From Siphonodentalium dalli (lineage: Eukaryota; Mollusca; Scaphopoda; Gadilida; Siphonodentaliidae): a stretch of DNA of 64,000 nucleotides. The notes beneath the pieces were generated by a model. It was given only the letters and a program-made list of their open reading frames with translations. It did not search any database and was not told the DNA's origin. Every line of letters starts with the position of its first letter. The stretch's first letter is position 1. Positions 1 to 64,000 of this stretch are shown one piece after another. A program made the translations under genes and the position numbers. Location: contig CP136062.1 in assembly GCA_032622095.1 (NCBI GenBank), positions 16,419,239 to 16,483,238 on the forward strand. Direction: 5' to 3'.

Positions 1-180
1 TCTATTATTTACAAGTTTCGCCAGACGTTGGTCGATATCTAAAAACGTGTATATATAGGTTTGGAGCCATAAAATCGTCTGGCTATTCCCGCCATGTGCA
101 TCTCCATGGCAATACCATAGTAACACACGTTACATGTACGTGTGGCTGAACCTGGCTATTATTGCCTAGGCATCTTTTCC
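1..180. other. Unassigned sequence before the first minisatellite
   Basis: No open frame, repeat unit or RNA fold was recognised. The 29/31-bp minisatellite begins at about 181. Confidence 0.5.
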
Positions 181-1722
181 CACTATATGGATCACCATGA
201 TTCGCGGTGCCCAATATATGGATCACCGTTATTCACGGTGCCCGATATATGGATCACCATTATTCACGGTGCCCAATATATGGATCACCATGATTTGCGG
301 TGATGTATATGGATGACTATGATTCTTGGTGCCCGCTATATGGATCACCATGATTCGCGGCGCCCGATATATCGATCACCATTATTCACGGTGCCCAATA
401 TATGGATCACCATGATTCGCGGTGATGTATATGGATGACTATGATTCGTGGTTCCCGCTATATGGATCACCATGATTCGCGGTGCCCACTATATGAATCA
501 CCATTATTCACGGTGCCCAATATATGGATCACCATGATTCGCGGTGATGTATATGGATGACTATGATTCGTGGTGCCCGCTATATGGATCACCATGATTC
601 GCGGTGCCCACTATATGAATCACCATGATTCGCTGTGTCCAATATATGGATCACCATTATTCACGGTGCCCAATATATGGAAAACCATGATTCGCGGTGA
701 TGTATGTGGATGACTATGATTCGTGGTGCCCGCTATATGGATCACCGTGATTCGCGGTGCCCACTATATGGATCACCATGATTCGCGGTGCCCACTATAT
801 CGATCACCAATATTCGCGGTGCCCACTATATGGATCACCATGATTCGCGGTGCAGACTATATGGTTCAACATGATTCACGGTGCCGACTATATGGATCAC
901 CATGATTGATTCGCGGTGCCGACTATAGGGATCACCATGATTCGCGTTGCCGACTATATGGATCACCGTGATTCGCGGTACCCACTATATGGATCAGCAT
1001 GATTCGCGGTGCCGACTATATGGTTCACCATGATTCGTGGTGCCCACTCTATGGATCACCATGATTCGCGGTGCCCAATATATGGATCACCATGATTCGC
1101 GGTGCCCACTATATGGATCACCATGATTCGCGGTGATGTATATGGATCACCATGATTCGCGGTGCCCACTCTATGGATCACCATGATTCACGGTGCCGAC
1201 TATATGGATCACCATGATTCGTGGTGCCGACTATATGGATCACCATGATTCGCGGTGATGTATATGGATCACCATGATTCGCGGTGCCGACTCTATGGAT
1301 CACCGTGATTCGCGGTGCCCAATATATAGATCACCATTATTCGCGGTGCCCACCATATGGATCACCATGATTCGCGGTGCCCATTATATGGATCGCCATG
1401 ATTCGTGGTGATGTATATGGATTACCATGATTCGCGGTGCCCACTCTATGGATCACCATGATTTGCGGTGCCCACTATATGGATCACCATGATTGATTCG
1501 CGGTACCGACTATATGGATCACCATGATCCGTGGTGCCCGCTATATGGATCACCATGATTCACGGTACCCACTCTATGGATCACCATGATTCGCGGCGCC
1601 CACTCTATGGATCACCATGATTCGCGGTGCCCACTATATGGATCACCATGGTTGATTCGCGGTGCCGACTATATGGATCACCATGGTTGATTCGCGGTGC
1701 CGACTATATGGATCACCATGCT
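181..1722. repeat. 29/31-bp minisatellite, array 1
   Basis: Around 50 head-to-tail units share the core TGGATCACCATGATTCGCGG. Two main unit lengths alternate irregularly: a 31-bp form continuing GTGCCCACTATA and a 29-bp form continuing GTGATGTATA. Point variants (CACGG, CGTGG, TTATTC) are scattered. Short open frames crossing the array are by-products of the repeat. The same family recurs at 2363-2404 and 11457-19032. Confidence 0.95.
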
Positions 1723-1857
1723 TTGCAGCTACGTTCCTTTTCCATCATGATATGCACACACCCGTTTTATGCACATATCACATGAAAAATTATATTTATA
1801 GCGACAGAATTATGAGTCATTTTACTATTCTATATCCTTTGTTGACATATAGATAGC

Positions 1858-1875
1858 CGAGGGTTGGCCCTCGGT
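1858..1875. other. Small perfect hairpin
   Basis: The sequence reads CCGAGGG, a 4-base loop, then CCCTCGG. It lies about 15 bp downstream, in the - strand sense, of the stop codon of the candidate exon at 1890-2041. No function is assigned. Confidence 0.5.
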
Positions 1876-1889
1876 TACCAGTCGATCCT

Positions 1890-2041
1890 TCATACTAGTA
1901 TTTTCCTGCTAGTCCGTGGGGTCGGTGTGGTGCTATCCACACAGTTTGTAGTTACTAGGTCTTGACATCCCCTTTGCCATTTGACATAAACCATAAAACA
2001 TGTGATAGCGACAATTAACACGAGGCAACTCAAACAAATGC
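1890..2041 (-). CDS. Candidate terminal exon encoding a transmembrane segment
   Basis: On the - strand a pyrimidine-containing acceptor ending TTGCAG (AG at 2043-2042) is followed by a phase-1 open frame to a TGA stop. The peptide starts with a strongly hydrophobic run, ICLSCLVLIVAITCFMVYV, then KWQRG as a positive stop-transfer patch and a short polar tail rich in Thr and Pro. There is no in-frame ATG before the hydrophobic stretch, so it could only be expressed as a spliced exon of a single-pass membrane protein. Surrounding sequence (1725-2360) is non-repetitive, which helps. No family is recognised and no further exon is seen on this strand. It could be chance. Confidence 0.3.
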
Positions 2042-2362
2042 CTGCAATTAGGGAACATCTCGTTACATAAAATTTTAACAAGACTTTGGCAGTAAATTTA
2101 TAAATGTCATTTCAATAGGCATAACCCTGTAGCAGTTGAAGTCAGAAGAGCTTGTGGCAATCGGCTGAGTTATATCTTATAAATTCACCGGATCAATCAC
2201 CATAGTATATTCTATTATAACTAACCCTTAGCTATCTTCCAAACAAAATAAACCATGTTTATGAATGGACATTTTCCTCAAATGGCGGCTTAATGCCTAT
2301 ACGTTACACGCCATAACCTACAAGTGGGATCGCTCTACTATAAAACAACGGGCTAAGCCCAA

Positions 2363-2404
2363 TATATGAATCACCATGATTCGTGGTGCCCACTATATGG
2401 ATCA
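2363..2404. repeat. Stranded units of the 29/31-bp minisatellite
   Basis: About one and a half units lie directly against the 3' tail of the LINE at 2404-6420. This suggests the LINE landed inside, or at the edge of, a minisatellite tract. Confidence 0.85.
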
Positions 2405-2493
2405 TTAGGATAGGATAGGATATTTTTATTTACAATACACATATGAATAGTACAATAAATTAACATATAACTAGAATAATTCAGTATATTGCT

Positions 2494-2535
2494 GGGGGGA
2501 ACATAGCCCTGCCGGGCTGTCTTCCTGTTTCCCCC
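2494..2535 (-). other. 3' hairpin of the LINE
   Basis: Two nested stems are visible. The outer 10-bp stem pairs GGGGGGAACA with TGTTTCCCCC (one G:U wobble) and the inner 5-bp stem pairs AGCCC with GGGCT around a TGCC loop. It lies about 70 bp from the repeat tail. In CR1/L2-type LINEs such 3' structures are thought to be what the reverse transcriptase recognises; that role here is inference. Confidence 0.7.
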
Positions 2536-3300
2536 ATAACAAATATCATTATACAAATAATTTATCAGATAGCGTGAGTATTATTCATATTCGTATCCAC
2601 GTACACGTACAGACTAATCGTATATATAACAAATAATATAAGACAAAATGTTCAGGGTTTTGTTTTTTTACAAAAGTGTTTATATGTTTGTGAGCCAGTC
2701 CAGACGAGTGATCACTATATCGCTTTATCTCTCCCCGGAAACGTTACGTTCTTGTCACATGTTCTAAAGTATGAGAAGTTTCTGCATGTCTTAGTTTCAA
2801 ACGAAGATTGAGAGAATAGTATTCAGATTATAGAGAAGTTCTCATGATGAAATCTCAGAACACAAGCTCATCACGATGTCTCATCCGACTCAGAATTATT
2901 ATTTCATACTCATAGATTCATAGGATTCTGGGGAGAGATTATGCATCTTTTATAGTAACAATAAAAATAAATATGAATTCATATGATTCGCCTGAAGGGC
3001 TTTTTGTTGAGTGAGGTTTAAGGGAGAATGTTAACTAAATGTGATACTTATGTGTGTGTATACCATCATAGATTGGAGGCGCAGACTCGGCATGAGTGTC
3101 CATTACTTCAAATATGCTTGTTCACCTTTAATGTGTCGATATTATGACTTGCGTTGTAGTCATCGTGGTATTGGTATTGTAGCCTTTGATATGACCGAGG
3201 ACGCGGTAGTGGAAATAAAAATGGTAGAGTAGAACTATGATTGTGCTGCCGAATAGAACTATGTGTATACATGGTGTTTATTTTAATATAAGTATTCGTA

Positions 3301-6300
3301 TTATGTATCGGTACAGTCGGGACATCCTGTGTTTTTACAGCGTACATTTTTTAGATAATTACCAAGTATTTTTGTCTGTAAGCGTTTCTTCAATATATGC
3401 CTGCTTTGTATGCATGTGTATTCAGCTTCAAGGTTGTTCCATATTGTGGGGAAGGCGTGGTGTGGTAATCTTCCAGAAAATTTGGTTCTAGGTTTTTCTA
3501 GTAGCAGGGGATTAGGGTGTCTTGGAGTTGATTTTGCTCGTTTGTTGTACATCATTTTAAAAGAAGCCGGCAGACGGTCATAATACCAGTCATGCACGAA
3601 CATTGTAGAATTGATGGTGTGTAAGTCATATATTTTCAAGATATTTTCTTTTTTAAAGAGCGGGTCTGTGTGACTCCTATACTTCTTATTGCATATTATA
3701 CGCATTGCTCGTTTTTGTAATAGAAAAATTTTCTTGACTTCTGGAACATGTCCCCATATTTGGATACCGTAAACTAATTGGCTTTGAATCAATGCATAGT
3801 ACAAAGTTTTCAATGCTTTACTCGGGAAAAAATGTTTCACCTTATTGATACAATATATTGCATGTGATATTTTAGAGCAGATTATGGATACGTGCTTTTT
3901 GAACGTCAAGTTCTCATCAATATGGATACCTAAAAATTTTGTTGAGGATTCGTGCCCAAGATTCCCTATTCGATTCAATTCATTGTGATTTAACTTTATT
4001 TTCAAAGTATTCCATTTTTTGTCATTATTCGGTGGGTGTATGAGCATATAGTTGCTTTTATTAATATTAATTGCAAGTTTATTACAGCAGCACCAATCGA
4101 ATACATTGGCTAATTCGTTGTTGACATAACTTTGTACTAATTCCCAATTTTTACCGCTTGTAAAGAGAGTGGTATCATCGGCATACGATAAAAAGTCCAT
4201 TGTTGTAGAATTTGCCATATCATTCACGTATATTAAAAATATTATTGGCCCAAGAATGGAGCCTTGTGGGACTCCACAGGAAGTATTCATAAGGTTTGAA
4301 GCACTCCCGCAATATTCAACATATTGTCTCCTGTCATATAAATAACTATGGAACCACGACTTTGCTACACCCCTAATACCATAGTGGTCAAGTTTTGATA
4401 GCAGTATATTGTGGTCTATTGTATCGAACGCTTTAGATAAATCAAGGAATAGGGCCAGGGTGGAATCCCGTGTCGGTTTATCATTATTATTAACGAAATG
4501 ATCTAGAAGATGCATAATAGGATGAAACGTTGAGTGGTTTGGTCTAAATCCATATTGGTGTTTATATAATATTTCATTGTCTTTAAGAAAATCTACAAGT
4601 CGTTTTTGCATTAATTTTTCAAGCAGTTTAGAGAACGATGGAAGGATACTGATTGGACGATAGTGTGCTATTTCCTTGGCGTTGTTTATTTTAGGAATGG
4701 GAACTACTTTAGAGATTTTCATGTTCATTGGGACTATTCCCTGTTCAAACGAAAGATTAAATATATACTTAAGTGCTGGGGCTATTATGAAGATAGTCTC
4801 TTTCATGAGTTCAGTCGATATGCCGATGTAATCTTTGCTCTTTTTTCCTTTCATAGAATAACATGTTAATATTATTTCCTGAATGGATGTGGGTTCGATT
4901 TCTAATTCGTTTGCTTGTCTATTTCGAAGGTAGTCAGTAAAGTCTGCGTCTGAGGTTTCAGAATGAATAGAACTGCTAGTGTTTTCACCGATTTTTGAAA
5001 AGTAGTCATTAAATGTTTTGGCTATTATGTTTGGGTCAGATATCTCTATATTGTTATCATTAAATATCTTAGGATAGTTACACGATTTTTGATTTTTATT
5101 GATGGCATTTTTAAGAATTTTCCATGTGTTTTTTATATCATTTTTATTTTGTTCTAGACAGTAAGAATAATAACTATTTTTACTTTTCCTAATTAGTTTA
5201 TTATATAATTGACGATAATTTATGTAGGCAATTTTATTTGTATCCGATGGCGAATTCAGTTTATTACAGTAGAGTTCTTGTTTTGTGATTGATGATTTGA
5301 TTAGTCCAGATGTCATCCATGGTGCGCGTTTGATATATTTCTTGGGTACTTTCCGTGTTACGAGCGGAAAAGCTAGGTCGTGTGCGGTCATGTATATGTC
5401 TAAAAAACATTCATATGCCTTTTCAGATGAGTTGCAACTGAGAACTGAGTCAAATTTACACGATTTTAACAAGTTTTTGAATATATGGACATTATTAATA
5501 TTATAGTTCCTATATGTAGCTTTTTTATGGGAGGGGTTTAAGGGTTTCTGCTTGTTTGCTTCAGAGATGAATATACCGAAATGATCGGAAACATCGCAGG
5601 TAATTATCCCTGTTTGGTGACTATCTTGCATTTTGTTGGTATAGATATGATCAATTATGGTGGCAGAGTGTTCGGTTAATCTTGTAGGTTTCGTAATCAT
5701 GGGCATGAATCCTCTTGTAAAAACATTGTTTATGAAATCGTTAGTTTTTGCATGCGTATCGAAATTGAGAAGGTTAATGTTGAGGTCTCCTATTATGTAA
5801 GACTTGGCTTTTTTCAATTTCTCTAAGATATTATCGAATTTCAACATAAATTTGTCCAAGTCGGCCTTCGGTGCTGTATTTGGTCTATAAATACATCCTA
5901 TTATGTAAGTATCGTTCGCTCCTCGGTGTATTTCTACAAATATTGTTTCTATTACGTGGGGTATAAATATTGTCAAGTCGGGTCTTAGTTTGTATTGTAT
6001 ATTTTCCTTGATGTAGATATCAACACCGCCTCTGCCATCGTCGCCATCGGGTCGAGTATTAAATTCTAAGGGGTGATATCCTGGAAGTGAGAAGTCTGAG
6101 GATCTATGCACATTGAATATTTCTGTCAGGGCGATAACATCAAACATATATTCTTCTGAATTCAGATCGCAGAGTAGGTTTTTCAGGTCTTCAAAATTTG
6201 CGTTAAGGCTTCTGCAATTTATGCCAAAAAGAGAGAATTTTATGTTATTTGAGAGAAATTCTTTACCCTCTGTGGGCGAGAGATATTGGCAGGTATTTTG

Positions 6301-6420
6301 ATTCCAGAGTTGTATGCTGTCGGGATCAAATTCGTCTACTTCTATTTGAGACCATTTCGCCGCGAAGTCATGCGTACGCGTGTCCCTTACCTCACTCAAA
6401 GTTATGTTATTTGCAGACAT
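3301..6420 (-). CDS. LINE endonuclease/reverse transcriptase, intact ORF
   Basis: This 1039-aa polyprotein would nick target DNA and copy LINE RNA into it. The N-terminal endonuclease/exonuclease/phosphatase domain spans about residues 60-290: NCRSLN at 69, ALTE at 97 (catalytic Glu), GDLNIN at 211, DHIYTN near 247 and SDHF at 278. The RT domain spans about 540-820: the PIPK...YRPIS motif, LDLSKAFDTIDH near 659, GVPQGSILGP at 716 and the YADD active site near 746. A short Cys-rich end (CKNTGCPDC) closes the protein. There are no internal stops or frameshifts, unlike the second LINE in this window. The start is an ATG at 6420 with no better upstream choice. It may be recently active. The family-level call is firm; the exact clade is not. 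Confidence 0.93.
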   Translation of the reverse strand: MSANNITLSEVRDTRTHDFAAKWSQIEVDEFDPDSIQLWNQNTCQYLSPTEGKEFLSNNIKFSLFGINCRSLNANFEDLKNLLCDLNSEEYMFDVIALTEIFNVHRSSDFSLPGYHPLEFNTRPDGDDGRGGVDIYIKENIQYKLRPDLTIFIPHVIETIFVEIHRGANDTYIIGCIYRPNTAPKADLDKFMLKFDNILEKLKKAKSYIIGDLNINLLNFDTHAKTNDFINNVFTRGFMPMITKPTRLTEHSATIIDHIYTNKMQDSHQTGIITCDVSDHFGIFISEANKQKPLNPSHKKATYRNYNINNVHIFKNLLKSCKFDSVLSCNSSEKAYECFLDIYMTAHDLAFPLVTRKVPKKYIKRAPWMTSGLIKSSITKQELYCNKLNSPSDTNKIAYINYRQLYNKLIRKSKNSYYSYCLEQNKNDIKNTWKILKNAINKNQKSCNYPKIFNDNNIEISDPNIIAKTFNDYFSKIGENTSSSIHSETSDADFTDYLRNRQANELEIEPTSIQEIILTCYSMKGKKSKDYIGISTELMKETIFIIAPALKYIFNLSFEQGIVPMNMKISKVVPIPKINNAKEIAHYRPISILPSFSKLLEKLMQKRLVDFLKDNEILYKHQYGFRPNHSTFHPIMHLLDHFVNNNDKPTRDSTLALFLDLSKAFDTIDHNILLSKLDHYGIRGVAKSWFHSYLYDRRQYVEYCGSASNLMNTSCGVPQGSILGPIIFLIYVNDMANSTTMDFLSYADDTTLFTSGKNWELVQSYVNNELANVFDWCCCNKLAININKSNYMLIHPPNNDKKWNTLKIKLNHNELNRIGNLGHESSTKFLGIHIDENLTFKKHVSIICSKISHAIYCINKVKHFFPSKALKTLYYALIQSQLVYGIQIWGHVPEVKKIFLLQKRAMRIICNKKYRSHTDPLFKKENILKIYDLHTINSTMFVHDWYYDRLPASFKMMYNKRAKSTPRHPNPLLLEKPRTKFSGRLPHHAFPTIWNNLEAEYTCIQSRHILKKRLQTKILGNYLKNVRCKNTGCPDCTDT

Positions 6421-7043
6421 AATGGGGAGTTTCTAAGGTGTTGTTATGTGGGCCCCTGATTACGACCATTTGGTTATGTCGTGGTACTGAACGTCTGTAC
6501 ATATACATGGAAACTAATATGGATATCATAAATTAATGTAAGTTTAACTTTCAATTTTTTTGGTGGAGTTATGTCAAAGAAAATGTATCCGTGATTGGAG
6601 ATTATATACATGCGGAAGAAAGAGAGTATTATATATGCGAGTCAATATCAATTGTGGAACAAAACAAATTATACGAATAAGTATACACATCTTGAAGTAC
6701 ATGCAAATCAACAATTGAACAAGTGCTTATTTATATACAGCCATTGGCTATCGAAATAGCGATGATGTCGCACCAGTGACTCCCCAGTGCTATCCCCAAA
6801 TCCCGTCCCTGAATGGAGAGGCATATATCCAGATTTATACGAGTCAAGCAATGAATCCGTGCAGCCTCATTAGAAAGGATATTTATCTATAATACATACC
6901 CAAAGAGGGGACCTCACTTTAAACATATTTGTATTTATGCATATATTGTCATCTCGATATTTATTATGAGCGAGATACGATTCAGTACCAAACTGTCAAA
7001 GGCGCACGATTGGCGAAAAAGCGAATTATGCTGGCCCTTGCTG
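6421..7043. other. Unassigned DNA upstream of the LINE ORF
   Basis: It could hold the 5' UTR and promoter of the LINE. I see no ORF1, TATA-like start or tandem repeat. It ends at the flanking duplication of the foldback-like element. Confidence 0.4.
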
Positions 7044-7090
7044 TATCCATCTACGGAAGCACAGTAGCGCCATAAATAAAATAATAATTA

Positions 7091-7347
7091 CGGCGTTTAA
7101 ACGCCCTATTACGGCGTTTAAACGCCCTAATACGGCGTTTAAAACGCCCTAATTACGGCGTTTAAACGCCCTAATTACGGCGTTTAAACGCCCTATTACG
7201 GCGTTTAAACGCCCTAATACGGCGTTTAAACGCCCTAATACGGCGTTTAAACGCCCTAATTACGGCGTTTAAACGCCCTAATTACGGCGTTTAAACGCCC
7301 TAATTACGGCGTTTAAACGCCCTATTACGGCGTTTAAACGCCCTAAT
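7091..7347. repeat. Palindromic subterminal array, left arm
   Basis: About 12 units of 20-22 bp, each containing the perfect 14-bp palindrome GGCGTTTAAACGCC followed by CTAAT or CTATT. The period is close to two DNA helical turns. Confidence 0.93.
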
Positions 7348-7684
7348 GCGACATATGTGGAATGACTAGTGGACCTTCGGACTGAACCTTCGGACTACTG
7401 AACTCTACCCGATCAATGTCTGAACAGAATGAGGTCCCCTAGCAGAGGGTGAATTTGGTGATGCTAGCCGCTATGCGGGTAATATCTCTAAATTCACCCT
7501 CTGGGGACCTCATTCTGCAAATGTCAGGCACCTTATTTCCGGGCTTGATACCACCACTGGTATATGCGTTGGTTTGGGTGCAATGTGTCTAACCGTGAAA
7601 CATGTGGTCCCCTGCTATAAGCATATACCCTTCGCTATGTGCATGTTCGACTACATGGGGGAGTTTTGAGTGCATTCTAGTTCA

Positions 7685-7832
7685 TTTTGGATTTTCGGAG
7701 AATCGGGGGTTCGGAGAATCGGGCCTTCGGAGTTATGGGCTTTCGGAGAATCGGGGTTTCGGAGAATCGGGCCTTCGGAATTATGGGGTTTCGGAGAATC
7801 GGGCCTTCGGAGTTATGGGCTTTCCAGGGCTG
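7685..7832. repeat. 16-bp tandem repeat in the left arm
   Basis: Repeats of TTCGGAGAATCGGGCC and TTCGGAGTTATGGGC are present. The inverted counterpart is at 10210-10350. Frames open through the repeat are not convincing genes. Confidence 0.85.
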
Positions 7833-8256
7833 GCATTCTCAGAAATCCGGGCGGGCTAAGACCAGTACTCCTCAATCAGCCTAGGTGGGCTATAGTCCTC
7901 CTCAGTGATGTCATAGCATGGACATTTTAGCCAACTACAGCGAAATCACATTCACGACAATGGAAATAGTCATTATCTGAACTAAACTGCGTTAATACAT
8001 TTGACAAAGGCAGCCATTCCAAAATGTACCTCACCCCATAGACTTTACCCACCCGAATAAAGGCCATCGGTTATAGGGTGATAGAGCCAGAAACATTAAT
8101 CGTGAGTCACTACTCATATAATGCAGTGCTCTTGTTATTATCCCCCGCCAAATTGAAAATTTGCGGGTGATATAGGAATGGGTTCCGTCCGTCCGGCTGT
8201 CCGTCCGTCCGTCCGTCCGTCTGTCCCGAATTTGATCGAGTCAGAACTTGAACAAA

Positions 8257-8875
8257 TATATACGGATTTCAAAGATATTTGGTATATGAGTTCACCTGAC
8301 CGTTACCTAGAATGCGTTCTCAAGCCAGGTCCGGCAGGATATTTTTACCAGAGTTATTGGACTTTGTTTATTATTTTTGTTGAATTTACCAAATAGCATA
8401 TAGACGACGTCACATGGCTCATTTCCACAAATCTCAATGGATTTCAAAGATATTTGGTATATGAGTTCACCTGACCATTACCTAGAATGAGTTCGCATGC
8501 CAGGTCCGGCCGGTTATTTTTACCGGAGTTATTGGACTTTGTTTATTATTTACCAAATAGCATATAGACAACGTCACAGGGCTCATTTCCACAAATGTCA
8601 ACGGATTTCAAAGATTTTTGTTATTTGTGTTCACATGATCAGTATCTAGAACGAGTTCGAAAACCAGGTCCGGCAGGATATTTTAAGCAGAGTTATTGGA
8701 CATTGTTTATTTTTGCGTGTGCAAATGGACGACGTCACAGGGCTCATTTCCACAAATCTCAATGGATTTCAGAGATATTCGGTAAATGAGTTCACATGAC
8801 CAGTATCTAGAATGAGTTCGCAAACCAGGTCCGGCCGGTTATTTTAAGCAGAGTTATTGGACTTTTTAAAATTTG
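8257..8875 (+). repeat. Tandem repeat of about 160 bp, four copies
   Basis: Each copy contains GGATTTCAAAGATATTTGG, a CAGGTCCGGC segment, GTTATTGGACTTTG and CTCATTTCCACAAAT. A fifth partial copy lies at 9190-9270, beyond the endonuclease fragment. Confidence 0.85.
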
Positions 8876-8876
8876 T

Positions 8877-9093
8877 TACAATAATCTGCACTGGTGATTT
8901 CAATTTCAACATCCATCAGGAGAAATATGTGTCTCAACTTGAAAACATCTTCAAAATACATCAATCTGTTGTGCAGCCGACACATATACTTGAAGGAACA
9001 CTCGACCTACTTCTCTCTAATATTAAAATGGACACACATGCTTTTCCAGTTCTGTACACAGACCACCATGTGATATGGGCTGTCAAGAAGTAA
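8877..9093 (+). pseudogene. Fragment of EEP endonuclease domain
   Basis: The frame reads ICTGDFNFNIHQ, then QSVVQPTHILEGTLDLLLSN, then YTDHHVIW and a stop. These correspond to the GDFN, PTH..GTLD and SDHH blocks near the end of exonuclease/endonuclease/phosphatase domains. About 70 residues remain and the N-terminal catalytic part is missing, so it cannot be active. Helentrons are known to carry such a domain at the C-terminal end of their Rep-helicase protein, which fits its place near the 3' hairpin. A LINE origin is the alternative. Confidence 0.6.
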
Positions 9094-10732
9094 AATGTCA
9101 TTCTAAGAATATTTATGCATGGTTATGGAGATATTGAGGTATATTTGATCAAATATATATTTTTTTTTAATTTTGCTCAAAATTTATATCAACGGATTTA
9201 AAAGAGTTTTGGTATTTTTGTTCCCATGACTAGTACCTAAAATGAGTTCGCGAGCCTGGCTTTTTGACAAAATCCCACCTCTTATTTACCACGTACTGAG
9301 AACGTAAACTTTATTGAGAATTCACTTCCCCAACTGCACATTTCGGCGGGGGATACCGCCGTCTCCGACGGCTTGTTGTGTTTGATGCACCAACTAATGG
9401 CTAAAATGTAGACAGTCATTTAATCTTATTAATGGTACTCAATCCGATTAAGCACCCCTAAATTACTATTCCTTTGGCTTCAGGGGTAAAACATATTTGA
9501 TTCGAGTCGAGGAACCCATCCATCAAAACTCAGAGTGATGAGATATTGATTTTTGAAGTTTGTAATTTTCTCGAGATGTGTACTGATAATTGCCACAGAA
9601 ACACTTATACAAACGGACGAAGGTGGATAACTAAAAATAAATGGTAATACTAACACAATTTTGACTGAGAACATCCTTTTGACGGCGTGTTCTGTGCCAC
9701 AAACAATAGATGTAAAAAAAACTTCAAAAATTTATATCTGATCGCTCTGGGCGTTGATGGGTAGGTTCGTCGACTCGAATCAATTATTTTTTACCCCCGA
9801 AGTCAAAGAAATAGTAATTTAGGGGTGATTAATCGGATTGAGAACCATTAATAAGATTAAATGACTGTCTACATTTTAGCCATTAGTTGGTGCATCAAAC
9901 ACAATAACAAGACCACTGCATTATATGAGTAGTGACTCACGATTAATGTTTCTGGCTCTATCACCCTATAACCGATGGCCTTTATTCGGGTGGGTAAAGT
10001 CTATGGGGTGAGGTACATTTTGGAATGGCTGCCTTTGTCAAATGTATCAGCGCAGTTTAGTTCAGATAATGACTATTTCCATTGTCGTGAATGTGATTTC
10101 GCTGTAGTTGGCTAAAATGTCCATGCTATGACATTATCACTGAGGAGGAAAATAGCCCACCTATGCTGATTGAGGAGTACTGGTCTTAGCCCGCCCGGAT
10201 TTCTGAGAATGCCAGCCCTGGAAAGCCCATAACTCCGAAGGCCCGATTCTCCGAAACCCCATAATTCCGAAGGCCCGATTCTCCGAAACCCCGATTCTCC
10301 GAAAGCCCATAACTCCGAAGGCCCGATTCTCCGAAGGCCCGATTCTCCGAAAATCCAAAATGAACTAGAATGCACTCAAAACTCCCCCATGTAGTCGAAC
10401 ATGCACATAGCGAAGGGTATATGCTTATAGCAGGGGACCACATGTTTCACGGTTAGACTGAATTTGGTGATGCTAGCCGCTATGCGCCATTGCACCCAAA
10501 CCAACGCATATACCAGTGGTGGTATCAAGCCCGGAAATAAGGTGCCTGACATTTGCAGAATGAGGTCCCCAGAGGGTGAATTTAGAGATATTACCCGCAT
10601 AGCGGCTAGCATCACCAAATTCACCCTCTGCTAGGGGACCTCATTCTGTTCAGACATTGATCGGGTAGGGTTCAGTAGTCCGAAGGTTCAGTCCGAAGGT
10701 CCACTAGTCATTCCACATATGTCGCATTAGGG

Positions 10733-11030
10733 CGTTTAAACGCCGTAATTAGGGCGTTTACACGCCATAATTAGGGCGTTTAAACGCCGTATTAGGGCGT
10801 TTAAACGCCGTATTAGGGCGTTTAAACGCCGTAATAGGGCGTTTAAACGCCGTAATTAGGGCGTTTAAACACCGTAATTAGGGCGTTTAAACGCCGTAAT
10901 AGGGCGTTTAAACGCCGTAATAGGGCGTTTAAACGCCGTAATTAGGGCGTTTAAACGCCGTAATTAGGGCGTTTAAACGCCGTATTAGGGCGTTTAAACG
11001 CCGTAATAGGGCGTTTAAACGCCGTAATTA
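10733..11030. repeat. Palindromic subterminal array, right arm
   Basis: About 14 units of the GGCGTTTAAACGCC palindrome in inverted order relative to 7091-7347. A few units are mutated (for example TTTACACGCC). Copy number differs between arms. Confidence 0.93.
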
Positions 11031-11071
11031 TTATTTTATTTGTGGCGCTACTGTGCTTCCGTATCCATCCA

Positions 11072-11456
11072 CTCGAATCGAGTATCAAAATATTATGATT
11101 CTTCCGTCATCAAATTCGCACGCTTTTTTCCTGCAACCACTAACCACGCGTGATGCGAGAGACTGAATCAGACTGCTGTGGGGACAGTCTATTGAAAGTT
11201 TGTTTTCACATGTATTTCGGTTGGATATTCGTGTGGAATATAATTCGTTCGTTATATTTTGTTCTATGATTTGTATGTGTATATGCCAGAACTTAGAACG
11301 GCTGTGGAAGGAAATGTAGCTGAATTCATTGCCACGCAGAGAAAAAAGCCGCTCGCACGACAGTCAGACAGTTTGCAGGTCTGGCAAATGTGAGAATACA
11401 GCCACAACAGCCGCATTCAGCCAACCTAGCTGTATTCAGCCATAAATTATACTCTC
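11072..11456. other. Unassigned DNA between the foldback element and satellite
   Basis: No convincing ORF. A short imperfect repeat of AGCTGTATTCAGCC-like words lies at 11390-11440. Otherwise nothing is recognised. Confidence 0.4.
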
Positions 11457-14400
11457 AAATTCGCGGTGCCCACTATATGGATCACCATGATTCGCGGTGC
11501 CCGCTATATTGATCACCATGATTCGCGGTGATGTATATGGATCACCATGATTCGCGGTGCCCACTATATGGATCACCATGATTCGCGATGCCGACTATAT
11601 GGATCACCATGATTCGTGGTGATGTATATGGATCACCATGATTCGCGGTGATGTATATGGACCAACATGAATCGCTGCGCCCGCTATATGGATCACCATG
11701 ATTCGCGGTGCCCACTATATGGACCACCATGATTCGTGGTGATGTATATGGATCACCATGATTCGCGGTGATGTATATGGATCACCATGAATCGCGGTTC
11801 CCACTATATGATTCGCGGTGCACACTATATGGTTCACCATGATTCGCGGTGCCCGCTATATGGATCACCATGATTCGCGATGTCCGCTATATGGATCAAC
11901 ATGATTCGCGGTGATGTATATGGATCACCATGATTCGCGGTGTCCGCTATATGGATCACCATGATTCGCGGTGCCCACTATATGGATCACCATGATTCGC
12001 GGTGATGTATATGGATCAACATGATTTGCGGTGTCCGCTATATGGATCACCATGATTCGCGGTGATGTATATGGATCACCATGATTCGTGGTGATGTATA
12101 TGGATCACCATGATTCGCGGTGATGTATATGGATCAACATGATTCGTGGTGATGTATATGGATCACCATGAATCGCGGTTCCCACTATATGATTCGCGGT
12201 GCACACTATATGGTTCACCATGATTCGCGGTGCCCGCTATATGGATCACCATGATTCGTGGTGATGTATATGGATCACCATGATTCGCGGTGATGTATAT
12301 GGACCAACATGAATCGCTGCGCCCGCTATATGGATCAACATGATTCGCGGTGTCCGCTATATGGATCACCATGATTCGCGGTGATGTATATGGATCACCA
12401 TGATTCGTGGTGATGTATATGGATCACCATGATTCGCGGTGCCCACTATATGGATCACCATGATTCGCGGTGCCCACTATATGGATCACCATGATTCGCG
12501 GTGATGTATATGGATCACCATGATTCGTGGTGCTGTATATGGATCACCATGAATCGCGGTGATGTATATGGATCACCATGATTCGCGGTGCTCACTATAT
12601 GGATCACCATGAATCGCGGTGCTCACTATATGGATCACCATGAATCGCGGTGCTGTATATGGATCACCATGATTCGTGGTGATGAATATGGATCACCATG
12701 AAACGCGGTGCTCACTATATGGATCACCATGATTCGTGATGATAAATATGGATGACCATGATTCGCGGGGCTCACTATATGGATCACCATGATTCACGGT
12801 GTACTATATAAATCACCATGATTCGCGGTGATGTATATGTATCACCATGATTCGCGGTGCTCGCTATATGGATCACAATGATTCGTGGTGCTCACTATAT
12901 GTATCACCATGATTCGCGGTGATAAATATGGATGACCATGATTCGCGGTGCTCACTATATGTATCACCATGATTCGCGGTGCTCGCTATATGGATCACAA
13001 TGATTCGTGGTGCTCACTATATGGATCACCATGATTCGTGGTGATAAATATGGATGACCATGATTCGCGGTGCTCACTATATGGATCACCATGATTCACG
13101 GTGCACTATATAAATCACCATGATTCGCGGTGATGTATATGTATCACCATGATTCGCGGTGCTCGCTATATGGATCACAATGATTCGTGGTGCACACTAT
13201 ATGGATCACCATGATTCGTGATGATAAATATGGATGACCATGATTCGCGGTGCTCACTATATGGATCACAATGATTCGTGGTGCTCACTATATGGATCAC
13301 CATGATTCGTGATGATAAATATGGATGACCATGATTCGCGGTGCTCGCTATATGGATCACAATGATTCGTGGTGCTCACTATATGGATCACCATGATTCG
13401 TGATGATAAATATGGATGACCATGATTCGCGGTGCTCACTATATGGATCACCATGATTCACGGTGTACTATATAAATCACAATGATTCGCGGTGATGTAT
13501 ATGTATCACCATGATTCGTGGTGCTCGCTATATGGATCACAATGATTCGTGGTACTCACTATATGTATCACCATGATTCGCGGTGCTCACTATATGGATC
13601 ACCATGATTCGCGGTGATGTATATGGATCACCATGATTCGCGGTGATGTATATGGATCACCATGATTCGTGGTGCTCACTATATGTATCACCATGATTCG
13701 CGGTGCTCACTATATGTATCACCATGATTCGCGGTGATAAATATGGATCACGATGATTCGTGGTGCTCACTATATGTATCAACATGATTCGCGGTGCTCA
13801 CTATATGGATCACCATGATTCGTGATGATAAATATGGATGACCATGATTCGCGGTGCTCACTATATGGATCACCATGATTCACGGTGCACTATATAAATC
13901 ACAATGATTCGCGGTGATGTATATGTATCACCATGATTCGTGGTGCTCGCTATATGGATCACAATGATTCGTGGTGCTCACTATATGTATCACCATGATA
14001 CGCGGTGCTCACTATATGGATCACCATGAATCGCGGTGCCCACTATATGGATTACCATGATTCGTGGTGATGTATATGGACTACCACGATTCGTGGTGAT
14101 GTATATGGATCACCATAATTCGCGGTGCCCACTATATTGATCAACATGATTCGTTGTGATGTATATGGATCACCATGATTCGTTGTGATGTATATGGATC
14201 ACCAGGTTTCGTGGTGATGTATATGGATCACCATGATTCGCGTTGCCCGCTCTATGGATCACCATGATTCGCGGTGATGTATATGGATCACCATGATTCG
14301 CGGTGCCCACTATATGGATCACCATGATTCGAGGTGCCCGGTCTATGGATCATCACTATTCGCGGTGCCCACTATATGGATCACCATGATTCGTGGTGAT

Positions 14401-17400
14401 GTATATGGATCACCATGAAACGCGGTGCTCACTATATGGATCACCATGATTCGTGGTGATAAATATGGATGAGCATGATTCGCGGTGCTCACTATATGGA
14501 TCACCATGATTCACGGTGCACTATATGGATCACCATGATTCGCGGTGATGTATATGTATCACCATGATTCGTGGTGCTCACTATATGTATCACCATGATT
14601 CGCGGTGCTCACTATATGGATCACCATGATTCGCGGTGCCCACTATATGGATTACCATGATTCGTGGTGATGTATATGGATCACCATGATTCGCGGTGCT
14701 CACTATATGGATCACCATGATTCACGGTGCACTATATAAATCACCATGATTCGCGGTGATGTATATGTATCACCATGATTCGCGGTGCTCGCTATATGGA
14801 TCACAATGATTCGTGGTGCACACTATATGGATCACCATGATTCGTGATGATAAATATGGATGACCATGATTCGCGGTGCTCACTATATGGATCACAATGA
14901 TTCGTGGTGCTCACTATATGGATCACCATGATTCGTGATGATAAATATGGATGACCATGATTCGCGGTGCTCGCTATATGGATCACAATGATTCGTGGTG
15001 CTCACTATATGGATCACCATGATTCGTGATGATAAATATGGATGACCATGATTCGCGGTGCTCACTATATGGATCACCATGATTCACGGTGTACTATATA
15101 AATCACAATGATTCGCGGTGATGTATATGTATCACCATGATTCGTGGTGCTCGCTATATGGATCACAATGATTCGTGGTACTCACTATATGTATCACCAT
15201 GATTCGCGGTGCTCACTATATGGATCACCATGATTCGCGGTGATGTATATGGATCACCATGATTCGCGGTGATGTATATGGATCACCATGATTCGTGGTG
15301 CTCACTATATGTATCACCATGATTCGCGGTGCTCACTATATGTATCACCATGATTCGCGGTGATAAATATGGATCACGATGATTCGTGGTGCTCACTATA
15401 TGTATCAACATGATTCGCGGTGCTCACTATATGGATCACCATGATTCGTGATGATAAATATGGATGACCATGATTCGCGGTGCTCACTATATGGATCACC
15501 ATGATTCACGGTGCACTATATAAATCACAATGATTCGCGGTGATGTATATGTATCACCATGATTCGTGGTGCTCGCTATATGGATCACAATGATTCGTGG
15601 TGCTCACTATATGTATCACCATGATACGCGGTGCTCACTATATGGATCACCATGAATCGCGGTGCCCACTATATGGATTACCATGATTCGTGGTGATGTA
15701 TATGGATTACCACGATTCGTGGTGATGTATATGGATCACCATAATTCGCGGTGCCCACTATATTGATCAACATGATTCGTTGTGATGTATATGGATCACC
15801 ATGATTCGTTGTGATGTATATGGATCACCAGGTTTCGTGGTGATGTATATGGATCACCATGATTCGCGTTGCCCGCTCTATGGATCACCATGATTCGCGG
15901 TGATGTATATGGATCACCATGATTCGCGGTGCCCACTATATGGATCACCATGATTCGAGGTGCCCGGTCTATGGATCATCACTATTCGCGGTGCCCACTA
16001 TATGGATCACCATGATTCGTGGTGATGTATATGGATCACCATGAAACGCGGTGCTCACTATATGGATCACCATGATTCGTGGTGATAAATATGGATGAGC
16101 ATGATTCGCGGTGCTCACTATATGGATCACCATGATTCACGGTGCACTATATGGATCACCATGATTCGCGGTGATGTATATGTATCACCATGATTCGTGG
16201 TGCTCACTATATGTATCACCATGATTCGCGGTGCTCACTATATGGATCACCATGATTCGCGGTGCCCACTATATGGATTACCATGATTCGTGGTGATGTA
16301 TATGGATCACCATGATTCGCGGTGCTCACTATATGGATCACCATGATTCACGGTGCACTATATAAATCACCATGATTCGCGGTGATGTATATGTATCACC
16401 ATGATTCGCGGTGCTCGCTATATGGATCACAATGATTCGTGGTGCACACTATATGGATCACCATGATTCGTGATGATAAATATGGATGACCATGATTCGC
16501 GGTGCTCACTATATGGATCACAATGATTCGTGGTGCTCACTATATGGATCACCATGATTCGTGATGATAAATATGGATGACCATGATTCGCGGTGCTCGC
16601 TATATGGATCACAATGATTCGTGGTGCTCACTATATGGATCACCATGATTCGTGATGATAAATATGGATGACCATGATTCGCGGTGCTCACTATATGGAT
16701 CACCATGATTCACGGTGTACTATATAAATCACAATGATTCGCGGTGATGTATATGTATCACCATGATTCGTGGTGCTCGCTATATGGATCACAATGATTC
16801 GTGGTACTCACTATATGTATCACCATGATTCGCGGTGCTCACTATATGGATCACCATGATTCGCGGTGATGTATATGGATCACCATGATTCGCGGTGATG
16901 TATATGGATCACCATGATTCGTGGTGCTCACTATATGTATCACCATGATTCGCGGTGCTCACTATATGTATCACCATGATTCGCGGTGATAAATATGGAT
17001 CACGATGATTCGTGGTGCTCACTATATGTATCAACATGATTCGCGGTGCTCACTATATGGATCACCATGATTCGTGATGATAAATATGGATGACCATGAT
17101 TCGCGGTGCTCACTATATGGATCACCATGATTCACGGTGCACTATATAAATCACAATGATTCGCGGTGATGTATATGTATCACCATGATTCGTGGTGCTC
17201 GCTATATGGATCACAATGATTCGTGGTGCTCACTATATGTATCACCATGATACGCGGTGCTCACTATATGGATCACCATGAATCGCGGTGCCCACTATAT
17301 GGATTACCATGATTCGTGGTGATGTATATGGATTACCACGATTCGTGGTGATGTATATGGATCACCATAATTCGCGGTGCCCACTATATTGATCAACATG

Positions 17401-19032
17401 ATTCGTTGTGATGTATATGGATCACCATGATTCGTTGTGATGTATATGGATCACCAGGTTTCGTGGTGATGTATATGGATCACCATGATTCGCGTTGCCC
17501 GCTCTATGGATCACCATGATTCGCGGTGATGTATATGGATCACCATGATTCGCGGTGCCCACTATATGGATCACCATGATTCGAGGTGCCCGGTCTATGG
17601 ATCATCACTATTCGCGGTGCCCACTATATGGATCACCATGATTCGTGGTGATGTATATGGATCACCATGAAACGCGGTGCTCACTATATGGATCACCATG
17701 ATTCGTGGTGATAAATATGGATGAGCATGATTCGCGGTGCTCACTATATGGATCACCATGATTCACGGTGCACTATATGGATCACCATGATTCGCGGTGA
17801 TGTATATGTATCACCATGATTCGTGGTGCTCACTATATGTATCACCATGATTCGCGGTGCTCACTATATGGATCACCATGATTCGCGGTGCCCACTATAT
17901 GGATTACCATGATTCGTGGTGATGTATATGGATCACCATGATTCGCGGTCATGTATATGGATCACCATAATTCGCGGTGCCCACTATATGGATCACCATG
18001 ATTCGCGTTGCCCGCTCTATGGATCACCATGGTTCGCGGTGATGTATATGGATCACCATGATTCGCAGTGATGTATATGGATCACCATGAATAGTGGTGC
18101 TCACTATATGTATCACCATGATTCGCGGTGCCCACTATATGGATCACCATGAATCGCTGCGCCCGCTATATGGATCACCATGAATCGCGGTGCCCACTAT
18201 ATGGATTAACATGATTCGTGGTGATGTATATGGATCACCATGATTCGCGGTCATGTATATGGATCACAATAATTCGCGGCGCCCGATATATGTATCACCA
18301 TGATTCGCGGTGCCCACTATATGGATCACCATGATTCGCGTTGCCCGCTCTATGGATCACCATGGTTCGCGGTGATGTATATGGATCACCATGATTCGCT
18401 GTGCCCACTATATGGCTCATCATTATTCGCGGTGCCCACTATATGGATCACCATGATTCGCGGTGATGTATATGGATCACAATGATTCGCGGTGCTCACT
18501 ATATGGATCACCATTATTCGCGGTGCACGCTCTATGGATTACCATGAATCGCTGCGCCCACTATATGGATGACCATGATTCGTGGTGATGTATATGGATC
18601 ACCATGATTCGCGGTGATGTATATGGATGACCATGATTCGCGGTGATGTATAAGGATCACCATGATTCGTGGTGATGTATATGGATCACCATGATTCGTG
18701 GTGATGTATATGGATCACCATGATTCGCGGTGATGTATATGGATGACCATGATTCGCGGTGCCCACTATATGGTTCACCATTATTCGCGGTGCACACTAT
18801 ATGGATCACCATGATTCGCGGTGATGAATATGGATCACCATGATTCGCGGTGCCCAATATATGGATCACCATGATTCGCGGTGATGTATATGGATCACCA
18901 TGATTCGCGGTGATGTATATGGATCACCATGATTCGTGGCTATGTAAATGGATCACCATGATTGATTCGCGGTGCATGCTATATGGATCACCATGATTGA
19001 ATCGCGGTGCACGCTATATGGATCACCATGAT
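11457..19032. repeat. 29/31-bp minisatellite, array 2
   Basis: Some 250 units of the same family as 181-1722. Unit variants include the GTGCCCAC (31 bp), GTGATG and GTGATAAA (29 bp) and GTGCTCAC forms, plus shortened GTGCACTATATAAATC units. The central part is organised as a higher-order repeat. The last units pick up ATGATTGATTCGC variants before unique sequence resumes at 19033. Confidence 0.96.
13056..17949. repeat. 1626-bp higher-order repeat, three copies
   Basis: Blocks starting near 13056, 14682 and 16308 repeat the same ordered string of more than 50 unit variants. By eye they are almost identical; the one difference I noticed is GGACTACC at 14089 against GGATTACC in the next two copies. 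Homology falls to ordinary unit-level similarity just outside the limits given. Confidence 0.9.
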
Positions 19033-19353
19033 TGACGGTAATGTTTGCGTGGAACTGATTAAGGAATATGGAATCTCAAATTTCGAACATTTCTTTAAAA
19101 TAAAATATATATAAATAATAAACAACATTTAGCTGTATCCACGTATGCCAACCTGCTACAAAAGTTAGATAAACGTCACAATTTATACTTTTGACACCCG
19201 AAACAACCAATGTGTCCCAATTTTAAGACTTTGAAATTTCATGTTTCCTCAGATTCAATGTGAACATGTGTCACATATTGGCCCATTAAAACATCTCATG
19301 TATATCTTACAACCTGATCAGATGACAGGCAGATCACAACCCATGGATTAACT

Positions 19354-19531
19354 TGATTAGATTAGTGTGTCTGACACAGGTAACCGACCACCCTCTGATT
19401 GGATTAGTGTGTCTAACACAGGTAACCGACCGCCCCTCTGGTTGGATTAGTGTGTCTGACACAGACAACCGACCGCCCCTCTGATTGGATTAGTGTGTCT
19501 GACACAGACAACCGACCGCCCCTCTGATTGG
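19354..19531. repeat. 43-bp tandem repeat, four copies
   Basis: The unit contains GGATTAGTGTGTCTGACAC and then CCGACCGCCCCTCT. GTGTC-T-GACAC inside it is a small palindrome. Confidence 0.85.
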
Positions 19532-19699
19532 ATTATGTGACTAGGAAAGCATGCATATCCACTAGAGTGTTCTTTGAAAAATTACTTTGAACCAGTTGTT
19601 GCCAAATGATATACTAACTTGCATAATATGGTTGACTGAGAGCTAGCAGTTTATGGGTCACCTTTTATGGCTTATGTCCAGTCTGGTGTGCAAGCCTGG

Positions 19700-19815
19700 A
19701 AATAGCATGTCTGTCATTTGCAGAATGAGGTCCCCAGAGTGTGAATTTAGTGATGCTATCCCGCACAGCGGGCTAGCATCACCAAATTCACCCTCTGGAG
19801 ACCTCAGTCTGCTTA
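19700..19815. repeat. Dispersed inverted module related to the foldback arms
   Basis: The sequence CAGAATGAGGTCCCCAGAG...GTGAATTT is mirrored by AAATTCACCCTCTGGAGACC around a CCCGCACAGCGGG centre. The same module sits in both arms of the 7054-11061 element, and a partial copy lies at 20008-20040. Confidence 0.75.
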
Positions 19816-20399
19816 GGCCTCATCTTCTGGGAAGTATATATAGTATCAAATTAACATTGTTTTAATTACATTTCCATTCTAGGAAGTTTCTAATATCCCC
19901 TAATTTGCAGAAGATAAAATTCATAATTGAGGTGCCCAATGTGTGAACATCACCAACTTCAACTGGGTAACTTCAATATGATCCTAAGATCTACCATAGC
20001 AGTTGAGGGCCTTAGCAGAATGAGGTCCCCAGAGGGTGACAGACACGCTATTTGCAGGCTTGCTAGTGTGAATGGCTATTAGATGGTGGCCCATGAATGA
20101 TTATCCTATGGGAGAGTGGTGACCTACTTACTAGAAATAGTGTGATGACCTGGTACGGTTTGATTGAAGCTTAACATTATATTGTCAACAGATTACACAG
20201 CACACCACACTGACCATATCTAACCCATACCTGCCAGCATCCACCCAGCCATGTTTAAGCAAGTAAATATATCATTTGTCAACAACTGGTTCTAAGTAAT
20301 TTTTCAAAGAAGGCTCAAGAAATATAATATTTTTTATAGTACATCATTCTACACATTCCCATATTTGATTCTTAGATGTGGACTTCTTGGACCAATACC

Positions 20400-20434
20400 T
20401 GAAAATAGTAGCTCCCGTCATGAATGGGTTAAGT
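20400..20434 (-). mobile_element. Right end of a TTAA-flanked MITE (type C)
   Basis: The sequence CCCGTCATGAATGGGTTAA precedes the truncated EGF exon by 27 bp. An almost identical end precedes the complete EGF exon at 29881. Opposite ends of this type begin TTAACCCTTTCATGACTG (38808) and, decayed, near 25098. TTAA followed by CCC fits piggyBac-like MITEs. Confidence 0.6.
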
Positions 20435-20461
20435 AATACTTTTTTTTTATAATTATTATAG

Positions 20462-20509
20462 GTATTGATGAATGCGTGCTTGATCCCTGTGTGAACGCCA
20501 CATGCATGC
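20462..20509 (+). pseudogene. Truncated EGF-like exon
   Basis: After the acceptor TTATTATAG, a phase-1 frame reads IDECVLDPCVNATCM, matching the first half of the exon at 29881 (IDECLLDPCVNGTCI). Homology stops after ACATGCATG, and about ten bases later the 70-bp satellite starts. Only three of the six EGF cysteines remain and no donor site is evident. It is probably a duplicated exon broken by the satellite; skipping of this exon would be needed for a normal transcript. Confidence 0.7.
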
Positions 20510-20519
20510 TGTTTTTGGA

Positions 20520-23500
20520 ACGAGTCCCGCTCGTTGCTCTTCTACATGTATAGTGGACGTTACGATGAAGAATATTTAACCCTGTCATGACGAGTCCCGT
20601 TCGTTGCTCTTCTACATGTATAGTGGACGTTACGATGAAGAATCTTTAACCCTGTCATGACGAGTCCCGCTCGTTGCTCTTCTACATGTATAGTGGACGT
20701 TACGATGAAGAATCTTTAACCCTGTCATGACGAGTCCCGCTCGTTGCTCTTCTACATGTATAGTGGACGTTACTATGAAGAATCTTTAACCCCGTCATGA
20801 CGAGTCCCGCTCGTTACTCTTCTGCGTGCATAGTGGACGTTACGATGAAGAATCTTTAACCCTGTCATGACGAGTCCCGCTCGTTGCTATTCTACATGTA
20901 TAGTGGACGTAACGATGAAGAATCTTTAACCCTGTCATGACGAGTCCCGCTCGTTGCTCTTCTACATGTATAGTGGACGTTACGATGAAGAATCTTTAAC
21001 CCTGTCATGACGAGTCCCGCTCGTTGCTCTTCTACATGTATAGTGGACGTTACGATGAAGAATCTTTAACCCTGTCATGACGAGTCCCGCTCGTTGCTCT
21101 TCTACATGTATAGTGGACGTTACGACGAAGAATCTTTAACCCTGTTATGACGAGTCCCGCTCGTTGCTCTTCTACATATATAGTGGACGTTACGATGAAG
21201 AATCTTTAACCCTGTCATGACGAGTCCCGCTCGTTGCTCTTCTGCATGTATAGTGGACGTTACGATGAAGAATCTTTAACCCTGTCATGGCGAGTCCCGC
21301 TCGTTGCTCTTCTACATGTATAGTGGACGTTACTATGAAGAATCTTTAACCCTGTCATGACGAGTCCCGCTCGTTGCTCTTCTACATGTATAGTGGACGT
21401 TACGATGAAGAATCTTTAACTCTGCTATGACGAGTCCCGCTCGTTGCTCTTCTGCATGTATATATAGTGGACCATACGATGAAGAATCTTTAACCCTGTC
21501 ATGACGAGTCCCGCTCGTTGCTCTTCTACATGTATAGTGGACGTTACGATGAAGAATATTTAACCCTGTCATGACGAGTCCCGCTCGTTGCTCTTCTACA
21601 TGTATAGTGGACGTTACGATGAAGAATCTTTAACCCTGTCATGACGAGTCCCGCTCGTGGCTCTTCTACATGTATATATAGTGTACGTTACTATGAAGAA
21701 TCTTTAACCCTGTCATGACGAGCCCCGCTCGTTGCTCTTCTACATGTATAGTGGACGTTACGATGAAGAATCTTTAACCCTGTCATGACGAGTCCCGCTC
21801 GTTGCTCTTCTACATGTATATATAGTGGACGTTACGATGAAGAATCTTTAACCCTGTCATGACGAGTCCCGCTCGTCGCTCTTCTACATGTATAGTGTAC
21901 GTTACTATGAAGAATCTTTAACCCTGTCATGACGAGCCCCGCTCGTTGCTCTTCTACATGTATAGTGGACGTTACGATGAAGAATCTTTAACCCTGTCAT
22001 GACGAGTCCCGCTCGTTGCTCTTCTACATGTATAGTGGACGTTACTATGAAGAATCTTTAACCCTGTCATGACGAGTCCCGCTCGTTGCTCTTCTACATG
22101 TATAGTGGACGTTACGATGAAGAATCTTTAACCCTGTCATGACGAGTCCCGCTCGTTGCTCTTCAACATGTATAGTGGACGTTACGATGAAGAATCTTTA
22201 ACCCTGTCATGACGAGTCACGCTCGTTGCTCTTCAACATGTATATATAGTGGACGTTACTATGAAGAATCGATTACCCTGTCATGACGAGTCCCGCTCGT
22301 TGCTCTTCTACATGTATATATAGTGGACGTTACGATGAAGAAGCTTTAACCCTGTCATGACGAGTCCCGTTCGTTGCTCTTCTGCATGTATTGTGGACGT
22401 TACGATGAAGAATCTTTAACCCTGTCATGACGAGTCACGCTCGTTGCTCTTCTACATGTATAGTGGACATTACGATGAAGAATCTTTAACCCTGTCATGA
22501 CGAGTCCCGCTCGTTGCTCTTCTACATGTATAGTGGACGTTACGATGAAGAATCTTTAACCCTGTCATGACGAGTCCGGCTCGTTGCTCTTCTACATGTA
22601 TAGTGGACGTTACGATGAAGAATCTTTAACCCTGTCATGACGAGTCCCGCTCGTTGCTCTTCTACATGTATATATAGTGGACGTTACGATGAAGAATCTT
22701 TAACCCTGTCATGACGAGTCACGCTCGTTGCTCTTCAACATGTATAGTGGACATTACGATGAAGAATCTTTAACCCTGTCATGACGAGTCCCACTCGTTG
22801 CTCTTCTACATGTATAGTGGACGTTACTATGAAGAATCTTTAACCCTGTCATGACGAGTCACGCTCGTTGCTCTTCTACATGTATAGTGGACGTTACTAT
22901 GAAGAATCTTTAACCCTGTCATGACGAGTCCCGCTCGTTGCTCTTCTACATATATAGTGGACGTTACGATGAAGAATCTTTAACCCTGTCATGACGAGTC
23001 ACGCTCGTTGCTCTTCTACATGTATAGTGGACGTTACGATGAAGAATCTTTAACCCTGTCATGACGAGTCCCGTTCGTTGCTCTTCTACATGTATAGTGG
23101 ACGTTACTATGAAGAATCTTTAACCCTGTCATGACGAGTCCCGCTCGTTGCTATTCTACATGTATATATAGTGGACGTTACGATGAAGAATCGTTAACCC
23201 TGTCATGACGAGTCCCGCTCGTTGCTATTCTACATGTATATTGGACGTTACGATGAAGAATCTTTAACCCTGTCACGACGAGTCCCGCTCGTTGCTCTTC
23301 TACATGTATAGTGGACGTAACGATGAAGAATCTTTAACCCTGTCACGACGAGTCACGCTCGTTGCTCTTCTACATGTATAGTGGACGTTACGATGAAGAA
23401 TATTTAACCCTGTCATGACGAGTCCCGTTCGTTGCTCTTCTACATGTATAGTGGACGTTACGATGAAGAATCTTTAACCCTGTCACGACGAGTCACGCTC

Positions 23501-25114
23501 GTTGCTCTTCTACATGTATAGTGGACGTTACGATGAAGAATATTTAACCCTGTCATGACGAGTCCCGTTCGTTGCTCTTCTACATGTATAGTGGACGTTA
23601 CGATGAAGAATATTTAACCCTGTCATGACGAGTCCCGCTCGTTGCTCTTCTACATGTATAGTGGACGTTACGATGAAGAATCTTTAACCCTGTCATGACG
23701 AGTCCCGCTCGTTGCTCTTCTACATGTATAGTGGACGTTACGATGAAGAATCTTTAACCCTGTCATGACGAGACCCGCTCGTTGCTCTTCTACATGTATG
23801 TATAGTGGACGTTACGATGAAGAATATTTAACCCTGTCATGACGAGTCACGCTCGTTGCTCTTCTACATGTATAGTGGACGTTACGATGAAGAATATTTA
23901 ACCCTGTCATGACGAGTCCCGTTCGTTGCTCTTCTACATGTATAGTGGACGTTACGATGAAGAATCTTTAACCCTGTCACGACGAGTCACGCTCGTTGCT
24001 CTTCTACATGTATAGTGGACGTTACGATGAAGAATATTTAACCCTGTCATGACGAGTCCCGTTCGTTGCTCTTCTACATGTATAGTGGACGTTACGATGA
24101 AGAATATTTAACCCTGTCATGACGAGTCCCGCTCGTTGCTCTTCTACATGTATAGTGGACGTTACGATGAAGAATCTTTAACCCTGTCATGACGAGTCCC
24201 GCTCGTTGCTCTTCTACATGTATATATAGTGGACGTTACGATGAAGAATCTTTAACCCTGTCATGACGAGACCCGCTCGTTGCTCTTCTACATGTATGTA
24301 TAGTGGACGTTACGATGAAGAATATTTAACCCTGTCATGACGAGTCCCGTTCGTTGCTCTTCTACATGTATAGTGGACGTTACGATGAAGAATCTTTAAC
24401 CCTGTCATGACGAGTCCCGCTCGTTGCTCTTCTACATGTATAGTGGACGTTACGATGAAGAATCTTTAACCCTGTCATGACGAGTCCCGCTCGTTGCTCT
24501 TCTACATGTATAGTGGACGTTACTATGAAGAATCTTTAACCCTGTCATGACGAGTCCAGCTCGTTGCTCTTCTACATGTATAGTGGACGTTACTATGAAG
24601 AATCTTTAACCCCGCCATGACGAGTCCCGCTCGTTGCTCTTCTACATGTATAGTGGACGTTACTATGAAGAATCTTTAACCCCGCCATGACGAGTCCCGC
24701 TCGTTGCTCTTCTGCATGTATAGTGGACGTTACGATGAAGAATCTTTAACCCTGTCATGACGAGTCCCGCTCGTTGCCCTTCTACATGTATAGTGGACGT
24801 TACGATGAAGAATCTTTAACCCTGTCATGACGAGTCCCGCTCGTTGCTCTTCTACATGTATATATAGTGGACGTTACGATGAAGAATCTTTAACCCTGTC
24901 ATGATGAGTCCCGCTCGTTGCTCTTCTACATGTATAGTGGACGTTACGATGAAGAATCTTTAACCCCGCCATGACGAGTCCCGCTCGTTGCTCTTCTACA
25001 TGTATAGTGGACGTTACGATGAAGAATCTTTAACCCTGTCATGACGAGTCGCGCTCTTTGCTCTTCTACATGTATAGTGGACGTTACGATGAAGAATCTT
25101 TATCACTGTCATGA
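20520..25114. repeat. 70-bp satellite array
   Basis: About 65 head-to-tail units of 70 bp, starting CGAGTCCCGCTCGTTGCTCT and ending TTTAACCCTGTCATGA. Several units are 74 bp through an extra TATA (CATGTATATATAGTGG). The ACGAG/CTCGT arms around TCCCG form a small hairpin. Variation is mostly single bases (CCCGT, TCACG, TACTATG) and some variants come in neighbouring blocks, indicating local amplification. Open frames through it have no coding signal. Confidence 0.96.
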
Positions 25115-25635
25115 CTGGAGCTTCCTGAAATTTTTCTAAAACTCTGTGCCAATGCATTCTCATAGGTCGCCTCGCATATATAAGTGAATGCATTGACCTA
25201 ACAAATTTGATATTATTTTTTATAATTGTTAAAATAATAAAAGAAAAAATAAACAAAAATGATAAAAAAAATTGGTAAAGAATCAGGGGGGGGGTCATTC
25301 ACTTTTTTTCCATACAGTAGGCCGGGGTGGGTGGGTGGTTCAGCCGCGAAAAAAGTTACTTTTTTCCAAGTGGTCACAGTTTTTTTCTCATACAACATTT
25401 CTGCAATATAATTGCCTCAAAGTGTTCAGCATCATTGTTACGCCACAAAGTGGTGTAAGCTGTATTACAGTTTTTCATGTTCGAGCGGACGATCGATAAT
25501 CCACTGGGCGAATGTATTATGGTTAGGTATTTCGTACTTGAGTATAAACCGTACCGATAGAGTGACGATAGTCCAACAAAGATTAGCACATGTGTTTACG
25601 TCACCGGTGTAATTGTGGGGACATGTTTCTATGAT
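25115..25635. other. Decayed MITE end and unassigned DNA
   Basis: A degenerate copy of the TGCCAATGCATTCTC palindrome at 25147-25196 lacks much of its first arm. It is followed by AT-rich DNA, a GGGGGGGG tract near 25290 and a GGTGGGTGGGTGG run near 25326. No gene is recognised. Confidence 0.5.
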
Positions 25636-26430
25636 GAAGGTTCGCTATCCCGAAGGTCCACTATTCCGAAGGTTCTCTATTCTGAATACTTGCTATTTCG
25701 AAGGTTCACTATTCCGAAGGTTCGCTATTCCGAAGGTTCTCCATTCCGAAGGTTTTTGTTATTTTTAGGTTAATTCTATATTCTAAAGTATTGAGAGGGT
25801 TCAATATCACGAAGATTCTTTTTATGGAGTGTGCGCTCACATCCGAACTGATCCTGTGCGCATACCGATACAGATACAGGAGGAAATAACTTAGAACATT
25901 GAATGTGAATTTGTTTTGTTTTCGCGGGTTTTCTTGAGATTTAATTTGATTACGTGGGCCCACACCTTTGAATGCTTGGCATACAATATGAATGTTGTGG
26001 TATATATGGACCCTCCTGCATTGGGACATGACACAGGTACAGTTGACTTAAGTGCTGTTCTGTGCGGGGTCCAATTTGGGGTTCAATATTTTAAGGGCCA
26101 AATTTAGAATTTTATGGCCCATACCTTTGAACTCTGGACATATAATATGAATATTGGGGGGCATGTCTCTATTCCGAAGGTTTACTATCCCGAAGGTACA
26201 CTATTCCGAAAATTCTCTGAATGTTCGCTATTCCGAAGGTTCACCAATCCGAAGGTTCGTTATTCCGTAGGTTCTCTATTCCGAAGGTTTTTGTTATTTT
26301 AAGGTTAATTCTATATTCTAAAGTATTGAGAGGGTTCATTATCACGAAGATTCTTTTTATGAAGGAAATAACTTAAAACATTAAATGTGATTTTGTTTTG
26401 TTTTCGCGGGTTTTCTTGAGTTTAATGTCA
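25636..26430. repeat. Duplicated segment with CCGAAGGTTC tandem repeats
   Basis: Two related blocks, about 25636-25965 and 26160-26430, each begin with several units of about 16 bp (TTCGCTATTCCGAAGG). Each continues with GGTTAATTCTATATTCTAAAG and ends in TTGTTTTCGCGGGTTTTCTT. The repeat words resemble those in the foldback arms (TTCGGAGAATCGGG). Confidence 0.75.
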
Positions 26431-26687
26431 TTACGTATGACCTTATTTCTCATTACATATTCACGCCAAGCAGCCCACACAATTGCTATGTTTCCATGCG
26501 ATTTAATGTCATTACGTGTGACCTAATATCTCAATAATCTGAGGCAAGAGTACGCCTGCTAAAGGCGAATTATAACAGTGGGGCTATAACGCTCAATGAA
26601 TACTGGAGGCTATAACAAACTGCGCAGCAGAATACCACTGAATAGACGAGTATGAGATGAGCCTAACTGCAATTGTGACTTTGTTTA
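26431..26687. other. Unassigned sequence
   Basis: No repeat family or ORF is recognised. Confidence 0.4.
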
Positions 26688-26880
26688 AAGGCCCACTTAA
26701 TTTTCGAGTCATTGATTTTTGTTATAGTATATACGGTTTTAATAACAATTTATGCCATAAAATTTGAATAAAATACTATAAATCATCACCATTTGAAACG
26801 CAGAATACTTCTATCTCCTAGTTTGAAACACCTTTTAAAAAACCGCGACAAATCGTGCGTCGTATATCTAGCAATTAGCA
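26688..26880. repeat. TTAAAGGCCCACTTAA family, left-end copy
   Basis: It starts TTAAAGGCCCACTTAATTTT and continues with CGGTTTTAATAACAAT and ATCATCACCATTTGAAACG. Related copies are at 32131-32611 (complete) and 45532-45845. No right end is seen here, so it is probably truncated. Confidence 0.65.
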
Positions 26881-26917
26881 ACTAAAATGTCCTCTTCGGC
26901 TTTCCATAGACCTTTAA

Positions 26918-27392
26918 AACTGTCAATGCAGGGTCAATTTGGGTAAAACGGACGAATTTCGGCGAAATTTGATACCTAGGGATACTTTTGTCCGGGGAGT
27001 GTTTTGAACGGGTAAAATCGTGACCCCGGCGTGACCTTGGCCTTCAATGTGGTCAATCAAAGGTCAAATCGGGTAAAACGGATGGATTTCGACGAAATTT
27101 GATACCTATGGGTACTTTTGTCGGGGGAGTGTTTTGGACGGGTCAAATCATGCCTCCGACCTTACCTTAACCTTCAAAATTGTTAATTAAAGGTAAAATG
27201 GGGTAAAACGGACGGATTTCGACGAAACTTGATACCTAGGGGTATTTTTATCCGGGGTGGGGGTGTTTTGGACGGGTCAAATCAAGACCCTGACCTGACC
27301 TTGACTTTCGAAATAGTCAATTCAAGGTCAAATCGCGCCTTTCTCCGGAAATCAGATGGGAAACAGCCCGGACGAAGTCGGGCCCATCAGCT
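26918..27392 (+). mobile_element. Helitron-like 3' region with 125-bp repeats
   Basis: Three copies of about 125 bp (GGTAAAACGGACGGATTTCG, GATACCTAGGGGTA, GGACGGGTCAAATC) lead to a 3' hairpin, AGCCCGGAC-GAA-GTCGGGC, at 27365-27383. CATCAGCTTG follows. The hairpin and its CATC tail closely match the 3' ends of the tandem Helitrons at 33553-35489, which end in CTAG. The 5' end was not found. Confidence 0.55.
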
Positions 27393-29454
27393 TGTGTAAT
27401 AAAGAAGACAGTTTGAAGAATGTAATGTATAACACGAGAAACGGGAAAACTTGAAATATGGAAGTATGCAAATTTCCCACATAAAATTTGAAAGCTAGTT
27501 TATAGTATAATTATATTATAATTTATATTTATGGCTAATAATATGATCTTGGTGGCGTTACCATTTCTGACTAGGGTTTTCTTGTTATAGTATGTATGAC
27601 ACTTAGGTCAGGGCTTAAGGGGGTAGTTAGTGTGGATATAGGCATAATGCTTCTTAGAAATCCTGGTTACAAACCAACATTCACAATTTCGTCTTTTGCA
27701 TCAGATCACATTGCCAAGTACCAACGCCACTGGTTCAAGATGAAAATGGACAATTATGACACCCATGATTAAAGTAAATAAAAATGAATAAAGCTATTTA
27801 TTTATATCATTAATGTTTACTCATTGGACCTGATCAGACAGCATAAGAGGCAAACATGGAAATCTCATCATGCTAGGAAGTATTGAATGCAATTTAAAGC
27901 CACATCCAGATTTTTGTTTGATTTTTTAGTTTAATTTATTTAATTTTTTTTGGACACAATTTCACATCAAAGCCATATGAATGCTGATCAATCTGTTAAA
28001 CGCCATGTTGTCAGATGGTATACTATCGTGTGGGTCCATTACTATTTAGCATAAATGTTTTGCCTAAATTTTTATTTTATATTTTCGATACAGTTGTATT
28101 TGAAGTGATTACAGACAAGCATTGGAAATATGGTAAAATGTTCATATAACTGGTTTACAAGTCACGAGTCAATTGATAAACACAAACAAACAGGATAACA
28201 ATGGGTGCTGAAGGTTTATACGATTCTTATCTGTTCTCAGACTTTATAACTGAAACAAATACCGAGCCTATATAAATGTTGTGAGACTACAGATATTTTA
28301 GGTAAAACGTGGGTGGGTACCCTGCATGAATTTGGAAAAAAAAACTTCCGTCAAATAAGGCAGGCTTTCCACTAGGTTTTGGGGAACGGGTCCTGTATCT
28401 GCCGAGGGGAAATGCAGTCAATGTTTTCAATGTCGTGGAAACACTAGAGGACCTACTTTTGTTTTATCGGCCAATAGAAGAAACAGAGAGTAGATTCGCT
28501 GATCGTTTTGCATCCATTTTCTACCTAAGTTACTATGCTATCAACCGCAATAACTTTAAAACATAGAAACGTTATTAGATAAAAAATTATTGCTGTATAC
28601 GGAAACACGCCCGTTGAAGTTAAACGGCCACTATTCAAGACTAGGCAGAAAGTTCGGATGCATATTGTACCGGAATATAACGTGATTAAATTACCGGCGG
28701 TCATTTTTTATAACCTAACCACAGCAATGTAACTAGCGGACTCCAAAGCATGTGTTCTATCGATGTCGGTTTGATCACTTCCTCAGTTCGTGTTAGATCG
28801 GTCCGAGTGTATTCTCGCTAGAAATCAAATAAGTTGTCAACTATTTAAATTTCTTAGTACTGTGCCAACGAAATTTAGAAGTAAACATCTTTATACCTGT
28901 AGACATTATCATATGGAATATGTCCTGTGGTATGACAGAAGGGGGAAAATTGGCTGGGGGAATGGGGCACAAAAAGGGATCCCCTGCCGCTATAGAGGAA
29001 ACCCTGAATAAGGGGTGATTTGGCTGGATTTGGAGGTGAAAAGGGGGTGGGTACCCCGCATGAAATTGGAAAAAAAATCCTTCAAATAGGGGGGGTGGTG
29101 GGTACCCAAGAGGCGGAAAAAAATATTTCAGCCTACTGTCATGGCACGTTTTTCCGACCCACCCCTGAAAGAATGTTAAAAATAATGATAAAAATTGTGT
29201 AAGAAAAAATAATGAAGAATGTAAAAAAAATGATAAAAAATTATAAAATTGTTAAAGAATGTAATAAAATATTTTATCACATAATTTGGCCATAAAAGCA
29301 GTTTCATAATTATCGGTAATAGACACGTTTAATATCAGCGCGTGCGATGACGTCACGGCGTTCTTCAGATAACTTGCGATCGCCGTAGTTTATGATTGTT
29401 GTTTTCGATGAATATTTCGCGTTGCTTCGGGTTTATTTAATCATGTGATAAAAG
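27393..29454. other. Intron-like unassigned DNA
   Basis: It holds no convincing exon. Two related G-rich tracts (GGGTGGGTACCCTGC near 28313 and GGGGGTGGGTACCCCGC near 29043) belong to a dispersed repeat also visible at 58690-58850. TGACGTCA, a CRE-type palindrome, lies at 29348-29355. Confidence 0.4.
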
Positions 29455-29597
29455 GTATCTCACACTCGTCCTATTTTATACGTAATTTATCAAACTCGTC
29501 CTCTAAATTCTATTTGAGCCTCGGTAAACCTCGGCTCAAATCGAATTTAGTGAACTCGGTTGATAAATTCCGTATAAAATAGGAACTCATGTGAGAT
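29455..29597. repeat. Large hairpin with arms of about 65 bp
   Basis: GTATCTCACACTCGTCCTAT...TATTTGAGCC is mirrored by GGCTCAAATC...ATAGGAACTCATGTGAGAT around a 12-base centre. It probably is a MITE or its remnant. Confidence 0.7.
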
Positions 29598-29708
29598 CCT
29601 CTATATAAAAATAATAACAATGATAATAATATTGTTAAAGATATAAGAAAAAATGATAATAAAAAAATGATAAATAATGATAAAAAATGATAAAAAAAAT
29701 AATGGTTA

Positions 29709-29832
29709 GGCCAATGCATTCTCTTATATATGCGAGGCGACCTATGATCGACTCGCATATATAAGAGAATGCATTGGCACAGGGTCCTTAATGTTGCGCC
29801 AGCGCAGTTCCCGTCATGAATGGGTTATAAGT
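29709..29832. mobile_element. Type C MITE right part with core palindrome
   Basis: The 70-bp palindrome GCCAATGCATTCTC...GAGAATGCATTGGC ends in CACAGGG, followed by TCCTTAATG...CCCGTCATGAATGGGTTA. The same terminal 20 bases occur before the broken EGF exon at 20462. Confidence 0.65.
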
Positions 29833-29880
29833 AATACTATTTTTTTGAATTATTATAGGTATTTTTTATTATTATTATAG

Positions 29881-29985
29881 GTATCGATGAATGCTTGCTC
29901 GATCCCTGTGTGAACGGAACATGCATCAACTTGGATGACGGTTTCAACTGTACATGCGGCGAAAACGAGACGAACTGCGTGACAA
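29881..29985 (+). CDS. EGF-like exon (complete module)
   Basis: The exon lies between TTATTATAG and the donor AGTAAGT and is 105 bp, phase 1 at both ends, so it can be duplicated or skipped without a frameshift. The translation contains all six EGF cysteines in order: C-LLDP-C-VNGT-C-INLDDGFN-C-T-C-GENETN-C. IDEC at the start is a partial calcium-binding EGF signature. EGF modules of this kind occur in secreted or membrane extracellular proteins. The neighbouring exons at 38680 and 45147 share strand and phase, so one multi-EGF gene is likely. The full gene cannot be named from these modules. Confidence 0.85.
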
Positions 29986-30341
29986 GTAAGTAGCAGCCAG
30001 GGTCGTGACGATGTACAGGGGTTGGGGTGTACTCAGGACCTATATATATATACCCAATATGTAAGAATGTGGAAATCATCTCGTATACTACCGAGAATAG
30101 AAACACGTTGATTATACCATTTAAAAAAATATATATGTAACGGTTGCGTTTGAAATATGTTCGATGTGCCCTTCACTAACTCGCGGCCATATTGGATCCA
30201 CCAGGTCCGGTTCCGTGGTTTCATATATTCATCCAGCTCCGATTCCGTCTAAGTAAAATCACGGAACTGGACCTGGTGGATCGAGGTTAGTGACAGAGCT
30301 TATAGTAAATATCCTCAGCTCGGGATAAAGGATACCCGCAA

Positions 30342-30399
30342 TAAACAAACCGGCAATGTGAGTCAGTTCATAAACAAACCGGCAATGTGAGTCAGTTCA
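30342..30399. repeat. 29-bp direct duplication
   Basis: ATAAACAAACCGGCAATGTG plus GAGTCAGTTC-type sequence is present twice in perfect tandem. Confidence 0.85.
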
Positions 30400-30410
30400 T
30401 TACTTTATTA

Positions 30411-30825
30411 CACGCATGTTCCCAGAAGTACAGTGTTATTGCTGTTCCATATTTAATACGTATGGAACGTACGTTCCATACGCATTTCGTTGACGTAAAA
30501 TGACGTACACAACGTTCTCCTCAACCATGAAACCGGAACTATAAAATAAAAGCATCATCACACATGACAAAACACGCCCTTTATGTGCCTAAATAAACCT
30601 TCTAAGTCTGTATTGTTAATGCACGGATTCTAGGACGCGAAGAGTGTAATAAACACAGAACGACACGATGTGTAAATGGGTTGTCGATACGGAACTCGTG
30701 CTGTCGTCGCGGAAGGAGAGAACTCGAGGAGCAAGCACCTCTCGTTCTATCCTTCCGCGACAGCACTCGTGCCGTATCGACAACCCATTTACACATCGTG
30801 TCGTTCTGTGTGTGTATTTAATGGT
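30411..30825. mobile_element. Palindromic element, copy 1
   Basis: A 240-bp leader (TTCCCAGAAGTACAGTGTTA, GTTGACGTAAAATGACGTAC, CTAAATAAACCTTCTAA) is followed by a hairpin at 30653-30816 with arms of about 75 bp (ACAGAACGACACGATGTGTA mirrored). A second copy with the same layout is at 36868-37245. Frames read across the hairpin are artefacts of its symmetry. Confidence 0.75.
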
Positions 30826-31132
30826 ACTCAATCCGATTCGATGGTCCCCATATAATCAGATTCCAACATCAACAACATGTTTTAAATGCCGCTTCAGTTA
30901 TCAGCCTCGAGTAATTGCCTAAAATAATGCTAACCACAGTCAACTATAGTATAAAATTGCCCAAAACCTGTTATTTGTCAACATTTTATTCAACGAATTT
31001 TTTCCGGATTGTCAAATATCTGACACAAAAAAGCCACTTGATTTTAGAGTTATCCATCTTCATCCGCAATTTGGTCTCCCGTCGACTGTTTACATAAAAT
31101 TATCAGTGGTGAAAAATAATAGATTTGAAACA

Positions 31133-31240
31133 TAGATATCTGATCACTCTGAGCTTTGATGGGTTGGTTCCTAGACTCGAATCAAATATTTTTTACCCCA
31201 GAAGCCAAGGAAATAGTAATTTGCGAGCATATATTCGGAT
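31133..31240. repeat. Fragment related to the foldback element inner arm
   Basis: ATATCTGATCACTCTGAGC...GACTCGAATCAAATATTTTTTACC...GAAATAGTAATTT matches the inner arm of 7054-11061 (about 9740-9820). A short matching piece, TAATGGTACTCAATCCGATT, is at 30818. Confidence 0.75.
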
Positions 31241-31357
31241 TGTGCATCTCTGATTCGTGTATAAGAATTAAATGTTATGTGATGCCTATGTGCATATATT
31301 AATAAACTTGATGAAAAACTACTTTGAGCAAACAGTATTCTCTATTCTCCTCAAACG

Positions 31358-32134
31358 TCCCCAGCGGAATGAGCTGCGTCACGTTAAAGCGCCCCCAGCG
31401 GAATGATCTGCGTCACGTTAAAGCGCCCCGAGCGGAATTATCTGCGTCACGTTAAAGCGCCCCGAGCGGAATGATCTGCGTCACGTTATAGTGCCCCGAG
31501 CGGAATGACCTGCGTCACGTTAAAGCGCCCCCAGCGGAATTATCTGCGTCACGTTAAAACGCCCCGAGCGTAATGACCTGCGTCACGTTAAAGCGCCCCG
31601 AGCGGAATGATCTGCGTCACGTTAAAGCGCCCGAGCGGAATGATCTGCGTCACGTTAAAGTGCCCCGAGCGGAATGACCTGCGTCACGTTAAAGCGCCCC
31701 GAGCGGAATGACCTGCGTCACGTTAAAGCGCCCCCAGCGGAATGAGCTGCGTCACGTTAAAGCGCCCCGAGCGGAATGATCTGCGTCACGTTAAAGCGCC
31801 CCGAGCGGAATGACCTGCGTCACGTTAAAGCGCCCCCAGCGGAATGAGCTGCGTCACGTTAAAGCGCCCCCAGCGGAATTATCTGCGTCACGTTAAAGCT
31901 CCCCGAGCGGAATGATCTGCGTCACGTTAAAGCGCCCCGAGCGGAATTATCTGCGTCACGCTAAAGCGCCCCGATCGGAATGATCTGCGTCACGCTAAAG
32001 CGCCCCCATCGGAATGAGCTGCGTCACGTTAAAGCGCCCCCAGCGGAATTATCTGCGTCACGTTAAAGCGCCCCGAGCGGAATTATCTGCGTCACGTTAA
32101 AGCGCCCCGAGCGGAATTATCTGCGTCACGTTAA
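31358..32134. repeat. 34-bp minisatellite
   Basis: About 23 units of GCGCCCCGAGCGGAATGATC plus TGCGTCACGTTAAA. Variants alternate CCCCGAG/CCCCCAG and GATC/TATC/GACC/GAGC. Every unit holds a TTAA tetranucleotide and TGCGTCACG, which resembles a bZIP half-palindrome. Confidence 0.95.
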
Positions 32135-32611
32135 AGGCCTATTTAATTTTCTAGTTACAGATTATTTTTATAGTGTCTTGCTATTCGGTTTTAATAACAA
32201 TCCATGCCATAAAATATGATTAAAATACTATAATTCATCACCATTTGGACCTGTGACTCATAAGGTGCCAAAAAAGTGATAGAAAATAGCTGAAATCATA
32301 AAATCATTTTCCCCGTTATGGTTCCAAGAATGCAACATAATTCAAACTATAGTTTATTTCACTGGCAGGGGAACAACTCAAAATATCTAAACATATAGAG
32401 TTATTCCCCTTCATTTGTAAATAATAGACTTTGTGCAGAAACTTTTGCACAGAACAGACGTCGGTATCTCAACAAAAACATAATGTTTACAGTTTATTAC
32501 ATCGAATAAGTTGAAAATACAATGCATTGGAGCTTCCTCTTTCAAATGTATATAATATGACATGTTTTATATTATGTGATCTGGGGGTTCGAAACTTAAG
32601 TGGGCCTTTAA
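32131..32611. mobile_element. Complete TTAA-flanked MITE (AGGCCCACTTAA type)
   Basis: TTAA at 32131-32134 and at 32608-32611 bracket the inverted ends AGGCCTATTTAA and TTAAGTGGGCCT. The 481-bp span has no ORF. TTAA duplication suggests mobilisation by a piggyBac-type transposase. Its left TTAA is the one in the last unit of the 34-bp minisatellite. Confidence 0.75.
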
Positions 32612-33552
32612 GCCGTCTATATTATATACCCATGATTGTAATTATAGACTTGGTTTTGCGAATGACCAACTCAGAATTCCGTTAAAATAACAATAACAAC
32701 CAGCACCTAATCAACGAACAGGCGCTTAAGAAAGTCAAGTGTAAACGATCAGAGACGTGGCGACAGGGGGGGGTTTGGGGTGTCTCACCCCCCCCCCCCC
32801 AACTTTGGTCAAAATTTTCAACAGTTGGAAATTTCATACCTGACACAACATTAGTTGGAAATTTCACACCAACAATAGGTTGAAAATGTTCTTGTAGTTT
32901 GATTTTCAAACAATTTATTGGGGGGAATTTATTGTTTTTGGACCAATATTTGCATATTTTCCTTCTTTTGGTAAAATTTTGGAGTGAAATGGCCATCAGT
33001 TAGAAATTTTCCAACCTTAGGGGGTGTCAGGTCAGTGGTCAGGTTGGAAATTTCCAACACTTGGAAAGCTTGTGTCCTGGTCCCTCCCACGTGGCCAGTC
33101 AAAAACTTCTAGTTAATTTAAGAAAACAATATTGTCCTACATTTGGTACAAAATTGTCACTGGAATTGTCATCAGTTTGAAATTTTCCAACCTAAGTGGG
33201 GATGTCAGGTTTGAAATTTCCAACTCTATGAATGCTTGAGGCTCGTCTAGATGCTAGGATTTTGCGATTTTCTTGTTCAGATTTCAAAATGTTCGCACAC
33301 CGGGCCGAACCATGGTCGGCCTGGTGTGTCCTTGTCCCTCCCCGTGGCCAATAAAAAAATGCTAATGAAAACAATATTTACTACATTTGGTTAAAATTGT
33401 TGACTGAAATGGTCATCAGTTGGAAAATTTCCAAACTAAGGGAATATTTTCTGTGTGTCCTGGTCTATTGCCCATAGTCGTGTCCATTTGTCTGGAGTTA
33501 GACCACTAGATGTTAGGATTTGTGCAATGTTCAGGTTCAAAATATATAAATA
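32612..33552. repeat. Dispersed repeat rich in TTGGAAATTTCCAAC words
   Basis: Contains GACGTGGCGACAGGGGGG, a 13-base C run near 32790-32803, and many TTGGAAATTT motifs. An inverted related copy is at 62745-63225 and a partial one near 61120-61410. No ORF is supported. Confidence 0.65.
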
Positions 33553-34001
33553 CTAGCCGATGAGCCCGACGTTGTCCGGGCTATTCAAAAACCAAATTTC
33601 AAGTCGATAGCTCCACCCGTTTCAAAGATCTGGTCTGCGCATGCGCGAAGCTGGCGTCGCACGGGCTCGGTGACCCGATAAAATTCGTATCCGGGGAAAG
33701 ATACATTCACATACCAAATTTCAAGTCGATAGCTCCACCCGTTTCCGAGATCTCGTCTTCGCATGCGCGAAGCTGGCGTCGCACGGGCTCGGCGACCCGA
33801 TAAAATTCGTATCGAGGCAAGATACATTCACATACCAAATTTCAAGTCGATAGCTCCACCCGTTTCCGAGATCTCGTCTGCGCATGCGCTGCACGGGCGT
33901 CGCACGGGCTCGCCAATACGACAAAGACCACCGCCTGGTCAAACTACACACACGTACCAAGTTTCGTCCCGATCGGTAGAGAATCGTAGATTTGTATTAA
34001 T

Positions 34002-34043
<42 letters not shown>

Positions 34044-34065
34044 GGTCTTCAAAATATATATGAGA
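33553..34065 (-). mobile_element. Helitron, tandem copy 1
   Basis: Read on the - strand, the 3' end is a hairpin (AGCCCGGAC-AAC-GTCGGGCT), then CATCGGCTAG, followed by host T. The 5' end is TCTCATATATATTTTGAAGA, then a GTCT microsatellite. The body holds repeats of about 120 bp with GCGCATGCGC and CGCACGGGCTCG. There is no ORF, so it is non-autonomous. Confidence 0.85.
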
Positions 34066-34453
34066 CTAGCCGATGAGCCCGACGTTGTCCGGGCTATTCA
34101 AAAACCAAATTTCAAGTCGATAGCTCCACCCGTTTCCGAGATCTGGTCTGCGCATGCGCGAAGCTGGCGTCGCACGGGCTCGGCGACCCGATAAAATTCG
34201 TATCCGGGGCAAGATACATTCACATATCAAATTTCAAGTCGATAGCTCCACCCGTTTCCGAGATCTCGTCTGCGCATGCTCGAAGCGGGCGCCGCACGGG
34301 CTCGCCAATACGACAACGTCGACCGCCTGGTCAAACTACACACACGTACCAAGTTTCGTCCCGATCGGTCGAGAATGGTAGATTTGTATAAATGACAGAC
34401 AAACAAACAAACATACAGACAAATAAACAGAGGTCTTCAAAATATATAAGAGA
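34066..34453 (-). mobile_element. Helitron, tandem copy 2
   Basis: Its CTAG 3' end directly follows, in - strand sense, the TCTC 5' start of copy 1 with no bases between. The 5' end is TCTCTTATATATTTTGAAGA. It is shorter than copy 1 by one internal repeat. Confidence 0.85.
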
Positions 34454-34871
34454 CTAGCCGATGAGCCCGACGTTGTCCGGGCTATTCAAAAACCAAATTT
34501 CAAGTCGATAGCTCCACCCGTTGTCCGGGCTATTCAAAAACCAAATTTCAAGTCGATAGCTCCACCCGTTTCCGTGATCTGGTATGCGCATGCGCGAAGC
34601 TGCGTCGCACGGTCTCGGCGACCCGATCAAATTCGTATCCGGGACAAGATACATTCACATAGCAAATTTCAAGTCGATAGCTCCACCGTTTCCGAGATCT
34701 CGCCTGCGCATGCGCTGCACGGGCGTCGCACGGGCTCGCCAATACGACAACGACGACCGCCTGGTCAAACTAAACACACGTACCAAGTTTCGTCCCGATC
34801 GGTCGAGAATCGTAGATTTGTATAAATGACAGACAGACAGACAGACAGAGGTCTTCAAAATATATTATAGA
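34454..34871 (-). mobile_element. Helitron, tandem copy 3
   Basis: Same termini as copies 1 and 2 (5' end TCTATAATATATTTTGAAGA). Near the 3' hairpin it carries a 48-bp internal duplication (34478-34573) of the segment containing TTGTCCGGGCTATTCAAAAA. Confidence 0.85.
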
Positions 34872-35489
34872 CTAGCCGATGAGCCCGACGTTGTCCGGCT
34901 ATTCAAAAACAAAATTTCAAGTCGATAGCTCTACCCGTTTCCGAGATCTGGTATGCGCATGCGCGAAGCTGGCGTCGCACGGGCTCGGCGACCCGATAAA
35001 ATTCGTATCCGGGGCAAGATACATTCACATACCAAATTTCAAGTCGATAGCTCCACCGTTTCCGAGATCTCGTCTGCGCATGCGCGAAGATGGCGTCGCA
35101 CGGGCTCGGCGACCCGATAAAATTCGTATCCGGGGCAAGATACATTCACATAGCAAATTTCAAGTCGATAGCTCCACCCGTTTCCGAGATCTCGTGTGCG
35201 CATGCGCTTAACGGGCGTCGCACGGGCTCGCCAATACGACAACGACGACCGCCTGGTCAAACTACACACACGTACTAAATTTCAAGTCGATAGCTCGACC
35301 CGTTTCCGAGATCTCGTCTGCGCATGTGCTGCGCGGGCGTCGCACGGGCTCGCCAATACGACGTTGACGACCGCCTGGTCAAACTACACACACGTACCAA
35401 GTTTCGTCCCGATCGGTCGAGAATCGTATATTTGTATCAATGACATACATACAGACAGACAGACAGAGGTCTTCAAAATATATATGAGA
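34872..35489 (-). mobile_element. Helitron, tandem copy 4
   Basis: The longest copy (618 bp), with an extra internal repeat. Its 5' TCTC end is preceded by host A, so the whole four-copy array sits between A and T, the canonical Helitron target. Confidence 0.85.
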
Positions 35490-35998
35490 TTATCATACCG
35501 GGTAGATAGAACCATGGTTTATAAATAGGCTATTAGGCATGTGAACACTTAGGTGCAAGGAGGGAATGAAATTATGCGAAACCTTTGGTCTGATTCAAGG
35601 GGTGTTTTGGTTTGATTCAGGGGGGGGGGTGCAAATGGAATTATGCAAAACCTTGTCTCTGGTCTGATTCAAGGGGGGTGCGGTTGGAATTATCAAGGTG
35701 GACACCCCTCCACGGAGACCCTCTAGCCACGTCCCTGTAAACGATGCACGAAATTGTATTGCTTGTGTCAGAGCCCGGCAAAATAAAATCCACGTTGAAG
35801 TGTGCATATAAAATGAATGTCGAATGGGGTGTCATGTGTATTTTCAATAGCATCTAAGACACTCTGTGATCAGCTGTGCATATCAATTTTACACATAAGC
35901 AAACACTTTTACAAAAAAAATGCAAAATGACATAAGGAATCCGATTGTTTTGTTTTGTGTGTGTTAAAAGTGATATGAAAATGGAATATTTATGCGTA
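35490..35998. other. Unassigned DNA with a short triplicated motif
   Basis: GGTCTGATTCAAGGGG-type sequence occurs three times at 35585-35685 next to a 10-base G run. No exon or known element is seen. Confidence 0.45.
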
Positions 35999-36388
35999 GT
36001 ATGTGTATTAATGATCACGTGACGAACCAATACATGCCTAGTATGTGTATTAATGATCACGTGACGAGCCAATACATGCCTAGTATGTGTATTAATGATC
36101 ACGTGACGAACCAATACATGCCTAGTATGTGTATTAATGATCACGTGACGAACCAATACATGCCTAGTATGTGTATTAATGATCACGTGACGAACCAATA
36201 CATGCCTAGTATGTGTATTAATGATCACGTGACGAACCAATACATTCCTAGTATGTGTATTAATGATCACGTGACGAACCAATACATGCCTAATATGTGT
36301 ATTACTGATCACGTGACGAACCAATACATGCCTAGTATGTGTATTAATGATCACATGATGAACCAATACATGCTTATAGTATGTGTAT
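35999..36388. repeat. 42-bp minisatellite with E-box and CCAAT
   Basis: About nine units of ATGTGTATTAATGATCACGT plus GACGAACCAATACATGCCTAGT. Each carries the palindrome CACGTG and a CCAAT word. Because 42 is a multiple of three, long frames stay open on both strands (a 14-residue periodic peptide); this is an arithmetic artefact. Confidence 0.93.
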
Positions 36389-36867
36389 TTTTAGGATTGA
36401 CTTGCTTCCATTCTTGAATGTTGGCCGGTCGACCCAAATCAGGGTCAACATCATTTAGAGAGCGTTTCGTATTTTGAGAAAATGATAGATGGTGTATCTT
36501 GCGTATACGGTGATCGGTGCGATTGGAATTTACTCACAACTACTAAGTATAAACATCAAACGTGTTTTGGAAAATTTGGATGTGATCAGTTGATTTGTGC
36601 TGGCTACAGTTGCGATCAAAATTTAACATTGAACCATAATTATGGAGATTATAGAACTTTGGATAAATGGCGCCATTTTACGTATATATGATGATATGTT
36701 ATTTCTCAAAAATACTATATATATTCTCCACTTTGGGACGACGGTCCGTTAAGCCCAAGTAGATTGTTTTGTTCGCAATATATAGGGTTATGATAAATTA
36801 TGAAGGCAGTTGGAAGGTTCCCTCAGCTATGTTCTTCGACAACATGCTAGGATCAATATTTTATTAG
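36389..36867. other. Unassigned sequence
   Basis: A 69-codon frame at 36482-36691 (+) has eight cysteines but no splice context or family resemblance I can defend. Nothing else is recognised. Confidence 0.35.
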
Positions 36868-37245
36868 ACGCTTGTTCCCAGAAGTACAGTGTTATTTACA
36901 AATCGGTTGACGTAAAATGACGTACATGGCGTTCGCCTCAACAAAGAAACTGCAACTATTTATATAAAAGAATCATCACACATGACACGCCCTGCATGTA
37001 TATGAGCCTAAATAAACCTTCTAATCCTGTAATTTTAATGCACGGATTCTAGGACGCGAAGCGTGTAATAAACACAGAACGACACGACACGACACGATGT
37101 GTAAATGGGTTTATCGATACGGCATGCACTCGTGCTATCGCGGAAGGATATCATAGAACTCGAGGCGCAAGCGTCTCTCGTTCTATCCTTCCGCGACAGC
37201 ATGCACTCGTGCCGTATCGACAAACCCATCGTTTCGTTCTGTGTA
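36868..37245. mobile_element. Palindromic element, copy 2
   Basis: Same leader and hairpin as 30411-30825. Here the hairpin (37072-37240) includes GACAC repeats and GGCATGCACTCGTGC in its arms. Confidence 0.75.
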
Positions 37246-37716
37246 TATACGTGGTAATCGTGAAAGCACCACAGCTTCCCGACTCTTCACGATCTTGTCG
37301 CATGGTGTGATATCATGTCCAGCAAAGATATATTGAAACATCTCCGTTTGCAATATTAACAATGCTCTATTATCCACAATATCGACATATGTCCGTTCGG
37401 GAAAGGTGTCATAAAATGAGAGAATTGGTAAACTTTATCACCCTATAATAGTACAACAGAGTAATTGTTATATTTTTGTTAAGACCCACACACACAGAAT
37501 TGCATGACTTCAACTGTGCTGCAGACATGGTGAATTTGATGACAAGCAGCCATCCTGGCCCATTAATTGTCAATTGTCAATTGTCCTTGTTATTGTCCTT
37601 GTCAATGGTGTTGATTTTAGGTTTGTGACAAGCTATGTCAATTACAAATAAAATAAATGAAAAAGATAATTTGCAAGTCTGATATTTGAACATTTTTCGT
37701 TCTTTGAGTGGAGTTT
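37246..37716. other. Unassigned intron-like DNA
   Basis: Contains a short CAATTGTCAATTGTCC duplication near 37572 and a CACACACACAG stretch. No exon is seen. Confidence 0.4.
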
Positions 37717-37797
37717 AACCCTTTATAGAGCCCCACATAGACTGGAGCAGACGACACTCTGCAGTGCATGCTTCCATCTGTGTGGGGCTCCCTGTGG
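37717..37797. mobile_element. Small hairpin repeat (AGCCCCACA type)
   Basis: TTAACCCTTTATAGAGCCCC...GTGTGGGGCTCCCTGTGGG forms an imperfect hairpin. Related segments with GGGAGCCCCACACA and TCTGGGGCTCTGTATGGG are embedded in MITEs at 46235, 57259 and 59718. Confidence 0.55.
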
Positions 37798-37812
37798 GAT
37801 AAATCTCTGTTA

Positions 37813-38213
37813 TTAACCCTTTAACCAACAAACCGGCCAAAACCGGCCAAATAAAGCTTCAACAGCCTAAAATATCTTCGGTCTGTCTCAATAGAACCAT
37901 ACAAATATGGATATCATTGGAACCGGCTCCTTGACCACATTGTGATAGTTACAGTTATGCCCTGTGCCAATGCATTCTCTTATATATGCGAGTCGACCAT
38001 AGGTCGCCTCGCATATATAAGAGAATGCATTGGCTTAAAAAAAAATCTTTTTTTAACACTTTTTACCATTTTTTCTTACATTCTTTAACAATTTTATAAT
38101 TTTTAATGTGTTAAGCCAATGCATTCTCTTATATATGCGAGGCGACCTATGGTCGACTCGCATATATAAGAGAATGCATTGGCACAGGGCCGTTCTGTTG
38201 GGTAAAGGGTTAA
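37813..38213. mobile_element. TTAA-flanked MITE type A, copy 1, with nested palindromes
   Basis: TTAACCCTTTAACCAACA at the left and TGTTGGGTAAAGGGTTAA at the right are inverted ends with TTAA duplications (37813-37816, 38210-38213). Nested inside (37960-38189) is the core MITE: a 70-bp palindrome, an AT-rich spacer, then the same palindrome in reverse, bounded by CCCTGTGCC and GGCACAGGG. Confidence 0.8.
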
Positions 38214-38679
38214 GCATTAGATTTGTAGAATAGTGGACATTATCGCTGAGTCATGCGTTATCGTGTTCTAATATTGTAAAATCACATATAGTTACAGTAG
38301 ATTACATGTAAGAGCCATTTTCTTATTAAAGTCGCATATATGATAGCCATTAAGTGGCATCATGGCTGATGGATTCAAATTTTAAATCCAAGATGGCTGC
38401 TGGTGGTCACCTCAAAATATCCATATGAAGTTTGATGGTGGCCGGATGCGGGAGGTGGCCTGTAGGGTTTGCCAAAGGAAATTGTTGACGAACGCACGCA
38501 CCCACCCACCCACCCACGGACGGACTGACGCTAACCCAACAAAAGAGTAATTTCTCACATCCCGTGTACATGATGGAATCGTTCAGTCCAGCATATCAGG
38601 GGACTGAACTCTATCTTACTGTCTAGCGTATCAGGGGACTGAACTCTGCCTTGCAGCTTGGAATCTTCATTTCTTGCAG

Positions 38680-38790
38680 ACATTAACGAATGCCTGCTGG
38701 ATCCATGCGTCAATGGAATTTGTGGCGACCTGGAATCTGGCTACAACTGTTCATGTATCCAGGGTTTCACTGGCAAAAACTGTGATCAAG
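38680..38790 (+). CDS. Calcium-binding-type EGF exon
   Basis: This 111-bp exon follows TTCTTGCAG and ends CAAG before GTATAG, phase 1 at both ends. The peptide DINECLLDPCVNGIC... keeps all six cysteines (C-LLDP-C-VNGI-C-GDLESGYN-C-S-C-IQGFTGKN-C). DINEC and the GYNC segment match the calcium-binding EGF pattern, and IQGFTGKNC is the classic module end. It is close in sequence to the exon at 29881 (LLDPCVNG shared), so the two arose by duplication. The downstream intron begins with a type C MITE end. Confidence 0.92.
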
Positions 38791-38807
38791 GTATAGTAAC
38801 TTATTTA

Positions 38808-38910
38808 ACCCTTTCATGACTGAATTAAGCTTCCTGATTTATTGCGAAAACCCTGTGCCAATGCATTCTCTTATATATGCGAGTCGACCGGAAAATTAAG
38901 TGAGCCTTTA
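38808..38910. mobile_element. Chimeric MITE remnant
   Basis: It starts as a type C end (TTAACCCTTTCATGACTG), runs into the first half of the core palindrome (38851-38890), then switches at ACCGGAAAATTAAG to the right terminus of the AGGCCCACTTAA family, ending CTTTAA. Confidence 0.65.
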
Positions 38911-39080
38911 AGAGTGAAAAAGCGTTATTTTTTTTATTTTTATTGGTAACTATGATACCGTACTTCATGCTGGTATCGCTTATACAAATGTGTTCACTCT
39001 AGCATAACTATCAACACCGAAATCTTGAGTGGCGAGGAGTAGAGCGCTATACCGGTATGTTGTATATAAATAACATGGTT

Positions 39081-39535
39081 TTAACCCTTTCAGTGCCAGG
39101 TCCGATTTTTGTATCAACCCATATACCCTGTGCCAATGCATTCTCTTATATATGCGAGTCGACCATAGGTCGCCTCGCATATATAAGAGAATGCATTGGC
39201 CTAACAATTTTTCATCATTTGTTATTATTTTTTACAATTTTTTTCTTATATTCTTTAACAGACTTATTTTGTAGGTTTAGTGCCAGGGAATCTTACGTTT
39301 TTCATGGGCATCAGAATTACTACTATGAATACTTGGTAATAGTTTTTGGTCATAACATGCCCCTTAGGTTTTATACAGTTTGTTTTTAAATTCGCTATAA
39401 AAAAAATTTCAACCCAAAATAAATCTAAAAAAAAAAAAATAATAACAAATTTTTATTTTTTTTATTTTTTAGGGCCGATTTTACAGACCGTAAATTAGGG
39501 CCGATGAGATCGGCCCCTGGCACTGAAAGGGTTAA
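39081..39535. mobile_element. TTAA-flanked MITE type B with nested palindrome
   Basis: TTAA (39081-39084 and 39532-39535) flanks perfect 16-bp inverted ends CCCTTTCAGTGCCAGG. A single core palindrome is nested at 39124-39200. A small hairpin, GGGCCGAT/ATCGGCCC, lies near the right end. No ORF. Confidence 0.8.
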
Positions 39536-39647
39536 CCAAAGTTAACTTGGTGGTTTTTTTTCGGTGTTCACTGTTTTGCTTATCGCACACCCTTTACTCA
39601 CTGTATAATGTAACATAATATGGATTGTGTTTACTAATACGGCGTAC

Positions 39648-39915
39648 GATATCGACGGTAGCGTGGTAATGTCGCAAGAGCTATACTCCTCCTTGTCCTC
39701 AATAAATGGTATACTCGTTGGACGCGCATCTATAATCTCAAATCGACTCCATTCCACCCGCCTGTGCAAGTTGACTTATATATCAAGATGTTTCACCACT
39801 TTGGTGTTCTAGAAACCACCCGAAAAAGACCCGTTAATTAGTTGAATATAACGTGACTGCAAATTCTGAGGTGAATGTCGAGTATAGCTCTTGCGACATT
39901 ACCCCTCTACCGATC
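39648..39915. repeat. Imperfect inverted repeat
   Basis: ATCGACGGTAGCGTGGTAAT...GAGCTATACTC is mirrored by GAGTATAGCTCTTGCGACAT...CTACCGAT. Arms are about 36 bp with a loop of about 190 bp. Confidence 0.65.
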
Positions 39916-39942
39916 TGGACAATACTATGCTATTTGCCACTG

Positions 39943-40333
39943 TGGGGGAACTACTCCTAGAGATTTGGTTTTCTACCGAGTTTCGTGGGCATTTTTAGCG
40001 ACGATTCCGATTCCGTAAAAATCAACAGCATTAGCACAGTGTTTCGTGTGGTTCATAGAGCTATCGTGAAATTATAGTCATTACCCATCAGTGTGTGTGT
40101 GTGTAAAAAAAAACTGAAAAACCAATCCCGAAATACAAGCGAAATTTACTTTTTATTTTCCGATTCCGATTCTCTGCTGAGGACTCCGATACTCTATCGA
40201 GCGCTCGGTTCTCTGCGAATAACTCGATTCTCTGCCTTAGGTAAATTAGTATATGCCGTCCGCAAACTATTGATCGGTAGAGAATGTAAATAAAGCTCGG
40301 TAGAGAACCAAATCGCCAGGAGTAGTTCCCCCA
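39943..40333. mobile_element. MITE with inverted ends of about 37 bp
   Basis: TGGGGGAACTACTCC...GATTTGGTTTTCTACCGAG at the left is mirrored at the right (CTCGGTAGAGAACC...GGAGTAGTTCCCCCA). The interior has further CTCTGC-GATTC words and no gene. The target duplication is not clear. Confidence 0.7.
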
Positions 40334-41608
40334 TAATTAACAACGAAGACATGTTCTGTTAGTTGACATCGTCGTCAAGGATGCATGTCACCATTACTTG
40401 TCAACACATTGGCTGTCGAAACACGTAACACAGTAGCAATGGCACAGTAGGTGACATTTTATTATTGTGGAGTTTGGTGACAATTGGTTGTCATAATTGA
40501 TATGCCATCGCCAGCCATGTTGCCCGCTGAGTTTCCGTACAATGAGTCGACTGGACCAATTAACCCATTGCGTTACACCAAGGTTGCTCTCCTCTCATTA
40601 GATTGTGCTACATCGTATTCTCTACGATATATATAATTGCACGATCGGCCAGAATTGTGTTTGACCGTGACAATCCCTCATTCACTCATAACTCATGCAC
40701 GCAGAACGTTTTATTTATATGATCTCAATGCATGTTTATCTACTCACATTAATTTCGTGTGTATTAAGACAGTTCTCCAATTGCTTTTTTTAATTTTGTG
40801 ACGTTTGCTCGTTGAGTAAAATCAACAGCGACAAGACATTCAGGTAGATAAATCCTTCAGAGATCGACCGCGACGCTGGTAGAGCTTAGTAGACTCATTA
40901 TTTGTGCGAATATGCAGCGGGTGACATGTCTAGCCGCGGGTGACATGTCTAGCCAATGCGTTGTAATTACCAAACTGCATCATAACACACTACTATCAAA
41001 CTCCATGCAGCGCCCTCTACGCTAGCACTGCGATATACATGTAGCACTACCACAAAGATGGTACTTTGAGGACCGATACATCTGTTTTTACATATCGTAG
41101 AACTATATTTAGTCACCTATTATCATATTTTGACCACCAAAAGTTTGCAATAATGGCAATTCTTTCGGTATTGATAAGAACAATACAATATAGACTGAGC
41201 CAGACATAGCCAATTTTATTCTTAAAACATAAGAACTAAGAACAGGTAAGAAATCCTTACCAAATATCCTTATGGCAGTGATATCTCAGTGGAGCAATGG
41301 GAGATAACTCTGCCTGGAGTTTGACCTACTTTGCCATCGCTGCTGTGGTACGCGTGTCCGCAGCCAATCGACCAACAAGATATATTTTTTATTGAACATT
41401 TTGAAACATTCCAGACCAATATATAGATCTTCTTGTGTATGGGGTCCATTATCAGCGCACCAGTATGTGGCTGGCTTCTTGGAAGGTCCATTATGACTGT
41501 TCCCGCCTGTGAATGCCCATTGATGCTGATCAATGTTGTAAATGGCATGCTGCAGACTATTTGGTCTAATGGGACAATATTTGCAATCTTAAGGTGTCAT
41601 ACTGTTAT
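40334..41608. other. Unassigned intron-like DNA
   Basis: No exon, known repeat or RNA gene is recognised. A 17-bp direct duplication, CGCGGGTGACATGTCTAGC-like, is at 40915-40950. Confidence 0.4.
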
Positions 41609-41994
41609 TTAACCCTTTACCAAAACCGGCCAAATAAAGCTTCAACAGCCTAAAATATCTTCGGTCTGTCTCAACAGAACCATACAAATATGGATATCAT
41701 TGGAACCGGCTCATTGACCACATTGTGATGGTTATAGTTATGCCCTGTGCCAATGCATTCTCTTATATATGCGAGTCGACCATAGGTCGCCTCGCATATA
41801 TAAGAGAATGCATTGGCCTAAAAAAATCTTTTTTTAACACTTTTTACCATTTTTTCTTACATTCTTTAACAATTTTATAATTTTTAATGTGTTAAGCCAA
41901 TGCATTCTCTTATATATGCGAGGCGACCTATGGTCGACTCGCATATATAAGAGAATGCATTGGCACAGGGCCCTTCTGTTGGGTAAAGGGTTAA
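41609..41994. mobile_element. TTAA-flanked MITE type A, copy 2
   Basis: Same ends and nested double palindrome (41743-41970) as 37813-38213, with a few base differences and a shorter left end (an AACCGGCC unit lost). TTAA at 41609-41612 and 41991-41994. Confidence 0.8.
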
Positions 41995-42841
41995 ACGAAA
42001 ACCAGTCACTGTCGAAGATATTAAATTACTCCCCTGCGAGGTATTCCATCCATTTGTGCTTGTTTTTATGTGTAACCAATACAGGTAAGTGGGTGTCTGA
42101 CCAGGTAACACGGGTTACAGGGTAAGTAACACCAAACCTAGCACACCATAATGACAGAAACCAAGTCCGAGTAAGGCACTGGCAGGTTGACCAAAGGCAT
42201 TTTTGTTAGTCAACAGAGGTTTTAGTAAGAAATAAAAATGGCTTAAACATATTCGTCATTTTACCCACATAATATTGGCGGAGCAAAAATGTAATGCATG
42301 TCAAGAACAAGAGGAGAGTGTCTGCAAAGTATATGAAAGAAAGGGGTATATATTAGGGTCAGGGTCCCAACCACATGCAGACACTGTGTTCCTCGTGTTC
42401 TTGGCAAAATTTTTTAGTCGGAGAGCAAGGTCCCAGAGCGGCATAAAAAAATTTGAAAAGTAATTTGGAACGTACAGGTCGAAAGAGGATAATTAAAATC
42501 AAAGACCCCTAAAAATGTGTAAATTAAGTAAAAAGGTAAAACTTTAAAATTTCCAAAGAGGTTAAGTTTTGAAAAGTCAAAAGATGAATAAAAACAATAG
42601 GATCTTCCTCAGTTGCATGCAAGTCGCTGACCTGTGCCATATTAAGCATATGAACACAAATTTTTCGGCCATTTCCATCTATTTGTGCTTGGTGTTATAA
42701 TATACGAAAAAGATATTGATGAATAAAGCAACTAAGGCAATGTATTCATTCCATTATTTCAAAATCCAGAACACAATGCTTGTCAGTTGTTTGAATTGTT
42801 TGACGCCCATGTTTTGCCAATCACACTTTCTTTACTAATTA

Positions 42842-42872
<31 letters not shown>

Positions 42873-43257
42873 GGTGTTGTTGTTGTTGTGGCTCGGAAGG
42901 GACAGATTATCTTTAACACTTTCTTCACTAATTACTCGTTGATGAGTGCTTCCCAATGAAATGTTCAGCTAATCGGTTTAACAATCAACAACCCCTGATC
43001 AAGTGGTCCTGCTAATATGATATGATGCTGGTAGTCCTGCTGAATTGCTATGATGCTGGTATATGGCAAAGTGATGCCGTTACGAAAGAGTAAAAAAAAA
43101 ATTCTAAATTTGTCATTTTCGCTGCGTTTGGCGAATCCGAGCGATTTGAGAGAAAAACCAGTGTTTGTATACACCCCCGTGTACGTGGTATCGCCAAAGC
43201 CGAGGGTGTCGCCAAAGTCGAGGAAACGGGAAAGTCATTTTCACGTATATTATATGG
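41995..43257. other. Unassigned intron-like DNA with GTT microsatellite
   Basis: A (GTT)n tract of about 47 bp lies at 42843-42889. No exon is supported. Confidence 0.45.
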
Positions 43258-44985
43258 GAATATGTTTGTTTCTCATCGTAAAACAGACATCGAGCATCGT
43301 ATGTGTATGTCCACACGAAGCAGGAGTATTTATCCACCAGTTGTCGATCAGTTTTCCCAGATCAAACCATTATTTTTTTTTATTTTCGAAATATTGTGTG
43401 CATATATATTATGAATGTATTTCAATTGAAATTAATTGAACATCCATCTCAGTATTCAGATTTGCGATCTCAAAAAGGTGAATGAATGATAACGCAATGC
43501 CTTGATCACACGCACATGAATGCTGCCGTTCGTATGCATGCAGCTAATCGGATATTCGTTTAGTATTAACATGCTTGGAGTTTGTATATAGACCACATAT
43601 ATATACGGCGTATCAACGATTTGTTATAATCATGTTTATTTTACAGACTTTATGACTCGTTCCCACTCGAGTAGACCATTACGCGACAATGAAACCGAAT
43701 CATCTTATCGAATATACATATATCGTATTTTTCCAAATTATGCAATTCTGGCCATTTTAAGAGTCATCAGATAATATTGTAACGATTCTAAGTTAACATT
43801 AAACATCCGTGCATATATCAACACAATGTGCTATGTGTGTAACTCGTGTGTCCCTTCTCATCTGGATGTCGATGGGCCTCTGTATTGTGTCTATAGAGCG
43901 CATGTAGTCAGCTTACCAAGCTACAACACCATGTTTAAACAAAATCACACAATTTCGATGTATACACCAGATTTCTCGATGTTTTAATGACATTTGGCCA
44001 GTTATCTCCTTTTTTGCTGCATCCTATACATACAAAATGCAAAACCAGAAAAGTTGATTTTTGCAAGACCGCTTTGGATGTTTCGACCGCACAATGACGA
44101 AACTATATATCGTCAGAATATACATGTCTCAAAATTATCGGGGCTGAAATGCCCTTAACAAATTTTATTTCAATCCCATCATTTTATAGACAAAAGACAA
44201 CCTAAATCGGTTGAACAAGGAGAGGTGTTAACAATTAAAGTGCAAGACAACTAGTTGTGACTGGCATGCAAAAATTAGGCAGACCGGATTTCGTCTGCAT
44301 AAAGTCGCGGTCTGCCTGATGATGGTCGAGAGCACGTATAAATATTTATCTTTTTTCCTGCGATGTTTTGTATAAGAATTCACCTTTTTGGGATCGCAAA
44401 TCTGAATGCTGAGATGGATGTTCAATTAATTTCAATTGAAATACATTCATAATATATATGCACACAATATTTCGAATATGTTATGGATTCATATTTCAGA
44501 AGACATTCGCAGTCCAATTGATCAGTCTCAGATACACATAAAAACACTCGAAAACTCATCAGAACTCCATTAGTGATACGCATATTTACTGCACAGAAGC
44601 TCGGCGTTTGGTCACATCTTCATCTGTGCCGTTAGAATCTTTCTGGACCGACAGTGGTCCCTTCATGTCGCGCGGATATTGAGAACGACACGAATTTTTT
44701 TTAATTCTGTCAAATCCTATGCTTAATAGACAGATTCAACTATATACCGGCATTTGTTTTGGAAGCATGGAATTCCAGGAACTATACTAGTGAATGGATG
44801 TTCTCGAAAATTTGAGTGAGCAAAAGCAAAAACACCATTGAAAAAATTCGCCAAAAAACATTTAATGGTTTGATCTGGGAAAACTGATCGACAACTGGTG
44901 GATAAATACTCCTGCTTCGTGTGGACATACACATACGATGCTCGATGTCTGTTTTACGATGAGAAACAAACATATCCATTTCGAA
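43258..44985. repeat. Large inverted repeat of about 1.7 kb
   Basis: The left arm 43258-43482 (AATATGTTTGTTTCTCATCG to CTCAAAAAGGTGAATG) reappears inverted at 44387-44480 plus 44850-44985. The right arm is split by a 370-bp segment (44480-44850) that is absent from the left arm, which has a T-rich run instead. The central 900 bp has no recognised gene. It is probably a MITE or foldback-type element. Confidence 0.75.
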
Positions 44986-45146
44986 ATAGTATTAATCCAC
45001 CCGAATCAATGTACAGACGCGGCGGGTTCAGTTTGCTTGCGCGATGCCAGTTGGTATGTAACTAATTTGCACGCGCCACTCGGAAAGCACGCGCCTAGTA
45101 TTTATAACCGATGACAGATAATGAAAATCATTTATTTTTTTTACAG

Positions 45147-45227
45147 ATATTCTTGAATGTGCCTCGAATCCATGCGGCTCTCTGCATTGCCTGGAAGAAA
45201 TTAACGGCTACAGTTGTGTACCACCAG
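45147..45227 (+). CDS. Short EGF-like exon lacking the last two cysteines
   Basis: After TTTTTTTTACAG a phase-1 frame reads DILECASNPCGSLHCLEEIN then GYSCVPPG up to a GTGTGT donor: 81 bp, phase 1 at both ends. It aligns with the first four cysteines of the EGF modules at 29881 and 38680, but the CxC pair is broken (C-V-P) and C6 is absent. Either the module is completed by a downstream exon outside what I can recognise, or it is a degenerate EGF. Strand and phase agree with the other two exons. Confidence 0.7.
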
Positions 45228-45531
45228 GTGTGTAACCTTTTATGTACTCAGAGTTTATTTTAGAGGGTCCATTCTCCCAACCCAAATTCACCCTCCGACA
45301 TAGATTTCCCTATATACCAAATCAACAAATTAAAGTCATCAATGCCTACAACCTTGCACTACCACACCACTTGTGTAATGATGTAATCTCACACTATATA
45401 ATATAACCAACAGGGAATGATAAGCAAAGATATTTCTATTTTCAGTCTAACAATGATCACTAGTCAAAACATTTTACTGAACAAATTATCTTTAAGGGGT
45501 ACCCTGTCAGGAAAATACGCATAAATTGTCT

Positions 45532-45845
45532 TAAAGGTCCACTTATTTTTTGAGTTACTGATTATTTTTGTTATTGTGCCTTGATATACGGTTTTAATAA
45601 CAATCTATGCATAAAATATGAATAAAATAATATAATTCATCACCATATTGAAACGTCTGTGTCTCAGAAGATGCCTTTAGAAAAATAGAAAACATCTGAA
45701 ATTATAGAAAAATTCCCCCCCGTTATGGCTACCAGAATGCAAAAGAATTCAAACAAAAAATGTATTTTCAATGGAAGGGGAATAACTCTATCCTTACGAT
45801 ATAGAGTTATTCTTCCTCCATTGAAAATGACACAATTTTCACTGC
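45532..45845. repeat. AGGTCCACTTA family copy with internal hairpin
   Basis: Starts TTAAAGGTCCACTTATTTTT and shares CGGTTTTAATAACAATCTAT with 26688 and 32131. At 45760-45830 a hairpin with arms of about 28 bp (GGGGAATAACTCTAT mirrored) is visible. The right terminus is missing. Confidence 0.65.
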
Positions 45846-46038
45846 AATCCAAATGAAACGTAAGCACAAAGTATCCAATATTCCTATCAATTTATCAAGT
45901 AGTTTGCCTAAGCTGACAGAACATACCATATACATCGGTAATATTGGAGTATATGGGTCCGACGGAAAGTGTTAATTCGACCTTAAATGACTAAAATATA
46001 AAAATTAGTCGCACCGATTCTGATAGACGGGTACTATA

Positions 46039-46486
46039 TGTGACCCGCCATATCAAATCCAGTCGTAAGTCGGGATTTTTTTACCCTGTGCCAATGCATT
46101 CTCTTATATATGCGAGTCGACCATAGGTCGCCTCGCATATATAAGAGAATGCATTGGCCTAATCATTTTTTATCATTTTTTTTAAATAAATGTTTCTGAC
46201 AATTTTTAGGACATAAAATAAAAAACATCCATTACCCTGCAGGGAGCCCCACACATATATAGAAGCATATAGAAGAGTGTCATCTGCTCATGTTTGTCTG
46301 GGGCTCTGTATGGGTGAAATTATAAAATTGTTAAAGAATACAAGAATTGTTAGGCCAATTGTTAGGCCAATGCATTCTCTTATATATGCGAGGCGACCTA
46401 TGGTCGACTCGCATATATAAGAGAATGCATTGGCACAGGGTAAAAAAAATCACGACTTACGACTGGATTTGATATGGCGGGTCACA
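46039..46486. mobile_element. MITE type D, copy 1, with nested core MITE
   Basis: Inverted ends of about 45 bp: TGTGACCCGCCATATCAAAT then CCAGTCGTAAGTCGGGA at the left, mirrored at the right. At the centre of symmetry (TTTTTTTA/TAAAAAAA) the core MITE (46084-46440, CCCTG...CAGGG) is inserted, flanked by TA on both sides. The core includes an AGCCCCACA-type segment. Confidence 0.8.
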
Positions 46487-46529
46487 TTCAAATACAATAT
46501 GACCTTGGTAAACTTCGGCATACTTGAGT

Positions 46530-47232
46530 ACAGTTACGAGGGTTTTAATTTGGTAGATACAAGGGTATTCTTGGGTACGTGTACCATGGTATTCATAGGT
46601 ACAGTACCATGGTTACATGCCCAACTGGGTAAACTGTGTTCTACGTGGGTTCAGGTTCGATGCTTTTATTTTGGTAGATACCAGGGTATACTTGGGTACG
46701 TGTACTATGGTAGTCATGGTATTCATAGGTGCGATACCATGGTTGCATGCCCCAATTGATCCCGGTAAACTTTGTTCTACTTGGTACAGGTACGAGGCGT
46801 TTATTTTGGTTGATACCAGGGTATACTTGGGTACGTGTACTATGGTAGTCATGGTATTCATAGGTGCGATACCATGGTTGCATGCCCCAATTGATCCCGG
46901 TAAACTTTGTTCTACTTGGTACAGGTACGAGGCGTTTATTTTGGTTGATACCAGGGTATACTTGGGTACGTGTACTATGGTAGTCATGGTATTCATAGGT
47001 GCGATACCATGGTTGCATGCCCCAATTGATCCCGGTAAACTTTGTTCTACTTGGTACAGGTACGAGGCGTTTATTTTGGTTGATACCAGGGTATACTTGG
47101 GTACGTGTACTATTGTAGTCATGGTATTCATAGGTGCTATACCATGGTTGCATGCCCCAATTGATCCCGGTAAACTTTGTTCTACTTGGTACAGGTACGA
47201 GGCGTTTATTTTGGTTGATACCAGAGTATACT
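46530..47232. repeat. 135-bp tandem repeat
   Basis: About five units containing GGTACAGGTACGAGGCGTTT, ATACCAGGGTATACTTGGGT and GCGATACCATGGTTGCATGC. The period is a multiple of three, so long frames are open on both strands. A diverged piece is at 58501-58690. I see no start, splice or family evidence for a protein. Confidence 0.9.
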
Positions 47233-47325
47233 TATGGGGCGCCATCCCTGCAAATATTCGTTTTCGGAGATATCTCCTTGGATCCAAGCAGATATCTGCT
47301 CGCATTATGGAGATATCTCCTCGGT

Positions 47326-47522
47326 TGTGTTGTGTTCTGGGTACAGTATAATAACTTAACGAGATGTGGATAGTGCGAATGTTTATTGACTTGTGTTCCT
47401 AAACGCGGGAACTGGTTTATATACCAGTTAGGTAAGCGGAGTCACGTGTTAGTGCAGCATGCACGTACGATGGTAGTTAGTGTGTCAGTATTATACAGTT
47501 GGAGATGTCCCGATATGTAACA
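47326..47522 (-). repeat. 3' LTR of the Ty3/gypsy-type element
   Basis: On the - strand it starts TGTTACATATCGGGACATCT and ends close to ACACAACA (TG...CA). It contains a TATATAAA box (near 47420) and an AATAAA signal (near 47385). A purine-rich tract, CAAAGCGGGGAGA (47523-47535), lies immediately upstream, where the polypurine primer of an LTR element should be. The 3' limit is uncertain by a few bases. Confidence 0.7.
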
Positions 47523-47684
47523 TCTCCCCGCTTTGAACGAAAGAGATAGAGGCAGTTTGTTAAAGAAGAAAGATACATATATGGAAAGGTCATTTTACAT
47601 CGAAGTGTTGCCTTGTTCAATTTACAGGTTAATACAATATAAATTTGTCGTCGTGTGTTGTCTTCACAGCACGCCCACTTCTGG

Positions 47685-48893
47685 TTATATGTTTGCATGT
47701 GGCATCAGTAATTGGTGGCATGGTACTTCCGTTATCTGATTTAGCTGACATCGTGTTACTGTTACGTCTGTTTGCAGGCCTAGTTGATTGTGGCATGATG
47801 TGTTTCCTGTTTCGCCTATAGGTCGCACATGATACGACCGTGGTGTGTCTGCTGACTTGACTACATTCCCAGGAATCCAGCTGCAGGTCGCGTCTGGTGT
47901 TTTGCGAAACTTGATCAGTTGACCTGATTTCAATTGTGTCAGAGGTTTGGCATTTTTGTTAAACCATGCTGTTTGTCTGCGCTGTTTCTCACCAATTTCC
48001 TTTCGAACAGTGGCTGGCGTCTGTGATTTTGGCGCTAACATTTCTTACTCCGTGGAATCGTCGAGGCTAATTGTCGTCCATATAATAGTTGGGCGGACTG
48101 GCCTTTGCGTTTCCTACAGGTGTATTTCGGTAGTTCAAGAAGGCTAAATATGGATCTTGCCCACTGAGTTTGCATTTCTCCAAAATTTGCTTTATTATTT
48201 GAATTGTCTTTTCGGCTAGTCCATTTGCGGAAGGGAAATTAGGCGAAGTTACATCATGTTTAAAGCCATATTTCCTGGCTAACTTAGAAAAGTCTTCGGA
48301 CGAATAACAAGGTCCACCATCGCTCCTCAGGCGTTGTGGAATGCCATGTCGTGCAAATATAGATTTCATGTGCGCGATCACCGCTGCAGAAGTTTGATTT
48401 GTTAATTTCGCCTTTTCGAAGGAATTGCTTTAAAAATCAACAATCACAATATAATTACAGTTGTTCCACTGAAATAAGTCCGAGGCTAAACTTTGCCACG
48501 CCATATCCGTTATTTCCGTCGAGATCAACGGTTCTTTGCGATTGGCGCTCCTATGCGCTCCGCACACATCACATGAAGCGACTAATGTTTCAATGTCTTG
48601 GTTTATCTTTGGCCAAAACATAACAGTTCGTGCTTGATTTTTCATTTTCTCCATTCCGAAATGTCCGACATGTAACTTAGTCAATAGATCGGACCTCATT
48701 GACTTTGGAAATATTATCCTGTCAGCTTTGTACACGATACAGTCTATTTCTGATAGCTCATCTCTATAGTGCCAATACTCCTTCACCATGTTCGGAGTCT
48801 TTGGTACCGTTTCCGGCCATCCTCCTTTGATAAATGTTCTCAATGACGTCAATTGTTCATCTTTTAACGTTTTATCGCGCACTTCTGTCAGTT
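47685..48893 (-). pseudogene. Ty3/gypsy-type integrase region, broken
   Basis: This is the C-terminal part of a retrotransposon Pol. From the N-terminal side it shows an HHCC zinc-binding region (HVGH...CDVC), an integrase core with the D-D-E residues in context (VDF; RSDGGP near 48320; GLAEKTIQ near 48215) and a basic C-terminal part ending just before the LTR. It is disabled by an in-frame stop shortly after the first catalytic Asp (about 48430) and a frameshift near 48045-48067. At 48894 it is interrupted by a palindrome-rich insertion; the upstream part resumes at 53103. Motif style is closest to Mag/K02A2.6-like gypsy elements, which is inference. Confidence 0.85.
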
Positions 48894-48903
48894 TCCCATA
48901 TAA

Positions 48904-49262
48904 AAATCCCCCTTGGTACCACCTTGGTTCACCATGGTGACATCTTGGTTCACCATGGTGGTAGCACAGTAAAGTGGCATCACGGTGAAAACACCACGGT
49001 GGTACCAAGGTGTTATCACGGTTGTAGCACAGTAAAGTTTTTGCACCAAGGTGAAACCATGGTGGCACCAAGGTGGTACCACGGTGGTAGCACACTAAAG
49101 TTTTTGTACCATGGTGGGACCAAACCCGACCAAGGTATCACCATGGTGGTAGCACAGTAAAGTTTTTCTACCAAGGTGACACCAAGGTATCACCACGGTG
49201 GTAGCACAGTAAAGTTTTTCTACCAAGGTGAACCATGGTCTCACCAAGTATAACCACGGTGG
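48904..49262. repeat. CCAWGG-type tandem repeat, left
   Basis: Units of about 52 bp built from ACCACGGTGGTAGCACAGTA and AAGTTTTTCTACCAAGGTG. Each has palindromic CCATGG, CCACGGTGG or CCAAGG words. Confidence 0.85.
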
Positions 49263-50944
49263 TATCACAGCACCAGTGAAGTTTTCAATCAAGGTACCAC
49301 TATTACATTTCACGTTGACCTTCAACAACAATGCTATTTACCATGTCGTGGGTCTCGTGCATCTACAATGGTATTTACATGCTTCGATTAATTTATTATT
49401 TACAATATATACAATGGTATATGGTGAGTCATTAATTGTTTATAACATGCTGCCATATTGTACCAATATACGTAGCTTGTCACAGTATACATGTAGCAGG
49501 TTTACATACTACAGCACATTATTATTCTACTGCATTGTCAATAGTTGTATATGCAATGCTGTATCCCATAATATAAGAATGTTTAGATCGAGGTGAAGAT
49601 ATTATTAATTATTATAAATGATATCTCAGTTATAACTTTTAACGAACAAACGTATATAATGTAATAATTAATAGGAATATGTTTTAGTATGGAATAAATA
49701 TATAAACTGAATGGAGTTGTTTGGAAGACTTTGTTTACCTTTAATACATCTTTTATAATGTTATAATTTAGTACTGTTTGCTTCCAACACAACAGGCAAT
49801 ATTTATCAATATGTACAATTTACATCTCACAATTACGTATTTTAGATATTTCCACAATTATGACTCTTTTCGGGGAAAAACAGCTCTGGTTTGAAAATCT
49901 AAGAAGTACGGTACACAAATACGTTATTCATTTCCCGGAAGGTTTACATGGGCTCGCATTGTCCTCCTGGAGTCCATATCTGGTCTGGTGCTTCGTGGAA
50001 TACCTGTTTCAATAGTGATGATATAATATGCTCACTTTTTGTAAAATTCAACTTCGGTCGATCAAACTGGCCGAAATATATTTTAACAGTGTTTATTGGC
50101 GGTGCGTATATCCTTACATGCAATAGAGTCATATTCATTCATCATATTCATTCCGTCATATTCGTTCGTCATATTCATGCATCATATTCATTCCGTCACT
50201 CCGTTCGTCACATTTAGTCATCGTAATTTTTCATATTCATTCAAGTTCATGTTAATGTTCTTATGTTTTTATTCTTGTTATCAACGAAATAAATAATGAT
50301 CACTACTACCCAACTATCCAATCTCTCTCATGGCCACCCTTAGAGAGATAGAGAGAGTAAGAGGGAGATAAAGAGGGAGAGAGAACGCAAGCAAAAAACA
50401 CACCAAAGAAAAACAACTTAAATAAGGCATTATGGTACGAGGTTTATAGTACGAAATTGTGGGATCCCGAAATTGTGCTTCCGGTTTACGACCCATGTGC
50501 GTTTTGTTGTTCGAGTAAATTTTCTTGTTTTTGATCGTTTTAGCAAATAATTGGACCTAACTTGCTTCTTAATAACCTGGAATATTGTTAGCACTGTCTG
50601 GATTATGTTTGTATATGAAAGGGACAAGATGTTATAACCTCCGAAAACAGTCAATTCGTTCAGTGCTACTGCTAGTGGGATTACACTTGACCAGTGTTGA
50701 CATGCACGACAATGTTGAGAATTTCAAAAGACAGATACTTCACAAAATTATAAACCGTCCAATTAACTCACAAGACTGACAAGAGTCAACCACTGGTGAC
50801 TTTGCTTACGAGACATACAATTATGTAGAATTAGTCGGAATTATGACGTCACAGATCAGTCATGCATGACTCATGAGTCACAAGTTTGTTGGCTACTAGT
50901 ACAACACACAAGTACATGTAAAAAGGACGATGGATCATAATTCA
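49263..50944. other. Interior of the insertion, no gene recognised
   Basis: Simple repeats only: a CATATTCATTC-type tandem tract at 50128-50245 and a purine-only GA-rich tract at 50335-50392. Open frames are short and AT-rich. Confidence 0.45.
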
Positions 50945-51361
50945 TATTCTTCAATTTTCATCGAAACATGATTTGAGAACCATGTCGCCATGACAATTCG
51001 CCCAGTTACTACGGAGTCTGCTATTATTTTGATCGGAACGCCGGTGATGCTGTGATGTTGAAATTTGTTGAGATATATTTATGACGGATAATCTCGGAGA
51101 TACGGATCCAATCCTGGGACACACATTATCACTGAATCCATCACAATATTTTAGTAACGTACTACAGCTATTCTTCAGTTTTCATCGCAGCGTGATTTGA
51201 GAACCATGTTACGGAGTCTGCTATTCTTTTGACGCTGTGATATTGTTGAGATATATTTATGAAATGACTGATAATCTCGGAGATACGGATCTAATTCTGG
51301 GACACACATTACTAGTAATACTGAATCCATCACAAGCTTTTAGTAACGTGCTACAGCTACA
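50945..51361. repeat. Two-copy direct repeat of about 200 bp
   Basis: 50945-51172 and 51173-51361 share TTTTCATCG...TGATTTGAGAACCATGT, ATAATCTCGGAGATACGGAT and GGGACACACATTA. The second copy is internally deleted. Confidence 0.8.
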
Positions 51362-51530
51362 TGTATGTCATTTTATTGGTTTTAAATAAAAAAAATCAAT
51401 CTATTAACCGACCGACCGCACTTAACCAAACTGTGTACACTTGTTGTTCCATTTGATCTGATTCGCCTCGCGAGATAAATGATATCTTTGATATATTTAT
51501 ATATTTTGACGTGTATGGATATTGTATAAA

Positions 51531-51661
51531 CTTATAAAATATTCAGGTGTTTGGCTGATGCCCAAACAAAAAACAATTATGCGCACATTCGAATATTGTC
51601 CAAATATATATTTTTTTGTTTTATAGGTATCAGTCAAACACTTGAATATTTTATAAATTTA
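51531..51661. repeat. Hairpin with arms of about 28 bp
   Basis: ACTTATAAAATATTCAGGTG...GGCTGAT is mirrored by ATCAGTCAAACACTTGAAT...TTTTATAA. It is probably a small MITE. Confidence 0.65.
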
Positions 51662-52012
51662 AGCAATAAGCAATACACGTTACAAACTGTCCTCTGCGCC
51701 ACTCCGCAGTTCTGAAAAACAAGCATATAGTAGACGACATTGTGTTTACTCGGAAATTTTGGTGACGAAATTAGCGGTCACGTGACAGAGTTTCCCGGCC
51801 CTGAAAACAATAGAGACAATTTCAGTGACGACGAAACTCCCTGAGAACACAGGTTTTTTTCAAATAAATAATAATGCTAATTGTTGCTGCCATTCTCAAG
51901 GTGTATACTCGCAATGTTAACAACTTTGCTCTAATAAGTCTAAGACCTGTTATCAATGATCTTTAATTGTTCATTACATTTAACACGAACATGCTGATCC
52001 CCAGGAGCTTGT

Positions 52013-52372
52013 AACGCGCTCCGCTATACACCAACCCACATCATACGCTAAACCTCATACAGTAGAGAAGGAGCATGATGGCTGAATTTTCTGAAATGCA
52101 TAGCAACTGAATTTTGACAAATAAAAGTTACTCGGCTCACTGGGAGTAATGCCGATGGTTGTTATCGATGCAATCCGGTATCATCTGAAAGAAAAATCAT
52201 TTTCATATCGATCACAACCATCGACATTACCCCCGATGAGCCGATAATAACTTTTCTTGATTAAAATTCAGTTGATATGCATTTCAGAACGTTAGCCATC
52301 GTACTCATGCATTCTCAACATGAGCTTAATATGTGGGTGGGTGTATAGCGGAGAGCGTTAGAAGCTCCGGTG
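52013..52372. mobile_element. 360-bp palindromic MITE-like element
   Basis: The ends CAGGAGCTTGTAACGCGCTC and GAGAGCGTTAGAAGCTCCGG are inverted copies, and the match runs inward through GGTGTATAGCGG, CTGAAATGCATA, GTTACTCGGCTC and GATGGTTGTTATCGAT to a short centre near 52180. No ORF. Confidence 0.75.
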
Positions 52373-52441
52373 TGCAGATCGAACCACAGAACATTTAATA
52401 ATTTACATGGCTGTGGATGGAATCTCATGAAATGGTAACAT

Positions 52442-52862
52442 GTAGCAATATTGCAGTAAACTGCCATGGTTAACCACAGTAAATTACCATGGTTAACAAG
52501 TGTAATCAACCACGTTAAACCAAAGTATAGCACCATGGTAAACCACAGTATACCACCATGTTAACACCACGGTAAACCACAGTATACCACCATGGTAACA
52601 CCACGGTAAACCAAAGTATACCATCATGGTAACACCACGGTAAACCACAGTATACCACCATGGTAACACCGCGGTGAACCATGGTAACACCACGGTAAAC
52701 CACAGTATACCATCATGGTAACACCACTGTAAACCACAGTATACCATCATGGTAACACCACGGTAAACCATAGTAACACCATGGTAAACCACAGTACACC
52801 ATCATGGTAACACCACGGTAAACCAAAGTATACCACCATGGTAACACCATGGTAAACCATGG
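52442..52862. repeat. 34-bp CCATGG/CCACGG tandem repeat
   Basis: Units of ACACCACGGTAAACCACAGT plus ATACCATCATGGTA. Long periodic frames on the - strand are repeat artefacts. Confidence 0.88.
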
Positions 52863-53057
52863 TAAAAAAAACCGAGATATTTTGGCCGCCCATCGTGGTG
52901 CCACCATGGTGGTTTACCAATGTGGTTTACCACGGTGGTTTACCACCATGGTAACACCTCGGTAAACCACCACGGTATTACCACCCTGGTAAACCACCAT
53001 GGTAAACCACCATGGTGACACCACGATGGGCGGCCAAAATATCTCGGTTTTTTTACC
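52863..53057. mobile_element. Nested palindrome with ends of about 38 bp
   Basis: AAAAAAACCGAGATATTTTG then GCCGCCCATCGTGGTG is perfectly mirrored at 53020-53057. The interior repeats GGTTTACCA words. It sits inside the right arm of the larger insertion. Confidence 0.8.
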
Positions 53058-53102
53058 ATGGTGTTTTACCATGGTGGCACCAAGGGGGAATTTTATATGG
53101 GA

Positions 53103-53690
53103 ATTGTCTACGGAAACAGATAGGTTTCCCGTGACCTGGTGTACATGTAAATCGAGGAATTCCGTGTCAATCGGATTTGACTTGTCTTCGCAATTCCGAG
53201 ACAAAGCGTCAGCTACAGGTACTTTTGGTCCAGGTGTGTACACTACTTCGAAGTTATACGCATATAGACGCATCCGCAATCTCTGTAATCTCATAGGTAT
53301 ACAGTGCAGAGGTTTTTTCATGATGAACTCTAGTGGTCTGTGGTCGCTTTGTACTTTGAAATGTTTACCAAACTTCTGGCATCCGAAGAGAATAGCAAGC
53401 CCCTCTTTCTCGATCACAGCGTAGTTGCTGAAGACAATGCTTTTGAAGCGTAAGCTATCGGTTTTCCTTGCTGTAATATACAAGCCCCCATAGCATCATT
53501 TGAAGAATCAACTTGTAGTACGGTATCCAGGTTTGGGTTAAAATACGCCAATACCGGTCCTGGCGTACAGTGATGAGAGATTTTAATCTGTCATGTGCTT
53601 TCTGATGGGAGGAATTCCATTCATTAATTACATCGTTCTTCAAGAGCTCTCGTAGCACAGCTGTTTCGCCAGATAATTGACTGGCGAATT
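53103..53690 (-). pseudogene. Ty3/gypsy-type RNase H region, truncated
   Basis: The - strand shows the reverse transcriptase connection (ETAVLRELL, WNSSHQKAHDRLKSLIT) and then RNase H motifs (EKEGLAILFGCQKF, QSDHRPLEFI, LQRLRMRLYAYNF, ADALSR). Frameshifts lie near 53470-53560. The RT palm is missing because the sequence is cut at 53690 by the 3' end of the second LINE. It continues into the integrase part at 48893 once the insertion is ignored. Confidence 0.82.
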
Positions 53691-56600
53691 GAATGAATGA
53701 ATTTATTGGAAGCAAACCATTACAATGGTGTCAGCTACACAATTTAAACACAAAAGCTGAAAATATAACAGTTACATGCAAAGTGACTAGTACAGAACAA
53801 TGAATGGGTAACCCAACACACTATATAATAACAATTTAAACACAAAAGCTGAAAATATAATAGTAACATGCAAAGTGACTAGTACAGAACAATGAATGGG
53901 TAACCCAACACACTAAATAATCAATATCGAAGTATCTAGCTTGGAAATATGTGCTTTATGTTTAGGGTTTACTGTACTACTGAGTTCTTTTTAAATGAGT
54001 TTTAAAGTGGTCCTTGTAGTTCTAGGTTGATTCTGCACACGATTTAATGTAATCGCAAATATATCTAGTATAGCTATCGTGTTTTGTTGGATGAAGAATT
54101 TGTTCTAGAATCTTAAAAGATTCAGACGAACTGTGTGCAATAGGGGCAGAATTAATGTTTAATTTGTTCAATAAAACATCACGTTGTTGAACATATTTTA
54201 TGCAGTATAGAAAAAAGTGTTCTTCATCTTCTAATATATCACATGCCAAGCATTTTCTGTCTTTTATATCAGGTTTAGGTCGTTTGTATCGGTCTATTTC
54301 TATTGCCAATGTGTGTGTGCTTAGTCTGAATGATGTTAATAACCTTGTTTGTGATTTGGAAATGCCAAATTTTAAGTATTTCTGGCAATCAAAATTAGAA
54401 TATATTTTTCCAAATAATTGAAGCTTATTGTCTGAGTCTTTGTTGGCGATACTCTTTAAAGTTTTCTGAGTGGATTTCAGATAATTGTCATCAATTTCTT
54501 TTTCCAAGCTATTGCTATTCAGTGTATTGGTGTTATCCATTTCAAATATTTTAATAATGTTATTAACAGCTGTGAACCATGATTTGTGGCCTCCCAAGAA
54601 AAGTTCTTGGTCAAGATCATAGACCTCCTTGAGAAAATTGTTTGATGGAAGCAATTTTAGGCGTTTATAATACTTAAGTGTTAACTTGGAAATGAAAACA
54701 TATATAGGTGACCTTCCAAGTTCATATCGACTAGCTAAATTAGACGCTTTTCGATGTAAACCTAAAGTGTATTTGCAGAATCTTGTATTAATCTTTTCAA
54801 AAGGGGTTGTGTCTTTGATTAATGCTTTCTCTGTGAAATCAGTAATCCATATTTCAGATCCATAGACAAGAATGGGTTTTATAAGTGTATCAAAAAGTTG
54901 AGTGGCAAGTTCTATGTTAGATATGTTGAAGTCCAGAATTTTTTATTTAAGAGAGAAAATTGCTTTTAGGGCTTTATCAGCCATATGCTTGGCTGCATGT
55001 TGTAAATTTCCAGTGTAATAAAATAGTGATCCAAGATATTTGTAACAGTCTACGATCTCAAGTTTTGAGTTTGATAATCTGAAATCAAATTTTGCATAAT
55101 TGGTCTTTTTTCTACTAAAAATTATGGCTTTGGTTTTATCAGTATTTATTTTTAGCATCCATCGTTCACAATAGCTCTCAAGGAGATATATACAAGCTTG
55201 CAGACCCTTTTCACTCTCGGATAACAGGATCAGATCATCAGCATACATCAGAAGATTAGTGGATGTATTTTTGAATTTGATGGGATCAGTTTTAACAAAA
55301 TCAAATATTTCAGGTAAATCATTTGTAAATATATTGAAGAGAAGGGGACTCAAGCTGTCTCCTTGTTTTACTCCACTCCAGGCTATTCCAGATTCAGAAA
55401 GTCGATTCCCTTTTCTTACCATGAACTCAGGTTTAGTATACATATTTTTGATCAGTTTGTAGATTGTTCCTCCAATTCCAATTTTTAACAACTTCTCAAA
55501 TAGTCAAACGGAATCAAATGCTTTAGAAAAGTCAACAAAGCATCCAAAAATAGGTATTTTGTCTCTATAGATATATTTATTAATTATGGTTTTTAAAGTG
55601 AATATATGATCTGATGTCATGTGATCTGGGCGAAATCCTGCCTGAAACTTGTTATATAAGTTATTATTTTCTAAAAAGTCATGCAACCTCTTTTGTAGTA
55701 AAGATGTGAAGAGTTTTATAACTTGTCAAACTTAGGCAACGATAGTTGTTGCATTCATTTAAGTCTCCACTTTTATGTAAAAAAGATATATTTGCAATAT
55801 TCCAATTCTTTGGAAAGGAATTATCATTTAGAATTCTATTAAATAGTCTAACAAGAGGAAGTAAAAGTACAGTACTGCCATTTTTCAAAAATTCATTAAG
55901 TATTAAATCTAATCCAGGTTGTTTATTTGATTTAAGTTTAAAGATGCCCTTACGAACTTCTTGGCATTTGAATGGGAAGTCAAGGGGCTTCTGATTTAAT
56001 AAATCTTTTTCTACGTCAGCAAGATGTGACGAGCTCTTCCCGTGTTGGCCATATAGGTCCGACATATAATTATGCCATGTATTAATATCAATTGGGTGTT
56101 CTCAATTTTCAATTCTTTAATCTCGATAAACCAATATACATGGCATTTGAGATACATAAATATAAATACAAATAAATGACAAAAGCACATTTAACAGGTA
56201 CATAATTATATTGTAGTATATGTAATGGTTTTCTTGAGTTTCATTTAATCTCAATTTACTTATTTTATTCCAAAATTTCTTTGTATTCTCACCATTAGAT
56301 GAGCCTAATTCATGAATAATGGTTTTGGTATAGTTAAACTTTGAGGTACGGATAAGTATTTTGTATTCCTTCTTTAAGCTATGGAATGACTGTCTAGTAT
56401 GAAATTCATTTGGGTGCAAGTGTAATCTTTTCCCAGGTGATCTGAGTTCCTTTTTCATTTTATGACAGTTTCCATTGAACCAAATATGTTTGAAGCTCTT
56501 TTTAGTCGCTTTGATTTTTGGAAAATTCTTAAATTTGATTGATCTGTCAGCTGCTTGAAGTATTATATCACTTAGATGTTGTTGTAGTTCATCAACAGAA

Positions 56601-57254
56601 TATGACGGATCCTCCACAATAATATTAAATTGATCCAACAAGTTCACAGAATTAGTGTCTGCAATGGCAGCAATATAGTTATTTGATTTAGTGTTGCTCC
56701 AACTATATTTACCTGTTAAGGTAGCATAGGACGCTTCTGTCATTTCAGCAGTATTACTGTTTACAAAGTTACTATTGATACCCATCCAAAGTATAAAGTG
56801 ATCAGACCTCTCGTCTGGTGGCAAAACATTGAAAAATAAAACTTTTTAAAAGAAAAGTTCTGAAACAAGAATATAATCAACTGAACTGCAACCATTGGGT
56901 GTGAAACTTGTATGACATCCTAAGGAGTCTCCCATAATTCTACCATTAATTATTCTCAGTTTAGATGCAATGCAGAAATTTATCAACTCTTCTCCTTGTG
57001 TATTAAGTGTCTATCTAAGTTAAACCGTGGTGGTATTTGGAGATCAATTGAATATTCTCCCTCAATGTCCCCAGTTTGTATGTGAAAATCGTTATCTAGT
57101 ACAACATAATCTGTCAAATCGGCAGTACGAGCATTTAGATCACCCATTATTATAACCTGTCCTTTATCATTAAATTGAGATACATTCCTCCGAAGTCTTT
57201 CGAAAGCAGAGTCGCTCAAAGGTGTGTCAGTATGTGCTCTTGGCCTAATGTATA

Positions 57255-57471
57255 CCCTGCAGGGAGCCCCACACATTTATAGAATTATATAGAAGAGTGT
57301 CGTCTGCTCATGTTTGTCTGGGGCTCTGTATGGGTGAAATTATAAAATTGTTAAAGAATACAAGAAAAAATTATTAAAATTGTAAAAAATTGTTAGGCCA
57401 ATGCATTCTCTTATATATGCGAGGCGACCTATGGTCGACTCGCATATATAAGAGAATGCATTGGCACAGGG
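57255..57471. mobile_element. Core MITE inside the LINE endonuclease region
   Basis: It starts CCCTG and ends CAGGG with TA on both sides (57253-57254, 57472-57473). The right half is the 70-bp TGCCAATGCATTCTC palindrome; the left half is an AGCCCCACA-type segment instead of the usual palindrome. Removing it restores a continuous endonuclease frame. Confidence 0.8.
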
Positions 57472-58037
57472 TAAATAAACATGGTCCTCAAACCTAATGT
57501 ATACACAGGCTAAATAAACATGGTCCTCAAACCTAATGTATACACAGGCTAAATAAACATGGTCCTCAAACCTAATGTATACACAGGCTAAATAAACATG
57601 GTCCTCAAACCTAATGTATACACAGGCTAAATAAACATGGTCCTCAAACCTAATGTATACACAGGCTAAATAAACATGGTCCTCAAACCTAATGTATACA
57701 CAGGCTAAATAAACATTGTCCTCAAACCTAATGTATACACAGGCTAAATAAACATTGTCCTCAAACCTAATGTATACACAGGCTAAATAAACATTGTCCT
57801 CAAACCTAATGTATACACAGGCTAAATAAACATTGTCCTCAAACCTAATGTATACACAGGCTAAATAAACATGGTCCTCAAACCTAATGTATACACAGGC
57901 TAAATAAACATTGTCCTCAAACCTAATGTATACACAGGCTAAATAAACATGGTCCTCAAACCTAATGTATACACAGGCTAAATAAACATTGTCCTCAAAC
58001 CTAATGTATACACAGGCTAAATAAACATGGTCCTCAA
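57472..58037. repeat. 39-bp in-frame tandem expansion within LINE coding sequence
   Basis: About 14.5 units of AAATAAACATGGTCCTCAAA plus CCTAATGTATACACAGGCT. On the - strand each encodes the 13-residue peptide FED(H/N)VYLACVYIR. The only frequent variant is the H/N codon. Confidence 0.93.
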
Positions 58038-58311
58038 ATCCACAAATATTTTTATCAAGTTTTACCCAAATAAATTCTGCACAGCTTTCTAGTTCAGTTA
58101 TCGCTCCATTTGTAAAAAGCTCATTTTTATAGTATAAGATTATGCCACCTGACCGTCGACCTTTTTTTCCTTTCCCGTTATGACCTACCATTTGTATTGC
58201 TCTGTAACTCGGGAGATTTATGTCAGACTCCTCATTTGTCCACGTTTCCACCACCCCAAATATATCAAAGTGATTTTTGTTGATTGCTTCAACAAGTTTT
58301 TCTTTTGAAAA

Positions 58312-58503
58312 ACCATGGTCGACTCGCATATATAAGAGAATGCATTGGCACAGGGCATAACTGTAACCATCACAATGAGGTAAATGAACCGGTTCCAATT
58401 ATATCCATATGTGTATGTTGCTATTGAGACAGACCCAAGATATTTTAGGCTGTTGAAGCTTTATTTGGGCGTTTTTGGAAGGTTTGTTGGGTAAAGGGTT
58501 AAT
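58312..58503 (-). mobile_element. Type A MITE fragment
   Basis: Half of a core palindrome (GGTCGACTCGCATATATAAG to GGCACAGGGC) followed by the type A outer arm in inverse order, ending TGTTGGGTAAAGGGTTAA. It abuts the truncated 5' end of the second LINE. Confidence 0.75.
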
Positions 58504-59514
58504 TTGGTAGATAGCATGGTACACATGGGTACAGGTACGAGGTGTTTATTTTGGTAGATATCAGGGTATACTTGTATATGTGTACCATGGTATACTTAGG
58601 AACAGTACCATGGTTACATGCCCAACTGATCTTGGTAAACTTTGTTATATTTGAATACAGGTACGAGGGTTACTGTGGTAGATATTATAGAATACATCAG
58701 GGGGGGGGGTCGAACAAAAATTCAGGCACGTATGGCATTTTTTCCCTTTCGATCATTTTTTGTACCCACCCACCCCCACCGCCAATTTTTTTTCCGTTTT
58801 CGGCAGTTTTTTTCCGACAATTTTTTGACACCCACCCCCCCATTTTAACACTAAAACAGAGATTTGCGGGGGGAAATTCACTGTAAACAGCTGTATATGA
58901 ATTTCTGTGCATAATATTTATCATGGATGTTAACATGTACATGTAAATAGGAATGAGTCATTTTGAGGTCATTCGGCCAAAAAAACATGGCTGCCAGCGG
59001 CCATCTTGGATTTCAAAAATTGCAACAAAATACAACACGATAACTGCCTGCAGTCAGTTTACCAGTTAGAATTACATTATTCCTCTCATTCAAATTGGTT
59101 TTGAACCCCAACTCATTGCCAAAACACTAAAAAAAACAAGCAGGAATTTTTTTTTTAGTTGCGGCAAATAATTGCTTGTTGGTGGCTTTGACCACCCACC
59201 CACCCCGGCATACGTGCCGGAATTTCCCCCCCCCCTGAATACATGGGCACAGCATCCTTCTAAATGCCCAAATGACGTAAGTTCATACACCAGGGTAATT
59301 GTACCAACGTATTTGTTCATATGGGCATGCATGATGTATCTCCCTTGACTCGATAAGACATGTATGTTACGCTCTGGTGGAGTTTGGTCGGCTCTGTGTG
59401 TTCACTTCCCCACTCACTATAGCGGAAACCTAGCAACTTTACTAATTACTTATTGGGGAAATGTTCAAAAAATAAGTACACAACGGCCATATTGTTGAAC
59501 TTATTATCAGAATA
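58504..59514. other. Dispersed repeat fragments
   Basis: 58504-58690 is a diverged single unit related to the 135-bp array. 58690-58860 and 59140-59240 hold G- or C-run sequences (GGGGGGGGGTCG, CACCCACCCCC) of a repeat also seen near 28313 and 29043. No gene. Confidence 0.5.
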
Positions 59515-60142
59515 TGTGACCCGCCATATCAAATCCAGTCGTAAGTCGGGATTTTTTTACCCTGTGCCAATGCATACTCTTATATATGCGAGTCGACCAT
59601 AGGTCGACCATAGGTCGCCTCGCATATATAAGAGAATTCATTGGCCTAATAATTTTTTATCATTTTTTTAAAATAAATGTTTCTTACAATTTTTAGGACA
59701 AGAAATTAAAAAACGCCATTACCCTGCAGGGAGCCCCACACATATATAGAAGCATATAGAAGAGTGTCGTCTGCTCATGTTTGTCTGGGGCTCTGTATGG
59801 GTGAAATTATAAAATTGTTAAAGAATAGAAGAAAACATTATTAAAATTGTAAAAAATTGTTAGGCCAATGCATTCTCTTATATATGCGAGGCGACCTATG
59901 ATCGATTCGCATATATAAGAGAATGCATTGGCACAGGGTAAAAAAAATCCCGACTTACGACTGGATTTGATATGGCGGGTCACATATATATATATAAGAG
60001 AATGCATTGGCACAGGGTAAAAAAAATCCCGACTTACGACTGGATTTGATATGGCGGGTCACATATATATATATAAGAGAATGCATTGGCACAGGGTAAA
60101 CAAAATCCCGACTTACGACTGGATTTGATATGGCGGGTCACA
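59515..60142. mobile_element. MITE type D, copy 2, with triplicated right end
   Basis: Same ends as 46039-46486. The nested core MITE spans 59560-59938. After the first right end (59984), a 79-bp block containing TATATAAGAGAATGCATTGG, CACAGGGTAAA and the type D terminus is repeated, so right ends fall at 59984, 60063 and 60142. Confidence 0.82.
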
Positions 60143-61080
60143 TATTTCCAAGTCCAGAAAGTTCTATGTTCATCCCCTTATGATTGACCTTTGAACTGGT
60201 ATAGCCCGCAGGCTTCCTGTTTTAAATTTCCGTTAGTATTCACATACTTAACCCCTCGTTGTAGTTGTGACGTATATACACCTACCATTGTTAGAACAGA
60301 GTCATTTGACCATGTGCAGTCTCATTATTATTTTCTGCAATGCTAAATCGGGAAATTTCCAATAGTGTTTTGACTGACTTCAAACCCACACATTGTGATG
60401 CGAACCTTGTATTGACGCAAGTGAAAAAAAAACCTTTATTCACTTAATGTTGCTGAATTATATAGAAATGGCAAGGTGGACTTTCAAGGATATCTGAAAA
60501 TCAATCATTTAATATACAGTGCGTAATTAGTGTGCGATAAGCAAAACACTCACCACGGGGGAATTCCACTGTGGATCACTAGGATTCACTGTACTTTTTT
60601 TCTTTCGTGGTGATCCGTAACCAGTTGAGGTTAAAGACACATTGAGTACTTAAGTAATTGTTCTGCATGGTGCGTGAAACTGATAATATTGTATGCGGGC
60701 GCTATGCCAGCTGGAGGGATGTAAGATTCTACTAACATCGCAGAAAATATTAAGAAAATCGACCGTACCTCTCCATAGAAAACATCGTCTGAACAATAAC
60801 TACCGAAAACTATTTCGCCATCGAGAGTCACTGCATTTAATTAATATATAAGAATGATGGTGTGTGTTGTCAATTTGTATGTAATATTTACAAAAAAATA
60901 TTACTTTGGAGAAGATTATTTTCAATTTCTATTTGATAACCCGACCGGGTGAAATTTCGAACTGGCACCTCACAGCCCCGATTGCAGTATATTTTAATGA
61001 ATATTAGTCTTTGACTGACAAGTGAGGAGGGAAGATGACCCACCTGTCCGCCTATGATACAGTAGGAGAGAAGTCAGTGT
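60143..61080. other. Unassigned DNA
   Basis: No repeat or ORF is convincing. A possible small - strand exon at 60769-60830 is listed among rejected items. Confidence 0.35.
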
Positions 61081-61420
61081 TTAACTGAGAGGGACCAGGA
61101 CTCATCAACCGAGTGGGAGACAAATTTGAAAACTGCAAAATCGTAGCATCTATAGACTGGCAGCAAACTCTCCAAATGTTGCAAAATTTCCAACTGATTG
61201 CCATTTCAGTCCAAGATTTTGACCCAAAAATATATTATTGTTCGTATATATTTAAAAAAAAATCCCACTAATAATTTGTTAGAAAAATCAAATTACGAGA
61301 ACACTTTGAGCCTATTGTTGATATGAAATTTCCAGCTACTTTTGTGTCAAGTATGAGATTTCCAAATGCTGCAAATTTTGACCAAAGTTCAGAGTGAGAC
61401 ACGTCGCTACGTCCATGGTA
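61081..61420 (-). repeat. Partial copy of the TTGGAAATTT dispersed repeat
   Basis: CAAATGTTGCAAAATTTCCAAC and GAGTGAGACACGTCGCTACG match, in inverse orientation, parts of 32750-33250. Confidence 0.55.
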
Positions 61421-62744
61421 CCGCGAATCACTCGCTCCCAGAATAGATCCTCACGGTGTTGCGTATTTTGCGTATCGCACTCTTTACGTACTGTACGAAA
61501 TACAGACAAAGGCATTGTTGACGACGGATGGCACTGGCGAGAAGAATTAGCGGCAATTATTGGGTTTAGTTGTCACGATGTTTGTCCCATTGTTGATGGA
61601 CACACTAGACCCTTTTGTTGATGTTTTTCTCGCTCCAAATCGATCTATCTGCATTCGGGGCCGTGCTGAGATTTCCTCTTCTCTCTGTGTGATTTGAAAT
61701 TTATTATCGGGTTTCACACTTTCGCGCTTTACAAGATATTTAAGTTAGTTCCTTCTCAAGAAATCGAAGGAGAACTGCAGGCCGTTTATATAGACATTTC
61801 AATTGATTTGTTCTTCACCTCAGAATCTGAGTTTTCTGAAAACAAAACTGCACCCTTTCCCTCTGTGATTTTTTTTAATTATTGAAAGTTTTACCGTCTA
61901 GTATGGGGGAGGGTGGGGTCTTACGAAAAAATCAGCACAAAGGGCTGTGGTGTGTGGTACGCACGTCCGGAGCCCATAAAAACCTATTTTTTCCGGTACT
62001 TGCAAATATTTTCTGACGGGTGTTTTCCTAATTATTTATCAGGATATAATTTACAACTAACTGGAGATATAAGCGAGTTTGCGATACCCGTCGGACGGGT
62101 ACGGGTACCGGTAGATCCAGGTAGATCGGTGAAAATCGTCACGGTCATTTGCGTACTTTGAATGCAGCACATAAAGCGATAGGGATTTGGAACGGGTAGA
62201 TGTATCCCGTTGACTGGTAGTCTTTCGCTAAAGTTTTCTCACTCAAAAGTACATTAGTTCTACGAAATAACAGTCAGCTATGCATTAATCTATTTATTGC
62301 ACGATTTCATTGCCAAATCTCATTGATACATTTGTCATTTAAGCCATGTTTTATGTTCAAAGTATCGAGGCGGCTTCTAACACTAAGATAACTATGGAAC
62401 GCCGATTTGTTTACTGACAACTGTCTTCACTCAAGTAATGACATGTTATGATTAAGAGAGTGAGTTGGCGGTGCTATACGCAGTCTCGACACAGGGACGT
62501 AATTATAGGGGGTCTCCGCATTGAGAAGGTGTGTCCACCTTCAAATTCCCAACTATACACCCCCTTAAACCACACCAAACAGAGGTTTGTGCGTAATTCA
62601 AATTGTGCACACCGTTGGGCTCTGATTCCCCCCCAACTGATCCTTCACTGTCCTGAATATTATTGTGGACTGTTCTAAATGGATCAGTAGTCTTGTTGCA
62701 GAAGTCCTGTGATGGGGGGGGGGGGTCCACCTTGCCGACCATGC
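61421..62744. other. Unassigned DNA
   Basis: Short open frames only. A small CCCGTCGGACGGGTACGGGT palindromic stretch is near 62088 and a 14-base G run near 62715. Confidence 0.35.
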
Positions 62745-63225
62745 AGTACGAGAACAGTTTTGTAGATATGAACCTGGAATTGCAAAATCATAACATCTAG
62801 TGGTCTAACACCAGGCAAATTCACGCCCTGGTTTGTTTTTCACAAATTAATGATCAGTATTGACGAGCCACTGAATGTGGTTAGACCAGGGCATACCGGG
62901 TGGACCATGGTTCGGTCTGGTGTGAGAACGTTTTGAAATCTGAACATGAAAATTGATAAATTATTGACTTTCCTCAAGCTTTACATTTGTTGGATATTTC
63001 CAACCTGCTGTTGACCATATAGCCCGAATGTTTTTCTACCAAAAGTAGGAATATTTGCAAATGTTGGTCTATAAAAAAAAATCCCCACTAATACATTTTT
63101 GGAAAATGCAACTGAATGACAGAATAATTTCAACGTATGTTTTGGTGTGTTAGGTATATGCAATATCCAACTGTTGACAAAAGTTGGGGTGATACACCCC
63201 ACCCTCTCGCCACGTCGACATGGGC
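62745..63225 (-). repeat. Inverted copy of the dispersed repeat at 32750
   Basis: ACATCTAGTGGTCTAACACC, GGACCATGGTTCGGTCTGGTG and CAACTGTTGACAAAAGTTGG, then CCACCCTCTCGCCACGTC, correspond in reverse to 32750-33550. Confidence 0.65.
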
Positions 63226-63489
63226 ATAAGTACACCGTGAATGTGTTACACGATTGAATACAACCGTTCAGTTATTGTACCTTATGTGGTGGTGACTGAT
63301 TTCTCATTTTAATATAGATATTTGACTTTTGAACGGACATGGCGCATTTGAACCCCAAGACTGTTTTATATTTTAGTGGCCGATAGTGACACCAAATACT
63401 GATATACACACCTCATACTCGTCACAACCTTACCGTCATCAGAGCGACTTTTAGCTGTTTTCTTTGTTTCGCATAGACGTGCAACAAAC

Positions 63490-64000
63490 GCTCTTTATTC
63501 GAACCATACTTAGAAAATCCTTGAAATTTGTTGTCCGGATGATAACTTTAGTATAGTTTATCGGAATGAATCCAAATTTGGTATATTACTTTCTCCCACC
63601 AAAACACAGGTCCTTGGGTTCTGTCCGACCATTTTTGGCAGAGTTATGCCCCTTTTTCGACTCAGAAAATTCTGTTTTTCTTATGTTTTTTGGTTTCCGG
63701 ATGATAACTCGATTTTGGAATGTTTATGCGCAAAACCCGTTTTTTTGTGGATTACATATATCGATACAGCTAAAGTCCGAATTTCGTTTTAATCCGATAA
63801 TTTTTGCGAGAGTTATGGCCCCTTTTTTGACGTAATTTGACTTAGAAAATCCCTGAAATTTGTTGTCCGGATGATAACTTTAGTTAGAGTGAACCAATTT
63901 CAATCAAATTTGGTATGTGGGTTTATTAGGAGAAAAGACAGCTCAAGTTCGAATTTGGGTTCCGTCCACCAATTTTCACCGGAGTTATGCCCCTTATTTG
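63490..64000. repeat. Tandem repeat of about 170 bp at the window edge
   Basis: Three diverged units share TTGTTGTCCGGATGATAACT, CAAATTTGGTAT and GAGTTATGCCCCTTTTT (at about 63645, 63815 and 63988). Such blocks are often the inner repeats of Helitron-type elements, but neither end is visible here. Confidence 0.65.

Follow-up and report, generated by a model that had tools for sequence, protein, structure and literature searches.

The four-copy block and its host site

The window analysed here, a stretch of 64,000 nucleotides from the scaphopod Siphonodentalium dalli (contig CP136062.1), contains a block of four non-autonomous Helitrons within one A|T site of a high-copy host repeat. The copies lie head to tail on the minus strand without any spacer, as an earlier note made from the sequence alone had described. 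From the 5′ end of the array they are copy 1 (34872–35489, 618 bp, an A-family element running from TCTC to CTAG), copy 2 (34454–34871, 418 bp, left end TCTATAATATATTTTGAAGACC), copy 3 (34066–34453, 388 bp, left end TCTCTTATATATTTTGAAGACC), and copy 4, the 3′-most (33553–34065, 513 bp). The three minus-strand joints are seamless and fall where the note had placed them, with no extra base at any: CTAG of copy 1 meets TCTA of copy 2 at 34871/34872, CTAG of copy 2 meets TCTC of copy 3 at 34453/34454, and CTAG of copy 3 meets TCTC of copy 4 at 34065/34066. Each copy starts with TCT and ends with a short hairpin and CATCGGCTAG. The hairpins, also described before, were located on the minus strand in all four copies. 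Those of copy 4 (33563–33582), copy 3 (34076–34095), and copy 2 (34464–34483) have one sequence, with a 6-bp stem and an 8-nt loop placed 10 nt before the 3′ end; that of copy 1 (34882–34900) is one base shorter and weaker. A variable GTCT-type microsatellite lies near the left end of each copy, and internal repeats have a period of ∼122 bp. The number of these repeats largely accounts for copy length (one core word that we counted matches 4, 3, 2, and 3 times in copies 1–4), much as the note proposed, and a 48-bp internal duplication in the 418-bp copy (34471–34574) also contributes.

As far as the assembly sequence goes, as distinct from reads, an assembly collapse at the block is unlikely; joints of this kind recur thousands of times, at distinct flanks. 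Elsewhere in the window, a 42-bp tandem repeat with units ∼98% alike lies beside the stack (35992–36200), and a minus-strand open frame at 57340–58398, LINE endonuclease-like by eye, is filled by an in-frame minisatellite of EDHVYLACVYIRF repeats.

Canonical Helitrons are defined by their termini, the position of the hairpin, and the A|T insertion site (in the sections of PMC13286980 and PMC5876387 drawn on here). All four copies have the 5′ TC, and their CTAG, with a hairpin 10 nt upstream, agrees with the 3′ CTRR and a hairpin 10–15 bp before it. The hairpin is modest: shuffled sequences fold equally well in 9 of 200 cases, and in 16 of 200 for copy 1. The empty site described below documents insertion at A|T without target duplication. 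Judged from its sequence, a same-ended element at C1:13739545–13748219 (minus strand) probably codes for the canonical Rep/helicase. This 8675-bp relative begins behind an A with the A-family left end TCTCATATATATTTTGAAGACC, ends in CATCGGCTAG, and has an open frame of 1614 codons with Helitron_like_N and PIF1; the shared ends suggest that it may drive the window copies. At least 151 Helitron_like_N matches are present in the genome (150 of 457 candidates scored). Equal-scoring pairs of Rep-domain matches, on one strand and 8.6–12 kb apart, occur at C2:141795020/141803591, C1:114628540/114638548, and C2:137056337/137068487, and from these pairs complete autonomous Helitrons may be stacked too. 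The central tandem repeats and microsatellite of the window copies are also traits of Helentrons and HINEs. Those elements have a right end other than CTRR and insert at T|T, whereas the copies here end in CTAG and occupy an A|T site.

For the empty site, we searched the genome with a query made by joining the host sequence of both sides (131 + 122 bases). All 40 matches scored, of 1579 first-look candidates, align straight across the junction with copies of the host repeat at 94–97% identity, which bears out the view that only the outermost A and T of the filled site are host bases. Three empty copies examined base by base read GGTATGATAA|TATT(T/C)ATATATTTTGAACC, with no insert. Since the empty copies read across the junction, the whole stack fills a single A|T with no target duplication. 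On the minus strand, the host A of this target lies at 35490, and the host T (33552) together with the target that follows it, TATTTATATATTTTGAA, spans 33536–33552. This sequence is present in the empty site and resembles a Helitron left end. We asked whether it was a truncated fifth Helitron closing the block on the right; the identical letters in the empty host repeat rule this out.

The same A|T of the host repeat holds stacks at three further loci, as seen on their right-hand side, and all four exact matches to the filled site (the window included) have at least three right ends. The four stacks differ in unit lengths and families and look like independent events, the left host border of one (L074) lying out of view. 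The L073 stack has a repeat of eight host bases (TATGATAA) at its left border, near 1470; this repeat is absent from the window and L072 stacks, and the L074 stack is unreadable there.

Joints, families, and targets across the genome

Joints of the CTAG|TCTC type, for which the note had suggested a search, are abundant in the 2.23-Gb assembly of nine contigs. The joint word CATCGGCTAGTCTC occurs 8924 times, compared with 3 for a reversed control, which excludes chance as the source of joints. Exact A-family left ends behind either CTAG or A number 15,800, with 8207 behind CTAG and 7593 behind A, some of the latter being CTA|TCTC joints. It is from these two counts that we take the commonness of joints, most fetched loci having been picked for having one; the arrays that were read lie mostly within the first 50 Mb of contig 1. 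Where a right end is followed by something other than TC, the next base is T in 4228 of 4443 cases and a different one in 215. Forty loci were picked for a T at +1 and a base other than C at +2, and hence neither position counts as evidence in them.

Variant joints were also seen. Six of the 125 A-family copies compared below (at L010, L011, L028, L031, L058, and L079) have a CTA|TCT joint that lacks the final G and recreates A|T at the joint; because L028, L031, and L058 have a common 3′ flank, these joints represent fewer than six events. A nearly identical 3′ flank is also found at L027, L032, L056, and L057. At L027, L056, and L057 the left-end sequence is present in inverted orientation as well, so that it faces itself, a pattern suggestive of a rearranged subfamily.

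Many sampled arrays pass directly from the A family into a family B (TCTATTATATATTTTGGAAGATC...CACCT(T/G)CTAG), or into others. Exact genome counts are 2657 for A then B, 485 for B then A, 3014 for B then B, and 869 for any TGCTAG end then A. Several of the 485 B-then-A joints fall within one amplified cluster; clusters of such joints at C1:188850288–188868830 (evenly spaced) and C2:103714342–103747259 (unevenly spaced) probably reflect local amplification. Under random order, steps out of A and into A should be about equal. Among the first 100 listed A left ends behind CTAG, 18 have a non-A neighbour upstream (at TGCTAG-end or B-then-A places), which extrapolates to ∼1500 of 8207, compared with 2657 for the A-to-B step by itself. 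Steps out of A are thus in genuine excess, though by less than the A/B pair alone implies. B copies have a between-locus mean divergence of 20.6% (25 copies, 15 loci), and at equal sample size nearest-neighbour divergence is 6.9% for B versus 3.8% for A. Greater divergence of B is expected if younger elements join on the left; part of it may come from subfamilies.

Host targets and the Helitron left end share a motif. Of 30 distinct 3′ flanks of host sequence, 24 contain TATATA or ATATAT at +3 to +14; the corresponding share is 1.75% for the window's 13,319 AT sites and 53 of 1781 for AT sites within the flanks themselves. The flank set was reduced from 55 right flanks to 42 by removing near-duplicates, and then to 30 by setting aside five flanks resembling Helitron left ends and seven (TA)n tracts, all seven of which carry the motif. 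Two such host targets, A|TAGTATATATATGG and A|TATTTATATATAATT, can be compared with A|TCTCATATATATTTTG at the element's own left end. The base before array heads is A in 46 of 50 distinct heads, and by eye three of the four exceptions resemble joints overlooked by the classifier, the fourth being a mis-set start. Motif-bearing sites number ∼8.6 million genome-wide, extrapolated from the window. Since the motif alone predicts far fewer joints than are observed, further attraction or later amplification is needed.

Relatedness of neighbours and the growth of stacks

The earlier note attributed the joints to a rolling-circle intermediate that copied through its terminator, and the copies of such a multimer would start as siblings of one family. 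We compared 125 A-family copies, parsed from 75 loci, over 227 aligned columns of end and core. The set leaves aside L001 (which overlaps L002), L023–L026 and L067–L071 (used for other tests), and L085–L087, and copies lacking a recognisable core were dropped (3 of 97 in an earlier subset, an uncounted number in the 125-copy set). Mean divergence is 8.57% for adjacent pairs (n = 62) versus 8.73% for between-locus pairs (n = 7623). A mean as low as that of the adjacent pairs arose in 142 of 2000 shuffles, so neighbours are slightly more alike than shuffled copies. Divergence is at most 3% in six of the 62 adjacent pairs, and in the earlier subset 5 of 66 copies have their nearest relative within their own array. 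The window copies differ from one another by 5.8–11.0%, and the closest relative of each within the 125-copy sample lies at another locus, not in its own array. The sampled copies are thus not the siblings of one element that a rolling-circle multimer would contain.

We consider it unlikely that a single event of copying past the terminator yielded a head-to-tail multimer that integrated whole and diverged afterwards. Such an event is expected to leave seamless joints without a host A, and some neighbours are indeed near-identical over their aligned bases (99.8% at L021, 98.5% at L075, 99.0% at L079); head-to-tail joints are also cited as support for rolling-circle replication in the relevant section of PMC5876387. 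However, neighbours in the sample resemble each other no more than copies at separate loci do, the nearer relatives of the window copies lie elsewhere, and thousands of joints connect different families. The interpretation that the note offered therefore survives in its Helitron identity, seamless joints, and single A|T site, but its rolling-circle origin of the joints is not supported. Divergence and mixed-family joints lead us to reject read-through as the main source of most sampled arrays. A few neighbours, in 6 of the 62 adjacent pairs and in the B arrays at L075 and L076, resemble each other closely enough to be products of read-through or of local duplication.

A shade less probable still is ordinary tandem duplication with unequal exchange, in which heterogeneity would come from exchange or conversion between arrays. 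Signs of such remodelling include interior duplication and higher-order blocks in L080 and at C1:31736300–31758900. L080 has an extra near-copy in mid-array when compared with L002, the host flanks of the two being 99% alike, and two blocks at C1:31.74–31.76 Mb have ordered units in common, up to 99.8% alike, with interior differences. Regular B arrays are found at C1:16050500 and C1:91675000; the two B arrays that were read have units of 604–927 bp that are 96.9–98.5% alike. These duplicated-array cases may include read-through products. Duplication nonetheless leaves unexplained both the mixed-family joints in a preferred order and the differently composed stacks at one host site, and the adjacent pairs within 3% are just the six mentioned. 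The long Helitron array at C1:31736300–31758900 (L085–L087) has come to resemble a satellite: blocks of several units recur in it, and one 2.5-kb unit is present, nearly identical, at two places.

Transposition of whole stacks as units, from the left end of the first copy to the right end of the last, would create many multi-copy loci at once and is forbidden by nothing in their anatomy, but we judge it very improbable: in what is a small sample, only 1 of 62 adjacent pairs recurs elsewhere with both copies within 1.5% (L002/L080, which have a common host flank, 99%).

We instead favour serial insertion, with a probability of roughly 0.7: the block would consist of separately inserted non-autonomous canonical Helitrons, stacked by insertion at the A|T of the left edge, with the youngest copy leftmost. 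Insertion by the enzyme would take place at an A|T whose T has TATATA or ATATAT no more than 14 bases further on. The left edge of a resident element would offer just such a target, composed of the host A and the element's own terminal T, followed by CTCATATATATTTTG. A newcomer inserted there would bring its CTAG against the resident TCTC and would again have the host A at its own left. Stacks would in this way grow without spacers and in constant orientation, the youngest copy standing at the left (5′) end. Most likely, target and left end would be alike through one Rep nuclease that nicks both, and a left end nicked in trans between A and T would be an ideal acceptor. Interior block duplication also alters established stacks.

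We infer this one-by-one growth at the A|T that is recreated at the resident left end, and also the nicking of that end in trans, which would supply the attraction needed beyond the motif. Several observations argue for serial insertion: neighbours are non-siblings, mixed-family joints are ordered, B is the more diverged family, A precedes array heads, and T follows right ends. To these we add the Helitron ends and the empty A|T, the motif at targets, the 8207 left ends behind CTAG, the differing stacks at one site, and the relative with putative Rep and PIF1. Other results count against it. The A family has no clear age gradient within stacks: the nearest-neighbour distance of the first copy is smaller than that of the last in 18 of 31 runs, greater in 11, and equal in 2, and consensus distance gives a Wilcoxon P of 0.63. 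Neighbouring copies show a slight excess of similarity over shuffled ones, and no before/after pair with an extra left-end copy was present among the fetched loci. In both paralogous comparisons (L002/L080 and the C1:31.74–31.76 Mb blocks) copy number changed inside the array, with no change seen at the left end. The motif is too common on its own, the asymmetry of order shrinks when all non-A neighbours are included, and the divergence of B may come in part from subfamilies.

Most of the sampled joints are better explained by resident left ends being targeted again and again. A broader proposal is tentative, and we would put it somewhat short of an even chance: in this genome the Helitron left end may itself be the preferred integration site, host targets being look-alikes of it, and the transposase that nicks a resident left end would join incoming right ends to it in trans. 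Mixed stacks would then form a left-to-right stratigraphy of successive waves, head-to-tail joints would be poor evidence of read-through, and stack order would offer a means to date Helitron waves relative to each other. The stacks here also show that dispersed transposons can seed satellite-like arrays.

Comparison with known systems

Head-to-tail Helitrons are already known. In a maize pair, the CTAG of one element lies directly on the TC of a dissimilar Helitron, and the pertinent part of Du et al. 2008 (PMC2267711) argues for consecutive insertion, either at an AT made up of the host's A and the 5′ T of the resident element or at the right-hand GT. Its survey of maize lines reports three in which the left element occurs by itself and none with just the right one; taken simply, this implies addition on the right or later excision, and it counts against left-end growth. 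The maize case, as presented there, is one pair whose order is left open, whereas here there are thousands of joints, several families, and a preferred order. The target motif common to the left end is a feature of the present stacks that goes beyond the maize pair of that account. On the present data, left-edge insertion is the better general account here, with the addition of a motif carried by the left end itself.

Tandem Helitrons are also described in the bat Myotis lucifugus and in plant centromeres (as summarised in the portions of PMC5876387, PMC2267711, and PMC5148889 used here). They are head to tail, as here, and are read in those summaries as rolling-circle products; unlike under that reading, the sampled neighbours here are mostly non-siblings. 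Three Helitrons in tandem in Metarhizium and a self-insertion in Fusarium appear in the excerpted text of PMC5148889, a single-case report in which the choice between insertion and rolling circle is left undecided. Within the Helitron literature searched, itself represented by partial texts and centred on sources other than the original bat and plant-centromere reports, we met neither a target motif resembling the left end nor stacks that combine families in a preferred order. What appears to be new here is the self-targeting account at this scale, the ordered stacks of mixed families, and the left-end-like target.

The Cg_HINE Helentrons of Crassostrea gigas, going by the relevant passages of PMC7492417, are likewise short and non-autonomous; they have tandem repeats at their centre and a microsatellite, which is GTCY in several of them. 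They are of the Helentron type and have subterminal inverted repeats, whereas the element here has a CTAG end and inserts at A|T. A parallel in how the system works is the bacterial IS608 of the IS200/IS605 family. Its target word TTAC stays at the left flank and is also the left cleavage site, and its cleavage and choice of target are guided by base pairing (according to the corresponding section of PMC5934647); the likeness is one of mechanism, not of membership. The present stacks suggest that in Helitrons, too, target choice and left-end cleavage are possibly one reaction.
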